Assembly: GCF_006442545.2 (NCBI RefSeq)
Contig: NZ_CP083952.1
Coordinates: forward strand, 496,001 to 560,000
Length of the DNA stretch: 64,000 nucleotides
Direction: 5' to 3'
Source of the DNA: Mesorhizobium sp. B2-1-8
GTDB taxonomy: Bacteria; Pseudomonadota; Alphaproteobacteria; Rhizobiales; Rhizobiaceae
Shown here: one piece after another, positions 1-64,000 of the stretch
Numbering within the stretch: the first letter of the stretch is position 1
Layout: each line of letters opens with the position of its first letter
The notes under the pieces: model-generated
Told to the model about the DNA's origin: nothing
What the model saw: only the letters and a program-made list of their open reading frames with translations
The model's database searches: none
Program-made: the position numbers and the translations under genes

Positions 1-27
1 CATTCCAGCAAGCGTGAACGCCAAGCC

Positions 28-264
28 ACCCCCCTCTGTCCTGCCGGACATCTCCCCCGCAAGGGGGGAGATCGGATGTCGCCATGGCTTTCGCCAATCA
101 CCAAGGTTGGAAGGTGGCCGCATCCGCACAAGTTGCCAATCTCCCCCCTTGCGGGGGGTGAGAAGTGGTCCGCGCAGCGGACGGAAAGCCAATTGCTTGG
201 CTTTCCGAACGACGAACGCCCGGAGCGATAGCGCAGGGCCGGGTTCGGCAGGGCAGAGGGGGGT
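28..264. repeat. Palindromic repeat element with near-perfect 22-bp terminal inverted repeats
   Basis: The left end (28-49) and the right end (243-264) are inverted copies built on a run of six C/G followed by TCTG and CCTGCCG, differing at about two positions. The interior has further hairpins made of C-runs and G-runs around TTGCGGGG. No transposase is present, so this is a MITE-like or intergenic repeat. It ends about 25 bp before the ATG of livH, and nothing else of note lies in 1-289. Confidence 0.6.
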
Positions 265-289
265 GCCTCACGCATCCGCTGGTGCATAG

Positions 290-1171
290 ATGCACTTCGG
301 CCCTCACCTCCTCCTCGCCGCCCTCGAAGGCCTCGTCACGTCGGCCGTGCTGGCGCTGACCGCGCTTGGCCTGTCGCTGGTGTTCGGCGTGATGCGAGTC
401 GTCAACGTCGCCCATGGCGAGTTCTTCATGCTGGGCGCCGTGCTTGCCTGGGCGATCACATCGACAGTCGGCGGCCACCCCGCCCTGGGCTTCCTGGCGG
501 CCCTGGTGATCGCGCCGCTGATCGTCGGCGCCATCGCGCTGGTCGCCGAACGGCTGGTGCTGCGCCGGCTCAACTACAATCCGGAAGCCACCATCGTCGC
601 CACCATCGGCATGCTCTACATCATCCAGCAGCTGGCGCTGACTTTCTATGGCCCGGAAGCGCGGCCCGTCGAGCCGCCGTTCAGCTATCGCATCCTTTTG
701 CCGTGGTTCGGCTATTCCGGCTACAAGCTGTCTGTTATCGCCGCCTCCGCTCTCCTGCTGATCGCGACATGGCTGGTGCTGACGCGCACGAAAATTGGTC
801 TCATCATGCGCGCCACGCAGTATGACAGCGAGACGGCGCAAGCCTTCGGCATCCCGGTCGGCCGCGTCTATGGCGGCGTCTTCGCGCTCGGCGCCATGCT
901 GGCGGCGATTGCCGCGGTGCTGATCGTGCCGATCAGCCAGGCGCATTACCTTATGGGGCAGGATCCGCTGCTCTTGTCCTTCATTGTCGTCATCATCGGC
1001 GGCCTCGGATCGCTGCGCGGCACCGTAGTCGCCGCCGTGCTGATCGGCCTGTCCGACGGCATCATCTCGATGTTCTTTTCGCCGACGCTGGCCAAGATCA
1101 TCGCCACGCTCTTGGTCGCCATGGTGCTGGTGTTCCGCCCGCAAGGCCTGTTCGGGACGGCGTCGCGATGA
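290..1171 (+). CDS. livH: Branched-chain amino acid-type ABC transporter permease LivH
   Basis: This 293-residue, strongly hydrophobic protein has the LivH hallmark NVAHGEFFMLGA near residues 39-50 and the GGLGSLRGT loop near residue 240, which contacts the ATPases. It is one of two inner-membrane permeases of a HAAT-family importer. The stop overlaps the start of livM (ATGA), so translation is probably coupled. No Shine-Dalgarno sequence is visible before the ATG, and a repeat element ends about 25 bp upstream, so the start is the weakest part of the call. No periplasmic binding protein is in the window; it may lie to the left. Members of this family carry amino acids, amides, urea or aromatic acids, so the substrate cannot be read from the permease alone. 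Confidence 0.93.
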   Translation: MHFGPHLLLAALEGLVTSAVLALTALGLSLVFGVMRVVNVAHGEFFMLGAVLAWAITSTVGGHPALGFLAALVIAPLIVGAIALVAERLVLRRLNYNPEATIVATIGMLYIIQQLALTFYGPEARPVEPPFSYRILLPWFGYSGYKLSVIAASALLLIATWLVLTRTKIGLIMRATQYDSETAQAFGIPVGRVYGGVFALGAMLAAIAAVLIVPISQAHYLMGQDPLLLSFIVVIIGGLGSLRGTVVAAVLIGLSDGIISMFFSPTLAKIIATLLVAMVLVFRPQGLFGTASR

Positions 1172-2130
1172 GCGAAGCTTCGCCGGCAAAGGCCTATGCA
1201 CTGCATCTCGGCGTCATCGCCCTGCTCTTCGTGCTGAGCTTGCTGCTACCGGACTATTATCACGGTCTGCTCGCCCGCATCATGGTGCTGGCGGTCTTCG
1301 CCATGGGCTACAACATGCTGTTCGGCTATGTCGGCCTGCTCAGCCTCGGCCATGCCATGTTCTTCGGCGCCGGGCTTTATGGCGCCGGGCTCGCCGTCAT
1401 CCAGCTCGGCTGGAGCGTGCCGGCGGCGTTCGCCGCTGGTCTCGGCTGCGGAGTGGTTCTTTCGCTGATCATCGGCCTCCTGGCGCTGCGCACCACGGGT
1501 GTCGCCTTCATGATCGTCACTATGATGTTCGCCCAGGTGTTTTATCTCGCCATCCTCTATTTCGCGGCCTGGACCGGGGGTGATCAGGGCATGGTCGTGC
1601 CGCAGCCGGCACGTGTCCTCACTTTCGGCGCCACATCGCTCGACCTCACCAACCCGACCGTGCGCTACATGACGGCGCTCGGCTTGTTCTCTCTCGTGCT
1701 GCTGATCACGCTCGCCGTCGTCCGTTCCAGACATGGCCGCGTGCTGGTCGCAATCAGGGAGAACGCGGAACGGACGAAGATGCTGGGCTACGACACCTTC
1801 TCCAACAAGCTCGCCGCCGTCGTCGTCTCCGGCGCGATCTGTGCGGCGTCCGGCGCCGCCTACGCGCTGCTGTTCGGCTATGTCGGCTCGAGCTTCGCCT
1901 CGGTGCAGTATTCCATCCTGCCGCTGCTGTGGGTGCTGCTCGGGGGTGCGGCGACAACGCTCGGGCCGCTGATCGGCACGCTGTTCATGTACTATGTCAT
2001 CGACATCACCAGCGGCTACACATCGGCTTATCTGCTGATCGTCGGCATCGCACTGATCCTGCTGGTGCTGTTCTTCCCGAAGGGCATTCTCGGCACCATC
2101 CGCCAGCGCTGGCTCGGGTGGCTGCCATGA
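1168..2130 (+). CDS. livM: Branched-chain amino acid-type ABC transporter permease LivM
   Basis: This 320-residue polytopic membrane protein has the LivM motif GYVGLLSLGHAMFFG around residues 53-67 and the C-terminal RHGRVLVAIRENAERTKMLG loop (about residues 188-207), which is the ATPase contact. It pairs with LivH to form the pore. The ATG overlaps the livH stop, and its own TGA overlaps the livG ATG, so the four liv genes form one transcript. Length and topology are normal for the family. The nearby molybdenum hydroxylase operon suggests the importer may feed a heterocyclic or amino acid substrate to it, but that is inference. Confidence 0.93.
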   Translation: MSEASPAKAYALHLGVIALLFVLSLLLPDYYHGLLARIMVLAVFAMGYNMLFGYVGLLSLGHAMFFGAGLYGAGLAVIQLGWSVPAAFAAGLGCGVVLSLIIGLLALRTTGVAFMIVTMMFAQVFYLAILYFAAWTGGDQGMVVPQPARVLTFGATSLDLTNPTVRYMTALGLFSLVLLITLAVVRSRHGRVLVAIRENAERTKMLGYDTFSNKLAAVVVSGAICAASGAAYALLFGYVGSSFASVQYSILPLLWVLLGGAATTLGPLIGTLFMYYVIDITSGYTSAYLLIVGIALILLVLFFPKGILGTIRQRWLGWLP

Positions 2131-2852
2131 CGCCGCTGCTGACCACCAAGGCCCTGTCGCGCAATTTCGGTGGCCTGCGCGCCGTCGACAACGTCGACTT
2201 CACCTTGATGCCCGGAGAAATCCGCGCCGTCATCGGCCCCAACGGCGCGGGCAAGACCACCTTCGTCAGCCTGGTCAGCGGCCGCATCCGGCCCTCTTCG
2301 GGAGCGATCCTCTTCGACGGCGCCGACATCACCGGCCTGCCGGCCTATGTCAGGGTCCGCCGGGGCATCGCCTACACCTTCCAGATCACCAGCGTCTTCG
2401 CCAACCTCAGCGCCTATGACAATGTCGCGCTGCCGGTGCAGCGCACGCTGAGCGACGGCCGTTCGAAGGGTGCCGTGCGTGCCGGCGTCATGTCGGCGCT
2501 CGAACGCACCGGGCTGGCGGACCGCGCCCATATGCCGGCCGGGCAATTGTCCTACGGCCATCAGCGACTGCTGGAAGTGGCGATGGGCCTGGCGCTGAAG
2601 CCGCGCCTGCTGATCCTCGACGAGCCAACGCAAGGTCTGGCCGACAGCGAGATCGACAATTTTATCGCCCTGGTGCGTGACATCGCAGGAGGTGCCACCG
2701 TGCTCCTGATCGAGCACAACATGCCGGTCGTCATGCAGCTCGCGCACCGCATCACCGTCTTCAACGCCGGCAGGATCCTCGCCGAGGGTGCGCCCGAAGC
2801 CATCCGTGAGAACGCCGCGGTGCAGGAAGCCTATCTGGGGACCGCCCCATGA
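2127..2852 (+). CDS. livG: Branched-chain amino acid-type ABC transporter ATPase LivG
   Basis: This 241-residue cytoplasmic ATPase has its Walker A motif GPNGAGKTT at residues 37-45, the LivG-type signature LSYGHQRLLEVAMGLA, and Walker B LLILDEP followed by the H-loop IEHNM. The start chosen is the ATG at 2127, which overlaps the livM stop; reading further upstream in this frame only shadows livM. The TGA overlaps the livF start. It energises LivHM together with LivF. Confidence 0.94.
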   Translation: MTPLLTTKALSRNFGGLRAVDNVDFTLMPGEIRAVIGPNGAGKTTFVSLVSGRIRPSSGAILFDGADITGLPAYVRVRRGIAYTFQITSVFANLSAYDNVALPVQRTLSDGRSKGAVRAGVMSALERTGLADRAHMPAGQLSYGHQRLLEVAMGLALKPRLLILDEPTQGLADSEIDNFIALVRDIAGGATVLLIEHNMPVVMQLAHRITVFNAGRILAEGAPEAIRENAAVQEAYLGTAP

Positions 2853-3571
2853 CGGAGACGAGCAAGACCGATGCACTGGTGATCTCGGGGCTGGATTGCT
2901 TCCATGGCGAGGTCCAGGTGCTCTACGGACTCGATCTCGTGCTGAACAAGGGCGAGGTGCTGTGCCTGTTCGGCCGCAACGGCGCCGGCAAGACGACGAC
3001 GCTGAAAGCGATCATGGGCCTGGTTCCGGCAAGTGCCGGTTCGATCAGGCTCGCTGGCCGGGAGTTGACCGGCCTGCCGGTGCATGAGGTGCCGAAGGCC
3101 GGCGTCGCCTATGTGCCGCAGGGAAGGCGATTGTTCGCCGAGATGACCGTGGCCGAGAATATCGAGATCGGGCTGATGGCGCGCGGCAAGGACAAGGCGA
3201 CACGCGAGAACGTCCTCGATCTGTTCCCGCTGCTGCGCCAACGGCTGCGGCAGCGCTCGGGCACCTTGTCCGGCGGCGAACAGCAGATGCTGGCGATGGC
3301 GCGTGCGCTCTGCCTGGAGCCGCAGGTGCTTTTGCTCGACGAGCCGACCGAAGGGCTGATGCCGTCGATGATCGCCAAGATCCGCGAGACGGTGTCGAAG
3401 CTGCGCGAGATGGGTGTCTCCACCATACTGGTCGAGCAGCGGGTCGATGCCGTGCTGTCGGTCGCCGATCGTGTCTGCTTCATCGAAAACGGCCGCAACC
3501 GCGAGACGGTCGATGTCGAGGCCCTGCGCGCCGACCCGTCGGCGGTCCGGCGCTATGTCGGCGTCGGTTGA
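2849..3571 (+). CDS. livF: Branched-chain amino acid-type ABC transporter ATPase LivF
   Basis: This 240-residue ABC ATPase has Walker A GRNGAGKTT at residues 42-50, signature LSGGEQQMLAMARAL and Walker B VLLLDEPTEGL. The IVEQRV-type H-loop, in which Gln precedes Arg where His is usual, is common in LivF proteins. It starts inside the livG stop codon (ATGA) and is the last gene of the livHMGF transcript. A palindromic repeat follows the stop at once, and the next gene is convergent. Confidence 0.94.
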   Translation: MTETSKTDALVISGLDCFHGEVQVLYGLDLVLNKGEVLCLFGRNGAGKTTTLKAIMGLVPASAGSIRLAGRELTGLPVHEVPKAGVAYVPQGRRLFAEMTVAENIEIGLMARGKDKATRENVLDLFPLLRQRLRQRSGTLSGGEQQMLAMARALCLEPQVLLLDEPTEGLMPSMIAKIRETVSKLREMGVSTILVEQRVDAVLSVADRVCFIENGRNRETVDVEALRADPSAVRRYVGVG

Positions 3572-3580
3572 CGAGAGCAA

Positions 3581-3644
3581 TTCCAGGAAAAGTGTGTAGC
3601 GGTTTTCCCGGGAAAAGCGCGTAGCGCTTTCCCTTGGGAATTGC
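3581..3644. repeat. Intergenic palindromic repeat (GCAATTCC family)
   Basis: GCAATTCC near 3584 is answered by GGGAATTGC near 3644, with an inner palindrome around TTTTCCCGGGAAAA and the imperfect AAGCGCGTAGCGCTTT. It lies between the convergent livF and antiporter genes. The opening 18 bases (GAGCAATTCCAGGAAAAG) recur exactly near 59283-59300, which shows a dispersed family. Confidence 0.7.
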
Positions 3645-3655
3645 GTCGAATGAGC

Positions 3656-5101
3656 TTAGCGGAAAAACAGAAAACCCGCGATCAGGAAGGTTGGGATCAG
3701 CACCAGCCCGGACCACAGCATATAGCCGAAGAAGCCCGGCATCTTGACGCCGCGATGTCTGGCAATGGCATAGACCATGAAGTTGGGGGCGTTGCCGACA
3801 TAGGTGTTGGCGCCCATGAACACGGCGCCCGCCGAGATCGCGGCGAGCGTCGAGGCGAACTCCGTCATCAGGTGTTGAGGGTCGCCGCCCGCCAGCTCGA
3901 AAAACACCAGATAGGTCGGCGCATTGTCGAGGAAGGATGACAGCGCCCCGGTCAGCCAGAAATAGGCGAGGTCGTTGGGCGTGCCTTGTGCCGACGTGAC
4001 GAGCGCGACCAGCGGCGCCAGCGCGCCGTCATGGCCGGCTCTCAAAATGGCGACCACCGGAACGATGCAGATGAAGATGCCGGCGAACAATTTGGCCACT
4101 TCCGCGATCGGACCCCAATTGAAACCGTTCGCTTGGCGGTGGCTCTTGTACGAGAGGGGAAGCGATAGCAGGGCCAGCGCGAGAATGACCGCGTCGCGCA
4201 CCAGGTTCTGCAGTTCGAGACCGACGCCGAACACGGAAAAGCTCACGCCCGGCTTCCAGGCCGCCGACAGCAGGATGGCGCCGATCACACCGGCCAGCAG
4301 CGGAAGGTTGGCCAGGCCGCGCAGACGCACTTTCGTATCCGGTGTTGGATCCTTGATCTTCGGCGCGCCGGCCTCGCGCCGGTGCAGGATGAGGTCGATC
4401 GCCAGGAACACCGCCAGCACGACGACGCCGACGAACAGCGTCTCCCGGTAGAGGTTGGTGGTCGTCCAGAAGAAATCGACGCCGCGCAGGAAGCCGACGA
4501 ACAGCGGCGGGTCGCCGAGCGGCGTCAGCGAACCGCCAATGTTGGATACCAGGAAAATGAAGAAGATGACGACATGGCCATTGAAAGGCCTGTTGTCGTT
4601 GGCGCGCAGGATCGGCCGGATCAGGATCATCGAGGCGCCCGTCGTGCCGATCACCGAGGCAAGCAGCGCCCCGACCGCCAGCAGTCCGGCATTGACCAGC
4701 GGTGTGCCGTGGATGTTGCCGGCGAGCAGGATGCCGCCCGAAATCGTGTAGAGGGCAAACAGCAGGACAATGAACGACATGTATTCGGTGAGCAGCGCGT
4801 GCAGCACCGCCTCGGTTGCCGCCGGAGCACCGAAGGCGACCGCGAGCGGCACGATCACCAGCGCCGCCCACAAGGCCGCGATCTTGCCGTAGTGATGTTC
4901 CCAGACATGGTGGAACAGCAGCGGACCGGTCGCGATCGACAGGAGCAGCCCGGCAAAAGGCAGCGCCCACCAGAGCGACATCGTGGCGCCAGGCAGGCCG
5001 TGTTCTTCGGCCGCGAAGGCCGATACCGGAAACAGCATCGCGACGACGATCGCACCGGCCGCTCCGATCGCCATCGGCAAAGATCCCCTTCTGCTCCCCA
5101 T
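3656..5101 (-). CDS. NhaD/CitMHS-type sodium:proton antiporter
   Basis: This 481-residue inner-membrane protein of the ion transporter superfamily has about 12 hydrophobic segments. It carries the motifs SNIGGSLTPLGDPPL and SFLDNAPTYLVFF, typical of NhaD/ArsB-like carriers, in which the paired SN and DN helices bind the ion. The N-terminus looks like a signal segment ending AFAAEE. The ATG at 5101 has no clear ribosome site; an ATG at 5074 follows an AGAAGGGG stretch and may be the true start, giving 472 residues. It starts 7 bp after the pncA stop on the same strand, so the two are probably co-transcribed. Na+/H+ exchange is the family function; a carboxylate substrate cannot be excluded. 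Confidence 0.82.
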   Translation of the reverse strand: MGSRRGSLPMAIGAAGAIVVAMLFPVSAFAAEEHGLPGATMSLWWALPFAGLLLSIATGPLLFHHVWEHHYGKIAALWAALVIVPLAVAFGAPAATEAVLHALLTEYMSFIVLLFALYTISGGILLAGNIHGTPLVNAGLLAVGALLASVIGTTGASMILIRPILRANDNRPFNGHVVIFFIFLVSNIGGSLTPLGDPPLFVGFLRGVDFFWTTTNLYRETLFVGVVVLAVFLAIDLILHRREAGAPKIKDPTPDTKVRLRGLANLPLLAGVIGAILLSAAWKPGVSFSVFGVGLELQNLVRDAVILALALLSLPLSYKSHRQANGFNWGPIAEVAKLFAGIFICIVPVVAILRAGHDGALAPLVALVTSAQGTPNDLAYFWLTGALSSFLDNAPTYLVFFELAGGDPQHLMTEFASTLAAISAGAVFMGANTYVGNAPNFMVYAIARHRGVKMPGFFGYMLWSGLVLIPTFLIAGFLFFR

Positions 5102-5108
5102 GGTGCCG

Positions 5109-5723
5109 TCAGCCCGACGTGTGATCTTCGAGCGTCACGCCGGCATCGCGCATTTTCGCCAGCATTGTCTCGAGCGATCCGTTGAGATCGATGCCACGGC
5201 AGGCATCGAGCCTGACCGTGGTGCTAAAACCCTGTTTGACCGCATCCAGCGCCGAGAAGGCGACACAGAAATCGGTCGCCAGGCCGACCAGGGTCAGCGT
5301 GTCGATACCGCGCTCCCGGAGATAACCGGCGAGCCCGGTCGGCGTCGTGTGATCGTTCTCGAAAAAGGCCGAGTAGCTGTCGATGGCAGGGCGAAATCCC
5401 TTGCGTATGACGAGTTCGGCCTTGGTCCAGGCAAGGCCGGAATGGAAATCCGAGCCAAGACTGCCCTGAATGCAATGGTCCGGCCACAAAGTCTGCGGAC
5501 CATAGGGCATCTCGATCGTCGAAAAAGGCTGCGCGCCGGGATGGCTGGAGGCAAAGCTGGAATGGCCGGCGGGGTGCCAGTCCTGCGTCAGCACGACATG
5601 GTCGGTTCGCCGGATCATGTCATTGACCAGCGGCACGATCTCGTCGCCGCCGGCCACCGCCAGCGCGCCGCCCGGGCAAAAATCGTTTTGCAGGTCGATG
5701 ACAACGAGCGCTTCGTCGGCCAT
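5109..5723 (-). CDS. pncA: Nicotinamidase PncA
   Basis: This 204-residue isochorismatase-fold hydrolase converts nicotinamide to nicotinate and ammonia. The catalytic triad is visible as D10 (VVIDLQNDF), K108 (VIRKGF) and C153 (GLATDFCV), and the metal ligands are D48, H50 and H83 in DWH and PDHC. This is the set expected for true nicotinamidases and not for other isochorismatase relatives. The ATG at 5723 follows a GGAAGGAAA ribosome site. It is divergent from the molybdenum hydroxylase operon, about 330 bp away. The usual role is NAD salvage; here its product would also be the first substrate of a nicotinate-type pathway (inference). Confidence 0.88.
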   Translation of the reverse strand: MADEALVVIDLQNDFCPGGALAVAGGDEIVPLVNDMIRRTDHVVLTQDWHPAGHSSFASSHPGAQPFSTIEMPYGPQTLWPDHCIQGSLGSDFHSGLAWTKAELVIRKGFRPAIDSYSAFFENDHTTPTGLAGYLRERGIDTLTLVGLATDFCVAFSALDAVKQGFSTTVRLDACRGIDLNGSLETMLAKMRDAGVTLEDHTSG

Positions 5724-5901
5724 GGGGTTTCCTTCCTGTCAGGCTAGGGCTCGGGTTCCGAACGAGGGACCGGGCGAAAGAAAAAGCCGCTGGCGCGACC
5801 GGAGGGAGAAACTCGACCAGATGGCGGGCCGCGTCAACCTCCAGCGGCATATCAAATGCGTGGCGATGCCAGCCACACGGGCGCCGCCGCAAACTCTGGC
5901 T

Positions 5902-5929
5902 TTGACAATTTCTGCCGTCTTGATATCAT
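5902..5929 (+). promoter_or_regulatory. Sigma-70-type promoter for the molybdenum hydroxylase operon
   Basis: TTGACA (5902-5907) is separated by 16 bp from TATCAT (5924-5929), close to consensus. It lies about 125 bp before the GTG of the first structural gene, in a stretch noticeably more AT-rich than its surroundings. The rest of 5724-5988 shows no coding potential, though it contains a loose CCGCTGG/CCAGCGG inverted pair near 5789 and 5840. Confidence 0.55.
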
Positions 5930-6006
5930 TTGCATACGAATGAATTTGCCGGATTGAAACCGGCAAGATATCCCCGGGAGCAAGCGCCTTGGGAGGGCCG
6001 ATTTCC

Positions 6007-6060
6007 GGGAAGGCCCATTTTGTTGGGAAGGCCCACCTTATTGGGAAGGAAAGCGTGATC
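6007..6060 (+). repeat. Three tandem 18-bp units at the start of the hydroxylase FAD-subunit gene
   Basis: The units are 6007-6024, 6025-6042 and 6043-6060. All begin GGGAAGG; the first two continue CCCA and the third diverges into AAAGC plus the GTG start at 6055. Each unit carries a Shine-Dalgarno-like purine run. If translation began at the upstream TTG (5989), the units would encode a repeated GKAHFV/GKAHLI/GKESVI hexapeptide. Confidence 0.7.
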
Positions 6061-6909
6061 CGTTACGCGAAACCCACCACGGTCGACGAGGCGCTCGCGC
6101 TGCTTGGCGAGGGCGCCTGGCGTATTCTTGCGGGCGGCACGGATTTCTATCCGGCACAAGGCAGCAAGCCGTTTCGCGACAATGTCCTCGACATCAACGG
6201 CCTGACGGCGCTGCGCGGCATCGCCGAGACCGGCAACCACTGGATCATCGGCGCGCGCACGACATGGACCGATGTCATCCGCCTGCCCCTGCCGCCAGCC
6301 TTTGACGCACTGAAACAGGCGGCGCGCGAGGTCGGTTCGGCGCAGATCCAGAACGTCGCCTCGGTCGCCGGCAATCTGTGCAACGCTTCGCCGGCCGCCG
6401 ACGGCGTGCCGGGGCTGCTCGTGCTCGACGCCGAGGTCGAGCTGCGCTCGGCGGCGGCGACGCGCCATCTGCCCTTGTCCGAGTTCATCCTGGGCAACCG
6501 CCGCACGGCCTTGCAGCCTGGCGAGATGGTGACGGCCATCCGCGTGCCGAAACCCACCGGTACATCGGCCTTCGTCAAGCTCGGCGCCCGGCGTTATCTC
6601 GTCATCTCCATCGCCATGGTGGCGGCGCGTCTGGTTGTCGAGAATGGCATTGTCGCGGATGCGGCCGTCGCCGTCGGCTCCTGTTCCGCCGTTGCCAGGC
6701 GGCTTGCCGGTGTCGAGGCGGCGTTGCGCGGGCTTCCCCTGGACGCCGGGCTTGTTGCCGCGGTCCGGTCGGCGCAGATGGCTGAGCTGTCGCCGATCGC
6801 CGATGTGCGCGGCAGCGCCGAATACAGGCTCGAAGCGGTGCGCGAGATCGTTGCGCGCGCGGTGCTCGAGGCCGCGGGCAATCCGAAAGGCGACAAGGTG
6901 GCCGCATGA
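6055..6909 (+). CDS. Molybdenum hydroxylase (xanthine dehydrogenase family) FAD-binding subunit
   Basis: This 284-residue medium subunit passes electrons from the 2Fe-2S clusters to FAD. The FAD-binding motif ILAGGTDFYP lies near residues 22-31, and ASVAGNLCNASPAADG near residues 101-116 is the second FAD loop of the family. The GTG at 6055 is chosen because it follows GGGAAGGAAAG at good spacing and because homology-like sequence begins there (VIRYAKP). An in-frame TTG at 5989 would add a repetitive peptide. The stop overlaps the next start (ATGA). With the following fused subunit it makes a complete hydroxylase that adds water-derived oxygen to an aromatic N-heterocycle or purine. Adjacent genes favour a nicotinate-like substrate over xanthine, but the sequence does not prove this. 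Confidence 0.88.
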   Translation: MIRYAKPTTVDEALALLGEGAWRILAGGTDFYPAQGSKPFRDNVLDINGLTALRGIAETGNHWIIGARTTWTDVIRLPLPPAFDALKQAAREVGSAQIQNVASVAGNLCNASPAADGVPGLLVLDAEVELRSAAATRHLPLSEFILGNRRTALQPGEMVTAIRVPKPTGTSAFVKLGARRYLVISIAMVAARLVVENGIVADAAVAVGSCSAVARRLAGVEAALRGLPLDAGLVAAVRSAQMAELSPIADVRGSAEYRLEAVREIVARAVLEAAGNPKGDKVAA

Positions 6910-9824
6910 GCATGGATCGCGCCGATATCGCCTTCGCGGTCAATGGCGCCGCCGTCTCGATCAACGTGCCGCCGCTGCGCCGGCTGTCCTCGGTGCTGCG
7001 TGACGAATTGCGGCTGACCGGCACAAAGGTCGGCTGCGACGCCGGCGACTGCGGCGCCTGCACGGTGCTGGTCGACGGCGATCCCGTCTGTGCCTGCCTG
7101 ATGCCGGCGGCCTCAGCCGCCGGCACTGCGGTGACGACGGTCGAGGGCCTCGCCAATAGCCGGCTGTCGGCGTTGCAAGCCTCGTTCCTGGCGCATGGTG
7201 CGGCGCAATGCGGCATCTGCACGCCGGCGCTGCTGGTCGCGGCGACCGCATTGCTGGACACGAAACCCAGGCCGACCGAGACCGAGGTGCAGGATGCGCT
7301 GGGCGGGATCCTCTGCCGCTGCACCGGCTACCGGAAGATCATCGCGGCGGTGATGGAGGCCGGACAATTTGCAATAAAGCCATCGACGGATAGCGCTGCC
7401 CCTCATCCGCCTGCCGGCACCTTCTCCCCGTATAGTGACGGGGAGAAGGGAAGCGCTCCAGCGTTGGCGCCCCCCTCTCCCCGCCCCTTGCGGGGAGAGG
7501 GTAAGGGTGAGGGGCAGCGCCAACTTTATGGACTGGATCGCGATTTCGATCGGAGGATGCCGGCCTCGGGCCATGCCGTTGGGGCTTCGCCGATCAGGCT
7601 CGATGGCGTGCCGAAGGTAACGGGCGATGAAAAATTCGGCGGCGATTCCTTCCCGGCCGATGCGCTTGCCGTGCTGGTGATCCGCTCGCCGCATTATCAT
7701 GCCGGCTTCGCCTTCGGCGACATCGATGGCTGGGCGAGAAACCATCCCGGTATCGCGGGCGTTTTCACGGCCGACGATATCCCGGGGAAAAACTGTTTCG
7801 GCGTGATCGGCCCGTTCGCCGACCAGCCGGCGCTCGCCGAGGGCTTTGTCCGGCTTCGCGGCGAGGCGGTCGCCCTGGTCGCCGGCGAGCGCGAGGCGAT
7901 CCTCGATCTCGATCTGTCGGACTTCCCCATCCGCTGGACCGAGCTGCCGCATGTCCTCCAGACTTACGACGCGCAGTCCGAAGGTGCTGCGCTGATCCAT
8001 GAAAACCGCCCGGCCAATTTGTTGACCAAGGGATTTGTCGAGCGCGGCGATCCCGAGTCGGCGCTGGCCGATGCGGCCGTCACCGCCAGCGGCGCGATCG
8101 ACACCTCCTATGTCGAGCACGCCTATATCGAGCCGGAAGCCGGCTATGCATATCTCGATGGCGACACGCTGGTCGTCGTCGCCTGCACCCAGGCGCCTTA
8201 CATGGACCGTGACGACACGGCGAAAGTGCTCGGCCTCGCCGTCGACAAGGTGCGCATCGTGCCGACCGCGACCGGTGGCGGCTTCGGGTCCAAGCTCGAC
8301 GTTTCCCTGCAGCCTCTCATCGGCCTCGTGGCGCTGAAGACCGGGCGGGCGGCGGCGCTTGCCTACACCCGCAGCGAATCCATGATTTCGACCACCAAGC
8401 GCCATCCGGCCCAGATGAAGGCCACCATCGGCGCCGATGCCGACGGCTACGTCACCGGCATGGTCTTCGAGGGCGATTTCAACACCGGCGCTTATGCCAG
8501 CTGGGGCCCGACGGTCGCCAACCGCGTGCCGGTGCACGCCTCCGGCCCCTATGCGACGCCCAACTATCGTGCAGAGGGCCGCGCCATCCACACCCATGGG
8601 CCGATCGCCGGTGCCTTCCGTGGCTTCGGCGTGCCGCAGGCGACGATCATGCAAGAGACGCTCTATGACGAGCTCGCCGGCAAGCTCGGCATGGATCGGC
8701 TTGAGTTTCGTCTGAAGAACTGCCTTCGGAACGGATCCGAAACGGTTACCGGGCAGCTTCTGGAGTCTGGCGTCGGCATCGCCGAGTGCCTCGAAGCCCT
8801 GCGGCCGCATTGGGTGCGGGCTATGGCCGATGCGGATGGTTTCAACCGTGCCAGTATCGACAGAAAACGCGGCATCGGCGTCGCTTCGTGCTGGTACGGC
8901 TGCGGCAACACATCGCTGCCCAATCCGTCGACCATTAGGGTCGGCATCGCGGCTGACGGCGCGGTCATCCTGCACCAGGGCGCCGTCGATATCGGCCAGG
9001 GGTCCAACACCGTCATCACGCAGATCTGCGCCGACGCTCTCGGCCTGCCGCTGGAAAAATTCCGGCTCAAGAGCGCCGATACGGCGATCAGCCCCGACGC
9101 CGGCAAGACTTCGGCCTCGCGACAGACTTTCGTGACCGGCAAGGCGGCCGAGAGGGCTGGGCGGGCCCTGCGCGAAAAAATCCTGCGCTTTGCCAATGTC
9201 TCGGACAAGGCTTCCCTTCAACTGGATGGCTCGGCGATCGTCATCCGCGAAGGCGAGGCGACGCGCCGTGTCGATCTTGCCTCGCTCGATGCGGATGCCA
9301 ACGGCTTCGTCTTCCGCGCCGAGGAGACTTATGATCCGCCAACGCTGCCGCTCGATGCCAAGGGCCAGGGCAACCCCTATGCGGTCTATGGCTATGGCGC
9401 GCAGATCGCCGAGCTCGAGGTCGATCTCAAGCTCGGCACGGTCAGGCTGATCAGGATCATCGCGGCGCATGACGTCGGCAAGGCGATCAATCCGCTGCTG
9501 GTCGAGGGCCAGATCGAAGGCGGCATCGCGCAAGGCATCGGCATGGCGCTGATGGAAGAATACATCCCCGGCCGCACCGAGAACCTGCACGATTATCTCA
9601 TCCCGACCATTGGCGACGTGCCGCCGATCGAGACCATCCTCATCGAGGTGCCCGATCCGGAGGGACCGTTCGGCGCCAAGGGCCTGGGCGAGCACGTGCT
9701 GATCCCGACGGCGCCGGCGATCCTCAACGCCATCCGCCACGCCACCGGCGTGCTGGTCACCAAGGTGCCGGCAACGCCAAGCCGCATCCTGGCGGCCATC
9801 CGCGAGAAGGAGGCACGTGCATGA
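6906..9824 (+). CDS. Fused 2Fe-2S and molybdopterin-binding subunit of a xanthine-dehydrogenase-family hydroxylase
   Basis: This 972-residue fusion has two parts. Residues 1-155 form the small subunit: a plant-type 2Fe-2S site (C44, C49, C52, C64) and a second site (C102, C105, C137, C139 in QCGIC and CRCTGY). Residues from about 210 form the molybdopterin large subunit, with GGGFGSK and GAFRGFG cofactor loops and the catalytic glutamate in GAKGLGEH (E929). Residues about 163-205 are low-complexity Pro/Gly/Arg sequence encoded by a 128-bp palindromic repeat element, read in frame exactly at the domain boundary. In many relatives these domains are separate genes, so the element may sit at an old gene junction. 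The gene overlaps both neighbours by 4 bp. The substrate is unknown; aldehydes, purines and N-heterocycles are all used in this family. Confidence 0.88.
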   Translation: MSMDRADIAFAVNGAAVSINVPPLRRLSSVLRDELRLTGTKVGCDAGDCGACTVLVDGDPVCACLMPAASAAGTAVTTVEGLANSRLSALQASFLAHGAAQCGICTPALLVAATALLDTKPRPTETEVQDALGGILCRCTGYRKIIAAVMEAGQFAIKPSTDSAAPHPPAGTFSPYSDGEKGSAPALAPPSPRPLRGEGKGEGQRQLYGLDRDFDRRMPASGHAVGASPIRLDGVPKVTGDEKFGGDSFPADALAVLVIRSPHYHAGFAFGDIDGWARNHPGIAGVFTADDIPGKNCFGVIGPFADQPALAEGFVRLRGEAVALVAGEREAILDLDLSDFPIRWTELPHVLQTYDAQSEGAALIHENRPANLLTKGFVERGDPESALADAAVTASGAIDTSYVEHAYIEPEAGYAYLDGDTLVVVACTQAPYMDRDDTAKVLGLAVDKVRIVPTATGGGFGSKLDVSLQPLIGLVALKTGRAAALAYTRSESMISTTKRHPAQMKATIGADADGYVTGMVFEGDFNTGAYASWGPTVANRVPVHASGPYATPNYRAEGRAIHTHGPIAGAFRGFGVPQATIMQETLYDELAGKLGMDRLEFRLKNCLRNGSETVTGQLLESGVGIAECLEALRPHWVRAMADADGFNRASIDRKRGIGVASCWYGCGNTSLPNPSTIRVGIAADGAVILHQGAVDIGQGSNTVITQICADALGLPLEKFRLKSADTAISPDAGKTSASRQTFVTGKAAERAGRALREKILRFANVSDKASLQLDGSAIVIREGEATRRVDLASLDADANGFVFRAEETYDPPTLPLDAKGQGNPYAVYGYGAQIAELEVDLKLGTVRLIRIIAAHDVGKAINPLLVEGQIEGGIAQGIGMALMEEYIPGRTENLHDYLIPTIGDVPPIETILIEVPDPEGPFGAKGLGEHVLIPTAPAILNAIRHATGVLVTKVPATPSRILAAIREKEARA
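7393..7520. repeat. 128-bp palindromic element inside the hydroxylase coding sequence
   Basis: Perfect 13-bp terminal inverted repeats GCGCTGCCCCTCA (7393-7405) and TGAGGGGCAGCGC (7508-7520) enclose two perfect hairpins. These are 7420-7449, with 12-bp arms and an ATAGTG loop, and 7474-7500, with 11-bp arms and a five-base loop. All three reading codons pass without a stop, giving the linker of the fused subunit. The form is that of rhizobial intergenic repeats, here sitting in a gene. Confidence 0.85.
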
Positions 9825-11362
9825 GCGAGCTTGCCGAACGCTTCGAAACCCATGAACCCGGCGAGAAGCTGGTGGCGGAAAAGATCCGCTGCGACGCCTG
9901 TCCCGTCATGTGCTACATCGCAGACGGGCGCACCGGCGCCTGCGACCGCTATGGCAATGTCGCGGGCCGGATCGTGCGCATGGACCCGCTGGCCATCCTC
10001 GACCACGCAGCCGAAACCGGCGCTACCATGGTGCCCTTTGTCGCCGAGGGCGAACAGTGGGACGGCGAACTGGTCAACACTGGCCGCCGTTTCGTCACGG
10101 CGATCGGCGCCGGCACGACCTATCCCGACTACAAGCCGGCGCCCTTCATCGTCAGCCAGGAGGTCGAAGGCGTCGATCTCGTCACCGTGGTGACCGAAGG
10201 CATCTTCTCCTATTGCGGCGTCAAGGTGAAGATCGACACCGACCGTCATATCGGACCCGAAACGGCTGTTGTGCGGGCAGAGGGCGAGGCCGTCGGCCAC
10301 GTCACGACGGGCGAATACGGCTCGCAGATGCTGTCGCTGGGCGGCGTGCATCATCTGACCGGCGGCTCCAAGGCGGAGGGCCGCGCCACTTGCGACGCGC
10401 TGCTCAATTTGTGCAACCGCAAACCTGTGGAACTCAGCATAGACGGCGGCGCCACGGTCATTGTCGAAGCCGGCAAACCGCCAGTCATCGACGGCAAGCA
10501 GGAACACCGCATGCGCGTCGGCTGCGGCTCGGCCACCATCGGCATGTTCGCCACGCAGTGGCGCGGCCTGGTCGACGAGGTCGTGGTGGTCGACGACCAC
10601 ATCACCGGGGTCGTCTCCGAGCATCAAGCCGGCAAGGTGCTGGGCTGGCAGGATACCGGCATCAAGATCATCGGCCGCCGCTCCACACCGGGCCGCTATT
10701 TCAAGGTCTCCGAGCCCGGCCTCGGTTGGGGCGGCACCAGCATTTCCGATCCGCTGTCGATCCTCGGCGAGTGGAATGCCAAGAAGGGCGCGCGGCCGGG
10801 CCTGTCGCTGCTGATGGTTTCGACCACCGGCGAGCAGTTCGCCTATTACGAACTCGATGACGAGCTGAAGCCCGTCGAAAAGCCGTTTCCGGAACGGCTG
10901 CAGAGATCCGTCAACCTGATCGAGGACAATTGCGAGCCGGCTTTGTGCACCGTGCTATTCATCGGCGGCGCCGGCGGGTCGCTGCGTGCCGGCGTCACCG
11001 AAAACCCGGTCAATCTCACCCGTTCGGTGCAGGGCCTGAGAACCTACGTCACCGTGGGTGGCGCGCCGGTCTATGTCTGGCCGGGCGGCGGCATCACGCT
11101 GATGGTCGATGTCAGCAGGGTTCCGGAAGGCGCCTTCGGCTACGTGCCGACGCCGGCGCTGGTGGCGCCGATCGAATTCACCTTGCGCCGCGACGATTAC
11201 ATCAGGCTCGGTGGCTACGAGGCCGAAATTCGCAGCGTTGCGGACATCGTCGCCAAGGGCGGCGAGTATCTCAACCCCCGGCGCGGCACGGGTGCCCCGT
11301 CCAGCAATCCATGGCCGCCGCTGGCGCAGTTGCGCCGCGCGGGCTCCAACGGGGCTGGCTGA
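9821..11362 (+). CDS. 6-hydroxynicotinate reductase-like iron-sulfur protein
   Basis: This 513-residue protein resembles 6-hydroxynicotinate reductase (Hnr), an iron-sulfur flavoprotein known from nicotinate fermentation in Eubacterium barkeri that reduces the 6-hydroxypyridine ring. The call is from memory of the family. Visible support is the N-terminal cysteine set C24, C27, C31 and C41 (CDACPVMC...GACDRYGN), typical of an Fe-S cluster, another Cys in SYCGVKV (C132), and glycine-rich stretches such as IGGAGGSLRAGV. It overlaps the hydroxylase by 4 bp (ATGA) and the next gene by TGATG. After a hydroxylase, a ring reductase is the logical second step. Whether it acts on 6-hydroxynicotinate or another lactam is untested. 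Confidence 0.75.
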   Translation: MSELAERFETHEPGEKLVAEKIRCDACPVMCYIADGRTGACDRYGNVAGRIVRMDPLAILDHAAETGATMVPFVAEGEQWDGELVNTGRRFVTAIGAGTTYPDYKPAPFIVSQEVEGVDLVTVVTEGIFSYCGVKVKIDTDRHIGPETAVVRAEGEAVGHVTTGEYGSQMLSLGGVHHLTGGSKAEGRATCDALLNLCNRKPVELSIDGGATVIVEAGKPPVIDGKQEHRMRVGCGSATIGMFATQWRGLVDEVVVVDDHITGVVSEHQAGKVLGWQDTGIKIIGRRSTPGRYFKVSEPGLGWGGTSISDPLSILGEWNAKKGARPGLSLLMVSTTGEQFAYYELDDELKPVEKPFPERLQRSVNLIEDNCEPALCTVLFIGGAGGSLRAGVTENPVNLTRSVQGLRTYVTVGGAPVYVWPGGGITLMVDVSRVPEGAFGYVPTPALVAPIEFTLRRDDYIRLGGYEAEIRSVADIVAKGGEYLNPRRGTGAPSSNPWPPLAQLRRAGSNGAG

Positions 11363-12246
11363 TGGAAGGCCCGCAAGCGCATTGGCTTCAGGACGGCAAG
11401 CGGCTGCATCTCAACCACGGGCCGATCGACCTGATCGTCGAGGCCTTTGGCGAGGCCGATGAGTGTCGCGCCGCCTACGCCCAGGCCGTCGCGCGCTTCC
11501 AGACGATCCTGATCGAGTTGGTCGAGGAGCTTCCCGAACTGCGCCTTCAGGCATTTTTCCTGGCGCCGCGCGCCTTCGCCGGCCCGACGGCGCGACGCAT
11601 GGAAGCAGCCGTCATGCCGTTGGCGGAATGCTTTATCACGCCGATGGCCGCCGTTGCTGGATCGATAGCCGACGAAATGCTTGCCGCGCTGCTTGCGGGT
11701 CGCAAGCTCGATCGCGCCTATGTCAACAATGGCGGCGACAGTGCCCTCCACATCGGCGCGGGCCGATCCATGGGATTGGCGGTCGCCGGCACCGGCAACG
11801 GCATGGCCGACCGGATCACGATCCGCGCCGAGGATGGCGTGCGTGGCGTCGCAACCAGCGGCTGGCGTGGCCGCTCTTTCTCGCTTGGCATTGCCGATGC
11901 CGTCACCGTGCTCGCGCGGACCGGCGCCGAGGCCGATGCGGCGGCGACGCTCATCGCCAACGCGGTGGACCTGCCCGGCAATCCCGCCATCAGGCGCATT
12001 CCCGCACGCGACCTGTCGCCCGACAGCGATCTAGGCGCGCGGCTGGTGACACAAGGCGTCGGCACGCTTGTAGCTGATGAGGTGGCGCGGGCGCTGGACA
12101 ATGGCCTTGCCGTCGCCGAAGATTTTCGCCGGCGCGGCCTGGTTGCCGCATCGGCGCTGTTTCTTGGCGGGGAGGCCCGCGTCAGTGGCTCCGTTGCACT
12201 CGGCGCGCCCAACAAGCATGAACCGGAGGAAGTTGCCCATGCCTGA
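11362..12246 (+). CDS. UPF0280 family (ApbE-like) protein
   Basis: This 294-residue protein of the UPF0280 family is a distant relative of the flavin transferase ApbE. Recognisable features are NNGGDSALHIG (about residues 118-128), GLAVAGTGNGMADR and GVATSGWRGRSFSLGIADAVTVLA, which match the ApbE-type core containing a GVATSG strand and an AD metal-site pair. The start is the ATG at 11362, fused to the reductase stop as TGATG, so synthesis is coupled. No biochemical role is established for UPF0280. Given that ApbE attaches flavin covalently and that its upstream partner is a flavoprotein-type reductase, a maturation role is possible, but the usual ApbE acceptor motif (SGAT-like with a preceding Asp) was not found in the reductase. 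Confidence 0.8.
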   Translation: MEGPQAHWLQDGKRLHLNHGPIDLIVEAFGEADECRAAYAQAVARFQTILIELVEELPELRLQAFFLAPRAFAGPTARRMEAAVMPLAECFITPMAAVAGSIADEMLAALLAGRKLDRAYVNNGGDSALHIGAGRSMGLAVAGTGNGMADRITIRAEDGVRGVATSGWRGRSFSLGIADAVTVLARTGAEADAAATLIANAVDLPGNPAIRRIPARDLSPDSDLGARLVTQGVGTLVADEVARALDNGLAVAEDFRRRGLVAASALFLGGEARVSGSVALGAPNKHEPEEVAHA

Positions 12247-12823
12247 GTTTCCGATCCGCAAGATCGCGGTGCTGAGCGAAGAGATCTTTCACGAAGGCGG
12301 GCCTGTCGCCGCGGTGCCGCGCCGGCGTGCTGCCGCCATGGCCGTGGTCAGGAACCCGTTCGCCGGACGCTATGTCGAGGATCTGCAGAGCGCCATGGAC
12401 GATCTGAAGCCGCTCGGCCTGCTGCTCGCCGACCGGCTGATCGCCGCACTCGGCGGCGACGTGAAACAGATCGACGGCTACGGCAAGGGCGCCATCGTCG
12501 GCACCGCGGGCGAACTGGAGCACGGCGCGCTCTGGCATGTGCCGGGCGGCTACGCGATGCGGGAGCGGCTCGGCAATGCCAAGGCGATCGTGCCCTCGGC
12601 CAAGAAGGTCGGCGCCTTCGGCTCGAAGCTCGACGTGCCGCTCGGCCATATCAACGCCGCCTATGTGCGCAGCCATTTCGACGCCATGGAAGTCGGCGTC
12701 AGCGACGGCCCGCGTTCCGACGAGATCCTGTTCTGCCTGGCCATGACCTGCGGCCCGCGCATCCATAATCGCATGGGTGGCCTCGCGGCGGACGAGATAA
12801 AAGCCTGGGACGGGTTGCGGTGA
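12239..12823 (+). CDS. 'Amino acid synthesis' (DUF1185/AA_synth) family protein
   Basis: This 194-residue soluble protein matches the AA_synth family (formerly DUF1185): an N-terminal IRKIAVLSEE strand, YGKGAIVGTAGELEHGALWHVPGG in the centre (about residues 80-103), and the C-terminal ALTCG-type segment LAMTCGPRIHNRMGG. The family name is historical and no reaction is proven. The ATG at 12239 follows GGAGGAAG and overlaps the upstream gene by 8 bp; the TGA overlaps the GTG of the MarR gene. Its position after a ring hydroxylase and a ring reductase makes ring opening or lactam hydrolysis an attractive idea, since no other hydrolase is in the operon. Confidence 0.78.
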   Translation: MPEFPIRKIAVLSEEIFHEGGPVAAVPRRRAAAMAVVRNPFAGRYVEDLQSAMDDLKPLGLLLADRLIAALGGDVKQIDGYGKGAIVGTAGELEHGALWHVPGGYAMRERLGNAKAIVPSAKKVGAFGSKLDVPLGHINAAYVRSHFDAMEVGVSDGPRSDEILFCLAMTCGPRIHNRMGGLAADEIKAWDGLR

Positions 12824-13281
12824 GCGGCGAGGACAATCTGCTCAAGCTCGTCGAGGTCGAAGACGCCGACGATCACGATTACCTGCTGCAGGAACAGGTC
12901 GGCTTCATCCTGCGCAAGGCGCACCAGCGCCACGTCTCGATCTTCGCCGCCCGTATCGCCGACCTGACGCCGCCGCAATTCGCAGCACTGGCCAAGCTGC
13001 ATGATGTCGGCGAGACTTCGCAGAACCAACTGGGCACGCTGATCGCCATGGACGCCGCAACGGTAAAGGGCGTCATCGACCGGCTGAAGGCGCGCGGCCT
13101 GGTCGAGCTTTCCAGGCATGAGGTCGACAAAAGGCGGCTGCTGGTCAACCTGACGGCCGAGGGCCGCGAAGCGATCGAGCGCCTGATCCCGCTTGCAAGG
13201 GAGATCACGCAGGAAACGCTGGCGCCGCTCACGGCCAAGGAGGCCGCCACTTTCATGAAGCTGCTGGCCAAGCTGGCATAG
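12820..13281 (+). CDS. MarR family transcriptional regulator
   Basis: This 153-residue winged-helix repressor begins at GTG 12820, inside the stop of the previous gene (GTGA). The helix-turn-helix is about residues 53-76 (SQNQLGTLIAMDAATVKGVIDRL), followed by the wing HEVDKRRLLVNLT and a C-terminal dimerisation helix. MarR proteins often sense aromatic ligands, which suits a local regulator of the hydroxylase operon in which it is the last gene. No clear palindrome was identified at the operon promoter, so the target is inferred from position only. Confidence 0.88.
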   Translation: MSGEDNLLKLVEVEDADDHDYLLQEQVGFILRKAHQRHVSIFAARIADLTPPQFAALAKLHDVGETSQNQLGTLIAMDAATVKGVIDRLKARGLVELSRHEVDKRRLLVNLTAEGREAIERLIPLAREITQETLAPLTAKEAATFMKLLAKLA

Positions 13282-13302
13282 TAGGTGCGGCGGCAAGGTC
13301 GT

Positions 13303-13499
13303 TTCCTCTCCCTCCGGAGGGGGGAGAGGTGGCGCTGCGAAGCAGCGACGGAGTGGGGGAACCACTTGGCAACCGCCGTCAACGGATATTCAGGGGGGAC
13401 CGAGGCGCAAGAATCTTCCGCACCGCGCCAAGTGTCGACCCCCACTCCGTCGAGCTGCGCTCGACACCTCTCCCCCGATCGACGGGGGAGAGGAGGGGT
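13303..13499. repeat. Palindromic intergenic repeat with long imperfect arms
   Basis: The left arm runs from GGGGGGAGAGGTGGCG near 13318 to CGGAGTGGGGG near 13360. It is answered by CCCCCACTCCGTCGAG at about 13438-13453 and by ACACCTCTCCCCC, ending near 13476. Short hairpins flank both ends. It fills the space between the MarR gene and the convergent sugar-binding protein gene; 13500-13564 shows nothing else. Confidence 0.6.
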
Positions 13500-13564
13500 G
13501 CCAAGCTATCCCTGGGACGAACGAAGAACCTGGACGTTGGCCGGTGCTTATCTCCCGTGAAAAC

Positions 13565-14533
13565 TTAAAGCCCGTTGTCCTTCAGCACTTGGGCGGCGTT
13601 TTCCTTGGTGATCTTCTGCGTCGGCAAGGTGATGGTCTTCTCGACCTTCTCGCCGTTGAGGAACTTGATCGCCTGGCGCAGCCCTTCCGCGCCGGGGGTG
13701 ACATAGGTGAAAGTCGCCGTCAGCTCGCCCTTGTTCACCATCTGCACACCTTCATTGGGCAGGCCGTCGATGCCGATGAACTTGATGTCCTTCTCGCGGC
13801 CGACATCCTTGGCGGCGAGATAGGCGCCGTAGGCCATCGGGTCGTTGTGGCCGTAGACGAGATCGATCTTCTCGTTGGTCTTCAGCGCGTTGGCCATCAG
13901 GTTGTAGGCCTGGTCCTGCTTCCAGTCGCCCGACTGCTGGTCGAGCAGGTATTTGATGCCCGGCTCCTTGTCGGTGAATTCATGAAAACCGTCATGGCGG
14001 TCATGCGCCGGCTGGGTGCCCATGCCGCCCCAGATCTCGACGACATTGCCTGCTGCCTTGCCCTTGCCGCCGAGCAGCTCGACGGCATATTCGCCGGCCG
14101 CGCGGCCGATCAGCTTGTTGTCGCCGCCGACGAACTGCGTGTAGTCCTTGGTGTCGACATTGCGGTCGAGCACGAAGACCGGGATCTTGGCGTCGATCGC
14201 CTGCTGCACGACGCCGGTCAGGCCGGCCGATTCCTTCGGCGACACCAGCAGCGCGTCGACCTCCTGGCGGATCAGGTTCTCGACGTCCGCGACCTGCTTC
14301 TCGGTCTTGTCCTCGCCGTCGGTGATGATCAGCTCGACCTCCGGATGCTTGGCCGCCTCGGCAATGATGTCCTTGTTGAACTGGGCGCGCCAGGGCTCGA
14401 TGGTGGTCACCTGCGAGAAGCCGATCTTCCACTTCTTGTCCTGGGCGAAGGCATGGCCGGTGGAGAGCAGTGCCGTGGTGGTCAGCAATGCCGCGCCGAA
14501 TGCGGCAAGCTTCAGCATGTCACGTCGTTTCAT
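13565..14533 (-). CDS. Sugar ABC transporter substrate-binding protein (RbsB-like)
   Basis: This 322-residue periplasmic binding protein of the ribose/galactose type I fold has an N-terminal signal MKRRDMLKLAAFGAA ending at HAFA-QD. The twin Arg in RRDMLK raises the possibility of Tat export. Fold motifs include LLVSPKESAGLTGVVQQA and the hinge-side YGHNDPMAYGAYLAAKDVG. It is the third gene of a permease-ATPase-type operon read right to left; its ATG overlaps the permease stop. The sugar cannot be assigned, though the group resembles ribose, xylose or polyol importers. Confidence 0.9.
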   Translation of the reverse strand: MKRRDMLKLAAFGAALLTTTALLSTGHAFAQDKKWKIGFSQVTTIEPWRAQFNKDIIAEAAKHPEVELIITDGEDKTEKQVADVENLIRQEVDALLVSPKESAGLTGVVQQAIDAKIPVFVLDRNVDTKDYTQFVGGDNKLIGRAAGEYAVELLGGKGKAAGNVVEIWGGMGTQPAHDRHDGFHEFTDKEPGIKYLLDQQSGDWKQDQAYNLMANALKTNEKIDLVYGHNDPMAYGAYLAAKDVGREKDIKFIGIDGLPNEGVQMVNKGELTATFTYVTPGAEGLRQAIKFLNGEKVEKTITLPTQKITKENAAQVLKDNGL

Positions 14534-15843
14534 TTCTTGTTTCCTCCGAGATTGAGAGACGGTGTCTCTTGCGACGGCCGTTTTGCGGCGGCCGTTTCCT
14601 TGTGCGCCGCTCCGGGCAGGCGCAGATAGGCCAGCAGATCGCCGGCATTGCGCTCCTGCACGAGCACGGTGCCGATGATGATCATCCCCTTCAGCACCAG
14701 CTGAAGGTTCGAATTGATGTTGTGGAGCTGCAGAATGTTGGAGAGCAGCCCGAAGATCAGCACGCCGCAGAACGTGCCGGTGAGACTGCCGCGCCCACCC
14801 ATCAGGCTAGTGCCGCCGATGACCACGGCGGCGATGGCGTCGAGTTCCAGGCCGGCGCCGGCGTCCGGCTTGCCTTGCCGGTACTGCGCCACGTAGAGCA
14901 CCGCGGCGATGCCGGCGAGCAGGCCTGATATGGCATAGGTGGCGATCTTGACGCGGCCTGCGGCGATGCCGGAGAGCCGGGCCGCCTCCTCATTGCCGCC
15001 GATGGCATAGACATAGCGGCCGAACGGCGTGAAGCGCAGCACCGCGCCATAGATGACGATCGCGCCGAGGAAGAACAGGCCGGGCATGGGGATGACGCCG
15101 AACACCAGCGAGCGCAGCAGCTCGAAATCCGCGGTGGCGTTGGAACCGGTATAGACCGGCAGCACGGCATTGTTCTGGCCGGCGGTGAGCCGGGCGATGC
15201 CGAGCGCCGTCACCATCATCGCCAGCGTGACGATGAAGGGCTGCAGCCGGCCGCCGACGATGATGAAACCGTTGATGGCGCCGAACAGCAGGCCGACGCA
15301 GGGCGCCACCAGCAGCACGCCGAGAACGCCGAATTTGGGCTCGATCTGCGGCAGCAGGTACCAGAGCGAAAGGCAGCACAGGACGACGCCGACGATCGCC
15401 GGCGTGACCAGGCCGCGAACGGTGTCCAGCCTGACATCGCGCGCGGCGGCATCCGCGCCGGCGCGGGACTTCTCCAAGTTGAGGAAGATGAAGCGCGTGA
15501 CGACGATGCCGAGGCACAGCGCAACCAGCGCAACGGTCGGCACGCCCAGCACGACGCCCGGCGTCACGCCCGGAACCGTCAGCAGCATGGCGCACACCAC
15601 CGAGCAGATGGCCATCAGCGAACCGACGGAAAGGTCGATGCCGCCGGTGATGATCACCGCCGTCATGCCGGTGGCGATCAGCCCGGTGGTCGACACCTGG
15701 CGCAGCACGTCGAGCAGATTGCCGTAGGACAGGAAGATGTTGTTGCCCTTGGAGCTCACCGGCGAGCCCAGCACGCCGATCAGGAAGATGGCGATCAGGC
15801 CCCAGTAGAGCTTGGTGCGGGACAGGAGTTTCAGTGCGGTCAT
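14530..15843 (-). CDS. Sugar ABC transporter permease (RbsC/XylH-like)
   Basis: This 437-residue inner-membrane permease has the family motif TGMTAVIITGGIDLSVGS near residue 50 and the C-terminal AIAAVVIGGTSLMGGRGSLTGT stretch (split here by function, not by frame). At 437 residues it is longer than RbsC (about 320), with an extra soluble and membrane segment near residues 115-165, closer to XylH-type proteins. The start chosen is the ATG at 15843, overlapping the ATPase stop (ATGA). Reading further upstream in this frame only shadows the ATPase gene. Confidence 0.9.
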   Translation of the reverse strand: MTALKLLSRTKLYWGLIAIFLIGVLGSPVSSKGNNIFLSYGNLLDVLRQVSTTGLIATGMTAVIITGGIDLSVGSLMAICSVVCAMLLTVPGVTPGVVLGVPTVALVALCLGIVVTRFIFLNLEKSRAGADAAARDVRLDTVRGLVTPAIVGVVLCCLSLWYLLPQIEPKFGVLGVLLVAPCVGLLFGAINGFIIVGGRLQPFIVTLAMMVTALGIARLTAGQNNAVLPVYTGSNATADFELLRSLVFGVIPMPGLFFLGAIVIYGAVLRFTPFGRYVYAIGGNEEAARLSGIAAGRVKIATYAISGLLAGIAAVLYVAQYRQGKPDAGAGLELDAIAAVVIGGTSLMGGRGSLTGTFCGVLIFGLLSNILQLHNINSNLQLVLKGMIIIGTVLVQERNAGDLLAYLRLPGAAHKETAAAKRPSQETPSLNLGGNKK

Positions 15844-17426
15844 GCGGCAGGTCTCGATAGGGTCCGGCGCGGTGCCGCGAGGCGCATGATGGCCTCCTCG
15901 CTCGCCGCGTCGCGGGAAAGGATGCCTGTCTGGCGGCCGTCGGCCATCACCAGTATGCGGTCGGAAAGATGCAGCAATTCCGGCAGCTCGGAGCTGATGA
16001 CGGCGATGGCAAGGCCATCGCGCGCCAGCCGGAAGATGAGGTCGTAGATCTCGCGCTTGGCGCCGACATCGATGCCGCGCGTCGGCTCGTCGAGCAACAG
16101 CACCCTCGGCCTCGTCGCCAGCCACTTGCCGATGACGACCTTCTGCTGGTTGCCGCCCGACAACGTGCCGGCGGGCTGGTCGATATCCCGGCAGCGAATA
16201 CCGAGCGCCTTGACCGCCTGCCGCGCCAGCCCCTGTTCGCCGGCCATCGAACGGATGCCGAAGCGGGCCAGCGCGCCGACCAGCGGTAGCGCCACATTGT
16301 CCGATATCGAGGCCTGCAGATGCAGGCCTTGCGTCTTGCGGTCCTCGGTGACCAGCGCGATCCCCAGCCGCCGCGCATCGCGCGGTGAGCGGATATCCAC
16401 CGGCTGGCCGTCGAGCCGGATCTCGCCGCCGGCACGGCCATCGCTCGAACCGAAGATCGCTTCCATGATCTCGGTGCGGCCTGAGCCCAGCAACCCGCCA
16501 ATGCCCAGAATCTCGCCGGCGGCCAGATCGAAGCTGACGCCGTCGATCACCTGCCGCCAGCCCTGGCGGTCGGGCTTCGACAGCGACAGGTCGCTGACCG
16601 AAAGCACGGTCCTGCCGCCGGGATCCCGCTCACCTTGAGAGGATGCGAGCAGGTCCCGCCCGACCATCGCCGAAATGATGGCATTCTCGTCAAGCTCGGC
16701 CATCGGCCGCGTCAGCACATGACGCCCGTCGCGGAAGACGGTGACGCGGCCGGCCAGATGCATGACCTCGTCGATGCGATGCGAGATGTAGACAATGGCG
16801 ACGCCGCTGTCCGCAAGCTGGCCGATGATGCGGAACAGCCGCTGGCATTCGGCCGGCGACAATGCCGAGGTCGGCTCGTCCATGATCAGGATGCGCGCCG
16901 ACATCGACAGCGCCTTGGCGATCTCGACCAGCTGCCGTTCGCCGACACGCAGGGTGCCGACGCGTGCGTCCGGGTCGAGTTCGATGCCGAGCCGCTGCAG
17001 GAGGGCGCTTGCGGCGCGGCTGCTCGCCTTGCGATCGACGATCAGCCCGGCGATCAGCTTCTCACGGCCAAGGAAGATGTTGTCGGCGACGCTCAGCTCC
17101 GGCACCAGGTTGAGTTCCTGGTGGATAATGGCGATGCCCGCGTCCTCGGCATCGCGCACGCCGGCGAAGCTGACCGGCCGGCCGTCGATACTGACCGTGC
17201 CTTCGTAGCCGGTGTGGACGCCGGACAGGATCTTCATCAGCGTCGACTTGCCGGCGCCGTTCTCGCCCATCAAGGCATGGACTTCGCCGCGCCTTAAGTC
17301 GAAGCCGACATCGACGAGGGCGGCGATGCCGCCAAAACTCTTGGAAATATGCTCGGCGCTCAGAACGATGTCCGAGCGATCCGACGCCACACTGCGCGTC
17401 GAGGAAAGGGAATTGTTCTGTTCCAT
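15840..17426 (-). CDS. Sugar ABC transporter ATP-binding protein (RbsA-like, two ABC domains)
   Basis: This 528-residue tandem ABC ATPase is the first gene of the sugar importer operon. The N-terminal half has Walker A GENGAGKST (residues 54-62), a degenerate signature LRVGERQLVEIAKAL and Walker B ILIMDEPTSAL. The C-terminal half has the degenerate Walker A GGLLGSGRTEIME usual in RbsA/MglA proteins, then LSGGNQQKVVIGKWLA and VLLLDEPTRGID. A LacI-type operator lies about 50 bp upstream within the predicted promoter. Confidence 0.92.
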   Translation of the reverse strand: MEQNNSLSSTRSVASDRSDIVLSAEHISKSFGGIAALVDVGFDLRRGEVHALMGENGAGKSTLMKILSGVHTGYEGTVSIDGRPVSFAGVRDAEDAGIAIIHQELNLVPELSVADNIFLGREKLIAGLIVDRKASSRAASALLQRLGIELDPDARVGTLRVGERQLVEIAKALSMSARILIMDEPTSALSPAECQRLFRIIGQLADSGVAIVYISHRIDEVMHLAGRVTVFRDGRHVLTRPMAELDENAIISAMVGRDLLASSQGERDPGGRTVLSVSDLSLSKPDRQGWRQVIDGVSFDLAAGEILGIGGLLGSGRTEIMEAIFGSSDGRAGGEIRLDGQPVDIRSPRDARRLGIALVTEDRKTQGLHLQASISDNVALPLVGALARFGIRSMAGEQGLARQAVKALGIRCRDIDQPAGTLSGGNQQKVVIGKWLATRPRVLLLDEPTRGIDVGAKREIYDLIFRLARDGLAIAVISSELPELLHLSDRILVMADGRQTGILSRDAASEEAIMRLAAPRRTLSRPAA

Positions 17427-17474
17427 GACAATGGCGGCCTCCCTTCCGTCTTCGTCAGCTTCCCGAACGCTAAT

Positions 17475-17496
17475 CTAAACGTTTCGATCATGTCAA
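17475..17496 (-). promoter_or_regulatory. Promoter and LacI-type operator of the sugar ABC operon
   Basis: On the minus strand, TTGACA (17496-17491) acts as the -35 box, and the operator CTAAACGTTTCG (plus-strand 17475-17486) lies in the spacer just downstream. It differs at one base from the perfect palindrome near the lacI start, so the same repressor should block both genes. Confidence 0.65.
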
Positions 17497-17581
17497 GCCG
17501 ATATAGGGTGATGCAACTTTGATGCATTTCAATTCTTGCCTAAAATGGCAAGATTCCGTAGGTATTGGCGGCAAGGGGTGA

Positions 17582-17593
17582 CGAAACGTTTCG
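17582..17593 (+). promoter_or_regulatory. LacI-type operator CGAAACGTTTCG abutting the lacI-family start codon
   Basis: This perfect 12-bp palindrome has the central CG step of LacI/GalR-family operators. It ends three bases before the ATG at 17597, in the place where a ribosome site would be, and it is the stronger of the two copies flanking the divergent intergenic region. Confidence 0.75.
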
Positions 17594-17596
17594 AAA

Positions 17597-18664
17597 ATGA
17601 CAGCGTCAGGGCGAAAAAAGCACCGCAAATCCACCGCACCCACCATGCTTCACGTGGCTGAAGCGGCGCGTGTCTCGGTCGCCACCGTGTCGGCCCTGAT
17701 CAACGGAACGGCGACCGTCAGCCCGGAGCTCAGCCAGCGCATCGAACAGGCGATCCGCGATATCGGCTACAAGCGCAACGCCATCGCCCGCAGCCTGAAG
17801 ATGGGCACGACGCGCACCATCGGCCTGACCGTTCCGCACATCACCAACCCGTTCTTCACCGATGTCGTCTCGGTCATCCAGCAGGCCTTCGACCGCGCCG
17901 GCTACGCCGTCATGCTGTGCTGCACCGACGAGGATTTGAACACCCAGGACGACCAGATCAGGCTGCTGCTCGACCGCATGGTCGACGGACTGATCGTGGC
18001 CCGCGTCGGGGATGGCGCGATCCTCAAGCAGATCGTCGCCGACGCCAACGTGCCGGTCGTGCTGATCGATCGTCTGTGCGAGGGCGTCGACACCGACGCC
18101 GTGGTTCTCGACAACCAGCGCGCGGTCTTCGACGCCATCAGCTATCTGATCAATCTCGGCCACCGCCGCATCGGCTACATCACCGGCACCTCGGACATTT
18201 CACCCATGCATGACCGCATGACCGGATATCGCGAGGCGCTCCAGGCCGCCGGCTTGCCGATGGCCGAGGAACTGGTTCGCTCCGGCAATTTCCACGAGAT
18301 CGACGGCTACAACGCAACCATGCAGCTGCTGTCGCTGCATGACCGGCCAAGCGCCATCTTCTCGGCCAACAACCCGATGGTGATCGGAACCATGAAGGCG
18401 ATCCGCGACATCGGCCTGTCCTGTCCGGAGGATATTTCGGTAGCCTGCTTCGACGATTTTCCCTGGTCCGACGTTTTCCAGCCGCAGCTGACCACCGTGG
18501 CGCAGCCAGTGCAGGCGATCGGCGAACAGGCGGCCAATCTGCTGCTCGACCGCCTCGCCGGCAACCGGGACGCGCCGCCGCGCAAGCTGGTGCTCAAGGG
18601 TCGGCTGATGATCCGCAATTCATGTCGGCCGCTGGGCGCGGTGGTGCAGAGCGTGAGTGCCTAA
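17597..18664 (+). CDS. LacI family transcriptional repressor of the sugar ABC operon
   Basis: This 355-residue regulator has a helix-turn-helix at residues 17-38 (MLHVAEAARVSVATVSALIN), the hinge YKRNAIARSLKMGTT, and a sugar-binding periplasmic-fold effector domain (TIGLTVPHITNPFF onward). It is divergent from the sugar importer and flanked by two matching operators, so it very likely represses both the importer and itself. No ribosome site is seen before ATG 17597. A start at ATG 17645 would begin at the helix-turn-helix itself and leave the operator in the leader. Confidence 0.9.
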   Translation: MTASGRKKHRKSTAPTMLHVAEAARVSVATVSALINGTATVSPELSQRIEQAIRDIGYKRNAIARSLKMGTTRTIGLTVPHITNPFFTDVVSVIQQAFDRAGYAVMLCCTDEDLNTQDDQIRLLLDRMVDGLIVARVGDGAILKQIVADANVPVVLIDRLCEGVDTDAVVLDNQRAVFDAISYLINLGHRRIGYITGTSDISPMHDRMTGYREALQAAGLPMAEELVRSGNFHEIDGYNATMQLLSLHDRPSAIFSANNPMVIGTMKAIRDIGLSCPEDISVACFDDFPWSDVFQPQLTTVAQPVQAIGEQAANLLLDRLAGNRDAPPRKLVLKGRLMIRNSCRPLGAVVQSVSA

Positions 18665-18711
18665 AGCATGATGCCGAAGAGTGTGGCGCTGTTTTCGGAC
18701 GAGGTCACGCT
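18665..18711. repeat. Degenerate copy of the GCATGATG palindromic repeat
   Basis: AGCATGATGCCGAAGAGTG followed by GTTTTCGGACGAGG matches the left and centre of the repeats at 24055-24105 and 36792-36838, but its right arm has decayed. It lies between the convergent lacI and phosphatase genes and touches the 3' end of the latter. Confidence 0.55.
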
Positions 18712-19526
18712 TCCTGAGATTTGCTGCCTGATCCGGGCGTAAAAACACCAGTACACAGCTCTTGCAGCTTCGAAAACACACCCTTGCCGCCTGTGATGAC
18801 CTGTGTCCCGCTCTGCAACACCGTCTTCGGATTCGCCTTCAGGATCGTGCCGCCGGCTTCCTCGATCAGCAGCATGCCGGCCACGCAGTCCCAGGCGTTC
18901 ATGTGTTCTTCCACATAGCCGAGCAGTCGGCCCGAGGCGACATAGGCGAGCATCAGCGCGCCGGACGCGTTTCGGAAGAAGACGCCGCCCTCGGCCAGGA
19001 TCTTCTTGATCAGCACGGTGATGTTTTCGGCCTCGGCCCGGTTCGAGAAGCCTGTGCCCACCGAGCCCTCTTCCAGGCTGGTCGCCGCGCTCGTCCTGAT
19101 CGGCCGGCCGTTGACGAAGGCGCCGCCGCCCAGCCTTCCGTGGAAGGTCTCACCGGTCGACGGCTCGTGGATGACGCCGACGATCGTCTCTCCATCCCTT
19201 GCGCAAGCGATCACCACGCACCAGGCCGGAATGCCGCGTACGAAATTGGCGGTGCCGTCGATGGGGTCGATCACCCAGACATGGCCTGTCGAGCCGGCGA
19301 CCGAGGCGTGCTCCTCGCCGACGATGCCGTCCTGCGGATAGTCGGCGGCGATCGCCGCGCGGATGAACAGTTCGACTTCGCGGTCGGCTTGCGAGACCAG
19401 GTCCTGATGGCCCTTGCTCTCGATGGTCAGGCTGTCGAGATCCCGGAAATATTGCAGGCCGAGCTCGCCGGCGCGCCACGCCAGATCAATCGCGAAGTGC
19501 ATGCGTGCGTCGAGGTCATGTGTCAC
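18705..19526 (-). CDS. Inositol monophosphatase family protein
   Basis: This 273-residue enzyme of the Mg2+-dependent inositol monophosphatase family has motif A GEEHAS, the metal site WVIDPIDGTANFVRGIP (near residues 84-100) and motif B AWDCVAGMLLIEEAGG. Members hydrolyse inositol phosphates, histidinol phosphate or PAP, and sequence alone does not decide which. It sits convergent to the lacI gene beside a sugar importer, so a polyol-phosphate role is possible. The ATG at 19526 is the natural start; length is normal. Confidence 0.85.
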   Translation of the reverse strand: MTHDLDARMHFAIDLAWRAGELGLQYFRDLDSLTIESKGHQDLVSQADREVELFIRAAIAADYPQDGIVGEEHASVAGSTGHVWVIDPIDGTANFVRGIPAWCVVIACARDGETIVGVIHEPSTGETFHGRLGGGAFVNGRPIRTSAATSLEEGSVGTGFSNRAEAENITVLIKKILAEGGVFFRNASGALMLAYVASGRLLGYVEEHMNAWDCVAGMLLIEEAGGTILKANPKTVLQSGTQVITGGKGVFSKLQELCTGVFTPGSGSKSQEA

Positions 19527-19607
19527 GGAAAAGCTCGCTGCTGCCTGAGGATGACCCGCACTTAGCAGAGCATCGCTACCGGCAAAAGCATCTGGCGGCC
19601 TATTAAT

Positions 19608-20609
19608 TCAGGCTGCTTGCGAAAGCGATTTCTGGGCCTCGGCCAGAATCTCGAAGGAGCGCACGCGAGCGGCGTGATCGAAGATCTGCGCGGTGACCAT
19701 CAACTCGTCGGCGCCGGTGCGGCGCACGAACGCATCGATGCCTTGCCGGACCGTTTCCGGCGAGCCGACGACGGCGCATGACAGCGCCTGGCCGAGCATG
19801 GTCTTGGCCATCGGGTCGAGATCCCGGTCATAATTCTCGACCGGCGGCGGCAATCTTCCGGGCCTGCCGGTGCGAAGATTGACGAAGGCCTGCTGCAGCG
19901 AGCTGAACAGCAGCCGTGCCTCGGCGTCGGTGGGGGCTGCGAAGACGTTGAGGCCGAGCATGACATGCGGCTTGTCGAGTTGCTCGGATGGCTGGAAGCG
20001 CGAGCGGTAGATGTCCAGCGCGTGATCGAGCTCCGCTGGCGCGAAATGCGAGGCGAAAGCGTAGGGCAGGCCGAGCATGGCGGCGAGTTGCGCGCCGTAG
20101 AGGCTCGACCCGAGAATCCAGATCGGCACCGTCTGGCCTTCGCCGGGCACGGCGCGCAGGCGCTGGCCTTCCTCGGCGGGCAGGAAATAGCCCATCAGTT
20201 CGACGACATCCTGCGGGAAATTGTCGACGCCGGCCTCGAGATTGCGGCGCAATGCGCGCGCCGTGTTCATGTCGGTGCCGGGCGCGCGGCCTAGCCCCAG
20301 GTCGATACGGCCGGGAAACAAGGCGGCCAGCGTGCCGAATTGCTCGGCGATCACCAGCGGCGCATGGTTGGGCAGCATGATGCCGCCGGCGCCGACACGA
20401 ATAGTTTTCGTACCGCCGGCGACATGGGCGATGACGACCGATGTGGCCGCACTGGCGATGCCTGGCATGTTGTGGTGCTCGGCCAGCCAGTAGCGCTTGT
20501 AGCCGAGCCGCTCGGCGTGGCGCGCGAGGTCGAGCGAATTGGCGAGCGATTGCGAGGCATCGCTGCCTTCGACGATCGGCGACAGGTCGAGAACGGACAG
20601 TTCGGTCAT
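19608..20609 (-). CDS. LLM class flavin-dependent oxidoreductase (luciferase-like)
   Basis: This 333-residue TIM-barrel flavin oxidoreductase of the bacterial luciferase superfamily has the [11 protein letters not shown] start, [17 protein letters not shown] (about residues 40-56) and [14 protein letters not shown], all typical of the alkanal-monooxygenase-like MsnO8 subgroup. It uses reduced flavin and oxygen; the substrate is unknown. Its start overlaps the stop of the arylamine acetyltransferase gene, so the two are co-translated. A second, only distantly similar family member lies at 22895-23956. Confidence 0.88.
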
Positions 20610-21439
20610 ATACGGGTCTCCACGATCTTCTTCTCGCGCACCCTGGCCTCGAAGGCGGCACGGTCGGGAATAGTGATGCCGAGCAGGCCTTCCAGCGTGT
20701 CGGCGAGTTCGGCGGCGGTGGTGATCTGCTTCTGCTCGGTTCGGCCATCGATGTGGTGGATCGACAGGCGATTGCCTCGCAAGGCGTAGCGCCGGTCCGG
20801 CGCGGCGCGCGCCGCCAAAACCGAGGTCAGGAAATGCGATGCCGGGTTGGTCGACAGGAAATAGTTGACGACGGAATAGTCGACCTCATATTGCGGCTGC
20901 AGGTCGAAGCGATACAGCGAGCGCCAGTCGCCGCCGACAGCGGCCTGCAGGCGGAAGTGGTCGCCGGTTTCGATGATGCGGAACGTTTCGTGCGGGGTCG
21001 TCTGTTCGAGGTCCGGCTCGAGCAGCAGCGGGGCCGTCAGGGTCAGGCCACCGAAGCCGACATCGGCTATATAGGTCCGGCCGTCGAACTCGACGCGCAA
21101 AAGCATGTGGCTGCGCGCCGTGATCGCGTCCTCGCTCTGACCCCAGAGCACACGCGCGGCGAGGCCGCCGACCTCGAAGCCAAGCGCCTTCAGCGCATGC
21201 ATGAAAATGAGATTGTGCTCGAAGCAATAGCCGCCACGCCCGTCAAGGACGATCTTGTCCTGTAGCGATGCGGCGTCCAATCGGACTGGGCGCCCCAGAA
21301 ACGGATCCATGTTCTCGAAAGGGATCGCCTGCGGATGCAGGAAATGAAGCGTCTTCAGCGTGTCGAGCGAAGCATCCCTGGAACCGGCATGGCCGATCCG
21401 GGCGAAATAGGCGTCGAGGTCGAAGGGAGCGTCGTTCAT
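20606..21439 (-). CDS. Arylamine N-acetyltransferase
   Basis: This 277-residue NAT-family enzyme transfers acetyl from acetyl-CoA to arylamines or hydrazines. The full catalytic triad is visible: C72 in [10 protein letters not shown]111 in SHMLLRVE and D126 in YIADVGFGG. The start chosen is the ATG at 21439 ([12 protein letters not shown]), the family-like N-terminus; the frame stays open further upstream without family similarity. The TGA overlaps the start of the luciferase-like gene, suggesting a two-gene operon for detoxifying or modifying small aromatics. Confidence 0.9.
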
Positions 21440-21509
21440 CGGGAAGGGCACCGGGCGCTGATCGGGCGGATATAGGCATTCGATCCCGCAGCCGCAAACC
21501 GTGCGCCGT

Positions 21510-22679
21510 TTATGCGGCGGCCGTGCCGTCCTGCTCGTCGGCTTCCTCCTCCATGACCGCTGTATGTTGCGCGGCGAGAAAATTGCCGACATGGCTAAGG
21601 CTCTCGAAATGGTCGCAGAACACCTTGACGACGACCAGCAGCGGCACCGCCATCAGCGCGCCGACGAAGCCCCACAGCCATGACCAGAATGCGATGGCGA
21701 TGAAGATCGCCACGGCGTTGATCTCAAGCCGCCGCCCGACCACCATGGGCGTCACGAACTGCCCTTCGATGATGTCACACAACACCAGGAAGGCAGGCGC
21801 CAACAACGCGTAGGCGATCGTGTCGAAGCTGATCAGTGCGATGACCGTGACAAGGACAAACGTGATCATGGCTCCGACATAGGGCAGGAAATTGAGCAGA
21901 GCGGCCGCCGCGCCCCAGACCAGCGGATTGGGCATGCCAAGCGCCCACAGGCCGAGGCCGATGACCGTGCCGAGGCCGGTGTTGATGATGGTGACGGTGA
22001 GCAGATAGTGCGAGATTTCCCGCTCGACGTCGTAGACGATGCGCAGCGCCCGCTTCTTTTCGGTGAGGCTGGCGAAGGACTGGATGATCTTTTCGTAGAA
22101 CATCGTGCCCGAGGCGAGCAGGAACAGCGACAACACGAAGATGATGGTCAGGCTTGTTCCGGCCGACAGGATGTTGCTCGCCGCCGCCGAGAGGAAGCCT
22201 GACTGCGCTACCGCGACTTTTTGCACACCCGGCTCCTGCGAGGTCTCGGTCAGCCCTTCGATCTGGTGCGCAATCTCCATGATCCTCTCGACCGGCCGTC
22301 GCAACTGCGCCAATCGCTCGGTCAGTTGCTGGCCGATGGACGACGTGTTGTTGATGAGATCGATGACGGGGCCGCTGAGCACATAGCCGGCGCTCGCGAA
22401 GATGAAGACGGACACAAGCACCAGAAGCGTCGCCGAAACCACTTCGGGAATGCCGCGCTTGCGCAGCAGCCGCACGATCGGCGTCAGCGTCAGCGTCAGC
22501 AGGAAGGCCAGGATGACCGGCATGAAGAAGGCGCGCGCGAAATAGAGCGCATAGACGGTCATGAACAGGAAGATGCCGATGAGCAGCGAGCGCATCAGGC
22601 GCGTATCGGCGCGCGCCGCCACACGCGTCTCTTCAGCTTCGGCTGCGCCTGCGCCCAAAGCGGCAGGTTCGGCTTTCAT
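21510..22679 (-). CDS. AI-2E family transporter (PerM/UPF0118)
   Basis: This 389-residue polytopic membrane protein has the family core [22 protein letters not shown] and the C-terminal [21 protein letters not shown] with [14 protein letters not shown]. Despite the family name, most members are not shown to move autoinducer-2; Na+/H+ or general permease roles are reported. An EcfG-type promoter lies about 43 bp upstream, pointing to general stress control. The ATG at 22679 begins a short acidic and alanine-rich tail before the first membrane pair. Confidence 0.85.
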
Positions 22680-22721
22680 CGTGATCCCCTCGGCGGCAAC
22701 TGATGCGATCCGCTGACGAAA

Positions 22722-22746
22722 AACGCCGGCGCGGCTTCAAGGTTCC
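22722..22746 (-). promoter_or_regulatory. EcfG-type (general stress response) promoter
   Basis: On the minus strand GGAAC (22746-22742) is separated by 16 bp from CGTT (22725-22722), the consensus for the alphaproteobacterial general-stress sigma factor EcfG. It lies 43 bp before the start of the AI-2E family gene. The rest of 22747-22894 shows no gene. Confidence 0.65.
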
Positions 22747-22894
22747 GTTAGCCGGCACTGACGGCGCGGGCCGCAGTTGAGGGGTGCTGCCGCCAACTGC
22801 GCAACCGGTGGCTCGCCTACGAGTATCCCATATTACATACCGTGTCCGGGCACGTGGCGGGCCTAGTACGGGAGCGGCTGGAATTGCTTCCGGT

Positions 22895-23956
22895 TCACGC
22901 AACAGGCGCCGCCATGGCCGGCGCGGGTTTCGCCGTTTCCTTGCGCACGATCGGCGCCACCTTGGTGCCGTAAAGCTCGATCGCCTTCATGATCTTGGCG
23001 TGCGGCATGATGCCGATCGCCATTTGCAGCAGGAAGCGGTCGTTGCCGAAAATCCTGTGCTGGGCAACGATCTTTTCCGCCACCTGTTCCGGATTGCCGA
23101 CGAACAGGGCGCCATTGGGACCGCGCGACTGGTCGAAATGCGCGCGCGATGTCGGGCCCCAGCCGCGCTCTCGGCCGATGCGGTTCATCACCTCGGCCTG
23201 CGGGCCATAGAAATCGTCCGCCGCCTGCTCGGTCGTCTCGGCGATGAAGCCATGCACGTTGATGCTGGTGGCCAACCCTGCCGGATCGCTGCCGGCGCGC
23301 TTGGCTGCCTCACGGTAGAGGTCGAACAGCGGCGCGAAGCGCGCCGGTTCGCCGCCGATGATGGCAAGCGCCAGCGGCAGGCCGAGCGCGCCGGCGCGGG
23401 CGGCCGATTGCGGCGTTCCACCAATGGCGATCCAGACCGGCAGCCTCTCCTGGAACGGCCTGGGATAGACGCCGCGATCGTTGATCGGCGCGCGCAGATT
23501 GCCTGACCAGGTAACCTTCACCTGATCGCGGATGGCAAGCAGCAAGTCGAGCTTTTCGGCGAACAGTTCGTCATAGTCTTCGAGGTTGTAGCCGAACAGC
23601 GGAAAGGATTCGATGAACGATCCGCGCCCGGCCATGATCTCGGCGCGGCCGCCCGACAGGAGGTCGAGTGTGGCGAATTGCTGAAAAACGCGCACCGGAT
23701 CGTCGGAGGACAGCACGGTGACCGCACTGGTCAGCTTGATGCGCTTCGAACGCTCCGCGGCCGAGGCCAAAGCCACGACCGGCGCCGAAGCGGCATAGTC
23801 GGGCCGATGGTGTTCGCCGAGGCCAAAGACATCGAGGCCGACCTGGTCGGCCAGTTCGATCTCCTCGATCAGGTTGCGCAGCCGCTCGTGCGGGCCGATG
23901 GCGCCGGGACCCGGCACGGGGCTCACATCGGCAAAAGTGTAGAGGCCGAGTTCCAT
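22895..23956 (-). CDS. LLM class flavin-dependent oxidoreductase
   Basis: This 353-residue luciferase-superfamily protein has [20 protein letters not shown] (about residues 35-54) and the [24 protein letters not shown] flavin-phosphate region. The C-terminal half ends in a short proline/alanine tail. It differs in subgroup from the protein at 19608-20609. The gene stands alone between an EcfG-linked membrane protein and a repeat-filled gap, and its substrate is unknown. Confidence 0.86.
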
Positions 23957-23990
23957 TTGGATGTCATCCCAGTGTGTTGATTGTCGCGCT

Positions 23991-24039
23991 AGAGTCGGAT
24001 GATTTCAGGTCAATCGACCTGAAATCTGAATCCGACTCT
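23991..24039. repeat. Long intergenic hairpin
   Basis: AGAGTCGGAT (23991-24000) pairs with ATCCGACTCT (24030-24039), and GATTTCAGGTC (24001-24011) pairs with GACCTGAAATC (24016-24026) across a four-base loop. Only a three-base bulge interrupts 21 paired positions. It stands beside the next repeat, upstream of both flanking genes. Confidence 0.75.
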
Positions 24040-24054
24040 AAATCAGAAAGAGAT

Positions 24055-24105
24055 AGAGCATGATGTCGTCCGAAAACCGCTTCGCACTTTTCGACATCAT
24101 GCTCT
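24055..24105. repeat. GCATGATG palindromic repeat, best-preserved copy
   Basis: Perfect 14-bp arms AGAGCATGATGTCG (24055-24068) and CGACATCATGCTCT (24092-24105) enclose a core with CCGAAAA and CTTTTCG. Related copies occur at 18665-18711 and 36792-36838, with decayed traces near 27575. The remaining gap to 24292 holds a possible TTGAAC-N16-TATGTA promoter and nothing else. Confidence 0.8.
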
Positions 24106-24292
24106 ACACGTAGCGACGCGCCCGCCACACCGCCAGAGGGTGGCTGGTGAACAGTGCATGTCGATTTCGGCGGGAAATGCGTCTCCCCGGTGCAACATCC
24201 CGGAATTTCATGGCTGGCATGCCGTTTTGGCGCTTGAACTCCCGGTTTTCGCGCGTATGTAAGCGTCGCGAATAGACTTCAAGGAAGTGGAC

Positions 24293-24721
24293 TTGGCTAT
24301 CTACAGGGAAAAAGACATTTTCGAGCGGCGCAATGCCGCGACCGAGGCAAAGAAGGCGCTTCTGGAGCGCTTCAAGTCAAAGCCGGCAGCAGACGATCCC
24401 GCAGTGCTGGCACGACAGGCCGAACGCAAGGCGATCCTTGCGGCTCGCGAGATCCGCGAGGCCGAGAAGGCTAGGCTGAAGCAGGAAAAGCTGGCGCGCG
24501 AAGCGATTGAGAAGGCCGAGCGTGAGGCAGCAGCCGAAGCGGCGCGCATTGCCGCCGAAGAGGCAGCGCAAGCGGAAGCCAAGCTTCGGGAAGCTGAAGA
24601 GAACGAGCGTATTGCTCGTTTGCTTGCCGATGAAGCCGAGCGAAAGGCAAAGCGCGACGCGCGCTATGCGGCACGCAAGCAGCGCACCGGCAGGACACCT
24701 CCCGGCTTTACGGGTCGCTAA
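24293..24721 (+). CDS. DUF6481-type charged coiled-coil protein
   Basis: This protein of about 142 residues is very rich in Ala, Glu, Lys and Arg and almost entirely helical (residues 30-120 read as one coiled coil of EKA/REA repeats), ending in the basic RYAARKQRTGRTPPGFTGR. It matches the small rhizobial family DUF6481, of unknown function. The TTG at 24293 is preferred because AAGGAA (24281-24286) sits 6 bp upstream; a GTG at 24287 would directly abut that sequence. A good terminator follows. Confidence 0.75.
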   Translation: MAIYREKDIFERRNAATEAKKALLERFKSKPAADDPAVLARQAERKAILAAREIREAEKARLKQEKLAREAIEKAEREAAAEAARIAAEEAAQAEAKLREAEENERIARLLADEAERKAKRDARYAARKQRTGRTPPGFTGR

Positions 24722-24753
24722 GAGCGCACTCGACCTCGACGGATGATGAATGA

Positions 24754-24779
24754 GGGACGCGCCAAGGCGCGGCCCTTTT
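24754..24779 (+). terminator. Rho-independent terminator after the DUF6481 gene
   Basis: GGG-A-CGCGCC-AA-GGCGCG-G-CCC forms a ten-pair stem with one internal mismatch and is followed by TTTT. It lies between two convergent genes. Confidence 0.75.
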
Positions 24780-24832
24780 CGCATTTGTCCATGTCGGCTC
24801 GGCCGATATCGTCGGCCGGCGGACAAGGCCGT

Positions 24833-25147
24833 TCAAGCCGCGAATTTCAGCCCCATGATACCGCAGACGATTAACGCGATGCAGCCGAGCCTGATGGCCG
24901 TGACGGGCTCGCCCAGCAGCCAGATGCCGAGCAGCGCCGTGCCGACGGTGCCGATACCGGTCCACACCGCATAGGCGGTGCCGACAGGCAGCGCCTTCAG
25001 CGCGAGGCCGAGCAAGGTGAGGCTGACGATCATCGAAGCGACGGTGAGCAGGGTCGGGACAAGCCTGGTGAACCCGTCGGTGTATTTGAGACCGATCGCC
25101 CAGCCGATTTCGAACAGGCCGGCGAAAAACAGAAAAGTCCAGGACAT
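24833..25147 (-). CDS. sugE: Guanidinium exporter Gdx/SugE (small multidrug resistance family)
   Basis: This 104-residue, four-helix inner-membrane protein has the essential membrane glutamate E13 in [19 protein letters not shown], the signature of the SugE/Gdx branch, which exports guanidinium in exchange for protons (the EmrE branch differs). The ATG at 25147 follows GGAG at 7-bp spacing; the frame stays open upstream, but that part is the leader. A guanidine-II riboswitch sits 56 bp upstream, which independently supports guanidinium as the substrate. Confidence 0.92.
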
Positions 25148-25202
25148 CGCAACGCTCCATCGGAACATCCAGGCTTTCTGGCCTCGAATGCTCAGCGGCA
25201 AT

Positions 25203-25250
25203 GGCGGGTCGTCCCGACCGAATTTTCGGAAAGTGCGAGGTCGTCCCCGC
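25203..25250 (-). ncRNA. Mini-ykkC (guanidine-II) riboswitch
   Basis: Reading the minus strand there are two small hairpins. The first, GCGGGG-ACGA-CCTCGC (25250-25235), has six pairs. The second, around CGGG-ACGA-CCCG (25218-25204), follows after a 15-base linker. Twin stems with ACGR loops are the defining feature of guanidine-II riboswitches, which activate translation of guanidinium exporters. It lies in the leader of the SugE/Gdx gene, as expected. Confidence 0.88.
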
Positions 25251-25346
25251 GCCGTCGATGCAGGGCTGTCCGAACGCCCGATCAACACATGCCGGCGGCA
25301 GTGTCGAATGCCGCCGGTGAAATCCCACCCTGCCGTTTGCCGAGAC

Positions 25347-25472
25347 TTACTTTTCCTTGAGCCTCATCGCCTTGACCGGTGCTGCCTTGAGGGTCGGAGC
25401 GGCTACAGGCTTCTTGGCGTCTTTCTTTGGTTTGCGGGCTTCCTTGCCTGCCTTCATCGCACCTTTGGCCAT
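25347..25472 (-). CDS. Small lysine-rich basic protein
   Basis: This 41-residue protein ([20 protein letters not shown] and onward) has about a third Lys/Arg residues and no hydrophobic segment. The start is fixed by a strong AGGAGG 8 bp before the ATG at 25472; the frame is open upstream, but that part has no ribosome site. The composition resembles histone-tail-like nucleic-acid-binding peptides, but the function is not known. The gap from 25473 to 25683 holds only its leader and shows no other gene. Confidence 0.7.
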
Positions 25473-25683
25473 GATTCGTTCCTCCTGTTGCGGGAAACGG
25501 AGTGAAACAAGACAAACGCCAGACTGCAAGAGGGTAGTGCGTGCTGCCAACGCTGGCAGGCCGCTTTCAACCGGTTTCTAATTTGCTCGTAAACCCCGGC
25601 GGTCCATGCCATGGTTGTCTTCGCACTGCAGCATCGACCCGTGCACCGCCGGGTGATCGTCAGGCAGGCCGGTCAGGACGACA

Positions 25684-26493
25684 ATGCGGATCCACATCGG
25701 CTGCGAGATGAGCTTCGATTTTCCGCAGGAGACGCCGCTCATCGCGATGCTCAATGTCCACTATTCCCGCGCCTCCGATCTCGAGCGCCCGGATTTCCTG
25801 ACCTCCAACCCGCCGGTGCCGATTGAAAGTTATCGCGACAGTTTCGGAAACTGGTGCAACCGATTCGTCGCCCCACCCGGGCGTTTCACTTTCGGCACGG
25901 ATGCGGTGATCCGCGACCCCGGCACATTCGAGATGGGCGAACTGATGGCGTGGCAGCACGAGGTTCGCGACCTGCCGGCGGAAACGCTGCTGTTCCTGCT
26001 GCCCAGCCGGTTTTGCGAGAGTGACCTCCTGGCAAGCGAGGCATGGCGGCTGTTCGGCCATACGCCGGCCGGCATCCCGCGCGTGCAGGCGGTGTGCGAT
26101 TTCGTCCACAACCACATCGTCTTCGATTACGGCAACGCACGGGTGACGCGCACCGCCGCGGAAGCCTGGCGCGAACGGAGTGGCGTGTGCCGCGATTTCG
26201 CGCATCTCGCCGTCACATTCTGCCGGGCACTCAATATCCCGACGCGCTATTGCACCGGCTACATCAGCGACATCGGCATGCCGAAGCCCTGGGCGAGCAT
26301 GGATTTCTGTGCCTGGATGGAGGTTTACCTCGGCGGCCGCTGGCACGCTTTCGATCCGCGCAACAACGCGCCACGCATCGGCCGCATCCTGATCGCCTCG
26401 GGCCGTGACGCGGCGGACGTGCCGCTGACCCATATTTTCGGACCAGGTACACTCGCTGGCTTCAAGGTATGGACCGACGAAATCCAGGAATAG
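25684..26493 (+). CDS. Transglutaminase-like family protein with altered active site
   Basis: This 269-residue protein has an N-terminal beta region (bacterial transglutaminase N-terminal type, residues 1-110) and a transglutaminase core. The nucleophile is C169 in SGVCRDFAHLA and the aspartate is D224 in WHAFDPRNN. The catalytic histidine expected in a HAW-E motif is replaced by C209 (SMDFCAWMEVY), which should abolish ordinary Cys-His-Asp chemistry. I recall relatives with Ser at this place, so it may be a subfamily trait. It may be a binding protein or use another base. AGGA lies 6 bp before the ATG. Confidence 0.8.
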   Translation: MRIHIGCEMSFDFPQETPLIAMLNVHYSRASDLERPDFLTSNPPVPIESYRDSFGNWCNRFVAPPGRFTFGTDAVIRDPGTFEMGELMAWQHEVRDLPAETLLFLLPSRFCESDLLASEAWRLFGHTPAGIPRVQAVCDFVHNHIVFDYGNARVTRTAAEAWRERSGVCRDFAHLAVTFCRALNIPTRYCTGYISDIGMPKPWASMDFCAWMEVYLGGRWHAFDPRNNAPRIGRILIASGRDAADVPLTHIFGPGTLAGFKVWTDEIQE

Positions 26494-26612
26494 CTGGCGT
26501 TGTTGCCAGCAGGTTTCGAAGACGTTGAACGACCCGACGATTGGCGCGTTGTGATGGCTGTGCAGCTCCGCGGCGGAGCCGCTGTATCGTACCTCAAAGA
26601 GGATAAACCTGC

Positions 26613-27566
26613 ATGGCAGGCCATGGCGGCTCCAGAACGGTCATCTATGCGGCGCTCGCCGGCAATCTCGCCATAGCGCTGACCAAGTTCGCCGCCGCCT
26701 TTTTCACCGGCAGTTCGGCCATGCTGTCGGAAGGCGTGCACTCGCTGGTCGATACCGGCAATGGCGGCCTGCTGCTTTACGGCATGCACCGCGCCGCGCG
26801 TCCGGCAGACAGTACGCATCCGCTCGGCCACGGCCGTGAACTCTATTTCTGGAGCTTCATCGTCGCCCTTCTGGTCTTCGCGCTGGGCGCCGGCGTGTCG
26901 TTCTACGAGGGCATCGTCCACATCATGGCGCCGGAGCCGGTCGCCAACGTCAAGGTCAACTACATCGTTCTCGGCCTGTCCTTCCTGTTCGAAGGCAGCT
27001 CCTGGCTGGTGGCACTGAGGGTATTCCGCAAGCAGAAGGGCAAGCAAGGCTGGCTGCAGGCCGTGCAATCGAGCAAGGACCCGAGCGTCTATACGGTGCT
27101 GTTCGAAGACAGTGCGGCCCTTCTCGGTCTGACCGTCGCCTTTGCCGGCATCCTGGCGGCGGAGATTTTCGAGATGCCCGAACTCGACGGCGCCGCCTCG
27201 ATCGGCATCGCGCTCATCCTTGGTGCGACGGCAATCTTTCTGGCGCGTGAAAGCAAGGGCCTGCTCATCGGCGAGCCGGCCTCACCCGAGGTGCAGAGGA
27301 AGGTGCTGGCGATCGTCCAGCAGGATCCGGCGGTGCAGCGGGCGAACGGTGTGCTGACGGTGCATATGGGACCGGAAGAGATCGTTGCCGCCCTGAGCAT
27401 CGAATTCGAGGACCATCTGTCGGCGCCTGAGATCGAGGCTTGTATCGAGCGTCTCGAGGCACGGCTGAGGAAGGAGATGCCCGAAATCACGCGGCTGTTC
27501 GTCAAGCCGCAGACGTCAGGCACCTGGGAAACGCGGCGCAAGCTGATCGAATCCGCGTCCGGATAG
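26613..27566 (+). CDS. Cation diffusion facilitator family transporter
   Basis: This 317-residue membrane protein exports divalent metals (Zn, Mn, Co or Fe) by proton antiport. The metal-site motif HSLVDTGN appears in helix 2 (about residues 43-50), with six helices followed by a cytoplasmic C-terminal domain from about residue 210. The second site reads FEDSAALLGL in helix 5. The family's usual HxxxD or DxxxD spacing varies with metal, and here the HSLVD/EDSAA combination does not settle it. The 26494-26612 gap contains a GCTCCG-CGG-CGGAGC hairpin about 30 bp before the start. Confidence 0.85.
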   Translation: MAGHGGSRTVIYAALAGNLAIALTKFAAAFFTGSSAMLSEGVHSLVDTGNGGLLLYGMHRAARPADSTHPLGHGRELYFWSFIVALLVFALGAGVSFYEGIVHIMAPEPVANVKVNYIVLGLSFLFEGSSWLVALRVFRKQKGKQGWLQAVQSSKDPSVYTVLFEDSAALLGLTVAFAGILAAEIFEMPELDGAASIGIALILGATAIFLARESKGLLIGEPASPEVQRKVLAIVQQDPAVQRANGVLTVHMGPEEIVAALSIEFEDHLSAPEIEACIERLEARLRKEMPEITRLFVKPQTSGTWETRRKLIESASG

Positions 27567-27688
27567 AGTTTGGCCATGATCCGAAAATCCTCGCTTCCTG
27601 ATCATGCCTTGGCTCTGGACCAGCGCCGCGCCGTTGCCTCGCGTCCCGGCGCCGCTAAGATCACCTGATCAATGTTGGAGGAACGACG

Positions 27689-28093
27689 ATGAAAATCGAC
27701 GGCGGATGTCATTGTGGTGCCATCACCTATGAGGCGGAGGTCGACCCGGAGAAGACCTCGATCTGCCATTGTACCGATTGCCAACAGCTGACCGGTACGG
27801 CCTTTCGCGTCTCGGTGCGGGCGCCCGAAGAGGATTATCGGATCACCAAGGGCACACCGAAGGTCTACGTCAAGACCGGGTCCAGCGGCGCCAAGCGCGC
27901 CCAAGGTTTCTGCGGCGAGTGCGGCTCGCATCTCTATGCGACGTCGGTCGGCGACGGCCCGAAGGTCTACGGCATCCGCGTCGGCACGGCGCGGCAGCGC
28001 GAGGAACTCGTCCCGAGGCGGCAGTTCTGGCACCGTTCAGCGCTGCATTGGCTGCCGGAATTCGAAGGGATGACGATCGTCGAAGAGCAGTAG
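27689..28093 (+). CDS. GFA family (glutathione-dependent formaldehyde-activating enzyme-like) protein
   Basis: This 134-residue zinc protein of the Gfa/Mss4-like fold has cysteine motifs GGCHCGAI (residues 6-13), CHCTDCQQLTG (28-38) and FCGECGSHLY. The first pairs resemble the glutathione/zinc site and the last the structural zinc. Most short members have no shown formaldehyde activity. GGAGGA precedes the ATG by 7 bp. It ends 3 bp from the convergent rmuC stop. The gap before it (27567-27688) contains a worn trace of the GCATGATG repeat. Confidence 0.85.
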   Translation: MKIDGGCHCGAITYEAEVDPEKTSICHCTDCQQLTGTAFRVSVRAPEEDYRITKGTPKVYVKTGSSGAKRAQGFCGECGSHLYATSVGDGPKVYGIRVGTARQREELVPRRQFWHRSALHWLPEFEGMTIVEEQ

Positions 28094-28096
28094 CGT

Positions 28097-29350
28097 TCAG
28101 TCGTCGCCTTCGACGACCCTCAACCTCAGCTGTCCCGTCTTGGAATCGGCCACGCGCGGTGCGGCCTCGACCTTGGCGGCGTCGCTGCGCGGGGCGTCGG
28201 GCTCGCCTTCCCCGAACTCCAGCGCCTCGATCTTCTGGCCGCGCTTGGTCACTTTCGAGGTCGAGACGAGGATGTCATCGATGTCCTTGGCCGACTGGCC
28301 GAAATGGCCCTGCAATTTGCGCACCCGCTCGTCGACACGCTGGACGTCTTCCATCAGCCTGATGACTTCGCCCTGGATCAGATGCGCCTGTTCGCGCATG
28401 CGGGCGTCCTTGAGGATCGCCTGGATGACCTGGATCGACAGCATCAGCAGCGAAGGCGAGACGATGATGACACGGGCGCGGTGCGCCTTCTGGACAACCG
28501 TCTCGAAATTCTCATGGATTTCGGCGAACACCGATTCCGACGGCACGAACATGAAGGCGGTATCCTGCGTCTCGCCCTGGAGCAGGTATTTCTCCGAAAT
28601 GTCGCGGACATGGACCTCGATGTCGCGGCGAAAGGCCTGGGCCGCGACCTTCTGCAGGTCGGCCCCGTCGGCGGCGCGGATGGCATTCCACGCTTCCAGC
28701 GGAAATTTGGCATCGATGGCAAGCGACGGCGCGCCGTTCGGCATTTTCACCAGGCAGTCCGGCCGGCTGCCGTTCGACAGCGTCGCCTGGAATTCATAGG
28801 CGCCATGCGGCAGGCCGTCGGCGACGATCGCCTCCATGCGCGACTGGCCGAAGGCGCCGCGCGTCTGCTTGTTGGAGAGGATCGCCTGGAGTTGAACGAC
28901 CTGGCCGGCCAGCGACTGGATGTTGCCTTGCGCGGTGTCGATGACCGCCAGCCGCTCCTGCAGTTTCGTCAGGCTCTCATGCGTGGATTTGGTCTGCTCG
29001 GTCATGGTCTGGCCGATGCGGCCGGTCATGGCGTCGAGCCGCTGGCCGATCGATTGCGTCAATTCGGCCTGCCGGGCGCCGAACACTTCGGCAATGGCCC
29101 CCATGCGGCCCTGCATTTCGGCCTGTGCCTGCAAAATACCAGCCATGCGCGCCTCCGCGTCGCGGGCATGGTCGGCGGCTTCCGCAGCGGCGACCGCGCG
29201 CGCCTTGGCCGACCGCCACAGCGCAGCGACGAGCGCCACGAACAGACCGAGAAACAGCAATGCGCCGAAGGCCAGCGCGTGGCCGAGCGTGATCGTCGAG
29301 GCGCCGAGCCGTACGACAGGCTCCGAAAGGATGGTGCTCAGATCATTCAT
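28097..29350 (-). CDS. rmuC: DNA recombination protein RmuC
   Basis: This 417-residue protein has an N-terminal membrane anchor (ALAFGALLFLGLFVALVAAL, about residues 22-41), a long coiled coil to about residue 150 (with QAEMQGRMG and EQTKSTHESLTKLQERL), and the RmuC nuclease-like core with RGAFGQ, IDAKFPLEAW and a SPSLLMLSIQVIQ helix. It limits inversions and recombination between short repeats. The start chosen is ATG 29350 (MNDLSTIL); an upstream in-frame start at 29383 has no better signal. It is divergent from def. Confidence 0.9.
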   Translation of the reverse strand: MNDLSTILSEPVVRLGASTITLGHALAFGALLFLGLFVALVAALWRSAKARAVAAAEAADHARDAEARMAGILQAQAEMQGRMGAIAEVFGARQAELTQSIGQRLDAMTGRIGQTMTEQTKSTHESLTKLQERLAVIDTAQGNIQSLAGQVVQLQAILSNKQTRGAFGQSRMEAIVADGLPHGAYEFQATLSNGSRPDCLVKMPNGAPSLAIDAKFPLEAWNAIRAADGADLQKVAAQAFRRDIEVHVRDISEKYLLQGETQDTAFMFVPSESVFAEIHENFETVVQKAHRARVIIVSPSLLMLSIQVIQAILKDARMREQAHLIQGEVIRLMEDVQRVDERVRKLQGHFGQSAKDIDDILVSTSKVTKRGQKIEALEFGEGEPDAPRSDAAKVEAAPRVADSKTGQLRLRVVEGDD

Positions 29351-29453
29351 GTGGACAGCATAGCCGATTCGGCAGGCTGGCACAGATCAAAACGTGAACG
29401 AGGCTCAGGCGCACCGGTTGACGCCTTTCTTTTGAGGTCTTAGGTGAAACGCC

Positions 29454-29984
29454 ATGCCGATCAAGCCGCTCATCATCCTTCCCGACCCCGTCCTGCGCCA
29501 GGTTTCCAAGCCGGTGGAGCGCGTCGACGCGCCCTTGCGCAAACTGGCCGACGACATGCTGGCGACCATGTATGACGCGCCCGGCATCGGGCTGGCGGCA
29601 ATCCAGATCGGCGAACCGCTGCGCATGCTGGTGATCGACCTCGCCAAGGAAGACGAAACGCCGGCGCCGCACGTCTTCATCAACCCGGAGATTCTAGAAA
29701 GCGCCGACGCGCGGTCCGTCTACGAGGAAGGCTGCCTGTCGATCCCGGATTACTACGCCGAGGTCGAGCGCCCGGCCTCGGTGCGTGTCAGATATCTCGA
29801 CCGAGACGACAAGCTGCAGGAGATGGAGGCCGAAGGCCTGATGGCGACCTGCCTGCAGCACGAGATCGACCATCTCAACGGCGTGCTGTTCATCGACCAC
29901 ATCTCGAAGCTGAAGCGCGACATGGTGGTGAAGAAGTTCAAGAAGCTCGCCAGGGACAAGGCGCCAGGCAAGCTGGTGGGATAG
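29454..29984 (+). CDS. def: Peptide deformylase
   Basis: This 176-residue metalloenzyme removes the formyl group from new proteins. All three motifs are present: [10 protein letters not shown] (residues 45-54), EGCLS with metal ligand C94, and QHEIDH with H136, E137 and H140. It is normally followed directly by fmt; here a toxin-antitoxin pair of about 800 bp intervenes. Length is standard. Confidence 0.96.
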
Positions 29985-30027
29985 GCGCAACGCGAGCGCA
30001 GAATCCATTGAGCAGCAGTCCTCGTCG

Positions 30028-30044
30028 TGATATCATTGATATCA
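30028..30044 (+). promoter_or_regulatory. Twin palindrome operator of the toxin-antitoxin operon
   Basis: TGATATCA occurs twice (30028-30035 and 30037-30044) with one base between. It sits about 15 bp before the antitoxin start and overlaps a possible -10 box, as expected for autorepression by an antitoxin-toxin complex. Confidence 0.7.
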
Positions 30045-30059
30045 ACGCTGGAGAATTGC

Positions 30060-30347
30060 ATGGGCGATATGCTGATCAGGGACATCCCCGAACCGTTGAA
30101 ACGCGAAATCGAACAGGCTGCACGAAGCGGCGGCCAGAGCTTGTCCGGCAAAGCGATCGATCTTTTGCGTAAAGGCATGGTCGCCGAAAAGGAGGCCAAG
30201 CCAGAGCCCGGTCTGTCGGCATGGGACAACATTCGCTCCGCGTTCGCGACTGAAAACGCGATCGACGACGAGTTCGCCGAGATCATGGACGAGATCGAAG
30301 CGGACAGAAAACGCGACTTTGGGCGCCCGGTTGGGGACTTCGAGTGA
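30060..30347 (+). CDS. FitA/VapB-like antitoxin
   Basis: This 95-residue antitoxin has an N-terminal ribbon-helix-helix DNA-binding segment (MLIRDIPEPLKREIEQAA, residues 4-21, then SGKAIDLLRKGM). Its acidic C-terminal tail (DDEFAEIMDEIEADRKRDF) should wrap the toxin. The ATG at 30060 follows GGAG at 6-bp spacing. The stop overlaps the toxin start (GTGA), the usual translational coupling that keeps the antitoxin in excess. The twin TGATATCA operator lies just upstream. Confidence 0.85.
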   Translation: MGDMLIRDIPEPLKREIEQAARSGGQSLSGKAIDLLRKGMVAEKEAKPEPGLSAWDNIRSAFATENAIDDEFAEIMDEIEADRKRDFGRPVGDFE

Positions 30348-30769
30348 TCGTCCTCGATACCAACGTCATTTCCGAAACGAGTAGGACGGCACCCGACGCA
30401 AACGTGGTCGAATGGTTTCGCAAACAGGAGTTGCTTGACCTCTATCTGTGCGGCCCCGTCGTCATGGAGCAATCCTTCGGTGCCGAACGGTTCCTGAACA
30501 AGACCGGCTCCGATCGCCATATCCGTGCTCTCGATCACCTGATCTCGAAACAGTTCTCCGGTCGTGTCGTCGAATTTGCCGGCTCTATCCCCCGCCTTGC
30601 CGGCAAGCTCCGGGCGACGCGGGAACGGCTCGGGCGCCCAATCAGCCTTGCTGATGCCATGATCGCCGCGATCTGTCTCGCGCATGACGCTACGCTGGCA
30701 ACCCGCAATGTTCGCGACTTCGACGGGCTTGACCTTAAGCTCGTAAACCCGTTTGAAACGAGTGCCTGA
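30344..30769 (+). CDS. PIN-domain ribonuclease toxin (FitB/VapC-like)
   Basis: This 141-residue PIN-domain toxin has the acidic metal site at D5 (MIVLDTNVISE), E42 (VVMEQ), D104 (SLADAMIAA) and D125 (TRNVRDFDG), all present, so it should be an active Mg2+-dependent RNase. It begins at GTG 30344 inside the antitoxin stop. The NVISE and LADAMIAA wording is of the FitB branch. The pair splits the usual def-fmt neighbourhood and is therefore probably acquired. Confidence 0.9.
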   Translation: MIVLDTNVISETSRTAPDANVVEWFRKQELLDLYLCGPVVMEQSFGAERFLNKTGSDRHIRALDHLISKQFSGRVVEFAGSIPRLAGKLRATRERLGRPISLADAMIAAICLAHDATLATRNVRDFDGLDLKLVNPFETSA

Positions 30770-30808
30770 GCCGGGTCACGGCAGGCAGGAACAAGGCCGC
30801 AAAAGAAA

Positions 30809-31762
30809 ATGCCTCTTCGCGTTATCTTCATGGGCACGCCTGAGTTTTCGGTGCCGACGCTGCGCGCCATCACTGAAGCCGGACATGAGGTAGCAACTGT
30901 CTATACGCAGCCTCCGCGCGCCGCGGGCCGGCGCGGGCTGGAGCTGACGCCGTCGCCGGTGCAGCGCGAGGCAGAGCGGCTGGGCATCGAGGTGCATACG
31001 CCGACATCGTTGAAGGGCGAGGTCGAACAGGCCGCTTTTGCCGCCCTTGGCGCCGATATCGCCGTGGTCGTTGCCTATGGACTGCTGTTGCCCAAGGCGG
31101 TTCTGGAGGCGCCACGGCTTGGCTGCGTCAACGGCCATGCATCGCTTTTGCCACGCTGGCGCGGCGCCGCGCCCATCCAGCGCGCCATCATGGCCGGCGA
31201 CACCGAGACCGGCATGATGGTGATGCGCATGGAGGAGGGCCTCGACACCGGTCCGGTGGGATTGGTTGAAAAATGCGCCATCGACCCCGATATGACAGCC
31301 GGCGATCTGCATGATCGGTTGATGAGCGTTGGCGCTGCCCTGATGGTGGAAGCACTGGCGCGGCTGGAACAGAACACCCTGACATTTGCCGCGCAAGCGG
31401 CCGAAGGGGTGACTTACGCCAGGAAAATCGATAAATCCGAGACGCGCGTGGAGTGGACACGGCCCGCGGCCGAGGTCCACAACCACATTCGTGGCCTATC
31501 GCCCTTTCCCGGCGCCTGGGCCGAGATTGACATTGGCGGCCGCTCGGAGCGGCTGAAACTGCTTCGCTCGACGCTGTCCGAAGGCCTGTCGCTTTCGGAA
31601 GATTTGGGCGAGTCGGGAGGAATTCTCGATGACCGGCTGACGGTCGCCTGCGGAAAAGGCGCGGTCAGGCTGGTCGAAGTTCAACGTGCGGGCGGAAGGC
31701 CCGCCGCCGCGTCGGAGTTCCTGCGCGGAGCCAAGATCGAAAAAGGACTGAAATTCTCATGA
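30809..31762 (+). CDS. fmt: Methionyl-tRNA formyltransferase
   Basis: This 317-residue enzyme formylates initiator Met-tRNA with 10-formyl-THF. The hallmark [20 protein letters not shown] (about residues 107-126) contains the catalytic Asn and His, followed by the D-T-E loop [19 protein letters not shown]. The C-terminal OB-like tRNA-binding domain starts near residue 205. It is separated from def by the toxin-antitoxin pair, and the 40-bp gap before it has no strong promoter. Its TGA overlaps the GNAT start. Confidence 0.96.
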
Positions 31763-32265
31763 GCATGATGTCGATACGCGCGGCGACGCCGCGGGACCGC
31801 GAGGCCATTCGCCTCGTCGAGGAACACGCTTTCGGCCAGCAAACGGAGGCCGGGCTGGTCGACGCGTTGGTGACCGGCGGTGACGCCGTCGTCGAACTGG
31901 TGGCGGAAGAGGACGGCCAGGCCGTTGGCCACATCCTGTTTTCGCGGCTGTTCGTGCAGAACGGCGGCAAGAGTTTCGCCGCCGTGGCGCTTGCCCCGCT
32001 GGCGGTGGAGCCGTCTTTTCACGGCTCCGGCATTGGCGGCGCACTGATCCGCGAGGCTCACATCCGGCTCAAGGATGCCGGCGAGACGCTGGCCGTTGTG
32101 CTGGGCGATCCGGCCTATTACGGCCGTTTCGGCTATAGCCACGCCCGCGCTGAAAAGTTCGAAAGCGAATACCAAAGCGAAGCGCTGCAGGCGCTGGCCT
32201 GGGGCGACGCACCCGAAGCCGGCAGGCTGGTCTACGCCTCCGCCTTTACCGCTCTCGCCGCCTAG
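31759..32265 (+). CDS. GNAT family N-acetyltransferase
   Basis: This 168-residue acetyltransferase has the acetyl-CoA loop in [20 protein letters not shown] (motif A, about residues 78-97) and [17 protein letters not shown], the YhbS-type signature. The substrate is unknown. It is coupled to fmt by an ATGA overlap and lies 23 bp before truA, so it belongs to the fmt-truA transcript. A second ATG 6 bp in (31765) is an alternative start. Confidence 0.85.
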
Positions 32266-32288
32266 GCGAGAGCGTATTACCGACCGGC

Positions 32289-33038
32289 ATGCCGCGTTTT
32301 CGCCTCGATATCGAATATGACGGCAGCCTGTTTGCCGGCTGGCAGCATCAGGCCGACCAGCCTTCGGTGCAGCAGGCGATCGAACAGGCGATCGAGAAAT
32401 TCTGTGGCGAAGAGGTCCGGCTGCGCGCCGCCGGCCGCACCGATGCCGGCGTGCACGCAACCGCGCAGGTGGCGCATGTCGACCTTGCCAAGGCGTGGCC
32501 TGACGACAAGGTGCGCGATGCCGTCAATGCACATCTGCAGGCGGCCGGCGCGCGCGTCGTCATCCTGAAGGCCACGATCGTCCCGGACGATTTCGATGCC
32601 CGTTTCTCGGCCACTGGCCGGCACTATCTCTACCGCATCCTCAACCGGCGGGCGCCCTCGGCGCTGGAGAAGGGTAAGGTATGGTGGGTGCCCAAGCGGC
32701 TCGATGCCGCCGCCATGCACGAGGCGGCGAAACTCCTGCTCGGCCGGCACGACTTCACCACCTTCCGCTCGACCCAGTGCCAGGCCAACAGCCCGGTCAG
32801 GACACTGGAGCGGCTCGATGTCAGCCGAACGGGCGATGTGATCGAGGTGAGAGCCTCGGCGCGGTCCTTCCTGCACAACCAGGTGCGCTCCATGGTCGGC
32901 TCGCTCAAGCGGGTCGGCGACGGCGGCTGGACATCAGGCGACCTCGAGGCGGCGCTCGAGGCGCGAGACCGCGCCGCCTGCGGCCAGGTGGCGCCGCCCG
33001 ACGGGCTTTTCCTGATAGGCGTCGATTATCCGGGATAG
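32289..33038 (+). CDS. truA: tRNA pseudouridine(38-40) synthase TruA
   Basis: This 249-residue enzyme modifies the tRNA anticodon stem-loop. The catalytic aspartate is D52 in [11 protein letters not shown], with the family strands [10 protein letters not shown] at the start and [14 protein letters not shown] near residue 195. The last codons (VDYPG and stop) lie inside a large inverted repeat shared with the convergent neighbour. It is part of the fmt-GNAT-truA group. Confidence 0.95.
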
Positions 33039-33105
33039 AACCAGTTCTATCCCGGGATAAGAGCCCCGCTCTATCCCGGGTAGAACTGGTTCTATCCCGG
33101 ATAGA
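33026..33105. repeat. Large inverted repeat spanning the 3' ends of two convergent genes
   Basis: Arms of about 33 bp, each made of TATCCGGGATAGAACCAG plus a TTCTA(T)CCCGGG extension, face each other across a loop of about 12 bases, with essentially one mismatch. Each arm is itself built of nested CTATCCCGGGATAG palindromes. The left arm contains the truA stop and the right arm the stop of the minus-strand gene. It could form a cruciform or a two-way terminator. Confidence 0.8.
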
Positions 33106-33724
33106 CTCGGGAAAGGCTCTGCGCCCCGACATCGTCCGGCACGGTGATGCCGAGCAGCATCTGCAGCCCGAAAAGCACCAGCAGCGAAGCGATGAACATG
33201 CCGACGAAAACGGCGGTGCCGACCGCCGCGCCCCTGCCGATCGTGGCGTTGGTCATGCGCCAGGTCAGCACCATCGACAGGGAAAACAACAGCAGAGACA
33301 CAAGGCTCGAGACCTGGCTTGTCGACGACAGGAAAAGCCTGATCAGCGCCGAGGGCAGCATCAGCCAGGCGGTGATCGCCGAGGCCCAGTTGCTAGCGAC
33401 GACATAGTGGACGAAGCGCCCGCCGATGCCGGCGCGCGGCGCCACCAAGGCGAGCGCGACCAGCGGCAGCACCCAGGTGCCGATATCGACCGTCGCCAGC
33501 CGCACCAGCATGGAGAAGCGACCGGCGAAGGCGTCGGGATCGCCGATCTCATTGGCGATGCCGACCCAGCCGACGATCAGCGCCGGCGCCGCGACGATGA
33601 TGGCGAAGAACGAATTCCAGAAGCCGTCGGCCGACAGGTCGAGCAGGCGCAGCCCGTCGACCTTGCCGAGCATCAGCCGCCAGGCGCCGGTCAGCGAAGC
33701 TTGGGTTTCGTCCGCCGAAAGCAT
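33092..33724 (-). CDS. Conserved integral membrane protein downstream of dapE
   Basis: This 210-residue protein has about five hydrophobic helices (for example FFAIIVAAPALIVGWVGIA and ASLLVLFGLQMLLGI). I do not recognise an enzyme family in it; YIP1-like or small transporter-like topologies are possible. The ATG at 33724 is 5 bp after the dapE stop, so they are co-transcribed. Earlier in-frame starts would overlap dapE. It ends in VYPG, encoded by the same inverted repeat that gives TruA its DYPG tail. Confidence 0.65.
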   Translation of the reverse strand: MLSADETQASLTGAWRLMLGKVDGLRLLDLSADGFWNSFFAIIVAAPALIVGWVGIANEIGDPDAFAGRFSMLVRLATVDIGTWVLPLVALALVAPRAGIGGRFVHYVVASNWASAITAWLMLPSALIRLFLSSTSQVSSLVSLLLFSLSMVLTWRMTNATIGRGAAVGTAVFVGMFIASLLVLFGLQMLLGITVPDDVGAQSLSRVYPG

Positions 33725-33729
33725 GCCGG

Positions 33730-34923
33730 TCAGCCCTGTCCGAACCAGTCGTCGATGAAGCGTTGGTAGATCCGCGTCAGCGTTTCGAGATCGGCGATGG
33801 CGACGCGCTCGTCGACCATGTGCATGGTCTGGCCGACAAGGCCGAATTCGACCACCGGACAATAATCCTTGATGAAGCGCGCATCCGATGTGCCGCCGGA
33901 GGTGGACAGCGCCGGCTTTTTGCCGACCACCGCCTTGACCGAGCCGCTCAGCGTCTCGACCAGCCTGTCGTCGCGGGTCAGGAAGACATGGCTCGGCCGG
34001 TCGCGCCAGACGAGATCATAGTCGACCGGCGTCTTCTTGCCCGGCCGGTATTTCTTGCGCCCCGCCGCCTGATCGAGACGGTTGTGGATTTCCGCCTGGA
34101 CCGTCTCGGCCGTCCAGCTGTCGTTGAAGCGGATGTTGAAGGTGGCGGTCGCCTTGGCAGGAATGACATTGGTGGCTGGATTGCCGACATCGATGGAGGT
34201 CACCTCCAGATTGGTCGGCTGGAAATCCTTGGTGCCCTTGTCGAAGACCGGGTGCAGCAAGGCATCCACCAGGCTCATCAGGCCGCGCACCGGATTGTCG
34301 GCAAGCTGCGGATAGGCGGCATGGCCTTGGCGGCCATTGACCGTGATGCTGCCCGACATCGAGCCGCGCCGGCCGATCTTGATCATGTCGCCGAGCGTGT
34401 CCGGATTGGTCGGCTCGCCGACTATCGAGGCGTCCCATTTCTCGCCTTTGGACGCTGCCCATTCGAGCAGCTTGACCGTGCCGTTGACGGCCGGCCCTTC
34501 CTCGTCGCCGGTGATCAGCAGCGAGACCGAGCCCTTCGGGCCGCCATCTGCCTCCACATGGCGCGCCACCGCCGCGATGAAGCAGGCAATGCCGCCCTTC
34601 ATGTCGACGGCGCCGCGGCCATACATCTCGCCATTGGCGATCTCGGCGGCGAAAGGCGGATGTGTCCAGGCGGCTTCGTCGCCGACAGGCACCACGTCGG
34701 TATGGCCCGCGAACATCAGATGCGGGCCGTTGCCGGAGCGCCGCGCATAGAGGTTTTCGATATCCGGCGTGCCGTCCTCGGAGAACACCGGCCGATCGAC
34801 CAGGAAGCCGAGCGGTTTCAGCATTGTCTCCAGCGCGCTCAGCGCGCCGCCTTCGGCTGGTGTCACCGAGGCACAGCGGATGAGAGAGGCGAGGTTTGCG
34901 GCGGGATCAGTCGGGAGCGTCAT
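33730..34923 (-). CDS. dapE: Succinyl-diaminopimelate desuccinylase
   Basis: This 397-residue M20-family metallohydrolase acts in the succinylase branch of lysine and diaminopimelate synthesis; dapD of the same branch lies 2.7 kb away. Metal-site motifs are [13 protein letters not shown] and [11 protein letters not shown], and [12 protein letters not shown] has the catalytic Glu pair. The start taken is ATG 34923 (MTLPTDP), giving normal family length. An in-frame ATG at 35017 would add a segment that looks strikingly like a signal peptide, odd for a cytoplasmic enzyme; neither start has a clear ribosome site. Confidence 0.93.
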
Positions 34924-35046
34924 GGCAAAAGCGATAGTCGAAAGCGAAAGGCCTGTCACGGCCAGACATAGGGCCAAGCCAATGGCCGGCGATACCGCCG
35001 ACATTATGGTTTTCATGTCGTATAGTGGGCTTGTGCGGAGCAAGAG

Positions 35047-36090
35047 ATGACGAACGGGGAAAAGAGGATCGTCATTGCCGGCGCCGGCAGCATTGGCTGT
35101 TATGCCGGCGGCTGCCTGGTGCTCGCCGGCCGGCAGGTTGTCCTGCTCGCCAGGCCGCGCATCGAGGCAGCGCTGCGGCAGGACGGATTGCGCGTCGGCG
35201 ACCTCCAGGGCCGTGATCGCCTGATCAAGCCGGAAGCGCTTGCCGTCACCGCCGATCCTGCTGTCGCCTTGCCGGCGGCCGATGTGATCCTGGTCACCGT
35301 CAAGAGCGGCGCCACGCAGGATATGGCAGCCCTCATCAAGGCCCATGCCCGTCCCGACGCCGTGGTGGTGAGCCTGCAGAATGGCGTCGACAATGCCGAC
35401 AGGCTGCGCGCGGCGCTTGGCCGGCAAACCGTTCTGGCCGGCATGGTGCCGTTCAATGTCGTGCAATCGGCCGATGGAGAGCTGCCGCTGCGCGTCCACC
35501 GCGCCAGCAACGGCAAGGTGATGGTCGAAGACGGTGCTGCCGGCCTTGCCGGCCTTCTCGACGTCGAAGGCCTCGCTGTCGAAACACATGGCGACATGAA
35601 GGCCGTGCTGTGGGGCAAGCTTCTGATGAACCTGAACAATGCGCTGGTGGCGCTGTCAGGCCTTCCGCTGGCAACCGAGCTTGCCGACAGGCGCTGGCGG
35701 TTGATCTTGGCCGCCCAGATCGACGAGGCGCTGCAAGCGATGAAGGCCTCCGGCATCGCGCCGGCGCGCATCGCCGGCCTGCGCCCTGCACTGCTGCCGA
35801 AGATGCTCAGGCTGCCCGACTGGCTGTTCAAGCTCCTGGCGCGGCGCATGCTCGCGATCGACCCCGAGGCGCGCTCGTCCATGTGGGACGATCTGCGGCG
35901 CGGCCGGCCGACCGAGATCGACGACCTGCAGGGTGCTGTTTTGCGGCTCGCTGAGAAAGCCGGCACGCCGGCGCCGACGCTCCAGCGGATCAGCGCCCTG
36001 GTGCGCGCGGCGGAGTCCGAGCGGCTCGGCTCGCCGGGCCTGGTGCCGGAGAAGGTTCTGGCGCCGCCGGCCGGCCGTCGATCAGCGTGA
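35047..36090 (+). CDS. 2-dehydropantoate 2-reductase family (PanE/ApbA-like) protein
   Basis: This 347-residue NADPH-dependent reductase has the Rossmann motif [15 protein letters not shown] (residues 9-23), the catalytic Lys region [20 protein letters not shown] (about residues 192-211) and a helical C-terminal domain. True ketopantoate reductases are nearer 300 residues, so this could act on another 2-oxo acid. GGAG precedes the ATG by 7 bp. Its 3' end overlaps a convergent membrane-protein gene by 101 bp. It interrupts the run of minus-strand dap genes. Confidence 0.8.
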
Positions 36091-36766
36091 TCTTCTGCCA
36101 GATTTTGCGCGACAGGTTGGACGCCAGGTTCTCGATGTCGTTGACGCCGTCGATGACGACGGCGTCATTGACGGACTGGGCGAACAGCGCCGCGATCTTG
36201 CCGGTGATCGACAGCATTTCGGAGCAATAGTCGAGATAGCGCGCGAGATCCGCGGCATTAGTGATGCGGGCGGGCGAATGCGAAGTCGGCTTGAAACTGG
36301 CCGACAGCGCCGCCGGATCCTTGGTCAACTGGTGCATGTCAATGACGTGGATCAGCGAGCGCAGGCCGTGCAACTGACGAAACACCTGCTTGCGCTTGAT
36401 GCGCTCCTCGGTTCGGATCAGGGCGAGGAAGCCGAGCACGGCGAGGATGATCATGTTGATCGTGGCTTCGATGCCTTGCACCGACTGAACCGCGTCGTCG
36501 GACTGGGAGATGTGAATGAGCGGCAGGATGGTCCCGACGAACAGGAAGATCAGCGCGCCCGCGACGACGGCGGCGGCGATGATGCCACGCAGCCACCAGA
36601 TAGGCGCTTCCAGCGCCTTGGCGGCCTTGGCCAGATCGCGCGACAGCGACACCAGTTCGGCGGCGACGCCGCGCAACCCGGCGTCCGGGAAACGGTCGGC
36701 GACGCGGCCGTCAAGCCGCTCGGCGGTTTCGATGATCAGTTTCGGATCAAGCGTGCGGTAGCGCAT
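35990..36766 (-). CDS. Uncharacterised membrane protein with soluble C-terminal domain
   Basis: This 258-residue protein has a soluble N-terminus of about 60 residues, two close membrane helices (IIAAAVVAGALIFLFVGTILP and TINMIILAVLGFLALI) and a helical cytoplasmic domain of about 130 residues, ending in a proline/arginine-rich tail. No family is recognised. The tail is encoded by the DNA that encodes the end of the PanE-like protein on the other strand. It follows the tandem DUF805 genes on the same strand, with a GCATGATG repeat between. Confidence 0.7.
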   Translation of the reverse strand: MRYRTLDPKLIIETAERLDGRVADRFPDAGLRGVAAELVSLSRDLAKAAKALEAPIWWLRGIIAAAVVAGALIFLFVGTILPLIHISQSDDAVQSVQGIEATINMIILAVLGFLALIRTEERIKRKQVFRQLHGLRSLIHVIDMHQLTKDPAALSASFKPTSHSPARITNAADLARYLDYCSEMLSITGKIAALFAQSVNDAVVIDGVNDIENLASNLSRKIWQKITLIDGRPAAPEPSPAPGPASRAARTPPRAPGR

Positions 36767-36791
36767 GGCGAGATATCCGACCGGCCGCCTG

Positions 36792-36838
36792 GAGCATGCC
36801 GAAAAGTGTGACGCGGTTTTCGGACGACATCATGCTCT
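36792..36838. repeat. GCATGATG palindromic repeat
   Basis: GAGCATG (36792-36798) faces CATGCTC (36831-36837) around a core with CCGAAAAGTGTGACGCGG and TTTTCGG, closely matching the copy at 24055-24105. The stop codon (TAG) of the minus-strand DUF805 gene overlaps its right end. Confidence 0.78.
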
Positions 36839-37235
36839 ATTTCTTCGGTTCAGCCGGCTCGTTGGTGCGCCGGCCGTAGCGGTTGGGCCCAGGCTGCCCA
36901 GGAAACAGGCACAACACAAGGAAGGCGACGATCGAGACGACCGGTACGAACAGGATCAGCGCGGCGATGCCCGGCTTGTCGAGGTCGTGCAGACGCTTCA
37001 CCGCCAGCGCGATGTTCGACCACAGCGAGGCGATGAAGGCGACGAAGAAGATGAACGACCACATGTTGCTCTCGGCCGAGCCCTCCGGCACCAGCGTGAA
37101 GCGGTACAGCGGGAACGCCTGGATGATGGCGACGAGCAATCCGCCAAGAAAATAGGCCGCGCGGCTGACGCGGCCCGAGGTCTTGAAGAAAAGCCAGGTG
37201 AGATCCGATCTTTCAGGCAAGCGGGTCCGATCCAT
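36837..37235 (-). CDS. DUF805 family membrane protein (downstream copy)
   Basis: This 132-residue integral membrane protein has the DUF805 features SGRVSRAAYFLGGLL near the N-terminus and the RLHDLDKPGIAALI motif between helices, with four hydrophobic segments. Its function is unknown. It overlaps the upstream DUF805 gene by 23 bp, so translation is coupled. It is a diverged tandem duplicate of that gene; its C-terminal end (PNRYGRRTNEPAEPKK) is more charged. The stop lies at the edge of a palindromic repeat. Confidence 0.82.
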   Translation of the reverse strand: MDRTRLPERSDLTWLFFKTSGRVSRAAYFLGGLLVAIIQAFPLYRFTLVPEGSAESNMWSFIFFVAFIASLWSNIALAVKRLHDLDKPGIAALILFVPVVSIVAFLVLCLFPGQPGPNRYGRRTNEPAEPKK

Positions 37236-37575
37236 ATTGATTGGCGCCCCTGGTGCCTTCGAGGATGCCGAGTTCGACCAGCAGCCAGATGCCGCCGATG
37301 ACGGGTACGAGGCCGATCAGCGTCCACCAACCCGACTTGTTGCGGTCGTGCCAGCGTTTGGCATAGAGGGCAATCGCAAAATAGATCGATGCCAGCGCGA
37401 AGAGGATGCCGATGATGCCGACCTGGGCGCCGCTGGCCGTGGTGAAACGGGTGCCGAGGATCGCGTCGAGAATGAAAGCTATAACGCCGATAACGATGAA
37501 TACCCCGATGCCAGCCCAGAACTTGCCCCGGTTGATGCGACCATCAAAGCTTGTGAGCAGATATTTCCAGTCCAT
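37213..37575 (-). CDS. DUF805 family membrane protein (upstream copy)
   Basis: This 120-residue membrane protein begins MDWKYLLTSFDGRINRGKFW, the canonical DUF805 entry motif, and contains YAKRWHDRNKSGWWTLI, the conserved R-x-H/W-D loop. There are four predicted helices. The role is unknown; family members are often linked to envelope or inner-membrane stress. It follows dapD by about 70 bp on the same strand and overlaps its paralogue, so dapD-DUF805-DUF805 may be one transcript. Confidence 0.85.
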   Translation of the reverse strand: MDWKYLLTSFDGRINRGKFWAGIGVFIVIGVIAFILDAILGTRFTTASGAQVGIIGILFALASIYFAIALYAKRWHDRNKSGWWTLIGLVPVIGGIWLLVELGILEGTRGANQYGSDPLA

Positions 37576-37647
37576 GTCACCCCTCCATGTTGAACCAGCG
37601 CGACCGATCGTCGCGCCGGCGGAAGGTGCGCCTGCCCGGCGGAAAGA

Positions 37648-38502
37648 TCAATCGCGCAGCAATTCGTTGATCGAGGTCTTGGACCGGGTCCTGGCGTCGA
37701 CCCGCTTGACGATGACGGCGCAATAGAGACCTGGGCCCGGTTCGTTGTTTGGAAACGGCTTGCCCGGCAGCGATCCGGCGACGACGACCGAATTCGGCGG
37801 CACCTCGCCATAGAAGATCTCGCCGGTGGCGCGGTCGACGATCTTGGTCGACTGGCCGATGAAGACGCCCATGCCGAGCACCGAGCCTTCGCGCACGATG
37901 CATCCCTCGACCACTTCGGAACGCGCGCCGATGAAGCAATTGTCCTCGATGATGGTGGGGCCGGCCTGCATCGGCTCCAGCACGCCACCGATGCCGACGC
38001 CGCCCGAAAGGTGGACATTCTTGCCGATCTGGGCGCAGGAGCCGACCGAAGCCCAGGTATCGACCATGGTGCCGCTATCGACATAGGCGCCGACATTGAC
38101 GAAGGACGGCATCAAGACGGCGCCGGGCGCGACATAGGCCGAACGGCGCACGATCGACGACGGCACGGCGCGGAAGCCCGCCTTCTCGAAATCGACGGCG
38201 CTCCAGCCGTCGAACTTGGACGCCACCTTGTCCCACCACACGGCCTCGCCGGGGCCGCCCTTGATGATTTCCATCGGATTGAGCCGGAAGGAGAGCAGCA
38301 CGGCCTTCTTCAGCCACTGATTGACGTGCCATTTGCCGTCGGCCTGCCGCTCGGCGACGCGGGCGGTGCCGCGGTCGAGCAGGTCGAGTGCCGACTGGAT
38401 GGCGTCGCGAACCTCGCCGCGGGTCGCGGTCGAAATGGCGTCGCGTTCCTCGAAGGCCTTGTCTATGGTCTTTTCGAGGCTCGCCAGATCGGGCTTCGAC
38501 AT
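37648..38502 (-). CDS. dapD: 2,3,4,5-tetrahydropyridine-2,6-dicarboxylate N-succinyltransferase
   Basis: This 284-residue hexapeptide-repeat enzyme acts in the succinylase branch of diaminopimelate/lysine synthesis. It has a helical N-terminal domain to about residue 105, then a left-handed beta-helix with turns such as [20 protein letters not shown] and [20 protein letters not shown]. Length matches the family (about 275-285). The ATG at 38502 is preceded by an untranslated stretch of about 135 bp shared with the divergent LOG gene. Confidence 0.96.
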
Positions 38503-38636
38503 GAATTCGCTCCATTACCAAGCTGTTAAGGGGCTGGGCCTTAACCTGTTTAAAAGTCGCGCGGACCCTATGTTAAGGCTCAATGGGGGTCAATCGCAGC
38601 TGCGTCACGGGACGACGCAAGTAAAGGAATGGACGG

Positions 38637-39491
38637 GTGGATTCGATGACTCCCATGGAAAAGGCGGGATGGACGCCGCTGCCGCATTCGGACGAGGATC
38701 TGGAGCGGTCGAAAAGCGTGCCGGACACGCCGCAGACGCGGGCCGAAACCTACCGCCTGGCCTGGAACGATCCCGACTTCATGACGCGGCGCGAACTGCG
38801 CGCGGTCAGGCTGCAACTGGAGCTGCTGAAGCCGGAAATGATCCTGGCCGAGCGCGGCATCCGTTCGACGGTGATCCTGTTCGGCGGCGCGCGCCTGCCC
38901 GAACCCGGCGGCGAGGCCTGGGCGGCCAAGAACGAGACGCAGAAGAAGAACCTCGAGGAAAACAGCAAATATTACGAGGAGGCGCGCAAATTCGCCCGCC
39001 TCTGCTCGCGGCAGTCGGCCACTTCATATTATCGCGAATATGTCGTGGTGACCGGTGGCGGGCCGGGCGTTATGGAAGCCGGAAACCGCGGCGCCGACGA
39101 TGTCGGTGCGCCGTCGATCGGGCTCAACATCGTCTTGCCGCACGAGCAGGCGCCGAATCCCTATGTGACGCCGGAGCTCTGTTTCAACTTCCACTATTTC
39201 GCCATCCGCAAGATGCACTTCGTCATGCGCGCCAAGGCCGTGGCGGTGTTTCCCGGCGGGTTCGGCACGATGGACGAGTTCTTCGAGACGCTGACGCTGA
39301 TCCAGACCGGGCGCATGGAGCGTGTGCCGGTGATCCTGTTCGGCAAGTCCTTCTGGAAGCGGGCGATCGACCTCGACTTTCTCGCCGAGCAAGGCACTAT
39401 CAGCCCGGGCGACCAGGACATCATCGATTTCGTCGACACCGCCGAGGAGGCCTGGAGCATCGTCAGCCGCTTCTACAAGCTAGGGGAATAG
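38637..39491 (+). CDS. LOG family (TIGR00730) nucleotide-binding protein
   Basis: This 284-residue Rossmann-like protein belongs to the LOG/lysine-decarboxylase-like family. The two defining motifs are present: TGGGPGVMEAGNRGA (about residues 139-153) and FPGGFGTMDEFFE (about residues 203-215). Short members are cytokinin-riboside phosphate phosphoribohydrolases; longer ones like this act more generally as nucleotide phosphoribohydrolases or are unassigned. The GTG at 38637 follows AAAGGA, and an ATG at 38646 is an alternative. The octamer repeat region begins at the stop codon. Confidence 0.85.
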   Translation: MDSMTPMEKAGWTPLPHSDEDLERSKSVPDTPQTRAETYRLAWNDPDFMTRRELRAVRLQLELLKPEMILAERGIRSTVILFGGARLPEPGGEAWAAKNETQKKNLEENSKYYEEARKFARLCSRQSATSYYREYVVVTGGGPGVMEAGNRGADDVGAPSIGLNIVLPHEQAPNPYVTPELCFNFHYFAIRKMHFVMRAKAVAVFPGGFGTMDEFFETLTLIQTGRMERVPVILFGKSFWKRAIDLDFLAEQGTISPGDQDIIDFVDTAEEAWSIVSRFYKLGE

Positions 39492-39545
39492 GAATTGGGG
39501 GAACTGGGAAATGAGGAAATGAGGAATTGACGAAATAAGGAACAT
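39492..39545. repeat. Degenerate GAATTGAG-type octamer repeats
   Basis: About seven imperfect 8-bp units in register (GAATTGGG, GAACTGG, GAAATGAG twice, GAATTGAC, GAAATAAG) run in the opposite orientation to the perfect array that follows. Together they could fold into a long imperfect hairpin. Confidence 0.7.
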
Positions 39546-39562
39546 AGTCTTGCGTCCCGACC

Positions 39563-39634
39563 AATTCCTCAATTCCTCAATTCCTCAATTCCTCAATTCC
39601 TCAATTCCTCAATTCCTCAATTCCTCAATTCCTC
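39563..39634. repeat. Perfect tandem array, nine copies of AATTCCTC
   Basis: Nine uninterrupted identical 8-bp units cover 72 bp. The stop codon of the minus-strand nucleotidase gene (39635-39633) is formed at the array edge, so copy-number change would alter only the 3' region and not the protein. Perfect short repeats like this are prone to slippage. Confidence 0.95.
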
Positions 39635-40337
39635 ACTCCCTTATGACTATGGTCGTGAGGAACGTGGCGAGATCGTCGGTGACGAAATCGACGTCATCCT
39701 CGTTGGCCGGGTCGCGTTCCCAGATTTCGGAAAAGGTCGGCTCGAAATTGCGCGGCACCACGAGAACCGTGGTCATGCCCAGCGACTTCGGCACGGAAAG
39801 GTTGCGGGCGAGATCCTCGAACATCACCGCATTGTGGCCGGTGACGGCGTGCAGTTCGGCGAACTTCTCGTAGGTCTGGCGCGCCGGCTTGGGGTTGAGG
39901 CCGGCGGCGACGATATCGAAGATGTCGTCGAAATGCTCGAGGATGCCGAGCTGGCGCGCGGTGCGCTCGGCGTGCCTGCGGTCGCCATTGGTGAAGATGA
40001 ACTTGCGGCCGGGAAGCTGGCGGATGGCGGTGCCGAGAACGGGATCGGGCACCAGCCACGAATAGTCGATGTCATGGACCTTCTCGAGGAAGTCGTCGGG
40101 ATCGATGCCGTGGCGCGTCATCAGCCCGTTCAGCGTCGTACCGTATTCGAGATAGAGCTCCTTCTGCAGCTTGCGCGCCTCCTCGCGCGGCAGCGCCAGC
40201 AATTCCCCGACATAGGCGGTCATCTTGACGTCGATCTGCGAGAACAGATTCGAGTGGTGCGGATAGAGCGTGTTGTCGAGGTCGAACACCCAGTCGGTGA
40301 CATGGGCGAAGCGGGCGGGATCGGGAAGCGTGGTCAT
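39633..40337 (-). CDS. HAD-type pyrimidine 5'-nucleotidase
   Basis: This 234-residue haloacid dehalogenase phosphatase has motif I VFDLDNTLYP (about residues 17-26), motif II FIFTNGDRRHAERTA, the motif III region with NPKPARQTYEKF, and motif IV MFEDLARNL. It matches the SDT1/pyrimidine 5'-nucleotidase subfamily common beside argB in rhizobia. AAGGAG sits 6 bp before the ATG at 40337, fixing the start; earlier in-frame starts are leader. The tail ends at the octamer array. Confidence 0.85.
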   Translation of the reverse strand: MTTLPDPARFAHVTDWVFDLDNTLYPHHSNLFSQIDVKMTAYVGELLALPREEARKLQKELYLEYGTTLNGLMTRHGIDPDDFLEKVHDIDYSWLVPDPVLGTAIRQLPGRKFIFTNGDRRHAERTARQLGILEHFDDIFDIVAAGLNPKPARQTYEKFAELHAVTGHNAVMFEDLARNLSVPKSLGMTTVLVVPRNFEPTFSEIWERDPANEDDVDFVTDDLATFLTTIVIRE

Positions 40338-40498
40338 GCGCTCCTTATGGCATGAAACAGGGATTCTGAAAGGGACTTTATCCACAACTTCTTCGCGTTG
40401 AAGTTGCAGAAATAACCCCACGATTCAAATTTTATGCATCCCGGAAAGGTAGCCTTCAGGGCTTGCTGGCACAGAGACAGTCCTGTGGGGAGCCTGCG

Positions 40499-41260
40499 AT
40501 GAACAGCATCATTCTCAAATCCGCCGCCATCGCCTTCGCCTCCGTCGCTGCATCTCTTCTGCTGACGTTGATCATCGTCCCAGCCATGGGGTTCCCGCTC
40601 ACGCGAACGATCTGGTTGACATTGACGCTCTGTCCGCTGGTCCTTGCCTGGACGGCGTGCGCCGGCACGTTCTGGCAGAGCGACAGGCTGAAGAACGCCC
40701 ATCGCGAACTCGCACGTGCCCATGCCCAACTCGCCGCCGCGCACCGCCGCCTGGCGGAAAAGGCGAGCCGCGACGACATGACCGGCATGCTCAACCGGGA
40801 GAGCTTCTTCGCCGCGCTGGACGGCTCCCGGCGCAAGTCCGACCGTGGCGCGCTGCTGATCATCGACGCCGATCATTTCAAGACGATCAATGACAATTTC
40901 GGCCACCTGACAGGTGACGACGCGCTGCTGTTGATCGCCAGCGCCATCGAGCGCGGCGTGCGCAGCGGCGATGTGCTCGGCCGCATCGGCGGCGAGGAGT
41001 TCGGCGCGTTTCTGATCGGAGCCACGGAACAGGAAGCCAAGCGCGTTGCCGAACGGATCCGCCGCGAGGTCGAGCTGATCCGCTTCCGGCCCGTCGATGA
41101 ACGGACCATTCCGCTGACCGTCAGCATCGGCGGCACCGTCTGCGGCGAGGACGTCAACGTATCGGAACTGATGCGCGCCGCCGACCGGCGCCTCTATCAG
41201 GCCAAGCATGCGGGCCGCAACCTGACGATCCTCGATACCGATATTTCCGAAGCCGCATGA
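40499..41260 (+). CDS. Membrane-anchored diguanylate cyclase
   Basis: This 253-residue GGDEF protein has two membrane helices (residues 7-30 and about 38-58), a short coiled coil (residues 62-88) and a GGDEF domain from about 90. The active-site motif is GGEEF (164-168), fully competent, and an RxxD inhibitory site (RSGD, 155-158) lies five residues upstream, so product inhibition by cyclic di-GMP is expected. No periplasmic sensory domain is present. ATG 40499 follows GGGGAG at good spacing; the gap before it (40338-40498) has an AACTTC/GAAGTT hairpin. Confidence 0.92.
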   Translation: MNSIILKSAAIAFASVAASLLLTLIIVPAMGFPLTRTIWLTLTLCPLVLAWTACAGTFWQSDRLKNAHRELARAHAQLAAAHRRLAEKASRDDMTGMLNRESFFAALDGSRRKSDRGALLIIDADHFKTINDNFGHLTGDDALLLIASAIERGVRSGDVLGRIGGEEFGAFLIGATEQEAKRVAERIRREVELIRFRPVDERTIPLTVSIGGTVCGEDVNVSELMRAADRRLYQAKHAGRNLTILDTDISEAA

Positions 41261-41359
41261 GCAGGCCGGGCCGGCACACCTGGCCCGTTAAGAAATCTGT
41301 AACCTTGTTTGCATCCGTTTGTGCCGCTTGTCGGCACTTTCACCGCCTCGAGGCCATGC

Positions 41360-41376
41360 TTGGCACGATATTGGCT
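41360..41376 (+). promoter_or_regulatory. Possible sigma-54 promoter before the GMC oxidoreductase pair
   Basis: TTGGCACG-ATAT-TGGCT keeps the required GG-N10-GC spacing and matches the -24 box fully, with one change in the -12 box (TGGC for TTGC). It lies about 70 bp upstream of the small Tat-signal gene. No activator site was identified. Confidence 0.4.
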
Positions 41377-41445
41377 TGCCTGACGATGCGTGTGCCGTTC
41401 GGGAACGTCATGCGCGTATCGAAGCCCCTAGCAGAGAGACCTGTC

Positions 41446-41631
41446 ATGAGTTTCTCCATCAAAAAAATCTCGCGCCGTACGCTCGTGCAAGCGCTGATCG
41501 CCCTGCCTGCCCTGTCCTTGTTCCGCGAGTTGCCTGACGCCGACGTCACCCATGCCGGTTCATCCCGGGTCGACCCTGACGAGATCGTCGAGGTCAATGG
41601 CTGGATCCTGAAGCGGAGCGACCTGGCATGA
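41446..41631 (+). CDS. Small Tat-signal protein, probable partner of the GMC oxidoreductase
   Basis: This 61-residue protein opens MSFSIKKISRRTLVQALIAL, a twin-arginine signal (SRRTLV) with a hydrophobic stretch, and ends with about 35 soluble residues (DPDEIVEVNGWILKRSDLA). It overlaps the GMC gene by 4 bp (ATGA). In gluconate, fructose and sorbitol dehydrogenases a small Tat-exported subunit carries the signal-less flavoprotein across the membrane; the arrangement here is the same, though this protein is far smaller. The function is inferred from context. Confidence 0.65.
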   Translation: MSFSIKKISRRTLVQALIALPALSLFRELPDADVTHAGSSRVDPDEIVEVNGWILKRSDLA

Positions 41632-43067
41632 TCTTCGACAGCTACGAGGCGTATCGCGCCGCCAACTTTGCGCCAAAGGTCTGCATCCTCGGTTCCGGTC
41701 CGGCCGGCACCACGATCGCCAGAAAACTTGGCGCGGCCGGCATCCCGGTAGTGGTGCTGGAAGCCGGTTCGCGGGAATTCAGCGACGGCTCGCAGGACTT
41801 TTACCGCGGCACCACCGTCGGTGACTTCTATTTCGATCTCGACATCACCCGGCTGCGGTTCATGGGCGGCAGCTCCAATCACTGGGCCGGTTGGTGCCGC
41901 GTGCTCGACAAACAGGATTTCGAGCCGAAGGCCTGGGCGCCCGATACCGGCTGGCCGATCCGTCGCGCCGACATCGAACCCTATCTTGCCGAAGTGCGCG
42001 ACATCCTCGACCTTCCCGATTTTCGGCCTGATGTGCCGATCTCGGACGACATTCGCTGGGTGCAGCTGATCAAGAGCCCGGCGGTGCGGTTTGCGGAAAA
42101 ATTTGCCGACGAACTCGACAAGAGCAAAAACATCGCCATCGTGCTCAACACCTACGCCACCGAGCTTGCCGGCGACGGCAAACGGGTGACCGGCGCCAAA
42201 CTGTGGTCCAACGGCAGGGACGCCGGCTCGTTCAGCGCCGACGATTTCATCGTCTGCACCGGCGGGCTGGAGAATTCACGGCTGTTGCTGTGGTCGAACC
42301 AGCGCTCCAACGGCGGCGTCGTGCCGAACGCGACGGCGCTTGGCCGCTACTGGATGGAGCATCCGACCTTCGAGGGCGGCAATGCCATCCTGGCCGACTA
42401 TGACGCGTTCGAGGTCGATGCCGTCAAGGAGGCCTTCTTCTCGCCGATGCCTGCCGCGATGGATCGGCTCAAGATCATGAATTTCGGCATCAGGCTGATC
42501 GAGGCTCCCTATCCGGGCGTCAAAAGCCTCATCGCCGACCTTGCCTGTACGGCGCCGCACATGGCGGAATGGGTATCGGGCAAACTCGACCAGAACCTGC
42601 GTTGCGCCGCTCAGCTTTATGTCGCCTGGGAACAGGCGCCGCTGGCTTCGAACCAGATCGAGCTGTCGAAGACCGAGGTCGACCATGCCGGCGTGCCGCG
42701 CATTGAGCTGCACTGGAAGAAATCGGAACTGGAACGTCGCACGCTTCTCGAAGGCCTGAAACTGTTCGGCACGACGTTGGCCCAGAAAAACCTGGGCCGG
42801 GTGCGCATTGCGGACTGGATCTCTAACGGCGAGGATTATCCGACCAACGAAGAGACGGCGGGCAATCATCACATGGGCGGCACGCGCATGGGCACGGACG
42901 TCACCAGGAGCGTGGTGGACGCCAATTGCAAGGTGCATGGCATGGACAATCTCTATGTCGGCGGCTCTTCCGTGTTCTGCACGTCGGGACAAGCCAACCC
43001 GACGACGACGATCACCGCGCTCGCCTGCCGGCTTGGCGACCATCTGAGCAAGGTGGTAACGGCCTGA
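41628..43067 (+). CDS. GMC family FAD-dependent oxidoreductase
   Basis: This 479-residue flavoprotein has the FAD Rossmann motif KVCILGSGPAGTTIARKLG (about residues 16-34), RFMGGSSNHWAGWC (about 73-86), the active-site histidine region GNHHMGGTRMG and the C-terminal NPTTTITALA loop typical of GMC enzymes. Relatives oxidise sugars, polyols or cholesterol-like alcohols. It has no signal of its own, so export with the upstream Tat protein is plausible. It ends before a strong hairpin terminator. Confidence 0.86.
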   Translation: MIFDSYEAYRAANFAPKVCILGSGPAGTTIARKLGAAGIPVVVLEAGSREFSDGSQDFYRGTTVGDFYFDLDITRLRFMGGSSNHWAGWCRVLDKQDFEPKAWAPDTGWPIRRADIEPYLAEVRDILDLPDFRPDVPISDDIRWVQLIKSPAVRFAEKFADELDKSKNIAIVLNTYATELAGDGKRVTGAKLWSNGRDAGSFSADDFIVCTGGLENSRLLLWSNQRSNGGVVPNATALGRYWMEHPTFEGGNAILADYDAFEVDAVKEAFFSPMPAAMDRLKIMNFGIRLIEAPYPGVKSLIADLACTAPHMAEWVSGKLDQNLRCAAQLYVAWEQAPLASNQIELSKTEVDHAGVPRIELHWKKSELERRTLLEGLKLFGTTLAQKNLGRVRIADWISNGEDYPTNEETAGNHHMGGTRMGTDVTRSVVDANCKVHGMDNLYVGGSSVFCTSGQANPTTTITALACRLGDHLSKVVTA

Positions 43068-43090
43068 GCGACCTCCATGAAGTCCCAGGG

Positions 43091-43112
43091 CCGGCGCCAA
43101 AAATGGCGCCGG
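43091..43112. terminator. Bidirectional hairpin terminator
   Basis: CCGGCGCCA-AAAA-TGGCGCCGG is a perfect nine-pair stem with a four-base loop, 24 bp after the GMC stop and 8 bp beyond the stop of the small minus-strand gene. There is no U-run, so it may protect 3' ends more than terminate. Confidence 0.7.
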
Positions 43113-43119
43113 CAGAAGC

Positions 43120-43221
43120 TCAAAGACCATAGACGGCGATGCGCACCAGCACGGCGGCGGCGGCCAGCGACACCAGCAGGATGCCGAGGCCAATCGGAGA
43201 GCCCCAGCCATGCCATTCCAT
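43120..43221 (-). CDS. 33-residue single-helix membrane peptide
   Basis: The predicted peptide starts MEWHGWGSPIGLGILLVSLA and continues through an alanine/valine helix to RIAVYGL: an amphipathic Trp/His/Gly head and one membrane span. The Gly-Trp-Gly-Ser-Pro head recalls short membrane peptides I have seen in other proteobacteria. It begins 22 bp after the stop of the amino-acid ABC permease on the same strand, so it is the last gene of that operon. There is no strong ribosome site, so reinitiation after the permease is likely. It may act as a small accessory subunit. Confidence 0.6.
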   Translation of the reverse strand: MEWHGWGSPIGLGILLVSLAAAAVLVRIAVYGL

Positions 43222-43243
43222 GCTTGGAGGCGATGACCTACGC

Positions 43244-44212
43244 CTAGCGTTCCGACCGGCCGAAGCGCCGTTCGAGATAGGCCTGGCCGAATTCCAGCGA
43301 GATCGACAGGATCCAGTAGATCATCGAGGCGGTGATCAGCATCTCGATGTGGCGGAACTCCGTCTGGCCCATCGTGCGGGCGAGATACATGATTTCCCAG
43401 ACGCCGACGACCGATACCAGCGAGGAATCCTTCAGCATGGCGATGAATTGGTTGCCGGTCGGCGGAATGATGACGCGCATGGCCTGCGGCAGGATGACCA
43501 GCGCCATGGTCTGACCGGGGCTCAGGCCGAGCGCCGTGGCGCCTTCGCTTTGACCGCGCGGGATGCTTTCGATGCCGGCGCGGAAGACCTCGGTCATGTA
43601 GGCGCCGTAACACAGCGACAGCGCCACGATGCCCGCCGGCACCGCGCCGATCACGTAGCCGACCTGGGGCAGGCCGAGATAGATGATGTAGATCTGCATC
43701 AGCAACGGCAGACCGCGAAACAGCGATGTGTAGAAGGTGGCGAGCCCGTAAACGATGCCGTTTCCGGTCAGTTTGGCGATGGCACCGACCAGGGCGATCA
43801 AGGTCGCGATCAGGATCGAGATCGCCGAAATGTAGAGCGTCGTGGTGACGCCCTGGGTGATCAGGAACCCGACCTTCCTGGCGATGAAGGCAAGGGAGAG
43901 GTCGAAGGAATAGAAGAACAGCATCAGCAGCACGAACAGCTCGATCCAGACGCCGACGATCTGCTGCCGCCGGGGCAGGAGTAGCAGCAGTTTGCCATTC
44001 GTCAGCACCAGGAGCGCGATCAACACGGCGGAGAGGGCGCGCGACAGAGCGGGGTTGGCCTGCAACCAGTCGGATGCAAGCGGCATCAAAGAGCCGATCC
44101 AGCTCGACTTGATGCCCATGGCGTAGAGGGCCGCGGCCAGCAGTGCCGGAAAAAGCGCGCCCGCGGCGCGGCGGGTGAGCCCTGGATGGGAGAGCATCAG
44201 CCTGCCGATCAT
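43244..44212 (-). CDS. Polar amino acid ABC transporter permease
   Basis: This 322-residue inner-membrane permease of the His/Glu/Gln (HisM/GltK) family has the core FITQGVTTTLYISAIS-type opening near residue 118 and the EAA loop EGATALGLSPGQTMALVILPQ near residue 240. At 322 residues it has an N-terminal extension of about 100, with two or three extra helices, relative to the usual 220. Its ATG overlaps the stop of the FAD oxidase gene. Only one permease and no ATPase are encoded nearby, so it must borrow an ATP-binding subunit from elsewhere. Confidence 0.88.
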   Translation of the reverse strand: MIGRLMLSHPGLTRRAAGALFPALLAAALYAMGIKSSWIGSLMPLASDWLQANPALSRALSAVLIALLVLTNGKLLLLLPRRQQIVGVWIELFVLLMLFFYSFDLSLAFIARKVGFLITQGVTTTLYISAISILIATLIALVGAIAKLTGNGIVYGLATFYTSLFRGLPLLMQIYIIYLGLPQVGYVIGAVPAGIVALSLCYGAYMTEVFRAGIESIPRGQSEGATALGLSPGQTMALVILPQAMRVIIPPTGNQFIAMLKDSSLVSVVGVWEIMYLARTMGQTEFRHIEMLITASMIYWILSISLEFGQAYLERRFGRSER

Positions 44213-45537
44213 GCCGTCACCTTGTCCCTGGGGGTGGCGCGGCGTTCCCGCCACCAGTCCTGCGCCTGCAATTTCCAGTAGGTGAGTTGCGCGGTGGCCA
44301 GACCGGCGGCGCCGCCAGCCCAGCTCAATCCGAAGGGCGCGAACTGCCGGTAGCGGTCCGAGGCGCCCAGAATGCCCTCGGCGACAATTTTTCCGGCAAT
44401 CGCCGTGGTGTTGAGGCCATGGCCGCCGAAAGCGGTGCAGTACCAGACGCCTGACTGCAGCTCCCCGATCTGGGGCATCAGATGCCGGGCATAGGACATC
44501 AGCCCCGACCACGCCAGTTCGGTCTTGAGGCCGGCAAGCTGCGGGTAGGTGCCGACCATCTCGCGGCGCAATTCGTGCGCCAGCGCGTCGGCGGAAGCGG
44601 CGCGCGTGGTGATGCGCCCGCCCCACAAAAGGCGATTGCCGCCCTCGACCAGGCGATAATAGTCGCCGGCCCGCCTGTTGTCGCCGACGGCGTCTGTCGT
44701 CGCCACGGCTTGCGCAATGAGGCGGGGATCTGCCTCGGAAACCATCACATAGGTCGCGATGGGCAAAAAGGCGCGGTAGAGCTGGCCGAATACCGGACCC
44801 GTATAGCCGCCGGTCGCGAGAACGATCCGGGACGCCCGAAGCGTGCCCTGTCTGGTGCGAAGCATCTTTTGCGGCCCCGAGAGGTCGCATTCTACGACCT
44901 CGGAGCTTTCATGAATCTCGCCACCAAGCCGCTCGATCTCGTCGGCCAGGCAACGCAGATAGTTGAGGGGATGGATGTGAAAGGCGTTCGGGTCGCGCAG
45001 GCCCTGGTGGTAGCGGACGGACTTCAGCACCGACCGGACGTCTTCCCTGTCGAGATATTGAAGTTCATAGCCATGGTCGCGGGCCATCTGTTCGGCATAG
45101 GCCTTGAGCGCATCGCCGTCGTCGTAGCGCAAGACGCTGAGCAGGCCGGCACGCGGCATGGCGGCCGATATCCCGAGCGCCTCGATCGTGTCGCGCACGA
45201 ATTCCACGCCTTCGATCGACAGCCGATGCAGGTCGCGTGCTGCCTCCCCGCCGACACGTGCGGCGATATTGTCGCCGCCGGTGGCGAAGCCGGGCGTGAC
45301 GAAACCGCCATTGCGGCCCGAAGCGCCGAAACCGACGAGCTGGGCTTCCAGCACGGCGACATGCAGTCCGGCGCGCGCCAGCTGCAGCGCTGTCGTCAAC
45401 CCGGCCAATCCGGCGCCAACGACGGCCACGTCACATTGCGCCTCGCCTTTGAGCGAAGGTCGCGTCTTCCGGTCGGTCAGGGTGCGGGCGTAATAGGTGT
45501 CCGGATAGGCCATCGATGACTTTGCGGTGAGGAGCAT
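44209..45537 (-). CDS. FAD-dependent amino-acid/polyamine oxidase (DAO family, PuuB-like)
   Basis: This 442-residue D-amino-acid-oxidase-fold flavoprotein has the FAD motif DVAVVGAGLAGLTTALQLA (about residues 36-54), GFGASGRNGGF (about 69-79), and a C-terminal GGHGLNTTAIAGKIVAEGI, as in gamma-glutamylputrescine oxidase and related amine oxidases. The likely reaction is oxidative deamination of an amine or amino acid, releasing H2O2. It lies between a binding protein and a permease gene, so the imported substrate is probably the one oxidised. ATG 45537 or 45513 may be the start; neither has a clear ribosome site. Confidence 0.86.
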   Translation of the reverse strand: MLLTAKSSMAYPDTYYARTLTDRKTRPSLKGEAQCDVAVVGAGLAGLTTALQLARAGLHVAVLEAQLVGFGASGRNGGFVTPGFATGGDNIAARVGGEAARDLHRLSIEGVEFVRDTIEALGISAAMPRAGLLSVLRYDDGDALKAYAEQMARDHGYELQYLDREDVRSVLKSVRYHQGLRDPNAFHIHPLNYLRCLADEIERLGGEIHESSEVVECDLSGPQKMLRTRQGTLRASRIVLATGGYTGPVFGQLYRAFLPIATYVMVSEADPRLIAQAVATTDAVGDNRRAGDYYRLVEGGNRLLWGGRITTRAASADALAHELRREMVGTYPQLAGLKTELAWSGLMSYARHLMPQIGELQSGVWYCTAFGGHGLNTTAIAGKIVAEGILGASDRYRQFAPFGLSWAGGAAGLATAQLTYWKLQAQDWWRERRATPRDKVTA

Positions 45538-45591
45538 GCATTTGGTGGGGTGAAGTCCGCCGGCTGCCGAGGGGCAGCCGGCGGAATGACT

Positions 45592-46419
45592 TTACTTGGC
45601 GCTGTAGTCCTTGCCGTACCACTTCGTGGTCAGCGCGGCGAGCGTGCCGTCCGTCTTCATCCCGATGATGATGCCGGCGACCTTTGCGGTCCACTCGGGA
45701 TCCTTCTTTTCGGCGATGACGACGAGCGGCTCGCGGAAGGCGTACTCGCCTTCCAGGATCTTCACGGGATAGCCGTTCTTGATGGCGTTCTGCGCCGTCT
45801 GCTCCGGCGCGATCACGGCATTCAGGCGCACGCCGTCGCCAAGCCGCAGGTCATCGAAGGGAAGCATGGAATCCGCGTAGGTGCGGATCTCGCCCGGCTC
45901 CAGCTTGTATTCGATGGGAGGCAGGCCGGGCGCGTCGATTTCGAGCTTGCGGCGGATGAAATCCTCCGAGGTGGTGGCCGTCTCGACGCCGATGATCTTG
46001 CCGTTGAGATCGGCGACCGACTTCGCGCCGCTGTCCTTGTGCAGGACGTAGACATAGGGGCTGTAATAATAGATGCCGACAAAGTCGATCACCTTGGAAC
46101 GGGCCTTGGTCGGCGTCACCGATCCGACGCCCAGATCGTAACGTCCCTGCCAGCGTCCGCCGGTCAGCGTCGCCCAGTCGGGCGTTTCGAACGAGACATC
46201 GACACCAAGGCGCTTGCCGATTTCGCGCGAGACATCGATGTCGAAACCGGCGAGTTCGTTGCTGTCGTCGAGAAAGCTCTGTGGCGGCCAGGCCGCGTTG
46301 GTGGCGATGACCATCGCCTTTTTCGACGTGACGCGGTCCAGGGTTTCCCCGGCCATGGCCGCCGTCGTGATCGCGAATGTCGCGGCGGCAAGAACGGCTA
46401 AATCGAGCAGCTTTTTCAA
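45592..46419 (-). CDS. Polar amino acid ABC transporter substrate-binding protein
   Basis: This 275-residue periplasmic type II binding protein (SBP family 3) has a signal peptide LKKLLDLAVLAAATFAITTAAMA, then AMVIATNAAWPPQSFLDDSNELAGFDIDV split across the family's ligand loop, and YDLGVGSVTPTKARSKVIDF. The TTG at 46419 is the best start: it follows GGGAGGGA at 5 bp, while the next upstream start lacks any site. It is the first gene of the transporter-oxidase operon. The ligand is unknown; the oxidase suggests an amine or basic amino acid. Confidence 0.88.
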   Translation of the reverse strand: MKKLLDLAVLAAATFAITTAAMAGETLDRVTSKKAMVIATNAAWPPQSFLDDSNELAGFDIDVSREIGKRLGVDVSFETPDWATLTGGRWQGRYDLGVGSVTPTKARSKVIDFVGIYYYSPYVYVLHKDSGAKSVADLNGKIIGVETATTSEDFIRRKLEIDAPGLPPIEYKLEPGEIRTYADSMLPFDDLRLGDGVRLNAVIAPEQTAQNAIKNGYPVKILEGEYAFREPLVVIAEKKDPEWTAKVAGIIIGMKTDGTLAALTTKWYGKDYSAK

Positions 46420-46599
46420 AGTTATCCCTCCCTTGTGGTTGAAACTGATAGGATGCGTAACGTCGGACCTCAGCGCTTCAGCCACAGCTTCAACGCGGAT
46501 CGGTTTCGGTTTGTGCCGACCACAGCCGAAGCTCGTTCCCCCTGATGGACCGGCGTTTGTGGCCCCAGACAGTCAGGTAGCAAAAAGAAGGGTTCTACC

Positions 46600-46674
46600 C
46601 GGCGAAATGCGGGATAATGGCGATCGCACAGTCATTGCGTGCCTTGAGACGGCAAAATGCCGGATATGGTCGCC
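46600..46674. promoter_or_regulatory. Paired direct repeats, probable Lrp-type operator sites
   Basis: CGGCGAAATGCGGGATAATGG (46600-46620, quoted in two parts: CGGCGAAATGC and GGGATAATGG) and the similar CGGCAAAATGC/CGGATATGG (46650-46669) are direct repeats 50 bp apart. The second contains the palindrome GGCA-AAA-TGCC. They lie between the ABC operon and the divergent Lrp gene, where such a regulator would bind. Confidence 0.5.
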
Positions 46675-46789
46675 TTGTTCCGTTCGCGCAGGCCAGTCTT
46701 CTGGCCAGTCTTCCGGATTGTCGCCGGGGCGGTTCAGCCGATAGGATCGCGCGGCGGTTACAGCGCGGATCGAGCGAGAGGATTTTTTT

Positions 46790-47236
46790 GTGGAATTGAC
46801 CGACAAGGATCGTCAGCTGCTCGCGCTGATGCAGAAGAATGCGCGTGAGCCGGTCGCGTCACTGGCACGTCAGCTCGGCGTATCGCGGACAGCGCTGCAG
46901 GAGCGGATCCAGAAGCTGGAGGCCGGCGGTATTATCGAAGGCTATACCGTGCGGCTGACCAAGGAGGTCGCCCAGAATGCCGTCCACTGTTTCACGCTCG
47001 CCGCCCTCAACAACAAGAGCTATCCGGACGTCTCCAGAAAGATCAAGGCGATGCCCTCGATCCAGGCGGTCTACGCCATTACCGGCGAGTGGGACCTGAT
47101 CATCCACCTTGCCGCCGAGACGCTCGAGAAGCTGAACCGGGAGGTGAATGCGGTGAATGAAATCAACGGTGTCGTCAAAACCGCTTCCCATGTGGTGATG
47201 GAGACGAAGTTCAACCGGACCATCTACGCATTGTAG
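46790..47236 (+). CDS. Lrp/AsnC family regulator, divergent from the amino-acid ABC operon
   Basis: This 148-residue feast/famine regulator has an N-terminal helix-turn-helix (SLARQLGVSRTALQERIQKLEA, about residues 24-45) and a RAM ligand-binding domain with AVYAITGEWDLIIHL. The GTG at 46790 follows GAGAGGA. It most likely controls the divergent binding protein-oxidase-permease operon in response to the transported amino acid; the repeated motifs in the gap are candidate sites. Confidence 0.88.
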   Translation: MELTDKDRQLLALMQKNAREPVASLARQLGVSRTALQERIQKLEAGGIIEGYTVRLTKEVAQNAVHCFTLAALNNKSYPDVSRKIKAMPSIQAVYAITGEWDLIIHLAAETLEKLNREVNAVNEINGVVKTASHVVMETKFNRTIYAL

Positions 47237-47298
47237 GAGGTGGCGGGATGTCCAGGCGGCGGAGAACGCCCCGCCGCCGGGGCCGCCATGTAGGCGAA

Positions 47299-48135
47299 TT
47301 AGACCGTCGCCGGATCGAGCGCTGGCTCGCCCTTGCGGCGCGCGACAATCGCCTCGAAATCCGCGGTCTGGAAGGCATCGCGCAAGGCGTCGAAAGACGG
47401 CAGCACGAAATAGGCGCGCTGGAATTTGTCGATCTCGTAACCGGTACGCATCACCGTCTCGAGGTCGAAAGGCACATGGTGGGCGTCCTTGCTCTCGACC
47501 GCGAACTGCAATTCGGTAAAGGACGACATCAGTCCGGCGCCAAACGCCTTCAGCGGCTGGCCGGGCTCCTGCATCAGGCCGTATTCGGCCGTGTACCAAT
47601 AGAGCCGCGTGATCATCTCGTCGCCGCCGAGTGCGATGATGTCGCCGGCCTTCTTGCCATACATCTGCATGAAGTCGGCGAACACCGGCTGCGACAGCAC
47701 CGGCACATGGCCGAAGAAATCGTGGAACATGTCCGGCTCGACGATGTAGTCGAGTTCCTGCCTTGTCCGCAGCCAGTTGGTGACCGGGAAGCGGCGGTTG
47801 GCGAGGTGATCGAAGAAGGGGGCGGCCGGAATGAGGCCGGGCACGGCGACGATTTCCCAGCCGGTGAGCTTGCGCAGCTTGGCGCTGACGTCAGCGAAAT
47901 CGGGGATGCGATCGAGAAGGCCGAGCTTCTCGACGCCGTCGAGATAGGAGTGGTGGGCGAGCTTGCGCGTCAGCTCCGTCTGGCGGTCGCACAGCGTGCG
48001 CCACACCGCCTGCTCCTCGGCGCTGTAATCATAGCCCTGTGCCACAGTGAAATCGGCGCGACACACCGAATAGTCGCCGCGCAACCCTTGCGCCGCGCAG
48101 TCGCGGGCATATTCGGCAACGCTCATCGTCGTCAT
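47299..48135 (-). CDS. phhA: Phenylalanine 4-monooxygenase
   Basis: This 278-residue pterin-dependent aromatic amino acid hydroxylase converts phenylalanine to tyrosine. The iron ligands H138 and H143 (DMFHDFFGHVPVL) and E184 (YTAEYGL) are all present. The size is that of the single-domain bacterial enzyme without the regulatory ACT domain. An Lrp-type gene is divergent at 48275, the usual arrangement for its activator. No pterin-carbinolamine dehydratase is seen in the window. Confidence 0.95.
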   Translation of the reverse strand: MTTMSVAEYARDCAAQGLRGDYSVCRADFTVAQGYDYSAEEQAVWRTLCDRQTELTRKLAHHSYLDGVEKLGLLDRIPDFADVSAKLRKLTGWEIVAVPGLIPAAPFFDHLANRRFPVTNWLRTRQELDYIVEPDMFHDFFGHVPVLSQPVFADFMQMYGKKAGDIIALGGDEMITRLYWYTAEYGLMQEPGQPLKAFGAGLMSSFTELQFAVESKDAHHVPFDLETVMRTGYEIDKFQRAYFVLPSFDALRDAFQTADFEAIVARRKGEPALDPATV

Positions 48136-48274
48136 GGTCTTTCTCCTCGCAGATCATCGATGGTTGACGCACCGCAATGCTAACCCGACCCGCAGAGGCA
48201 ATTCGGTTTTGATGATGGCCCGCTCGCCATATTCGGGATAACATTCACTCACAATCCGCAAAGGACGAGTTAAA

Positions 48275-48751
48275 ATGCCTCAATTCGACGATTTCGAGAT
48301 CAGGATGCTCGATGTCCTGCAACGCGACGGACGCAAGCCTGTCTCCGAACTGGCGCAGGAGATCGGCCTCTCGACCACGCCCTGCGCGCGGCGCTTCGAT
48401 GCACTGCAGGAAGCCGGCATCATCAAGGGCTTTGCCGCCATGATCAGCCGCCGCGCCATCGGCCTGATGGTCGAGGTGTTCATCCAGGTGCGCCTCGTCA
48501 GCCACAGCGACGGCTCGCCCGAAAGCTTCATCGCCGCCGTCCAGCGCATGGACGAGGTGTCGTCGTGCTGGACGATGACCGGCGACCACGATTTCCTGCT
48601 GCATGTCATGGTGCCATCTGTCGACGAGCTCAACGCCTTCGTCATGCATCGGCTGATGCGGCTCGACGGCGTGCGCGACGTCCACACGCAACTGGTGTTG
48701 CAGAACATCAAGGGCCCGGGCCACGTGCCGCTCGCGCATCTCAGGCGATGA
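48275..48751 (+). CDS. Lrp/AsnC family regulator, probably of phhA
   Basis: This 158-residue protein has a helix-turn-helix near residues 20-42 (SELAQEIGLSTTPCARRFDAL) and a RAM domain with SCWTMTGDHDFLLHVMVPS. It is divergent from phhA with a 139-bp gap, so it is the natural candidate regulator for phenylalanine hydroxylation. It begins at ATG 48275 after AAAGGACGAG. It is clearly distinct from the Lrp protein at 46790, sharing only the fold. Confidence 0.88.
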   Translation: MPQFDDFEIRMLDVLQRDGRKPVSELAQEIGLSTTPCARRFDALQEAGIIKGFAAMISRRAIGLMVEVFIQVRLVSHSDGSPESFIAAVQRMDEVSSCWTMTGDHDFLLHVMVPSVDELNAFVMHRLMRLDGVRDVHTQLVLQNIKGPGHVPLAHLRR

Positions 48752-48866
48752 TGGTGGCCGGCCTTCCCGTTTTTGCGGAAAAGCTGCACGCAAACTGCTG
48801 AAACGGGCCAATCGGGCGGCACTATCGCCGGCCAGCATGCGCGGACCAACTCCCAGGAGGTCCGCC

Positions 48867-50450
48867 ATGAACATCGTCCTGATCAATCCGCCGCACACCG
48901 CCATCGGCAGCCGCGTGCCCGACGATCATTTGCCGCCGCTCGGTCTTCTGGCGATCGGCGGCCCGCTGCTCGACGCCGGCCATGAGGTGCGGCTCGTCGA
49001 TGCCGAATTCGGGCCGATGCCGCTTGCCTCGGTCGTCGCGGAAGCCCTGAAGGACTGCCCCGACTTCGTCCTGATCGGCCATTCCGGATCGACCTCGGCG
49101 CATCCGACCGCCCTGTTGATCGCCGCGATGATCAAGGCGCGCGAGCCGGCGACGATCATCCTCTACGGCGGCGTGTTCCCGACCTATCACTGGCGCGACA
49201 TCCTCGCCGAAACCGACGTTTTCGACTTCATCGTGCGCGGCGAGGGCGAAGCGACCGTGGTGGCGCTGGTCGAGGCGGTGGAAATGCGCCAGCCGCCGGC
49301 AAGCGTTGCCGGCATCGCCTATCGCGATGACCTCGATCGTCCCTTCGCCACGCAAGCGGCGATGACCATCGCCGACCTCGACGCCTACCGCGTCGGCTGG
49401 GAGTTGATCGATCACCGCGGATACAGTTACTGGGGCGGCAAGCGCGCCGTGGTCATGCAGTTTTCGCGCGGCTGCCCGCATTTGTGCAATTATTGCGGTC
49501 AGCGCGGCTTCTGGACCCGCTGGCGGCATCGCGATCCCAAGAAATTCGCGCAGGAGATCGCCTGGCTGCACCGCGAGCACGGCGTCGAGCTGATCAACCT
49601 CGCCGACGAGAACCCGACCGTCTCGAAGAAGGCCTGGCGCGCTTTCCTGGATGCGATGATCGCCGAGAATGTGCCGGTGCTGATCGTCGGCTCGACACGC
49701 GCCGACGACATCGTGCGCGACGCCGATATGCTGCACCTCTACCGCAAGGCCGGCGTCATCCGCTGGCTGCTCGGCATGGAAAATACCGACGAGCAGACGC
49801 TCGCATTGATCCGCAAGGGCGGCAGCACCTCGTCCGACCGCGAGGCGATACGGCTGCTGCGAAAGCACGGCATCCTGTCGATGGCGACCTGGGTGGCCGG
49901 CTTCGAGGACGAAGGGTTTCGCGATCTCTGGCGCGGTTTCCGCCAGCTCCTCGCCTATGATCCCGACCAGATCCGGGCGCTCTATGTGACGCCGCATCGC
50001 TGGACGCCGTTTTTCCGCATCGCGCGCGACCGCAAGGTTATCCAAACGGACGCCCGCCTGTGGGACTACAAGCACCAGGTGCTGCACATGACCCGGCTGA
50101 AGCCGTGGATGCTGTTCTTCTCGGTCAAGCTAATCGAACTGGCGGTGCAGTCGCGGCCGAAGGCGCTGGCGCGCATCCTGTTCCACCCCGACCCCGAGCA
50201 GCGGCATTCGATGCGCTGGTACACCAAAATGGGCCGCCGCGTCTGGTTCCGCGAGGTCTGGGGATTCCTGGTGACCGACCGCCGGATGACAGGCGGCCCG
50301 ACGCTCGCCGAATTCTGGGGCGCACCGCAGGACGCCGAGGAGGAATCGATGGTCTTTCAGCGTCCGGCGAAGAGACCTGTAACGGTGCCTGCCGCCGTGC
50401 AACCTGCCGCGCTCGAGCCGCACGCCTTTCGCGTCTCGCCACCGCACTGA
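48867..50450 (+). CDS. B12-binding radical SAM protein, BchE-like
   Basis: This 527-residue protein has an N-terminal cobalamin-binding domain (IVLINPP, then SGSTSAHPTALLIAAMIKAR and GGVFPTYHW, residues 1-135) and a radical SAM core whose Fe-S cysteines are C203, C207 and C210 in RGCPHLCNYC. The region FWTRWRHRDPKKFAQEIAWL and LADENPTVSKKAWR resembles the anaerobic Mg-protoporphyrin ester cyclase BchE. No other bacteriochlorophyll gene is in the window. AGGAGG 6 bp before ATG 48867 fixes the start. It could be a methylase or ring-modifying enzyme on another substrate. Confidence 0.82.
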   Translation: MNIVLINPPHTAIGSRVPDDHLPPLGLLAIGGPLLDAGHEVRLVDAEFGPMPLASVVAEALKDCPDFVLIGHSGSTSAHPTALLIAAMIKAREPATIILYGGVFPTYHWRDILAETDVFDFIVRGEGEATVVALVEAVEMRQPPASVAGIAYRDDLDRPFATQAAMTIADLDAYRVGWELIDHRGYSYWGGKRAVVMQFSRGCPHLCNYCGQRGFWTRWRHRDPKKFAQEIAWLHREHGVELINLADENPTVSKKAWRAFLDAMIAENVPVLIVGSTRADDIVRDADMLHLYRKAGVIRWLLGMENTDEQTLALIRKGGSTSSDREAIRLLRKHGILSMATWVAGFEDEGFRDLWRGFRQLLAYDPDQIRALYVTPHRWTPFFRIARDRKVIQTDARLWDYKHQVLHMTRLKPWMLFFSVKLIELAVQSRPKALARILFHPDPEQRHSMRWYTKMGRRVWFREVWGFLVTDRRMTGGPTLAEFWGAPQDAEEESMVFQRPAKRPVTVPAAVQPAALEPHAFRVSPPH

Positions 50451-50527
50451 CCCGTCTCGCCCTCGCCGCCAGCGGTCAACGCGCTAATTTCCAGCGATCG
50501 GACGATGGTGATTGGCAGGAGGAAGCG

Positions 50528-50986
50528 ATGAACCTTGTCACGCATAGGAAGATGAAGGGCGGCCGACTCATGCCTTGGGGGAAAGGCACTGTCGTGACCG
50601 GCGCCAAGGGATATGTCTTTCTTGCCGGCAATACAGGCACAACCGAGAATTATGACCCGTCGAGCAGCAAGGGTGGCGCCGTCGGCGACGCGGCGACGCA
50701 ATGGCGCTCCATATTGGCGAACATCAAATCGGATCTGGAAGAACTCGGCAGTTCGCTCGAATATCTCGTCAAGATAACCCAGTATGTCAAAGGGCCGTTT
50801 CCAGACGGCGGCGTGCTGAGCTCGCCCAACTTCCGGCTGGACGTCATGGACGAGTTCTTCGCCGAGCACTGCCCGAAGCACTGCAGCTACAACAATCCGC
50901 CGCCATCGGAAGTGATCGGGGTTGCCGCGCTTGCGCATCCCGATCTCGTCGTCGAGATCGGGGCCGTCGCCGCTCTGCCGGACTGA
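50528..50986 (+). CDS. RidA/YjgF family protein
   Basis: This 152-residue trimeric-type protein has the RidA fold pattern (VFLAGNTGTT, then DAATQWRSILANIKSDLEELGSSLEYLVKITQYV and IGVAALAHPDLVVEIGAVAAL, quoted in segments). RidA members hydrolyse reactive enamines or imines made by PLP enzymes. The critical Arg of true RidA (near residue 105) is not in its usual CPxRx context here, which reads HCSYNNPPPSE, so deaminase activity is doubtful. AGGAGG lies 6 bp before ATG 50528. Confidence 0.8.
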   Translation: MNLVTHRKMKGGRLMPWGKGTVVTGAKGYVFLAGNTGTTENYDPSSSKGGAVGDAATQWRSILANIKSDLEELGSSLEYLVKITQYVKGPFPDGGVLSSPNFRLDVMDEFFAEHCPKHCSYNNPPPSEVIGVAALAHPDLVVEIGAVAALPD

Positions 50987-51013
50987 GGATGCCAGGCGCC
51001 GAAGCGCAAGATA

Positions 51014-51907
51014 TCAGGGCACGATCAGTGTGCCGGCGCCGTGTTCGGTGAAAAGTTCGAGCAGCACTGAATGCGGCGTCTTGCCGTTGAGGATGACGAC
51101 GCCTTCGACGCCGCGCTCGATCGCCTCGATGCAGGTCTCGACCTTGGGGATCATGCCGCCCGAGACCGTGCCGTCCTTGATCAGCGCCCTGGCCTCGGCG
51201 ACCGTCAGTTCGTCGATCAGCTTCTTGTCCTTGTCGAGCACGCCCGGCACGTCGGTGAGGAACAGAAGGCGCGAGGCCTTGCAGGCGCCGGCGATGGCGC
51301 CGGCGAAAGTGTCGGCGTTGATGTTGTAAGTGTGACCGTCGCGGCCGGGCGCCACCGGCGCCAGCACCGGGATCATTTCGGAGCGCGCCAGAAGATCGAG
51401 CAACGTGCGGTCGACCTCGACCGGTTCGCCGACGAAACCGAGATCGAGCACCCGCTCGATGTTGGAGTCGGGGTCGATCATGGTCTTGCGCGCCTTTTCG
51501 GCGAACACCATGTTGCCGTCTTTGCCGCAGAGGCCGATCGCCCATTCGCCCTCGGCATTGATCAGCGCAACGATCTCCTTGTTGATCGACCCGGCCAGCA
51601 CCATCTCGACGATCTCGACGGTCTTCTGGTCGGTGACGCGCAAGCCGCCCTCGAACTTGGATTCGATCCCCATCTTGTTCAGCATGGCGCCGATCTGCGG
51701 GCCGCCGCCATGGACGACGATCGGGTTGACGCCGGATTGCTTCAACAGTGCGATGTCGCGTGCGAAGGCCTTGCCGAGCTCGATATCGCCCATGGCGTGG
51801 CCGCCATATTTCACCACGACGGTTCTATTCTCGTAGCGCTGCATGTAGGGCAGCGCACGCGACAAGAGGGCAGCCTGCATTTCGGCGGTGGCGGTGATGT
51901 CCGTCAT
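51014..51907 (-). CDS. argB: Acetylglutamate kinase
   Basis: This 297-residue amino acid kinase carries out the second step of arginine synthesis. The phosphate-binding loop [10 protein letters not shown] and [18 protein letters not shown] (about residues 64-81) are typical, with the [13 protein letters not shown] nucleotide loop. The N-terminal helix ([21 protein letters not shown]) is the extra helix of arginine-inhibited hexameric enzymes, so feedback control by arginine is likely. In many relatives argB lies beside engB; here they are 8 kb apart. Confidence 0.96.
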
Positions 51908-52007
51908 CGGGCGTTCCTGGATATCTATAGGGACGGCGGCGTCTTAGCGGGAATTGACGCGAGCCGCAAATGGCATTGCTGTCATATTCGAGCGGTTCAC
52001 GGTGTCG

Positions 52008-53507
52008 TCATTGTGACGGCACCATCAGCGGCGCCCGCCGCGTCAGCCAGCCCGAGATTTTCTCCATCTGCGCGGCGAGCGACAGAAGCGTTTCCTCGTC
52101 GCCCGGGCGGCCGGCGGCCTGGATGCCGAGCGGCAGGCCTGCGTCCGTGACATGGACGGGGAGCGCGATCGACGGCTGGCCGCTGACATTGTGCATCGCG
52201 GGCCAATGCGTGAACCAAAGGCTCTTGTCCATCAACTGGCCGAACAGTGGTTTGATCTTGAGCAAGGAGGTGAGGTGTAGCTTGTCGAGCAGGTTCTCGA
52301 CGAGTTCATCGGCGCCTTTGGGATCCATGGCGCCGCAGGCAAGCGGCGGGTGCGCGATGATCGGCATCAGCACCGCATCATAGCGCGCGGTCTCCGTGAT
52401 CAGTTGCCGCGAGGCGGCGTGCAGCCGCTGCAGGCCGGCATAGGTCTCGCCGGCCGAGACCATTTCGCCCAACCGGCCGAGCACCCGCGTGGCTCGCTCG
52501 ACGTCGCCCGTCACGGAACGGCCGACGCGCAGCGCTTCGGCCCGCAGCGAGCCGGCGACGGCGGACGCGACCGTCGTGCAGAAATCGGCGAAGAAATCCC
52601 GGCCGATGAAGGGCAGCTCGATGTCCTCGACCGAATGGCCGCCTTCACGGGCGAGCGCCACGGCAATGTCGAGCGCCTTCAGCGTCTCGGTCGAAATCGG
52701 CAGGCCAAGCGGCGACTTGCGGTACACCGCCAGCCTGAGCTTGCCGGGATCGCGCGCCGCAGCGGCGGCGAACGTGCCCTTCGGCGGCAGCGCGGCATAA
52801 GGCGCCAGCGTATCGGGACCATGGGTGAGGTCGAGCAGCAGCGCGCAGTCGCGCACCGAGCGGGTGACGGCATGATCGACGACCATGCCGTACCAGCTTT
52901 CGCTCACCAGCGGCGACAGCGGGACGCGGCCGCGCGAGGTCTTGAGGCCGACAAGTCCGCTGCAGGCCGACGGCACGCGGATCGAACCGCCGCCATCCGA
53001 GGCATGCGCCACCGGCACGACGCCGGCGGCGACCAGCGCTGCCGAACCGCCCGACGAGCCACCGGTGGTGTGGCCGGTGTTCCAGGGATTGCGGGTGATG
53101 CCGAAGGCCTTGGATTCGGTCATCAGCCGCAACCCATGCTCGGGCGAGGTCGAGGTGACGATCGGGATCAGCCCGGCGGCGAGATAGCGCTCGGTCATCA
53201 CCGAATTGAAATCGGGCACCCAGGCCGGAATGCGGCTGCCGCCATGCGAGGGCACGCCCTTGACGGCGATGCCGAGATCCTTGATGGCAAAGGGCACTCC
53301 GGCCAGCGGCAACGAACGGTCGATGCTCTTTGCCCGGGTCCGTGCGGCCTCATAGAGCGGCTCTGCCGTGGCGTTGATTTCGGGGCGGGTGGCCTCGGCC
53401 CGAGCGATCGCTGCCTCGGTCAGTTCGATCGCCGACAGTTCACCCCTGCGCATCAGACCGGCTAGACCGGTTGCGTCTTCTTCCCACAGGATTCGTTCGA
53501 CCGACAT
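52008..53507 (-). CDS. Amidase (amidase signature family)
   Basis: This 499-residue serine hydrolase has the Ser-cisSer-Lys triad K76 (VPFAIKD), S151 (TGGSSGGS) and S175 (DGGGSIR). Relatives hydrolyse aryl or alkyl amides, including 6-aminohexanoate cyclic dimer and indoleacetamide. ATG 53507 is preferred, since GGGGGAG lies 5 bp upstream; a GTG 6 bp earlier overlaps that site. No neighbour suggests a substrate. The gap 51908-52007 between it and argB is empty. Confidence 0.88.
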   Translation of the reverse strand: MSVERILWEEDATGLAGLMRRGELSAIELTEAAIARAEATRPEINATAEPLYEAARTRAKSIDRSLPLAGVPFAIKDLGIAVKGVPSHGGSRIPAWVPDFNSVMTERYLAAGLIPIVTSTSPEHGLRLMTESKAFGITRNPWNTGHTTGGSSGGSAALVAAGVVPVAHASDGGGSIRVPSACSGLVGLKTSRGRVPLSPLVSESWYGMVVDHAVTRSVRDCALLLDLTHGPDTLAPYAALPPKGTFAAAAARDPGKLRLAVYRKSPLGLPISTETLKALDIAVALAREGGHSVEDIELPFIGRDFFADFCTTVASAVAGSLRAEALRVGRSVTGDVERATRVLGRLGEMVSAGETYAGLQRLHAASRQLITETARYDAVLMPIIAHPPLACGAMDPKGADELVENLLDKLHLTSLLKIKPLFGQLMDKSLWFTHWPAMHNVSGQPSIALPVHVTDAGLPLGIQAAGRPGDEETLLSLAAQMEKISGWLTRRAPLMVPSQ

Positions 53508-53572
53508 GCGCACTCCCCCGTTGCCGCCGCCAAGCTAGCCAGCGGCAATTCCCTTGGCAATCGAAGCCTGCG

Positions 53573-53638
53573 CCCGATGTCGAACAGTCCAACGGCGTCA
53601 TCCACGTCATCGACAAGGTTCTGCTCCCGAAGATGTGA
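53573..53638 (+). pseudogene. C-terminal remnant of a fasciclin (FAS1) domain gene
   Basis: This plus-strand frame reads PDVEQSNGVIHVIDKVLLPK, then M and a stop. The SNGVIHVIDKVLLP string is the diagnostic end of FAS1 (fasciclin) domains. Upstream in the same frame the FAS1 resemblance is lost within a few codons, so only about 20 codons survive. The strong hairpin 100 bp further on may be the old gene's terminator. No functional gene is seen in 53514-53862. Confidence 0.7.
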
Positions 53639-53741
53639 TCGGGTGAACGATGTAACGAGGCGCTTGCCGCGGACGAACCCGTTGCAAGAGCCCTCCGTCA
53701 TTGCGTCGTCTCGCTCCCGTGACCCGCAATCGACATGCGTG

Positions 53742-53780
53742 CTCCGCGCCGTCCACGATCAACCGTGGAACGGCGCGGAG
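53742..53780. terminator. Strong hairpin between the amidase and msrB genes
   Basis: CTCCGCGCCG pairs with CGGCGCGGAG, and TCCACG pairs with CGTGGA, with one bulged A and a six-base loop: 16 pairs in all. It lies about 80 bp before msrB and points away from neither live gene's 3' end. It fits best as the relic terminator of the fasciclin gene. Confidence 0.55.
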
Positions 53781-53862
53781 TGTCGTTTGGGCAACCGTCA
53801 CCGGCTTTTGACTTTCGGGCGGCGGCATAGTTTGGCAAAACAGACGACAGGAGGAACTGGTC

Positions 53863-54366
<504 letters not shown>

Positions 54367-54382
54367 GGATACAAAGAGCAAC

Positions 54383-54414
54383 AAAAACTCCGGGCTTTGC
54401 GGCCCGGAGTTTTT
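54383..54414 (+). terminator. Rho-independent terminator after msrB, bidirectional
   Basis: AAAAACTCCGGGC and GCCCGGAGTTTTT form a perfect stem around a short TTTGCG-type loop, with A and U tails on both sides. It would serve msrB and, from the other side, the convergent efflux operon. Confidence 0.9.
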
Positions 54415-54508
54415 GCGTGGTCGGAGCTTTCGGGCGTGGACTGGAGGAGCTTCCCGAAACCGCTGCCACGGTTCTCATTTTTCGCCTTCACACTTTCCTG
54501 GAATTGCT

Positions 54509-56104
54509 TCAGTGCCCGCCGCCTCCGCCACCACCGGGCGCGGCCGGCTTCTTGATCAGCATGGTGAAGAACCCCAGCGTCCCGAACAGGACGGTCAGCA
54601 GGTAGAACACATCCATGAACGACAGCAGCGCCGCCTGCTGGTGGACCATGCCCGACAGCTTGGAGATCGCCGCACTTGTGGCGTCCAGGCCGGTGGTTTG
54701 CTCGAAATTGAGCGTCATGTTCTGCAGCTTGGTCTGCGCGGCGGCACTGCCCCACTGCACATGCTCGGAGAGCCGGGCATAGTGGAAGGCATTGCGGTCG
54801 ATCAGCACGGTGTTGATGAGGGCAAGGCCGACGGCGCCGCCAAGGTTGCGGGTGAGGTTGAACAGTCCGGACGCATTCTTCAACCGGTCCGGCGGCAAGG
54901 TGCCGAGCGCGATGTTGTTGATCGGCACCATGCACAGCATCATCGAACAGCCGCGCAGGATCTGCGGGATGAGCAGCTCGTAAAAGTCCCAGTCGGCGGT
55001 CAGATGCGTCATCCACCAGGTGCCGGTGGCGAAGCCGAACAGGCCGATCATCATCATCAGCCGCAAATCCATCTTGCTCGACAGGAAGCCGGAGATGGGC
55101 GCGGTGAAGAACATGGCCAGGCCGCTGACGAACAGCGCTTCGCCGATCATCATCGAATCGTAGCCACGGATGCGTCCGAGGAAGACCGGATAGAGATAGG
55201 TCAGGCCATAGAGGCCGATGCCGATGACGAAGGAAAACAGCGAGCCGAAGGCGAAATTGATGTTGCTGAACGCCTTGAGGTCGACGATCGGTTCCTCGGC
55301 TGTGAAGACACGCCAGAAGAAGATCACCGCGCCGATGGTCATGATGATGGCGCAGATGAACACGGCCTGGTCCTGCAGCCAGTCATTGTTCGGACCTTCC
55401 TCGAGCACATATTCCATGCAGCCGAGGAAGGCGGCCATGCCGGCGAGGCCCCACCAGTCGAACTTCGAGAACAGCTTGAGATTGGGCTTGTCGAAATCGA
55501 TCAGCGACCAGGCCGCGGTCGCCACCAGGATGCCGGGCACGACATTGACCAGGAACAGCCAGTGCCATGAAAAGGCGTGGCTGATATAGCCGCCGACGGT
55601 CGGGCCGATCGTCGGCGCCAGCGTCGCCACCAGGCCGATCATCGGCGAGACGATGGCGCGGCGCGACGGCGGGAAGATGGTGAAGGCCGCCGCGAAGACA
55701 CTCGGGATCATGCCGCCGCCGATGAAACCCTGCACGGCGCGGTAGACGATCATCTGGTCGATGTTGGTGGCGGTCGCGGCAAGGGCACTGGCCGCGGTGA
55801 AGCCAGCGGCCGCGACGGTGAACAGCACGCGCGTCGACAGCATCCGGCTGAGGAAGCCCGACAGCGGGATCATGACCACCTCGGCGATCAGATAGGCCGT
55901 CTGCACCCACGGAATCTCGTCGGAGCTGGCGCTGAGGCCGGCCTGGATCTCGGACAGCGAGGCCGAGACGATCTGGATGTCCAGGATCGCCATGAACATG
56001 CCGAACACCATCGCCAGGAAAGCGATGATGCGCCGGGTCGAAATGGTGTCGGGCGCGGCCGGCATCGCCGGCGGCGCTCCTGCGGTGATGGTTGCGGTTG
56101 CCAT
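54509..56104 (-). CDS. DHA2 family (EmrB/QacA-type) MFS multidrug efflux transporter
   Basis: This 531-residue, 14-helix proton antiporter has FMAILDIQIVSASLSEI in helix 1 (motif D1), LSGFLSRMLSTRVLF between helices 2 and 3 (motif A variant) and GPTVGGYISHAFSWHWLFLVNV (motif C) in helices 5-6. It ends in a glycine run and His. It lies 74 bp after its membrane-fusion partner on the same strand, forming an EmrAB-type pump that works with an outer-membrane channel not encoded here. The divergent TetR gene is its likely repressor. Confidence 0.93.
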   Translation of the reverse strand: MATATITAGAPPAMPAAPDTISTRRIIAFLAMVFGMFMAILDIQIVSASLSEIQAGLSASSDEIPWVQTAYLIAEVVMIPLSGFLSRMLSTRVLFTVAAAGFTAASALAATATNIDQMIVYRAVQGFIGGGMIPSVFAAAFTIFPPSRRAIVSPMIGLVATLAPTIGPTVGGYISHAFSWHWLFLVNVVPGILVATAAWSLIDFDKPNLKLFSKFDWWGLAGMAAFLGCMEYVLEEGPNNDWLQDQAVFICAIIMTIGAVIFFWRVFTAEEPIVDLKAFSNINFAFGSLFSFVIGIGLYGLTYLYPVFLGRIRGYDSMMIGEALFVSGLAMFFTAPISGFLSSKMDLRLMMMIGLFGFATGTWWMTHLTADWDFYELLIPQILRGCSMMLCMVPINNIALGTLPPDRLKNASGLFNLTRNLGGAVGLALINTVLIDRNAFHYARLSEHVQWGSAAAQTKLQNMTLNFEQTTGLDATSAAISKLSGMVHQQAALLSFMDVFYLLTVLFGTLGFFTMLIKKPAAPGGGGGGGH

Positions 56105-56178
56105 GTCCTGAGCCTCCTTGAGGCAGGCCGGGCGGCTTGGCGCTTCAATCAGCCACCAAGCCGCCCTCCGAAAAGCGC

Positions 56179-57369
56179 TTAGTTACTGGTCGCGGCAGGC
56201 GCGGTGCGGCTGTCGACGGCGACTACGACGCTCAAGCCGGCGCGCAGCTTGCCGGTCTTCAACGCATCGGCCGGCACGTCGATGCGGACCGGCACGCGCT
56301 GCACCACCTTGGTGAAGTTGCCGGTGGCGTTTTCCGGCGGCAGCAGCGAGAACACCGCGCCCGACGCCGGCGCCAGCGAGGAGACCGTCCCCTGGATGGG
56401 GTGGCCGTCGATGGCGTCGACCGAGATGTTGACCTTTTCGCCAGGCACGAGCCGGGCAAGCTGCGTCTCCTTGAAATTGGCGACGATGTAGAGCTTGTCC
56501 ATCGGCACGACCACGGCGAGCTTCTGGCCGGGGCTGACCAGATCGCCCTGTTCGACGGAACGGTTGCCGACGACGCCGTCATACGGCGCCTTGAGCACGG
56601 TGAAGGAGAGGTCGCGCGCGGCCTTGTCGCGGCCGAGCTGCAGCGATGCCAGCGTGCTGGCGGATTCTGCGCGCTGCGCCTCGAGCACGCCGATATTGGC
56701 CTGCGCGGCGGCAATCTGCGCGTCGGCGCCGACGAGCGCGGCATTGGCCTGGTCGAGCGCGGTCTGGGCGTCGTCCAGCTGTGCCTGCGTGCCGACATGA
56801 GTCTTGACCAGTTGCGCGGCGCGCTGCTGGGCACGGCCGGCATTGGCGGCGGCGGCCTGGTCGGCAATCTTCTGCGCCTGTGCCTGCTGCAGCGAAGCCT
56901 GCGCGGCCTTGGTCTGCGCGTCGATGCGGTCGAGTGTCTTGGCCAGCGTGGCGATCTGCGCCTCGGCCTGGGCAACGGCGATCTTGTAGTCGCCGGCATC
57001 GATCGTCAGCAGGGGATCGCCGGCCTTGACCTGCTGGTTCTCGCCGACCAGGACCTGATCGACATAGCCTGAAATTTTTGGCGAGACGAACGCCATGTCG
57101 GCCTGGACATAGGCGTCATCAGTCGAGATCATGAAGCGGCCCGTGGTCCAGTAGTCATAGCCGTACCAGGCGCCGCCGCTCAAAAGGGCAAGGCCGATGA
57201 TCGGCAGCAGGAAGGAGCGCGCCGAGCGCTTCTTCTTGGCCGGAGCTTCGGCCTCAGGTGGCGGCGCGACGGCCGGCTGGACATGCACATCGGGCGCTTC
57301 CGTCGCCGGGGCAACCTTGGCGTTGGGGAAAGGACGGACTTCGGCGGTGGCGGGCGTGTTCGAGGACAT
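56179..57369 (-). CDS. EmrA/HlyD-type membrane fusion protein
   Basis: This 396-residue periplasmic adaptor has a cytoplasmic proline-rich N-terminus, one anchor helix (SFLLPIIGLALLSGGAWYGY, residues about 50-69), the biotinyl-lipoyl half-motif VSPKISGYVDQVLVGENQQVKAG and a long coiled-coil hairpin rich in QAQ repeats (about residues 120-250). The second half-motif LKAPYDGVVGNRSVEQGD follows. It is the first gene of the pump operon. TetR-type operators lie 26 bp and 90 bp before its start. Confidence 0.93.
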   Translation of the reverse strand: MSSNTPATAEVRPFPNAKVAPATEAPDVHVQPAVAPPPEAEAPAKKKRSARSFLLPIIGLALLSGGAWYGYDYWTTGRFMISTDDAYVQADMAFVSPKISGYVDQVLVGENQQVKAGDPLLTIDAGDYKIAVAQAEAQIATLAKTLDRIDAQTKAAQASLQQAQAQKIADQAAAANAGRAQQRAAQLVKTHVGTQAQLDDAQTALDQANAALVGADAQIAAAQANIGVLEAQRAESASTLASLQLGRDKAARDLSFTVLKAPYDGVVGNRSVEQGDLVSPGQKLAVVVPMDKLYIVANFKETQLARLVPGEKVNISVDAIDGHPIQGTVSSLAPASGAVFSLLPPENATGNFTKVVQRVPVRIDVPADALKTGKLRAGLSVVVAVDSRTAPAATSN

Positions 57370-57394
57370 GACATCTCTCTAAAGTTATAATACT

Positions 57395-57408
57395 GAACCG
57401 TTCGGTTC
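57395..57408. promoter_or_regulatory. TetR-type operator, copy 1
   Basis: GAACCG-TT-CGGTTC is a perfect 6-2-6 inverted repeat, 26 bp upstream of the EmrA-like start and just beyond an AT-rich TATTAT stretch (minus strand) that could be its -10 box. Confidence 0.75.
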
Positions 57409-57458
57409 GATCCGGCCGTTGACATAGCGCGTAAAGAGGACCATATCAAGGGGAAATC

Positions 57459-57472
57459 GAACCGGTTGGTTC
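57459..57472. promoter_or_regulatory. TetR-type operator, copy 2
   Basis: GAACCG-GT-TGGTTC repeats the 6-2-6 layout of copy 1 with one arm mismatch, 64 bp away and 25 bp before the TetR start. A TTGACA at 57419-57424 lies between the two copies on the plus strand. Confidence 0.72.
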
Positions 57473-57496
57473 GAATTATTTCGAGGTGCGACTTAT

Positions 57497-58222
57497 ATGG
57501 GCGAGATTGTGGGCAACGCCGAAACCGACTCGTGCGAAGACCTGCTGGAAGGTCTGCGCCGCGGCCGGCCGGCTGCTGGACAGGACCCGGTCAAGCGCAG
57601 CCAGATCATCGACGGCGCCCGCCGTGTCTTCATCGAAAAAGGCTTCGAGGCTGCTTCGATGAACGACATCACGCGCGAGGCCGGCGTCTCCAAGGGCACC
57701 ATCTATGTCTACTTCGCCAATAAGGAAGAGTTGTTCGAAGCGCTGATCGAGGAAGAGCGCGGCACCATCTTCAAGAACATGTACGACATGCTCGACCGCG
57801 CCGACGACCTGCGCCAGACGCTGGTCAAGTTCGGCAAGGTGCTGTCGATGAAGATCACCTCGGCCAAGGTCATCCAGGCGCAGCGCACGGTCATCGGCGC
57901 CTCCGACAGGATACCGGACATGGGCGCGCGTTTTTACGAACGCGGCCCCAAGCGTGGCCATGACAAGGTCGCGACGTTCCTCAATGCCGCCATCGAGCGC
58001 GGCCTGCTCGAGATCGACGACGTCGACCTCGCCGCCTATCAGTTCACCGAACTATGCCTGGCCGGCCTTTTCCGGCAGTGCATCTTCGCCTACCGCACCA
58101 AGGCCCCGACCCAGGACGAGATCGACCACATCGTCAGGTCGGGCGTCGACATGTTCCTGAAAGCCTATGGCACCGAAAGGATGGCCGAGGAAGAAAGGGC
58201 CTCAAAACTCACCCTGACATGA
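57497..58222 (+). CDS. TetR family repressor of the adjacent EmrAB-type pump
   Basis: This 241-residue regulator has the TetR DNA-binding domain at residues about 34-80 (IIDGARRVFIEKGFEAASMN, then DITREAGVSKGTIYVYFANKEELF quoted in part) and a TetR C-terminal dimer/ligand domain, with FRQCIFAYRTKAP near the end. The N-terminus has about 30 extra residues before the first helix. It is divergent from the pump operon with two matching palindromes between, so autoregulation together with pump repression is expected. Confidence 0.92.
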   Translation: MGEIVGNAETDSCEDLLEGLRRGRPAAGQDPVKRSQIIDGARRVFIEKGFEAASMNDITREAGVSKGTIYVYFANKEELFEALIEEERGTIFKNMYDMLDRADDLRQTLVKFGKVLSMKITSAKVIQAQRTVIGASDRIPDMGARFYERGPKRGHDKVATFLNAAIERGLLEIDDVDLAAYQFTELCLAGLFRQCIFAYRTKAPTQDEIDHIVRSGVDMFLKAYGTERMAEEERASKLTLT

Positions 58223-58365
58223 CGCTCCTAAACGGCCTCCAGTGGCCGATTTTTGCGGGGACCGGCTTGACCTCCAGGCGCTGAGCGTCAAGGTCTGGAT
58301 AACCGGGCCGAACGAAGCATTCCGCGGGAAATGATTCTCGTTCGCCAGCGTGAAGGCAGATCGGG

Positions 58366-59178
58366 ATGGGCGATCCGAAGCTCCAGAGTCAGATGCGACG
58401 CATCGTGGCGGACTTCAACGCCGGTCGCCACGAGCAGGCGCGGCTGCTTTGCGAGAAGGCTCTTCGCCAGGCGGCGGACGACCCTGCCCTCAACCACCTC
58501 ATGGCTGCCGTTCTTTTCGCCAAGGGAGAAATATTGGGAGCCCGCACCCATATTCGGGCAAGTCTGGCGATCCGGGCTGACAACGCATCCGCTCAATTGC
58601 TCGCCGGCCGCCTGGCGCGGGCGGCACGGGATTTTGACCAAGCGCTGTTCCATCTCTCACGCGCGGCCGAATTGGCGCCTGATGCTGCTGTGCTTATCGA
58701 GCAGGCGCGAACGCTCGACGAGGCAGGCGACCGAACCCAGGCACTCGAAGTATGGCGGCAGGTGACACTTGCCGATCCCCTGTCGGCGGAAGCGGCGGCG
58801 CGTCTGGGCCGCATGCTGTTCGAGGACGCAATGCCTGCCGATGCGGCACCTTTGCTGGAACGGGCCGTAAAGGGAAACGCGCCTGCATCGGCATGGTTCG
58901 ACCTCGCCCTTGTCAGGCAGGATCTGCATGATCATGTGGGGGCAGCGGTCGCCTATCGCAAAGCGCTGGAGATACACCCCGACGATGCCGAAGCGGCGGT
59001 CAATCTGGGGATTGCGCTTCAGGAAACGGGCGATATGGACGCCGCGATCGAGGCCTATCGGACGGCCTACGAGCAGCGCGCCACAACCTTCGGCATCATC
59101 GCGATGGCCCTGACGTCAGCGCCGCACGGCAAGCTTTGGATCGATCGCGACGCGTTGAAGGGCTTGCTTGGAGGCTAA
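58366..59178 (+). CDS. Tetratricopeptide repeat protein
   Basis: This 270-residue soluble protein is composed of about six to seven TPR units (for example AAVAYRKALEIHPDDAEAAV and NLGIALQETGDMDAAIEAYR near residues 187-226, and earlier degenerate units from residue 12). No signal, membrane segment or catalytic domain is visible, so it is presumably a scaffold. It may pair with a methyltransferase, sulfotransferase or hydroxylase elsewhere. It starts at ATG 58366; the 58223-58365 gap is otherwise empty. Two strong palindromes follow its stop. Confidence 0.82.
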   Translation: MGDPKLQSQMRRIVADFNAGRHEQARLLCEKALRQAADDPALNHLMAAVLFAKGEILGARTHIRASLAIRADNASAQLLAGRLARAARDFDQALFHLSRAAELAPDAAVLIEQARTLDEAGDRTQALEVWRQVTLADPLSAEAAARLGRMLFEDAMPADAAPLLERAVKGNAPASAWFDLALVRQDLHDHVGAAVAYRKALEIHPDDAEAAVNLGIALQETGDMDAAIEAYRTAYEQRATTFGIIAMALTSAPHGKLWIDRDALKGLLGG

Positions 59179-59224
59179 TGCATGTCGCCCGGAAGTGTCC
59201 TCGGTTCCGGGACTACGACATGCA
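59178..59224. terminator. Hairpin at the 3' end of the TPR gene
   Basis: ATGCATGTCG pairs with CGACATGCAT, and CCCGGAA pairs with TTCCGGG, with small internal loops. The left arm starts at the last base of the TPR stop codon. Confidence 0.6.
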
Positions 59225-59239
59225 TAAAATCAGAAGCTT

Positions 59240-59280
59240 ACAGCATGTCGCGGCCAATACTATTCGCCGCGACATGCTGT
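59240..59280. repeat. Perfect 15-bp-arm palindrome
   Basis: ACAGCATGTCGCGGC (59240-59254) faces GCCGCGACATGCTGT (59266-59280) over an 11-base loop. It is followed directly by GAGCAATTCCAGGAAAAG, the opening of the repeat family seen at 3581-3644. The CATGTCG core is shared with the preceding hairpin. Confidence 0.8.
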
Positions 59281-59302
59281 AAGAGCAATTCCAGGAAAAG
59301 TT

Positions 59303-60004
59303 CTAGCGGGCGCGCTTTACGCGAAACCGCTTCCGGTAGACGCCGGGTTCGGCAAGAACATCGGCGACGGTTTCTTCATAGGAGGCTTTGCGCACGGCAT
59401 CGAAGCTTTCGAAGACGAGTTCGGGCGCGGCGCGCGGAACGGGAAAGCATTGCGCAACCGGTGTGCCCTTCGCCAGCACGCCGGAGAAACCCTGGTCGGT
59501 CCAAATCGCCGGGAAATTGATGCCGGCGTCCTGGAAGTGATCCGAATCGACGACACCGGTCACCAGGCGGAAAGGAAGATCATCGCGGTTGACCGGATGG
59601 GTGGCGAAGAGGGACCAGCCTTCCTCCAGCTCGATCGTCCAGAAACTGTTGAATTTTATGGCTGCCAGCCCGTTGGAGAACGGCGCGCCGGCGAGCTGTT
59701 CGGCGACATGGAAGCTGAGCGGCGAACGCGGGTGCCCCTTCGTTGACGGCTCGGCGATATCCCACCGCCATTCAAAGGCGCCGTTCTCGACGGTCACATC
59801 GCATGGCAGCAGGATCATGAAGCCATGTGTCATGGCGTCGACGAAGGGCGGACACTGTTTTACCGTCCTGATCTCTCGCCCATGGATTTCCGAATAGGCT
59901 TTCGGAGGCATCTTGCGGAGCCAGTCGGGCAGGACGCCGCGCGCCGGAACCGGCCGGGGCAGCGTTTCGGCAAGCGCGGGATCACAACGAAAAACGATAC
60001 GCAT
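59303..60004 (-). CDS. Uncharacterised cytoplasmic protein
   Basis: This 233-residue protein has no signal or membrane span. Its start MRIVFRCDPALAETLPRPVP (ATG 60004, with GAGGGC 7 bp upstream) is preferred to a TTG at 60058. It contains many Trp and Phe residues (FEWRWDIAEP, KFNSFWTIELEEGW, THPVNRDDLPFRL), resembling a family of beta-rich proteins (I think DUF6065) linked to TPR and secondary-metabolism genes; I cannot confirm that. It is convergent with the TPR gene, which may be its partner by neighbourhood only. Confidence 0.65.
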   Translation of the reverse strand: MRIVFRCDPALAETLPRPVPARGVLPDWLRKMPPKAYSEIHGREIRTVKQCPPFVDAMTHGFMILLPCDVTVENGAFEWRWDIAEPSTKGHPRSPLSFHVAEQLAGAPFSNGLAAIKFNSFWTIELEEGWSLFATHPVNRDDLPFRLVTGVVDSDHFQDAGINFPAIWTDQGFSGVLAKGTPVAQCFPVPRAAPELVFESFDAVRKASYEETVADVLAEPGVYRKRFRVKRAR

Positions 60005-60076
60005 CCGGTTGCCCTCGAACGGCACTGCGATGTTGACGGATTGCCAGGGTGCGGTCAACGGATACTCGTACGACGA

Positions 60077-60736
60077 CTAGCCTCCATTGGCCGCGAGCAC
60101 GATCGCGGCCTGCAATTCCTCGAGGCCTTGGCCCTTCTCCGATGACGTCGCCAGCACGAACGGAAACGCCGCCGGCCGCTTCTTGATCTTGGCCAGCGTC
60201 TCCTCGATCAGCCGCGGCACGCCGGCGGCCTTGATCTTGTCTGTCTTGGTCAGCACGATCTGGTAGGACACCGCCGCTTTGTCGAGCAGCGACAGCACCT
60301 CGTCGTCCTTGGCCTTGATGCCGTGGCGGGCATCGATCAGCACATAGACCCGCTTCAGCGTGACCCGGCCCTTGAGATAATCGAAGACCAGCTTGGTCCA
60401 CTCGTCGACCTTCTCCTTTGGGGCGGTGGCGTAGCCGTAGCCCGGCATGTCGACCAGCGCCATCGGCGGCAGGTCGGCGCCTTCGCCCGAAAACCCGTCC
60501 GGCACGAAATAATTGAGCTCCTGCGTGCGCCCCGGCGTGTTGGAGGTGCGCGCCAGTCCCTTCTGGTTGACCAGGGCATTGATCAGCGACGACTTGCCGA
60601 CATTGGAGCGTCCGGCAAAGGCGATCTCCGGCGGCCCTTCCGGCGGCAGGAACTTCATGGCCGGCACGCCGCGGATGAAGATCCACCCGCGCGTGAAAAG
60701 GTCGGTGCCGATCGCGGTGCTGTTGGGAACGTTCAA
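60077..60736 (-). CDS. engB: Ribosome biogenesis GTPase EngB (YihA/YsxC)
   Basis: This 219-residue essential GTPase needed for 50S subunit assembly has G1 [11 protein letters not shown] (residues 41-51), G3 [10 protein letters not shown]4 LTKTDK and G5 TSSEKG. The TTG at 60736 is chosen because it overlaps the upstream stop (TTGA) and follows GGAGG by 9 bp; an upstream in-frame extension overlaps the acetyltransferase gene and has no similarity. In relatives it follows yidC; here it follows an acetyltransferase instead. Confidence 0.92.
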
Positions 60737-61401
60737 GCTGCTGCCTCCAGAAGAGAGATGTCGGCGCCCCTGATGGCGTCGAGGTTGCGGCCGATCTTGT
60801 CCACCGGCCAGTCCCACCATGCCACCGCCAGCAGCCGCCGGATCGTCCTGTCGTCGAAACGCATCTTGACCACTTTCGCCGCGTTGCCGGCGACGATCGC
60901 ATAGGGCGGCACGTCGTGCGTCACAACCGATTTGGCGGCGACGATGGCGCCATGGCCGATTTCCACGCCAGGCAGGATCACCGCCTCCATGCCGATCCAG
61001 ACATCGCTGCCGACGACCGTGTCGCCGCGCACTTCCTTCGACCAGGTCGCCGGGTCAAAACCGTTTTCCCAGCCATGGCCGAAGATGTTGAACGGATAGG
61101 TCGAAAAGCCGGACATGGCGTGATTGGCGCCGTTCATGATGAAGCGCGCGCCTTCGGCGATGGCGCAGAACTTGCCGATGGTGAGCTTGTCGCCGATGAA
61201 GGGATAGTGATGCAGCACGCATTTTTCGGCGAATTTGTCCGGCCCGTCAGGGTCGTCATAATAGGTGAAGTCGCCGATCTCGATGTTCGGCGCCGTGACC
61301 AAAGGCTTCAGGAAGCCGACGCGGGTGTGCATCGGGATCGGGTGCTTGATGCCGGGGTTGGGTCCGTCCATGTCGAAGTCCGTCCAGGAAGTGATAGCCA
61401 C
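60733..61401 (-). CDS. CatB-related (XAT family) O-acetyltransferase
   Basis: This 222-residue hexapeptide-repeat acetyltransferase resembles Vat/CatB enzymes: [20 protein letters not shown] near residues 48-67, the catalytic-histidine segment [19 protein letters not shown] (about residues 92-110), and [20 protein letters not shown] repeats. Such proteins acetylate streptogramin A or chloramphenicol, or sugars. Chromosomal copies are common and do not prove resistance. Its stop overlaps the engB start, so the two are co-expressed. Confidence 0.88.
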
Positions 61402-61493
61402 GCGGATCCGGGATCCGCGTGCCTGGTCAAAATAACGTGATCCGCCCTATAGCACCAATCGGCTGGCGAGCGAGCCTTCCGTGGCGGACAAGC

Positions 61494-61814
61494 TCATTTG
61501 TTGCCGCGGCAGATCACGATCGGGTTTGACAGCGCGCTGTCGAAACCACTGCCTTGATAGACCTGAACGTTCGACGCTCCGGGCGGCAGCATGAAGGTGC
61601 CTTCGACGACCTTCTGATCGCCCGCCATCGTGTGGAGATCCCAGCTGAACGTACAGAATTGCGGCGGTGCCTTGGGTTCGACATGGCTGCAGTTGAGCTG
61701 CGCGCCGCCCAGCATGGCGGCGCCGCCACAGCTGACCGCATCCTTCGCAGCCGCGGCGGCGGGCCACCCAATGAGAGCCGTGACGGCCGCGATCCTGATC
61801 CAATCCATCGCCAA
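61494..61814 (-). CDS. Small secreted protein of unknown function
   Basis: This 106-residue protein has a signal peptide (DWIRIAAVTALIGWPAAAAA) and four Cys in the mature part (SCGG, NCSH, FCTF and ICRG), suggesting two disulfides in the periplasm. It contains a beta-like WDLHTMAGDQKVVEGTFMLP segment. No family is recognised. The start may be the ATG at 61814 or the one at 61808. A repeat-free gap of about 90 bp separates it from the acetyltransferase gene. Confidence 0.6.
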   Translation of the reverse strand: MAMDWIRIAAVTALIGWPAAAAAKDAVSCGGAAMLGGAQLNCSHVEPKAPPQFCTFSWDLHTMAGDQKVVEGTFMLPPGASNVQVYQGSGFDSALSNPIVICRGNK

Positions 61815-61984
61815 AATCCTCGCCGCATAATCTCGCCCCCTGGCGCGTTTTCCGCGCCGTGGCCCATGCGTTTTTTCGCCCTCGGGGCTTAATCGGTCTT
61901 GCGCGGGGCGTCCAGCAAGATTATGTGCATGATGATAATAAGCATGCTCACGAAAAGTTGTCAGTCGACCCCCGATCTCCTCCC

Positions 61985-62449
61985 ATGCCCTCTTCGCCCA
62001 ATATCAGCTTCGTGCTGCACGACGTCGCGCGCCTGCTTCGCAAGCGGTTCGAGCAGCGGTCGCGCGCATCGGGGCTGACCCGTGCCCAGTGGCAGGTGCT
62101 GGCGTACCTTTCGCTGCATGAAGGCATCCACCAGAACAAGCTCGCCGACCTCATCGAGATCGTGCCGATCACGCTCGCCCGGCTGCTCGACAAGATGGAA
62201 GCTCGCGGCTTCATCGTGCGCCGGCCCGATCCCGCCGATCGCAGGGCCTGGCTGCTTTACCTGACACCGCAGGCCCATCCGCTGCTCGGGATCATGCGCG
62301 GCAACGGTCAGAAAACACGAGACGAGGCCTTCGCCGGCCTTTCGCCTGAGACACAGCAGCATCTGCTGCAAACCCTAAGCTTGATCAAATCCAATCTGCT
62401 CGCGGCTTGCACCCAGCCAGCCGTCGACCGGGAGAAAGTACATGGCTGA
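61985..62449 (+). CDS. MarR family regulator of the second efflux pump
   Basis: This 154-residue winged-helix protein has SRASGLTRAQWQVLAYLSLH, recognition helix region LADLIEIVPITLARLLDKMEA (about residues 54-74) and the wing RPDPADRRAWLLYLT. The ATG at 61985 begins the family-like N-terminus. An AT-rich leader with GCATG repeats (61926-61950) is a likely promoter and operator. Its stop overlaps the EmrA-like gene by 8 bp, so pump and regulator form one operon. Confidence 0.9.
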   Translation: MPSSPNISFVLHDVARLLRKRFEQRSRASGLTRAQWQVLAYLSLHEGIHQNKLADLIEIVPITLARLLDKMEARGFIVRRPDPADRRAWLLYLTPQAHPLLGIMRGNGQKTRDEAFAGLSPETQQHLLQTLSLIKSNLLAACTQPAVDREKVHG

Positions 62450-63734
62450 ATCAACATCCCCCAAGAAGCCTGCCGGAGACGAGACACCGGCAGGTCGGAC
62501 CGACCAGATTATCCAGCTCGACAACGAGCGGGAGCAGAGGCGGACCAACGTCGTCATCGACAATGACGAGCTGGAAGCGCCGGTCGCCCTGGAGCCGGCG
62601 GCGCTCGAGGCTCCGGCCAAAGAGCCGCAGCCACGGCAGGCCGCCGCCGCCGTTGCTCCTCCTGTTCCGGCCAAACCGAAGCGCGGTCTGACACGGCCCG
62701 TCCTTTTTGCGCTGCTTCCCGTCGCGCTGGTCGTCGGCGGCTATTATTATGTCACCGGCGGCCAGCTGATGACGACCGACAATGCCTACATCCAGGCCCA
62801 GTCGCTTGGCGTCTCCACTGACGTCTCCGGCACGGTGCAGGAGATCGACGTGCATGAGAACCAGGCGGTGAAGAAGGGCGACGTGCTGTTTCGCCTGCGG
62901 CCGGCCTCTTTCGAGACCGCTCTCGCCGCCGCTAAGGCCCAGCTCGGCACGGTACGCAACCAGGTGCTGACCCTGGAAGCGAGCTACCAGCAGTCGCTGG
63001 TGCAGATCGAGCAGGCGCAGGCCGACATCCCTTATTACGAAGCCGCCTTCCAGCGGCAGCAGGATCTGCTCAAGACCTCCACCGCCTCGAAGGCGTCTTT
63101 CGACAGCGCCCAGCACGACCTCGTCGCCGCCCGCCAGAAAGTGTCCGTCGCCAAGGCGCAGGCGCAGGCCACGCTCGCCCAGCTCGGCGGCGACGCCAAC
63201 CAGCCGGTGGAGAAGAACCCCTTCTACCTGCAGGCCCAGTCGGGCGTCGACGATGCGCAGCGCAACCTCGCCGATTCCGTGGTCAAGGCGCCGTTCGACG
63301 GCACCGTGACCAATGTCGACGCGCTGCAGGTCGGTAAGTACCTGCCGGCTTCGCAGCCGGCGTTCAGCCTGGTCTCGTCGACCGATCTGTGGATCGCGGC
63401 GGAACCGAAGGAAACCGAGCTGACCTATGTGCGGCCGGGACAGACGGCGACGATCAGCGTCGACACCTATCCGGGCGCCGTCTGGCACGGCACCGTCGCC
63501 TCGATCAGCCCGGCCTCGTCGTCGAGCTTCTCGCTGCTGCCGGCGCAGAACACCACCGGCAACTGGGTCAAGGTCGTGCAGCGCATCCCGATGCGCGTGA
63601 CGATCGATGATATGAAGGGCAAGCCTCCGCTGCGCGGCGGCATGAGCGCGGTGGTCGACGTCGAGACGGGCCATGCACGCGGCCTGCCGGACTTCCTCAC
63701 CAATCTCATCGGCCTGTTCGGACAAAAGTCATGA
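62442..63734 (+). CDS. EmrA/HlyD-type membrane fusion protein (second pump)
   Basis: This 430-residue adaptor has a long charged N-terminus of about 85 residues, an anchor helix (PVLFALLPVALVVGGYYYVT, about residues 86-105), lipoyl half-motif SGTVQEIDVHENQAVKKGD, a coiled-coil hairpin (EQAQADIPYYEAAFQRQQDL) and VKAPFDGTVTNVDALQVG. It overlaps the MarR gene and, by ATGA, the transporter gene that follows. It shares only the architecture with the adaptor at 56179-57369. Confidence 0.93.
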   Translation: MAESTSPKKPAGDETPAGRTDQIIQLDNEREQRRTNVVIDNDELEAPVALEPAALEAPAKEPQPRQAAAAVAPPVPAKPKRGLTRPVLFALLPVALVVGGYYYVTGGQLMTTDNAYIQAQSLGVSTDVSGTVQEIDVHENQAVKKGDVLFRLRPASFETALAAAKAQLGTVRNQVLTLEASYQQSLVQIEQAQADIPYYEAAFQRQQDLLKTSTASKASFDSAQHDLVAARQKVSVAKAQAQATLAQLGGDANQPVEKNPFYLQAQSGVDDAQRNLADSVVKAPFDGTVTNVDALQVGKYLPASQPAFSLVSSTDLWIAAEPKETELTYVRPGQTATISVDTYPGAVWHGTVASISPASSSSFSLLPAQNTTGNWVKVVQRIPMRVTIDDMKGKPPLRGGMSAVVDVETGHARGLPDFLTNLIGLFGQKS

Positions 63735-64000
63735 CCGGCGCGTCCGCGACAGGTACCACGCCGGTGGTCGCCAATCGCGGCGCCATCACCGCCTGCGTGA
63801 TCCTGGCCGTCATCATGCAGGCGCTGGACACGACCATCGCCAATGTCGCTCTGCCCTATATCCAGGGCAGCGTCTCGGCCAGCGCCGACCAGATCAACTG
63901 GGTCCTGACCTCCTACATCGTGGCGGCGGCCGTCATGACGCCGCCTTCGGGCTACCTCGCCAACCGCTTCGGCCGCAAGCGCATCCTCCTGACCTCGATC
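63731..64000 (+). CDS. DHA2 family MFS efflux transporter, cut by the window edge
   Basis: Only the first 90 residues are visible. ILAVIMQALDTTIANVALPY is the EmrB helix 1 with motif D1 (LDTTIANVALP), and PSGYLANRFGRKRILL is motif A after helix 2. The ATG at 63731 overlaps the adaptor stop. It is the inner-membrane pump of the MarR-regulated EmrAB-type system, and the rest lies beyond 64000. Confidence 0.93.
   Translation, partial: MTGASATGTTPVVANRGAITACVILAVIMQALDTTIANVALPYIQGSVSASADQINWVLTSYIVAAAVMTPPSGYLANRFGRKRILLTSI

Follow-up and report, generated by a model that had tools for sequence, protein, structure and literature searches.

Which compound is broken down by an operon that joins a molybdenum hydroxylase to a putative ring reductase, and how is the ring opened in a genome where no enamidase was found (best match 36% over 79 residues)? 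The question is raised by a locus of Mesorhizobium sp. B2-1-8, within a window of 64,000 nucleotides, the whole stretch of DNA that was analysed. The substrate of the operon is most likely nicotinate (vitamin B3), which would first be oxygenated and then undergo reduction of its ring. For the ring opening, which at first sight lacks an enzyme, the probable agent is an ATP-driven lactam hydrolase whose genes lie elsewhere in the genome.

The operon and its proposed route

The operon is read from the forward strand. It starts with the FAD subunit of a Mo-hydroxylase (6055..6909, GTG start; PF00941, PF03450), followed by a Mo subunit of 972 residues with a fused [2Fe-2S] domain (6906..9824; PF00111, PF01799, PF02738, PF20256). 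An in-frame insert that resembles a repeat, located within about 7368-7559, lengthens the linker of the latter. Then come Hnr, a 6-hydroxynicotinate-reductase-like protein recognised by its homologues (9821..11362), UPF0280 (COG2122, 11362..12246; NF003322, 387 bits against a cut-off of 290), a DUF1185/PF06684 protein (12215 or 12236 to 12823; PF06684, 236 bits against a gathering score of 27), with PDB matches 3byq and 2qtp, and a BpsR-like MarR regulator (12820..13281), for which PDB 2nnn is the best match, ahead of the BpsR entries 6pcp and 6pco. A mechanically listed ORF at 11463-12077 is another frame within the UPF0280 region and has no family match. The first-pass annotation had spoken of five genes overlapping by 4-8 bp; the overlapping operon stands, but both figures are slightly off, since six genes overlap by 4, 4, 1, 11 or 32, and 4 bp in order. 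Its account of the contents, a complete Mo-hydroxylase, an Hnr-like protein and two proteins without assigned function, is borne out by gene calls, Pfam, NCBIfam and homologues.

The neighbours it named are also real. The nicotinamidase PncA lies on the reverse strand (5109..5723; NF008623, 219 bits against a cut-off of 174), as does a CitMHS-type transporter (3656..5101; PF16980, 629 bits). The Liv-type importer occupies 290-3571 of the forward strand (LivH 290-1171, LivM 1168-2130, each PF02653; LivG 2127-2852, LivF 2849-3571, each PF00005). Directly upstream of the window (locus L076) follow a solute-binding protein, a hypothetical protein and the nicotinate phosphoribosyltransferase pncB. 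The conservation check proposed in the first pass found the order FAD-Mo-Hnr-UPF0280-DUF1185-MarR in eight of nine genus loci, each flanked on its opposite side by pncA and CitMHS; the ninth, L119, consists of a 5-kb contig carrying FAD-Mo-Hnr only. Liv genes adjoin the operon in five of the nine, and none were seen in the stretches of L117, L120 and L121.

In our judgement this is probably a Mesorhizobium operon for nicotinamide and nicotinate catabolism, under BpsR-like MarR control, with reduction by Hnr, ring opening by a distant HyuAB and UPF0280 as the maturation factor of Hnr. Gene content, synteny, co-occurrence, operator-like sites and a fold were observed, and from these every catalytic step and the regulation are deduced. 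The PncA family converts nicotinamide to nicotinate, and PncA would supply nicotinate here in this way. The FAD/[2Fe-2S]/Mo hydroxylase would form 6-hydroxynicotinate, which Hnr, judged by homology, would reduce to the six-membered lactam 1,4,5,6-tetrahydro-6-oxonicotinate with electrons arriving via an Fpr-type ferredoxin-NADP reductase. ATP-dependent HyuAB, not enamidase, would open the lactam to 2-(aminomethylene)glutarate, and the latter should hydrolyse with release of ammonia to 2-formylglutarate, which is also what enamidase yields. The DUF1185 protein may play an auxiliary part, perhaps in the aldehyde step.

A reductive nicotinate pathway was reportedly described for Eubacterium barkeri (Alhapel 2006). 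The available part of PMC3511419 presents a related Hnr cluster for Azorhizobium, Bradyrhizobium, Rhodopseudomonas and strain SG-6C, and the system can no longer be called undescribed, as it was at first. As far as that part goes, the operon shares with both the hydroxylase, Hnr, an ABC importer, two conserved genes of no assigned function and, presumably, the step from 6-hydroxynicotinate to tetrahydro-6-oxonicotinate. It differs in that HyuAB and Fpr, distant and behind a matching operator, are found instead of an enamidase.

Hnr and its putative maturase

A Mo-hydroxylase and an Hnr homologue in one operon are the mark of a reductive, Hnr-type nicotinate pathway. Hnr itself reaches the cut-off of no Pfam or NCBIfam family; many of its relatives carry the source name 6-hydroxynicotinate reductase, and homology to the E. 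barkeri enzyme rests on these names and on the available part of PMC3511419. Its cysteines 24, 27, 31, 41, 132, 235 and 371 are kept in at least 97% of the aligned rows.

UPF0280 is present in all 28 Hnr-positive genomes of the class sample and is found adjacent to Hnr. It has the ApbE fold across 204-216 residues, which is most of its chain. Its conserved ATSG and ADAxAT motifs may correspond to Ser241 and Asp285 of Vibrio cholerae ApbE; by eye, no counterpart of the catalytic His257 was seen in the shorter UPF0280 loop. Set beside the ApbE flavin transferases, as the available part of PMC12052999 portrays them, UPF0280 has the same fold and keeps both motifs, but it stays below the profile PF02424 (10.5 bits against a cut-off of 25.6, E 0.42), apparently lacks the His257 segment and has in Hnr a partner without the canonical flavinylation motif D-x-x-[ST]-G-A-[ST] (0 of 42 Hnr sequences). 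A relaxed pattern, D119-x-x-T122-x-V-T/S, fits Hnr, yet it was chosen afterwards; D119, T122 and V124 are invariant, and T125 is found in at least 90%.

UPF0280 may be pictured as an ApbE-fold protein dedicated to the maturation of Hnr, most likely via flavin attachment. Hnr of E. barkeri is said to carry a covalent flavin (Alhapel 2006). This report, the extent of the ApbE fold and the kept motifs speak against UPF0280 serving Hnr through iron-sulfur or persulfide chemistry instead of flavin transfer. Such chemistry nevertheless has a sizeable, if less than even, chance of being the correct explanation; the missing canonical motif in Hnr favours it. According to the available part of PMC5764234, COG2122 is needed together with DUF39 and NIL/ferredoxin proteins in homocysteine synthesis of Desulfovibrio, its ApbE homology seems to fall short of the flavin-binding region, and a persulfide proposal is cited there. 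The full proposal, that UPF0280 is a divergent ApbE branch flavinylating Hnr, possibly at D119-x-x-T-x-V-T125, and that in Hnr-based pyridine degradation an ATP-dependent lactamase, under a single conserved operator, recurrently takes the place of the amidohydrolase enamidase, is put forward tentatively.

Substrate and control

The idea of hydroxylation followed by reductive dearomatisation, the logic of nicotinate breakdown, was already contained in the first-pass annotation; the Mo-hydroxylase, the Hnr homologue and the context, in which pncA adjoins the operon and pncB lies upstream, argue for it. In other genomes pncB (72-73%) lies near Hnr in L207-L209 and pncA (53-57%) in L137, L148, L152, L221 and L222; in 33 class and plasmid loci neither gene turned up close to Hnr, and the linkage could be a chance neighbourhood. 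Where the present operon has its Mo/FAD hydroxylase, the Bradyrhizobium-like locus L207 has a Mo protein of 1184 residues, the size of NicB and probably akin to it. A Neorhizobium plasmid cluster is annotated nicA, nicB, hnr and hyuAB, and UPF0280 and DUF1185 were found there by comparison.

Of course, the same enzymes might act on another pyridine, such as an N-methylated or substituted nicotinate, or a picolinate, in a general route for lactam-forming heterocycles. The first enzymes indeed vary among Hnr clusters (Mo/FAD hydroxylase, NicAB-annotated, an added Rieske oxygenase in L069 and L070), and the MarR pocket departs from that of BpsR at one of four residues. We consider this unlikely: pncA and pncB are linked in several lineages, in Neorhizobium the neighbours of Hnr and HyuAB are annotated as nicAB, and a single hydroxylase clade spans both types of ring opener.

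As to the control of the presumed nicotinate operon, a sigma-70-like promoter can be read directly on the forward strand (5902..5929; TTGACA at 5902-5907, TATCAT at 5924-5929, 16-bp spacing) and is predicted to be active. Its -10 box is overlapped by the operator-like palindrome TCATTTGCATACGAATGA (5926..5943, forward strand), a sequence that occurs nowhere else in the window with three mismatches or fewer (0.16 expected). The palindrome also precedes the operon in relatives, in whose alignment the promoter block is conserved. MarR would repress the operon at this site, and a pathway intermediate would release the repression. A kinship with a 6-hydroxynicotinate-sensing MarR is supported: compared with BpsR of Bordetella, as given in the available part of PMC6837509, the regulator has the same fold and three of four ligand contacts (Y, F, R, H against Tyr15, His23, Arg26, His32), but it has Phe for His23 and belongs to a reductive, Hnr-type operon. 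Among 64 Hnr-linked MarRs, 46 have Y-F-R-H, five have all four BpsR contacts and 11 also lack the second His; because of the replacement of His23, the ligand may differ from that of BpsR.

Two probable ring openers

HyuAB and fpr are encoded about 234 kb from the operon, behind a matching operator. HyuA is 66% identical to a HyuA whose gene stands next to Hnr; five other matches in the genome reach at most 37%. In L122 HyuB ends next to MarR; in L123 and L223 a single ORF, some 340-370 residues long, separates the two. PF01968, PF05378 and PF02538 identify both hydantoinase subunits, A and B. The best models are those of caprolactamase CapA/CapB, at 503 and 318 bits against a cut-off of 1000 (NF050156, NF050157), and D45, H109, D112 and H134 of HyuB (ORF numbering) align to the CapB metal ligands D41, H99, D102 and H124. 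With CapAB and other ATP-dependent lactamases, as far as the available part of PMC8453981 describes them, HyuAB shares the two-subunit architecture and the metal tetrad; it differs in its sub-threshold scores, in a clade of its own tied to Hnr clusters and in its predicted substrate, a six-membered enamide-lactam.

Among 56 Hnr-positive genomes searched, HyuA (at least 55%) occurs in 32 and enamidase (at least 61%) in 24, that is, HyuA only in 31, enamidase only in 23, both in one (G221) and neither in one (G213, 690 contigs). In the class sample, all 28 Hnr-positive genomes have HyuA (19) or enamidase (9), against 3 of 162 Hnr-negative ones. Without Hnr, HyuA exceeds 55% in G114 (61%) and G127 (65%, partial), and enamidase reaches 74% in G082; the HyuA threshold is thin, with four Hnr-negative genomes at 50-53% (G095, G011, G120, G182). 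In G104, HyuA is accompanied by an enamidase relative of 41%.

The operator matrix was built from eight FAD/Hnr promoter sites, and the loci supplying it were left out of the counts. Predicted sites lie upstream of HyuA in 6 of 16 loci (three of the six come from this genome and from two others of the genus), of Fpr in 28 of 60 and of enamidase in 29 of 99, compared with UPF0280 1/99, DUF1185 1/96, HyuB 0/12 and LivFG 0/9; related loci are not independent in these counts, and at least two genomes are present twice (L161/L220, L180/L210). The within-operon MoL has 3/39 and Hnr 25/109; most Hnr genes and most enamidases are without a site. In the own genome, a scan of the window and 16 loci gave only two sites, one at the promoter of the operon and one between hyuA and fpr.

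The first pass had considered a short variant with the later enzymes absent. Enamidase was indeed not found, but HyuAB is present. A short pathway in which DUF1185 opens the ring and HyuAB is an unrelated lactamase could invoke this lack and the fact that, besides UPF0280, DUF1185 is the sole unassigned protein of the operon. It is very improbable: no DUF1185 was found in the stretches of eight class-sample Hnr clusters, none of which ends there (L038, L044, L046, L051, L052, L054, L056, L058), it accompanies enamidase in other clusters, and HyuAB adjoins Hnr in relatives and has the operator in common. HyuAB could act on another lactam, which counts against the main explanation. Among the papers listed in the literature searches, which covered few subscription journals, none linked hydantoinase or lactamase genes to nicotinate degradation, and an earlier report may exist.

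In the tree, a single clade of 39 rows (support 98/96) unites the Hnr-linked Mo subunits, and within it clusters of the enamidase and HyuAB types interleave. One of its rows, L136, comes from a stretch with an enamidase but without Hnr. Of the eight paralogues in the own genome, six were taken in: five group separately, and L001, the sixth, whose branch is very long, attaches outside the clade. It is hardly credible that the hydroxylase is an oxidoreductase for purines or aldehydes and associated with Hnr incidentally, since its top NCBIfam models, aldehyde oxidoreductase (564 bits) and selenium-dependent xanthine dehydrogenase (554 bits, the best of its kind), remain far under their cut-offs of 1100 and 830, it has its own clade and the operon is conserved; the firm place among purine dehydrogenases that the first pass had named as counterevidence was not found.

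The operon's presumed route was found in nearly every sampled Mesorhizobium genome, and the vitamin B3 degradation route of this genus is herewith completed on paper, with two unrelated hydrolases serving as near alternatives for the opening of the ring. UPF0280, a widespread protein whose known roles are unexplained, gains an obligate partner, Hnr, and a testable activity. If the proposal is true, the same maturase chemistry would explain the need for COG2122 in DUF39-dependent homocysteine synthesis.

The six-gene operon and its precedent

The genome of Mesorhizobium sp. B2-1-8 comprises 6.87 Mb in two contigs, of which C1:496001-560000 is considered here. Its Hnr, a 6-hydroxynicotinate-reductase-like protein, shares 94% identity with proteins named Mesorhizobium. 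Six genes lie head to tail at 6055-13281; they encode the FAD subunit and the fused [2Fe-2S]/Mo subunit of the hydroxylase, Hnr, UPF0280, DUF1185 and MarR. The first-pass annotation had recognised the run correctly, but counted only five genes. Divergent to it are pncA and a CitMHS transporter gene, with LivHMGF beyond; a binding protein, a hypothetical protein and pncB follow just outside the window. The hypothetical protein is conserved and lacks a Pfam match; Hnr clusters of this type have it next to the Liv binding protein (L076:15926-17521, upstream of the window; L065:11915-13288).

Hnr is present in 60 of 61 genomes of the genus, the present one counted. The suggested check of gene order turned out positive: the six genes beside pncA are kept in eight of nine fetched genus loci, the ninth being a short contig. 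The Mo subunit has its own peculiarity, an in-frame insert of about 40-45 codons (~7368-7559) in the linker that joins the [2Fe-2S] domain to the Mo domain. Its DNA is palindromic and repeat-like, and a 39-bp stretch resembling it (92%) occurs elsewhere in the genome (L001). The insert is absent from eight of nine aligned genus or family members; the ninth (L116) is in the wrong frame there.

The system had been called undescribed. The pathway idea, however, is already published in the part of PMC3511419 that deals with a related Hnr cluster, and is therefore not new. UPF0280 and DUF1185 are probably the two unknown genes of the cluster as presented there, since UPF0280 and a DUF1185 protein come after Hnr in named Bradyrhizobium loci.

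Enamidase or HyuAB as probable ring opener

Similarity to PDB 2vun identified enamidase in two relatives. A search of the present genome did not find it, in agreement with what was first supposed. The genome does contain an Hnr-linked type of HyuA (66%; C1:744665-746746), accompanied by HyuB and a ferredoxin-NADP reductase (Fpr); a HyuA tree (FastTree) places it among the 21 rows of the Hnr-linked clade, with an SH-like support of 100. The distance of hyuAB from the operon is probably due to rearrangement, because 7 bp separate the end of HyuB from MarR in L122 (same genus), and one ORF lies between the two in L223 (same family) and in L123, again of this genus.

The survey covered 57 genomes: 56 Hnr-positive ones and G202, which lacks Hnr and both openers. 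Of the 56, 32 have HyuA (at least 55%) and 24 enamidase (at least 61%); one genome is counted under both, and another has neither. Of 190 class genomes, 28 are Hnr-positive; all 28 have one opener and none has both at the thresholds used. The 162 Hnr-negative ones yielded HyuA (at least 55%) in two and enamidase (at least 65%) in one, and a further four carry HyuA at 50-53%. The Hnr-linked HyuA type is, in consequence, not confined to Hnr genomes.

A common predicted operator

Upstream of the operon's relatives, a conserved promoter is overlapped by a palindrome. Eight FAD/Hnr promoter sites served to build a matrix; run over 130 loci, those supplying the matrix being excluded, it gave 131 sites versus 7 in first-order shuffles. 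Predicted sites precede FAD (22/35), Hnr (25/109), HyuA (6/16), Fpr (28/60) and enamidase (29/99), with the caveat that fpr often has one divergent gap in common with enamidase or hyuA. Control genes scored low (UPF0280 1/99, DUF1185 1/96, MoL 3/39, HyuB 0/12, LivFG 0/9). Related loci are not independent in these counts: L122 and L123 carry the window's own site sequence and, with L114, the hyuA-fpr locus of the present genome, make up three of the six HyuA matches. In the window and 16 fetched loci of this genome just two sites have a score above 14, one at 5926 and one at L114:10827, in the hyuA-fpr gap. As both unrelated hydrolases stand behind the same predicted operator, they may well do the same job; this is the best evidence for it.

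Regulator, DUF1185 and substrate

The MarR of the window resembles BpsR (PDB 6pcp, 6pco); PDB 2nnn scores higher. BpsR, as described in PMC6837509, senses 6-hydroxynicotinate via Tyr15, His23, Arg26 and His32. The window MarR keeps three of these four residues. Of 64 Hnr-linked MarRs, 46 read Y-F-R-H, with both opener types represented; five have all four BpsR residues, and the last His is missing in 11.

DUF1185 is common, not obligatory: it is missing from 11 of 33 class and plasmid stretches, three of which (L041, L045, L064) end at a contig edge. Its relative TgnF is said to stimulate a semialdehyde-oxidising enzyme (PMC7913881), and for DUF1185 we would guess at a role in the formylglutarate step. 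The genome has a second DUF1185 gene (L077:5575-8982), with a fused flavin reductase/hydrolase and then a luciferase-like monooxygenase encoded after it on the same strand. Of the 58 enamidase-fetched loci containing Hnr, 56 have a second DUF1185 paralogue near enamidase; among the 21 HyuA loci of the other groups, four have one near HyuA (3/15, 0/2, 1/4).

In several lineages the neighbours pncA, pncB and nicAB (nicA and nicB as named in the source record itself) point to nicotinate as the putative substrate, although not one of the 33 class and plasmid loci had pncA or pncB in the vicinity of Hnr. Some Hnr clusters (L069, L070, L202 and others) include genes of Rieske-type ring-hydroxylating oxygenases, which suggests other pyridine substrates there, marine algal metabolites being a guess. 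For the present operon we infer a nicotinate-type reductive pathway, in which the ring opener has been swapped and which is partly dispersed in the genome.
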